Source: Candidatus Poribacteria bacterium
GTDB taxonomy: Bacteria > Poribacteria > DTPJ01 > WJIO01
DNA: 5,252 nucleotides
NCBI GenBank assembly: GCA_014730235.1
Contig: WJIO01000106.1
Span: 1-5,252 of the forward strand
Reading direction: 5' to 3'
In this document: one piece after another, positions 1-5,252 of the stretch
How positions within the stretch are numbered: the stretch's first letter is position 1
Layout of the letters: the number at the start of each line of letters is the position of its first letter
The notes under the pieces: generated by a model
Told to the model about the DNA's origin: nothing
Seen by the model: only the letters and a program-made list of their open reading frames with translations
Databases searched by the model: none
Position numbers and translations under genes: made by a program

Positions 1-117
1 ACTAACGTCTTCACGCCTCTTCATGGGAGTATTTTTGCTTTTCATTATTAAGGCTGGTCTAACGGGCCATTGCCGCGCTTAGATTTCTGTCGGATGTGCT
101 TCCGTTAAATCCATCAA

Positions 118-255
118 CTATTGCGCATAGACATAATCTACAAGTTGTCTGGGGTTCAGTAAAATGTCAATAGATTGTAAACCGAAGTGACTCATATCGC
201 CACAGACCGAATCCTGGCAAGATATTTCCTTGTAATCTAAATATACCCAGGAATC
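118..255 (-). other. Coding-like segment out of frame with the 89-residue gene; possible frameshifted tail or tiny gene
   Basis: The reading frame between TAG (256-258) and TAG (118-120) reads like protein. It begins DSWVYLDYKEISCQDS and ends ILLNPRQLVDYVYAQ, with ordinary codons for this window. The only ATG in it is at 193-195, which would give a 25-residue peptide (MSHFGLQS...). That ATG has no well-placed Shine-Dalgarno site; GGCGAT lies directly against it. The segment starts where the upstream 89-residue gene ends and overlaps it by about 20 bases. It could therefore be the tail of a longer protein broken by a frameshift, a separate micro-gene, or chance. Past the TAG at 118-120 the frame continues for 12 sense codons (LMDLTEAHPTEI) to TAA. 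I see no standard slippery heptamer at the junction. Function unknown. Confidence 0.3.
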
Positions 256-506
256 CTATAATCAATCCCTGAATCCTGACCGCATTGCAATTGCCAATTA
301 GCCCATCTTACGGCCTCCCTTATCTCAGACCTTATGGCTAAATCCAACAACTCCTCCATCAACATATAGTATTCACCGGAGTCAAGAATACACACAATGC
401 CATAGCTGAAAATTATATCATTCAATTTCCCAAGAACATGGTCAGTATCAAACGGAAAATCTCCGCAAGACCTGATATACTCTATAATGTTATGAATCCT
501 GTTCAT
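237..506 (-). CDS. Hypothetical protein, 89 residues
   Basis: I do not recognise this small, probably cytosolic protein. It has no signal peptide or clear membrane segment. The N-terminal third (residues 4-12, NRIHNIIEY-like) and residues 47-73 (acidic and leucine-rich, then REAVRWANWQLQC) look helical. The central stretch DIIFSYGIVCILDSGEYY at about 30-47 looks like beta strands. Cysteines occur at 14, 39 and 75 but form no CxxC pair. The ATG at 504-506 is well supported: GAGGTGG (513-519) lies 6 bases upstream and matches the archaeal anti-Shine-Dalgarno sequence. A long hairpin (517-548) ends exactly at that site, as it does for the gene starting at 4142. It stops with TAG, and a coding-like segment continues downstream in another frame, so the C-terminus may be incomplete. 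Confidence 0.72.
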   Translation of the reverse strand: MNRIHNIIEYIRSCGDFPFDTDHVLGKLNDIIFSYGIVCILDSGEYYMLMEELLDLAIRSEIREAVRWANWQLQCGQDSGIDYRIPGYI

Positions 507-512
507 GTTTGA

Positions 513-548
513 CCACCTCGTTGTTTTCTATTCCGGAAAAACAACGAG
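513..548 (-). promoter_or_regulatory. Leader hairpin abutting the Shine-Dalgarno site of the 89-residue gene
   Basis: CTCGTTGTTTT (517-527) and AAAACAACGAG (538-548) form a perfect 11-bp inverted repeat around a 10-base loop. On the minus-strand message the 3' arm runs directly into the ribosome site GAGGTGG (513-519), so the GAG is shared with the stem base. The design matches the hairpin at 4154-4187, although the stem sequence differs. It could partly mask the ribosome site, protect the 5' end, or act as a DNA operator. The TATA box for this transcript is not clear; AT-rich stretches near 556-582 are only weak candidates. Confidence 0.6.
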
Positions 549-562
549 CGGACATCGAAATA

Positions 563-901
563 ATGGAATCTAGTCAAATAATGAAATCCAAGCGGTTTCA
601 GGATTTACAGTTTAGTCGTATCCCATTACCGGATTTAATGACAATTTACTGCTTATTCACTACACAGGTTAAGCGGAATTGTGCAGGTCGCAAGACCGAA
701 AAACTTAAATGGGCGTTCTCGGTTAGCGGAACGAACATATTATGCTTTTCCGAGTGTGCTGGCATTAAGAAAAAGCTTACATTGCCTATGTTACACACCT
801 TATTTCCAAACTATCAGAATCATGACTGGCTATCTTGCCGCAGTTGTGAAATAGTGCTCTGGTGTAATAGAAGCGCACTTTCATCACATTTCAAAGAGTA
901 A
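563..901 (+). CDS. Doubtful ORF, 112 residues, unknown function
   Basis: The ORF is open from TTG at 509. I give the ATG at 563-565 because the TTG and its first codons lie inside the ribosome site and hairpin of the divergent gene at 506. A further in-frame ATG is at 581. The product is mixed alpha/beta in appearance and rich in Cys and Trp. KLKWAFSVSGTNILCFSEC lies near residues 53-71 and a CxxC pair (SCRSCE) lies near the C-terminus. I recognise no domain. No convincing Shine-Dalgarno or TATA element precedes any start. Its last 82 bases overlap, antisense, the end of the 64-residue minus-strand ORF. Codon choice is reasonable, and without it a gap of some 300 bases would have no gene. Alternatively the ORF is spurious and this stretch is the promoter region of the 89-residue gene. 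Confidence 0.38.
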   Translation: MESSQIMKSKRFQDLQFSRIPLPDLMTIYCLFTTQVKRNCAGRKTEKLKWAFSVSGTNILCFSECAGIKKKLTLPMLHTLFPNYQNHDWLSCRSCEIVLWCNRSALSSHFKE

Positions 902-1014
902 TAGCTTGTTAATATCCTATAGGAAATTGTCCCAATTGTTCCGTCCCGGAATTTTCTATATCGCTGATAATCAGCACTTGCCTTATCTCTAATAAAACCT
1001 TCATAATCTGTCAT
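820..1014 (-). CDS. Hypothetical protein, 64 residues, coupled to the preceding gene
   Basis: This small protein of unknown function is charged at the N-terminus (MTDYEGFIRDKASADYQRY, then RKFRDG), with a middle GTIGTISYRILTSYYS likely to form a strand or short helix. The C-terminus is polar and Gln/Ser-rich. I see no signal peptide or known motif. Its ATG overlaps the TGA of the 154-residue gene in an ATGA arrangement (1011-1014). It has no Shine-Dalgarno site of its own, so translation probably depends on coupling. That overlap is the main reason to believe it. Against it, the last 82 bases overlap the plus-strand ORF ending at 901, so at most one of the two ends may be real. The two proteins encoded at 820-1475 may work together. 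Confidence 0.55.
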   Translation of the reverse strand: MTDYEGFIRDKASADYQRYRKFRDGTIGTISYRILTSYYSLKCDESALLLHQSTISQLRQDSQS

Positions 1015-1475
1015 GTCAATGGCATAATGGTTTCCTGTCCGCCTGAAATGATAAAATGCATGAATCCCATGAATGGCATTATAATGTGCTTATCTATTTT
1101 GATTAGCAAAGGCAGCTTTGGATCATCATAAGTTTGACTATATTCGGAAAATACTGCCTGATCTAAAGATTTAATTCTATCTGCGGCTATTTCATATAAT
1201 CTAATAGGAACAAATTTTTCATGCCTTCTTTTTATAATATCGTCATCTCTGGATTTAAATGCCGATGAATCAGGGTTCATTCCAAGACGCTGAAGATACT
1301 CATATTCGCTAATAAAAGAAACTTTGGAATCAACTGAATTGCTATCTGATAAAGAGTCTTGTGGATTATGAATATCATGCTTGATCAACTTACGCAGATC
1401 ACTCTTCTCATCTGGACTTAATTTGCATAGTTCGTCAAAGCCGCCTATCTTTAATAAATTATCATATGTCTTCAT
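1011..1475 (-). CDS. Hypothetical protein, 154 residues, leaderless
   Basis: I do not recognise this protein. An N-terminal helical region (about 1-34) is followed by a Ser/Asp-rich, probably flexible linker (38-52, DSLSDSNSVDSK-like). A very charged patch, SRDDDIIKRRHEKFVP, lies near 75-90, with a helix at 91-112. The C-terminal stretch at about 121-144 is hydrophobic (LPLLIKIDKHIIMPFMGF) and contains Met and His. It could be a buried core or a short membrane-associated segment, but it has charged residues and is not a convincing transmembrane helix. The start is well fixed: a TATA box at 1502-1509 predicts transcription starting about 4 bases before this ATG, so the message is nearly leaderless and needs no Shine-Dalgarno site. 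It heads a two-gene unit with the 64-residue ORF, joined by an ATGA overlap. Confidence 0.75.
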   Translation of the reverse strand: MKTYDNLLKIGGFDELCKLSPDEKSDLRKLIKHDIHNPQDSLSDSNSVDSKVSFISEYEYLQRLGMNPDSSAFKSRDDDIIKRRHEKFVPIRLYEIAADRIKSLDQAVFSEYSQTYDDPKLPLLIKIDKHIIMPFMGFMHFIISGGQETIMPLT

Positions 1476-1494
1476 CTTTGTGTAGTAGGGTTGT

Positions 1495-1584
1495 CTATCT
1501 CTTTATAAACTTTACAATTTGGATGGTCGCTTCAATGGCCAAATAGAATACATATTCCAGCACGTTACTGTCAATGCACCTCAT
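1495..1584 (-). CDS. Possible micro-protein, 29 residues
   Basis: This short ORF lies in the gap between the glutamine amidotransferase gene and the 154-residue gene. It runs from ATG (1582-1584) to TAG (1495-1497). The sequence is protein-like, MRCIDSNVLEYVFY then an Ile/Val/Ala-rich run ending in VKFIKR. Residues 8-29 would form one amphipathic or weakly hydrophobic helix with a basic end, as in small membrane-associated peptides. A weak AAAGG lies 8 bases before the ATG; the better AGGTGG is about 18 bases away. The final codons overlap the TATA box of the next gene. It may be translated from the end of the amidoligase operon message. Chance is a real alternative at this length. Confidence 0.3.
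   Translation of the reverse strand: MRCIDSNVLEYVFYLAIEATIQIVKFIKR
1502..1509 (-). promoter_or_regulatory. Archaeal TATA box for the 1475/1014 gene pair
   Basis: On the minus strand TTTATAAA is preceded by GTAAAG, which resembles the purine/A-rich TFB recognition element. Its centre lies about 30 bases upstream of the ATG at 1473-1475. With the usual archaeal spacing of about 26 bases, transcription would start at about 1479, giving a leader of only a few bases. The lack of a Shine-Dalgarno site before that ATG agrees with this. Confidence 0.65.
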
Positions 1585-1626
1585 CTAAACAGCCTTTCAC
1601 CCACCTGGGAAAGTCAGACGAAGAGG

Positions 1627-2595
1627 CTACCAATCAAAGCGTATGCTCTGCATGTAATCCCGCTCGTCATATAACTGCCCAATCTGCTCCTCAAGCTGGT
1701 CTTTCTTCCTCTGCAATCGCTGATACCTCATAGTATTCCCACTGACAGAAGCCCTCAACTGGGCATTCTCAATTCGATTCAGTTCTTCTTCATATTCCTG
1801 AATGCTCATCTCTATCTCATCAAGCTGATCCCAGAATGAATAAAGAGAGCTGCTGCCAACCAGACTATACTCAGGAAACTCTATTCTGCTATGGCTGATC
1901 TCTCCAGTCCTGTAGTCATAAGTATGCAGTGTGTGCGCCGGAATATCCTGATTTGATAAACTTTCAGAGGCAATCACCAATAAATGTGAGTTATTTTTCA
2001 TCTCCAAAGGCGATCCGTTATTCCTGGCAAAGTGAAGTTTTAGAGCATTATTATTTCTATCAGTTTCCAGGCAGATGAATGCCATATCACCTTTAGCTTC
2101 GATGTTCTCTTGTCTACCATCCAAAAATAATGCAATCTCGTGAGCCAATGCTTCGCTGTCGTTGAATTCATAATCCTCCTCAATTTCTCCCCAGTAATTC
2201 CTGCATCTCCTGTATTGAGATGTCCTATAGTTTATCTTCATTTTCTCATGCTTTGCCTTTAGCTCATGGGCGTTATATATCATGCCGTTATGGATGACAT
2301 AATATTTATGATTATATAATGGCTGTGAGACTGCAATGGGATGGGTAGTTTTTATTGTGTTGCTGGTTGATGTGGGATAGCGATGGTGAAACAGTATCTC
2401 GCTGAATGAATGCCTTTTCAGATATTGCTTTATCCCGCTTTCATGTGTGGCTCTGCAAGTCATAAGCCTTTTACCGGATATTCCCATAAAGCCAAATCCC
2501 TCATGGCCCCGATGTTTCTGGCGGAAATAATGTTTCAGCGCCAGCCTGTTCACCGGTCTGCCTGTAAAGTTTTTATAGTAAATTATGCCGCACAT
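1627..2595 (-). CDS. Stand-alone class II glutamine amidotransferase (Ntn-hydrolase glutaminase) with C-terminal coiled coil, 322 residues
   Basis: It hydrolyses glutamine to glutamate and ammonia, by homology to the N-terminal glutaminase domains of GlmS, PurF and AsnB. Numbered from the ATG at 2595, the protein begins MCGI. Removing Met exposes the nucleophilic Cys2. Family motifs follow in order: HRGHEGFG (28-35), HHRYPTSTSNT (70-80, Arg72 matching the Gln-binding Arg of HTRWATHG in GlmS), THP (84-86), HNGMIYN (102-108, oxyanion Asn103-Gly104), NDSEALAHE (145-153, Asp146 matching the Gln-binding Asp), FARNNGSPL (189-197) and VIASES (207-212). No synthase domain follows. Residues about 252-316 are instead a charged coiled coil, probably for partner binding. 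A GTG at 2601 would add Val/Met-Lys before Met-Cys and block the catalytic N-terminus. GGTG (2601-2604) lies 5 bases before the 2595 ATG, so I use that start. It lies 2 bases after the amidoligase stop and is the obvious ammonia source or amide-cleaving partner for it. Confidence 0.9.
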   Translation of the reverse strand: MCGIIYYKNFTGRPVNRLALKHYFRQKHRGHEGFGFMGISGKRLMTCRATHESGIKQYLKRHSFSEILFHHRYPTSTSNTIKTTHPIAVSQPLYNHKYYVIHNGMIYNAHELKAKHEKMKINYRTSQYRRCRNYWGEIEEDYEFNDSEALAHEIALFLDGRQENIEAKGDMAFICLETDRNNNALKLHFARNNGSPLEMKNNSHLLVIASESLSNQDIPAHTLHTYDYRTGEISHSRIEFPEYSLVGSSSLYSFWDQLDEIEMSIQEYEEELNRIENAQLRASVSGNTMRYQRLQRKKDQLEEQIGQLYDERDYMQSIRFDW

Positions 2596-2597
2596 TT

Positions 2598-3791
2598 TCA
2601 CACCTTCAGCTCAGAGACAAGCTTTGAGAATAACTCCCCCTTTGTGATTGTCCCCAGTGTGTAGAACGTATAGATGCAGTTTAGCCAAAACCTGAATTTT
2701 ACCTTAATGAGATAGGATAATTCCTGAAATAATCTGCCAATGCTCTCCTCTGTCCGGAATACGTCATCAAGCTTTCTATAGCAACCCCTGTAGGACTTGC
2801 TGAGGATCTCATTGCTCCGCTTTAGGGTAATCGTGTCTTTGAGTTTCAAAAATCGCTTTGGGCTATTGCTGTAATATCGGAGAGTTTTTCCTATAAGTTC
2901 CATATACCTGATGATATAAGAAGGCCTATCCAGGCAAGCGTCAAAAAGCCTGAATTCAATGCAGGTATCATAATGAGTGTATACTGCCGAATACTTCCTG
3001 TCCCTGGACACAACCAGATCCCTGAACTCGAAGGCTCTTGTTCTGTCATCTGGGGAGCCAAGACACACTAAACCCAACAAAAGCTTACTCACCTGTTTCC
3101 TGAAATTGGATATTTTCTCTATATCCAGCTTTTCTTTTACTGGATATCTGCTGCATGGGAGCAATGTTATATGAAGTCCTGCGTTACCTGTATCGCATTC
3201 ACCAAACTCCCGGCAGGTTTCAGTGAAAGCCCTCACTATTTCCGGCAGCTTTTCCAGATAATCAGCCCGGAGAGTCATGGTAACCTCTGTATCCACAGAG
3301 CCATCATAGTATATGTGGGCGTGCTCCGTAAGCCTCAATATTTCCCCTAACTTATCAGTAAATATCTCCCAGAAAGCGTCGTGGTAGTCCTCATGCCAGT
3401 CATCGTTGTCAAAATATCCCATTCCGTTGCACTCAGAACAGCCTATATGTCCGTCAGAGCAGTCCGGACAACTCGTCTCCCTTTGCCCGTTATCGCAGTA
3501 TGGACAAGCAAGCGGCTTATCTTCGCCATTGTCAATAAAGCCTCTTCCATTGCACCTTGAGCATGTTGTCCATGTAGTTCCTGTGCCATCGCAGTTTCTG
3601 CAGGATATGTTGCCGTTGCCATAGCAAACAGAACATTCCGATTCAGCGTTGTAATCCCCGGGACGGACATTGGCCTCAAGCTCCACCTTAACATAGGGGA
3701 AGCCCTTGTCAATTAACAGATTAGCAATCCTCTTTGCCCTCATGACAATGTTATCTTTAGGCTTGTGTTTTGTTACAGCAATAGTCTGCAT
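2598..3791 (-). CDS. Glutamine-synthetase-like amidoligase (Amidoligase_2-type COOH-NH2 ligase) with inserted six-CxxC zinc domain, 397 residues
   Basis: It probably uses ATP to activate a carboxylate and join it to an amine or ammonia. The target is unknown. Family motifs appear in order: VELEA (36-40, like the first-strand GVEIE), YYDGSVDTEVTMTL (161-174, like DGS...E-T-P), GLHITLL (205-211, like GLHVHV) and TCIEFRLFDACLD (276-288, like TIEFR), then the helix YIIRYMELIGKTL (292-304). Between the first strand and DGS lies a zinc domain, residues 53-125. It has six CxxC pairs (53/56, 64/67, 77/80, 96/99, 108/111, 118/121), several of the DnaJ type CxxCxGxG. DnaJ has four pairs and two zincs; this could hold three. 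There is no J domain. Residues 305-397 are basic and aromatic and unassigned. The start ATG has an excellent site, AGAGGTGAT. The gene sits between a helical protein and a class II glutaminase, an association known for this ligase superfamily. Confidence 0.82.
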   Translation of the reverse strand: MQTIAVTKHKPKDNIVMRAKRIANLLIDKGFPYVKVELEANVRPGDYNAESECSVCYGNGNISCRNCDGTGTTWTTCSRCNGRGFIDNGEDKPLACPYCDNGQRETSCPDCSDGHIGCSECNGMGYFDNDDWHEDYHDAFWEIFTDKLGEILRLTEHAHIYYDGSVDTEVTMTLRADYLEKLPEIVRAFTETCREFGECDTGNAGLHITLLPCSRYPVKEKLDIEKISNFRKQVSKLLLGLVCLGSPDDRTRAFEFRDLVVSRDRKYSAVYTHYDTCIEFRLFDACLDRPSYIIRYMELIGKTLRYYSNSPKRFLKLKDTITLKRSNEILSKSYRGCYRKLDDVFRTEESIGRLFQELSYLIKVKFRFWLNCIYTFYTLGTITKGELFSKLVSELKV

Positions 3792-3796
3792 CTGGA

Positions 3797-3805
3797 ATCA
3801 CCTCT
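3797..3805 (-). promoter_or_regulatory. Strong Shine-Dalgarno site of the amidoligase gene
   Basis: AGAGGTGAT lies 5 bases before the ATG at 3789-3791 and is a full match to the archaeal 16S tail. It overlaps the final codons of the preceding gene, so termination there may feed initiation here. This fixes the amidoligase start. Confidence 0.75.
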
Positions 3806-4142
3806 GAGAGCCGGACTTTGTAGCCCGGTCCTGATGCTTTACATACTGCCTGTAGAATTCCTCAACCTCATTCCAGAACTGATCAGCTTTATAGTCCATA
3901 TTCAGTTGTATGGATTTCTGAAAGATCAGTTTCACTGACAACCCATAGATACATTTCTTATCTCTGTATCCGTTGCTGTCTTCTTTAACTTTGCCGCCCT
4001 TCTTTGCAATTAGTTCATCAATCAGCTTTGACGCCCCTCTTCTCGACCCTATTCCGCTGAAATCCACAGCAGTATTGGTCTGTTTTGCCAGCCTGCGAAT
4101 TACTGCAAGCTGTTTTTCTGTTGGTTCATTTCCGGGATTCAT
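3798..4142 (-). CDS. Small helical protein with N-terminal TEKQ...AS..I..L domain, first gene of the amidoligase operon, 114 residues
   Basis: Exact function unknown. Residues 7-48 (PTEKQLAVIRRLAKQ, then RRGASKLIDELIAKKG at 34-49) match a small helical module that I know from many phage and plasmid proteins, often beside DNA-processing domains. It is usually a short accessory domain, possibly for nucleic-acid or protein binding. Residues 64-105 form a second helical unit with Trp90 and the run FWNEVEEFYRQYV (89-101). There are no catalytic motifs and no signal peptide. The ATG at 4140-4142 has GGAGGTGG just upstream. The longer frame from TTG at 4202 would translate the leader hairpin and ribosome site and is rejected. 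The stop lies 6 bases before the amidoligase start, so the proteins are probably made together. It may be an adaptor or substrate of the ligase/glutaminase pair. Confidence 0.78.
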   Translation of the reverse strand: MNPGNEPTEKQLAVIRRLAKQTNTAVDFSGIGSRRGASKLIDELIAKKGGKVKEDSNGYRDKKCIYGLSVKLIFQKSIQLNMDYKADQFWNEVEEFYRQYVKHQDRATKSGSQR

Positions 4143-4146
4143 GCTC

Positions 4147-4187
4147 CCACCTCCATTCAGTTTTTTCGCTATCAGAAAAACTGAATG
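4147..4187 (-). promoter_or_regulatory. Leader hairpin plus Shine-Dalgarno site of the amidoligase operon
   Basis: CATTCAGTTTTT (4154-4165) and AAAAACTGAATG (4176-4187) form a perfect 12-bp inverted repeat with a 10-base loop. On the minus-strand message the 3' arm runs straight into GGAGGTGG (4147-4154), which is 4 bases before the ATG at 4142. With transcription starting near 4193, the hairpin would fill almost the whole leader. It is not a typical archaeal terminator, because no T-run follows on the minus strand. It may control access to the ribosome site, protect the 5' end, or bind a protein as DNA. Compare 513-548. Confidence 0.65.
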
Positions 4188-4216
4188 AGGGGCAGTGGTC
4201 AAACGCCCTGAGAATA

Positions 4217-4224
4217 TTTATAAA
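4217..4224. promoter_or_regulatory. TATA box shared by the divergent operons
   Basis: TTTATAAA is palindromic and can be read both ways. On the plus strand it is preceded by GAGAAT, close to a TFB recognition element, and its centre is 26 bases before the ATG at 4247. That predicts a leaderless message for the gene there, which indeed lacks a Shine-Dalgarno site. On the minus strand the same spacing puts a start near 4193-4195, giving a leader of about 50 bases that holds the hairpin. The minus-side recognition element is poorer, so plus-strand use is better supported. Confidence 0.68.
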
Positions 4225-4237
4225 GATCAGATGATCT
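4224..4237. promoter_or_regulatory. Candidate operator, AGATCA-GA-TGATCT palindrome
   Basis: Two perfect 6-base arms are separated by two bases, lying just downstream of the shared TATA box and before the predicted plus-strand transcription start. A dimeric repressor bound here would block TBP/TFB or RNA polymerase on the plus strand. It would sit upstream of the minus-strand TATA, where it could act as activator or repressor. No regulator gene is recognisable in the window. Confidence 0.45.
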
Positions 4238-4246
4238 ATTCATGGC

Positions 4247-4663
4247 ATGTTTTGGAAAAAGAAAAAGCAAAAGAAGCAACCAAAGCTTATACCTTATACT
4301 CAAGTCACTGTTAAATACGAACCAGTAACACCTGAACAGATAGCGGCATATTTGATTAAACAGCAACTATGGAAATATTTGATTGAGCGTAATGCTGGCT
4401 ATAGTTCAGGACAAAGAAGGAATAATTATCCAGATGATACTTTTTATGATCCATTAAGGGAGTTTGATAAAGCGCTTGAAGATTTTGATGCCGAATTCCA
4501 GAGAAGAAATGATGAATTTGAAAGACCAATAAGGAAAATGGAAGAGGAATTAGCAAATATGAGCATGCCCAATCTGGGTGATATAAAGGTGGAAGACGGA
4601 ATAGCCTACATGGCGACCAGCGTGTATGTAAAAAATGCGGTCAGACAGGTCTATGATCCATGA
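4247..4663 (+). CDS. Hypothetical basic-tailed helical protein, 138 residues, leaderless
   Basis: I do not recognise this gene. The N-terminus is strikingly basic (MFWKKKKQKKQPK), as in nucleic-acid-binding or membrane-surface tails, and has no hydrophobic segment behind it. Residues 28-49 (TPEQIAAYLIKQQLWKYLIE) are helical. Residues 51-69 are polar and disordered-looking. Residues 68-103 form a highly charged helix with coiled-coil character (FDKALEDFDAEFQRRNDEF). The C-terminus holds a strand-like EDGIAYMATSVYV at 116-128. It has no cysteine and no catalytic motif. The start is set by the TATA box at 4217-4224, which places transcription essentially at this ATG. An ATG five bases upstream is in another frame and gives only a short ORF. 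It is divergent from the amidoligase operon and shares its control region, so the two units may be regulated together. Confidence 0.75.
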   Translation: MFWKKKKQKKQPKLIPYTQVTVKYEPVTPEQIAAYLIKQQLWKYLIERNAGYSSGQRRNNYPDDTFYDPLREFDKALEDFDAEFQRRNDEFERPIRKMEEELANMSMPNLGDIKVEDGIAYMATSVYVKNAVRQVYDP

Positions 4664-4677
4664 TTCAGACTTCCTGA

Positions 4678-4686
4678 AACTATAAG
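4678..4686 (+). promoter_or_regulatory. Weak TATA-like element before the coiled-coil gene
   Basis: AACTATAAG is centred about 29 bases before the ATG at 4711, a distance that would again give a nearly leaderless message. No Shine-Dalgarno site precedes that ATG, which favours leaderless initiation. The match is poorer than those at 1502 and 4217, and read-through from the gene ending at 4663 is an alternative. Confidence 0.35.
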
Positions 4687-4710
4687 AACAGCAATAAGCA
4701 GTAATATTGC

Positions 4711-5115
4711 ATGGACTACTTAAAAGACTATTCCATGCTTACAAACGGAATGCCGGAAAAGAGCAAAAAAATACTCTTTGAGGTAATCTCCGACAGGATC
4801 TATTTTCTAAAGAAAAATATTGGCGAGATTAATTCTCAATTAGACGAAAGGCAGAAGCTCAAGGATGAGCTAAAGTCTAACATTGATTATGATATGTGCA
4901 GGATACAGACCGAGATATACAAGCTGGACATTATGCCCGATATGCTCAAGCGCACTACTCTTGAAAGCAGGATAATGGATTTGTGCAAAGAAAAGCGGGA
5001 CAAGGAATTATCATTCTGGCAGGATAAGATTGAGCTAAAAAAAGAGTTGAGAAAAATTGAAAAAGAGCTAAGAACAGCAATGCTTGATCTGTGGATAATT
5101 CGGTTTCTATCTTAA
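4711..5115 (+). CDS. Hypothetical coiled-coil protein, 134 residues
   Basis: Almost the whole protein is charged helix. Residues about 19-75 (ILFEVISDRIYFLKKN, then INSQLDERQKLKDELK) and about 77-129 (ending KELRKIEKELRTAMLDLW) are two heptad-like helices separated by Pro76. This suggests an antiparallel helical hairpin or a dimeric coiled coil. The only cysteines are at 63 and 92. I see no signal peptide, membrane segment or enzyme motif. It lies 47 bases after the preceding gene with no ribosome site, so it probably has its own weak leaderless promoter. I do not recognise the family. A scaffold or partner role, perhaps with the coiled coil of the glutaminase across the control region, is speculation from context only. 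Confidence 0.75.
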   Translation: MDYLKDYSMLTNGMPEKSKKILFEVISDRIYFLKKNIGEINSQLDERQKLKDELKSNIDYDMCRIQTEIYKLDIMPDMLKRTTLESRIMDLCKEKRDKELSFWQDKIELKKELRKIEKELRTAMLDLWIIRFLS

Positions 5116-5130
5116 CTTGACTTTGTTACA

Positions 5131-5252
5131 TTAGTTTCTACGTTTGGTTTTATGCTTTCGATGCTTTGAACGTCGTGCTGATAATCGTGCTTTATGCTTC
5201 TGTTGAATAATCTTGAGTATCTCATCTGGAGTCATCTCCCGTTTGGGAAGGA
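5131..5252 (-). CDS. C-terminal fragment of a very basic protein, runs off the right edge
   Basis: From the window edge to the TAA at 5131-5133 the minus strand reads LPKREMTPDEILKIIQQKHK followed by a tail of mostly Arg, Lys, His and Ser ending KRRN. Residues TPDEILKIIQQKHKARL look like an amphipathic helix; the tail looks like a nucleic-acid-binding extension. An in-frame ATG at 5233-5235 could start a 34-residue protein, but the frame stays open upstream to the edge and GGGAG lies directly against that ATG, too close for a ribosome site. A longer gene entering from the right is therefore more likely. It converges with the coiled-coil gene, 15 bases apart. I do not recognise the family. Confidence 0.5.
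   Translation of the reverse strand, partial: LPKREMTPDEILKIIQQKHKARLSARRSKHRKHKTKRRN

Follow-up and report, generated by a model that had tools for sequence, protein, structure and literature searches.

What do the adjacent genes for an amidoligase-like protein and a class II glutaminase do together, and which of their neighbors belong with them? The window, that is, the whole stretch of DNA analyzed here, is the entire contig C22 (5,252 bases) of a 5.5-Mb genome bin. The sequence-only reading of this stretch had described a compact set of three minus-strand genes, coding for a small helical protein, an amidoligase with a zinc domain, and a stand-alone glutaminase. We confirmed the three open reading frames (Table 1) and the gaps of 6 and 2 bases between them. 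These distances hold with the glutaminase starting at the ATG at 2595 and not at the GTG at 2601; the ATG is preferred because it yields a protein beginning with MCGII, and class II glutaminases need a cysteine directly after the initiator methionine. Each of the three genes is preceded by a ribosome-binding site (GGAGGTGG, GAGGTGAT, or AAGGTG). All the motifs that had been cited for the two enzymes were found, including VELE, DGS, GLHIT, and IEFR in the ligase and MCGI, HHRYPTS, HNGMI, and NDSE in the glutaminase.

Table 1. Features of the window and their positions
Feature	Position	Strand	Remarks
Leader hairpin of the first gene	4144-4195	minus	Buries the GGAGGTGG ribosome-binding site of that gene; MFE -23.1 kcal/mol, z -4.67
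114-aa protein	4142-3798	minus	First gene; ORF confirmed
GS-fold amidoligase-like protein, 397 aa	3791-2598	minus	Second gene; ORF confirmed
First core strand of the ligase, K35-x-E37-x-E39 (ExE)	3675-3689	minus	Predicted metal ligands; E37 and E39 invariant (19/19)
Inserted zinc module, ligase residues 53-121	3429-3635	minus	Six CxxC pairs, four of them CxxCxGxG
Y161-x-D163-x-S165...E169...T173 motif	3273-3311	minus	Y161, D163, V166, E169, and T171 family-invariant
AG-x-H207-x-T209	3165-3182	minus	First His kept; second His of HxH is T here
E279-x-R281, predicted catalytic strand	2943-2957	minus	CIEFRLF in frame; no variation across the family or PF12224
Stand-alone class II glutaminase (Ntn type)	2595-1627	minus	Third gene; ATG at 2595
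Charged helical, coiled-coil-like C-terminal tail of the glutaminase	1657-1833	minus	Coiled-coil type Pfam matches, residues 257-315

The glutaminase scored 27.2 bits against GATase_7 (cut-off, 25), reaching the curated family score, and matched the purF model with an E value of 1.5e-7; its PDB matches are PurF structures, to which its glutamine-site residues were aligned. The N-terminal catalytic Cys and the Arg, HNG, and Asp residues of the glutamine site are all present in the window protein. When it was aligned with 36 viral relatives (37 sequences), the Cys, the Arg (R74), HNG, and NDSE were found to be kept in at least 90%. GATase_7, the purF model, the PurF structures, and the viral relatives thus bear out its identity as a class II glutaminase. 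The same 37-sequence alignment revealed that charged helical tails are common to many of the viral relatives, so that the coiled-coil tail is no special property of the window's enzyme. Scanning viral sequences with the glutaminase signature pattern HHR-x-PTST-x-N-x5-HP yielded 41 stretches holding 41 glutaminases of this signature, and by its sequence the window glutaminase is a member of a large viral family. A viral member of this family found no match by tblastn in 50,697 GenBank phage records, and a PurF-like sequence was the only match to the window glutaminase in named GenBank phages.

The viral loci had been picked by the glutaminase motif alone, without regard to a ligase. An amidoligase gene lies directly upstream on the same strand for 36 of the 41 viral glutaminases, usually within 30 bases and mostly across gaps of a few bases. 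Many uncultivated viruses have the two genes as immediate neighbors. About ten of these 36 amidoligases belong to the window ligase's own family. Among the upstream ligases from outside the family, eight were sampled against Pfam and all eight were PF12224 proteins far above the cut-off, and 24 sequences of the viral set gave strong full-length matches to a PF12224-type profile. This count bears out the proposed functional coupling of ligase and glutaminase, and it is at odds with the outcome named beforehand as fatal to that proposal, namely, that homologues of the two enzymes are rarely neighbors elsewhere.

Further genes lie near the pair in individual viral contigs. We found GGACT (gamma-glutamylcyclotransferase) in five of them (L077, L092, L096, L100, and L101), a RimK-type ATP-grasp protein in L103, L106, and L107, a PF14395 COOH-NH2 ligase in L056 and L061, a C26 peptidase in L060 and L069, a second PF12224 protein in L101, and terminase or helicase genes in L099. 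Tailed-phage contigs are among those in which GGACT, RimK-like ATP-grasp, or a second COOH-NH2 ligase accompanies the pair. The GGACT, RimK ATP-grasp, PF14395, and second PF12224 partners fit gamma-glutamyl or peptide-amide chemistry. The ATP-grasp, GGACT, and PF14395 partners are present in phage relatives but not on the window's own 5,252-base contig. In another viral contig (L108:979-6948), several GS-like ligase paralogues with a G-F/I-E-L/I-E motif surround one glutaminase.

None of the Pfam ligase models matches the 397-aa protein. Scans against Pfam, PHROG, and NCBIfam matched its zinc region alone, and neither the whole ligase nor the ligase without the zinc insert reached the gathering cut-off of PF12224 (22 bits). 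A phmmer search with the ligase retrieved ten viral ORFs (E values from 6e-42 to 5e-13), each adjoining a glutaminase, and a profile-guided scan for the family gave 16 viral loci and one contig of a bacterial bin. The family profile aligned collinearly with PF12224 in hhalign (P value of 2.8e-5, score of 45.6), whereas none of 60 controls with shuffled columns exceeded 16.7 and the reversed alignment scored 14.0; family alignment A5 likewise matched the phage set in hhalign (P value of 1.4e-4). The profile match became weaker once very divergent amidoligases were pooled, and single-sequence hhalign of the ligase against PF12224 gave a signal too weak to use. The expected relationship to PF12224 is hence found as profile-profile homology, while the direct Pfam match did not materialize. 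Some candidate relatives were rejected along the way: a pattern search on IEFRLFD in DNA returned chance matches and one ordinary PF12224-type protein, and BLAST matches in huge phages and Halobaculum plasmids were confined to DnaJ-like zinc modules, the proteins being unrelated in all other respects.

Single-sequence structure prediction of the ligase was of no use (pLDDT of 37), and an AlphaFold2 model made with an 18-homologue alignment attained a pLDDT of 81.9 and a pTM of 0.73. The best 50 Foldseek matches of this model are all glutamine synthetases or GS-type amide synthetases, with E values from 2.5e-5, yet TM-scores of merely 0.3 to 0.44. With VIA-align, the best 50 matches are all of the GS/GmaS type, the top one having a Z score of 14.1 over 260 residues at 4.3 Å. 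A GS-like fold is supported by the model together with the Foldseek and VIA-align matches, in agreement with the earlier assignment, and fold comparison gave no sign that the protein lacks it. Glutamine synthetase and GmaS (gamma-glutamylmethylamide synthetase) share the fold with the window ligase at Z scores of about 14 and 4.0 to 4.8 Å, but the identity is about 10 to 15% and they are without the zinc insert. These enzymes use free ammonia or methylamine and have no need of a partner glutaminase gene.

In glutamine synthetase, the ExE pair, a His, and the ExR pair make up the metal and ATP site. Alignment A6 of the ligase family showed E37, E39, Y161, D163, E169, T171, A204, G205, H207, R252, R257, E279, and R281 to be invariant in all 19 members, and the catalytic motifs of PF12224, i.e., ExE, D-x-S...E, the first His, the R, and ExR, are present in the family alignment. 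The second His of HxH is invariant in 11 phage PF12224 proteins; every member of the ligase family has T, S, or A in its place, for which reason the chemistry or the nucleotide handling may differ.

The zinc domain that had been read from the cysteine motifs is real. In the model, this 12-Cys module interrupts the ligase core after its first strand and ahead of the next helix. It has the CxxCxGxG spacing in common with the DnaJ central domain PF00684, against which it scored 17.8 bits, below the cut-off of 32.7. The number of cysteines in the insert ranges from 5 to 17 among the ligase homologues and is zero in three of them (L067, L101, and L104), which occupy two separate places on the ligase tree. 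The module is likely dispensable, because some relatives have none, and the tree suggests that it was lost twice. CxxC-rich regions of another sort, located at the N terminus, occur in many of the other ligases next to glutaminases; one is a LIM-like domain. Two tandem ligase-glutaminase pairs were seen in one viral contig (L058:9754-13928), where the second ligase has an added CxxC-rich region.

The small helical first gene did not hold its place in the set. Its 114-aa product matched no family in Pfam and the other profile scans, and it has a homologue in none of the related loci, whether viral or in the closest bacterial contig (L109). The gene may be cotranscribed with the pair, but comparison of the loci leaves it outside the conserved unit. 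A hairpin in its leader hints at translational control of this gene. The remaining ORFs of the window (237-506, 820-1014, 1011-1475, 4247-4663, and 4711-5115) neither reached the cut-off of any family nor have homologues among the related viral loci. TATA-like boxes at 4217-4224, about 1503-1512, and about 4680-4690 lie some 20 to 30 bases before the starts at 4247, 1475, and 4711; these starts are without a clear ribosome-binding site and resemble archaeal leaderless promoters, though the bin is bacterial.

An archaeal origin, which had been assumed earlier and was raised again by the TATA-like boxes, was set aside because the 16S rRNA of the genome bin is bacterial (1,521 bits). The window contig could be misbinned. 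A 73-base repeat at 5113-5185, which may mark where a mobile element ends or be an intergenic repeat specific to this genome, is 81% identical to a copy in bin contig C167 and recurs as a shorter piece in C147, mildly supporting the binning. Within the phylum, 84 genomes searched for either enzyme gave nothing beyond generic glutaminase-domain matches, and ligase, glutaminase, and PF12224 searches of these 84 and about 390 relatives turned up no protein related to those of the window over the full length. As a whole, the gene pair has its nearest relative on contig JAJFJH010000121.1 of a Nitrosomonas sp. MAG (L109), which forms one clade with the window in the ligase family tree, with full support. 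Its ligase is of the zinc-module family (41% identity, E value of 1e-83), and a glutaminase of equal type (39%) follows 10 bases after; it differs in having 8 cysteines in the insert against 12 in the window. Upstream of that pair lies a carboxypeptidase-regulatory-domain lipoprotein-like gene. We counted the conservation of the pair in a second bacterial bin in favor of coupled enzymes.

The view that amidoligase and glutaminase genes are linked is credited to Iyer et al. in 2009. In the podophages LUZ24 (gp18-gp19) and phiEco32 (phi32_84-83), a PF12224 ligase gene is directly followed by a class II glutaminase gene on the same strand, as is the ligase gene of the window, and their ligases share with that of the window the GS-like motifs ExE, DGS, H, and ExR. 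Related arrangements occur in other named phages. Phages with such a pair have ATP-grasp and gamma-glutamylcyclotransferase genes nearby where these are present, the gene composition around the pair in our viral contigs is as in LUZ24, phiEco32, and their kin, and a module of this composition has been described for phage UFV-P2 (PMC3890496). The window ligase differs from those of LUZ24 and phiEco32 in lying below Pfam detection, in its inserted zinc module, and in the lost second His, and the window glutaminase is of a different subfamily (HHR-x-PTST-x-N), the one absent from the GenBank phage records searched by tblastn. A bacterial chromosomal two-gene unit, with overlapping ends, of a PF12224 amidoligase and a small stand-alone class II glutaminase-like protein starting with MCRMAA was also found in two genomes of one family (L039 and L040), but there the gene order is reversed, the zinc module is absent, and HxH is intact. 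The phage amidoligase-glutaminase kind is known; the variant in the window is, by tblastn, absent from the 50,697 GenBank phage records.

We propose that the core of the locus is probably a phage-type, two-enzyme, glutamine-dependent amide synthetase acting on a carboxylate. The proposal starts from what was observed, namely, the sequence families, the fold, the conserved catalytic motifs, and the adjacency of the genes across many viruses. The N-terminal cysteine of the glutaminase would hydrolyze glutamine to release ammonia; the GS-fold ligase would spend ATP to activate a carboxylate, which probably belongs to a peptide, a gamma-glutamyl compound, or the side chain of a protein, and couple the nitrogen to it to form an amide. 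We infer that ammonia would pass from one protein to the other and that the reaction would run in the direction of synthesis; the zinc module would most likely dock the substrate or a partner protein. Against this reading count the changed second His, the failure to detect PF12224, and the fact that the other enzymes of the phage modules are not on the contig.

It is also conceivable, if rather doubtful, that proteins or metabolites receive an amino acid or small peptide from the ligase as an isopeptide or gamma-glutamyl tag, much as PafA attaches Pup, with the glutaminase supplying glutamate or trimming a glutamine-derived group and no ammonia being fed. Peptide-bond formers do occur among GS-type ligases, RimK ATP-grasp and gamma-glutamylcyclotransferase genes lie beside the viral relatives, and linked ligases frequently work in succession (PMC4431377); however, the partner that lies closest and recurs most constantly is the glutaminase, the usual ammonia donor, and the pair has no conserved companion gene for a tag protein or a peptidase. 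Modification of DNA bases or nucleotides with an amine or amide, as protection from host nucleases, seems improbable. DNA hypermodification is a common use of odd ligases in phages, and most relatives lie in phage contigs, some adjoining terminase and helicase genes, but no nucleotide-modification genes were recognized near the pair, and the Nitrosomonas contig shows no phage gene in view.

The altered second His would also suit a Dop-like hydrolase that removes an amide or isopeptide modification, the GS fold allowing deamidation as well in Dop. We consider this very unlikely, given that ExE and ExR have both been retained and that a partner glutaminase, which would produce ammonia, speaks for synthesis. 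That independent genes came together by chance on a small contig is scarcely credible: the 114-aa gene is indeed not conserved with the other two, but the ligase-then-glutaminase order, with gaps mostly of a few bases, is kept in the viral loci and in the Nitrosomonas bin, and the adjacency count in the viral loci already contradicts such an accident.

Phage amidoligase-glutaminase pairs have been noted for years, and what the viral amide-forming modules modify is a long-standing question. The two-enzyme amide synthetase proposed here brings to it a ligase family unseen by the standard profile, with one usual active-site residue missing and a removable zinc module, all within a unit reduced to two genes and some 2.2 kb, a small system open to direct expression and assay. 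As a tentative idea, less likely than the amide synthetase itself, the locus may represent a modification system of viral origin, fed by glutamine, whose zinc module selects the protein target; some bacterial chromosomes would have captured the minimal two-gene unit, which might put a new amide or isopeptide mark on proteins of the host or of phages.
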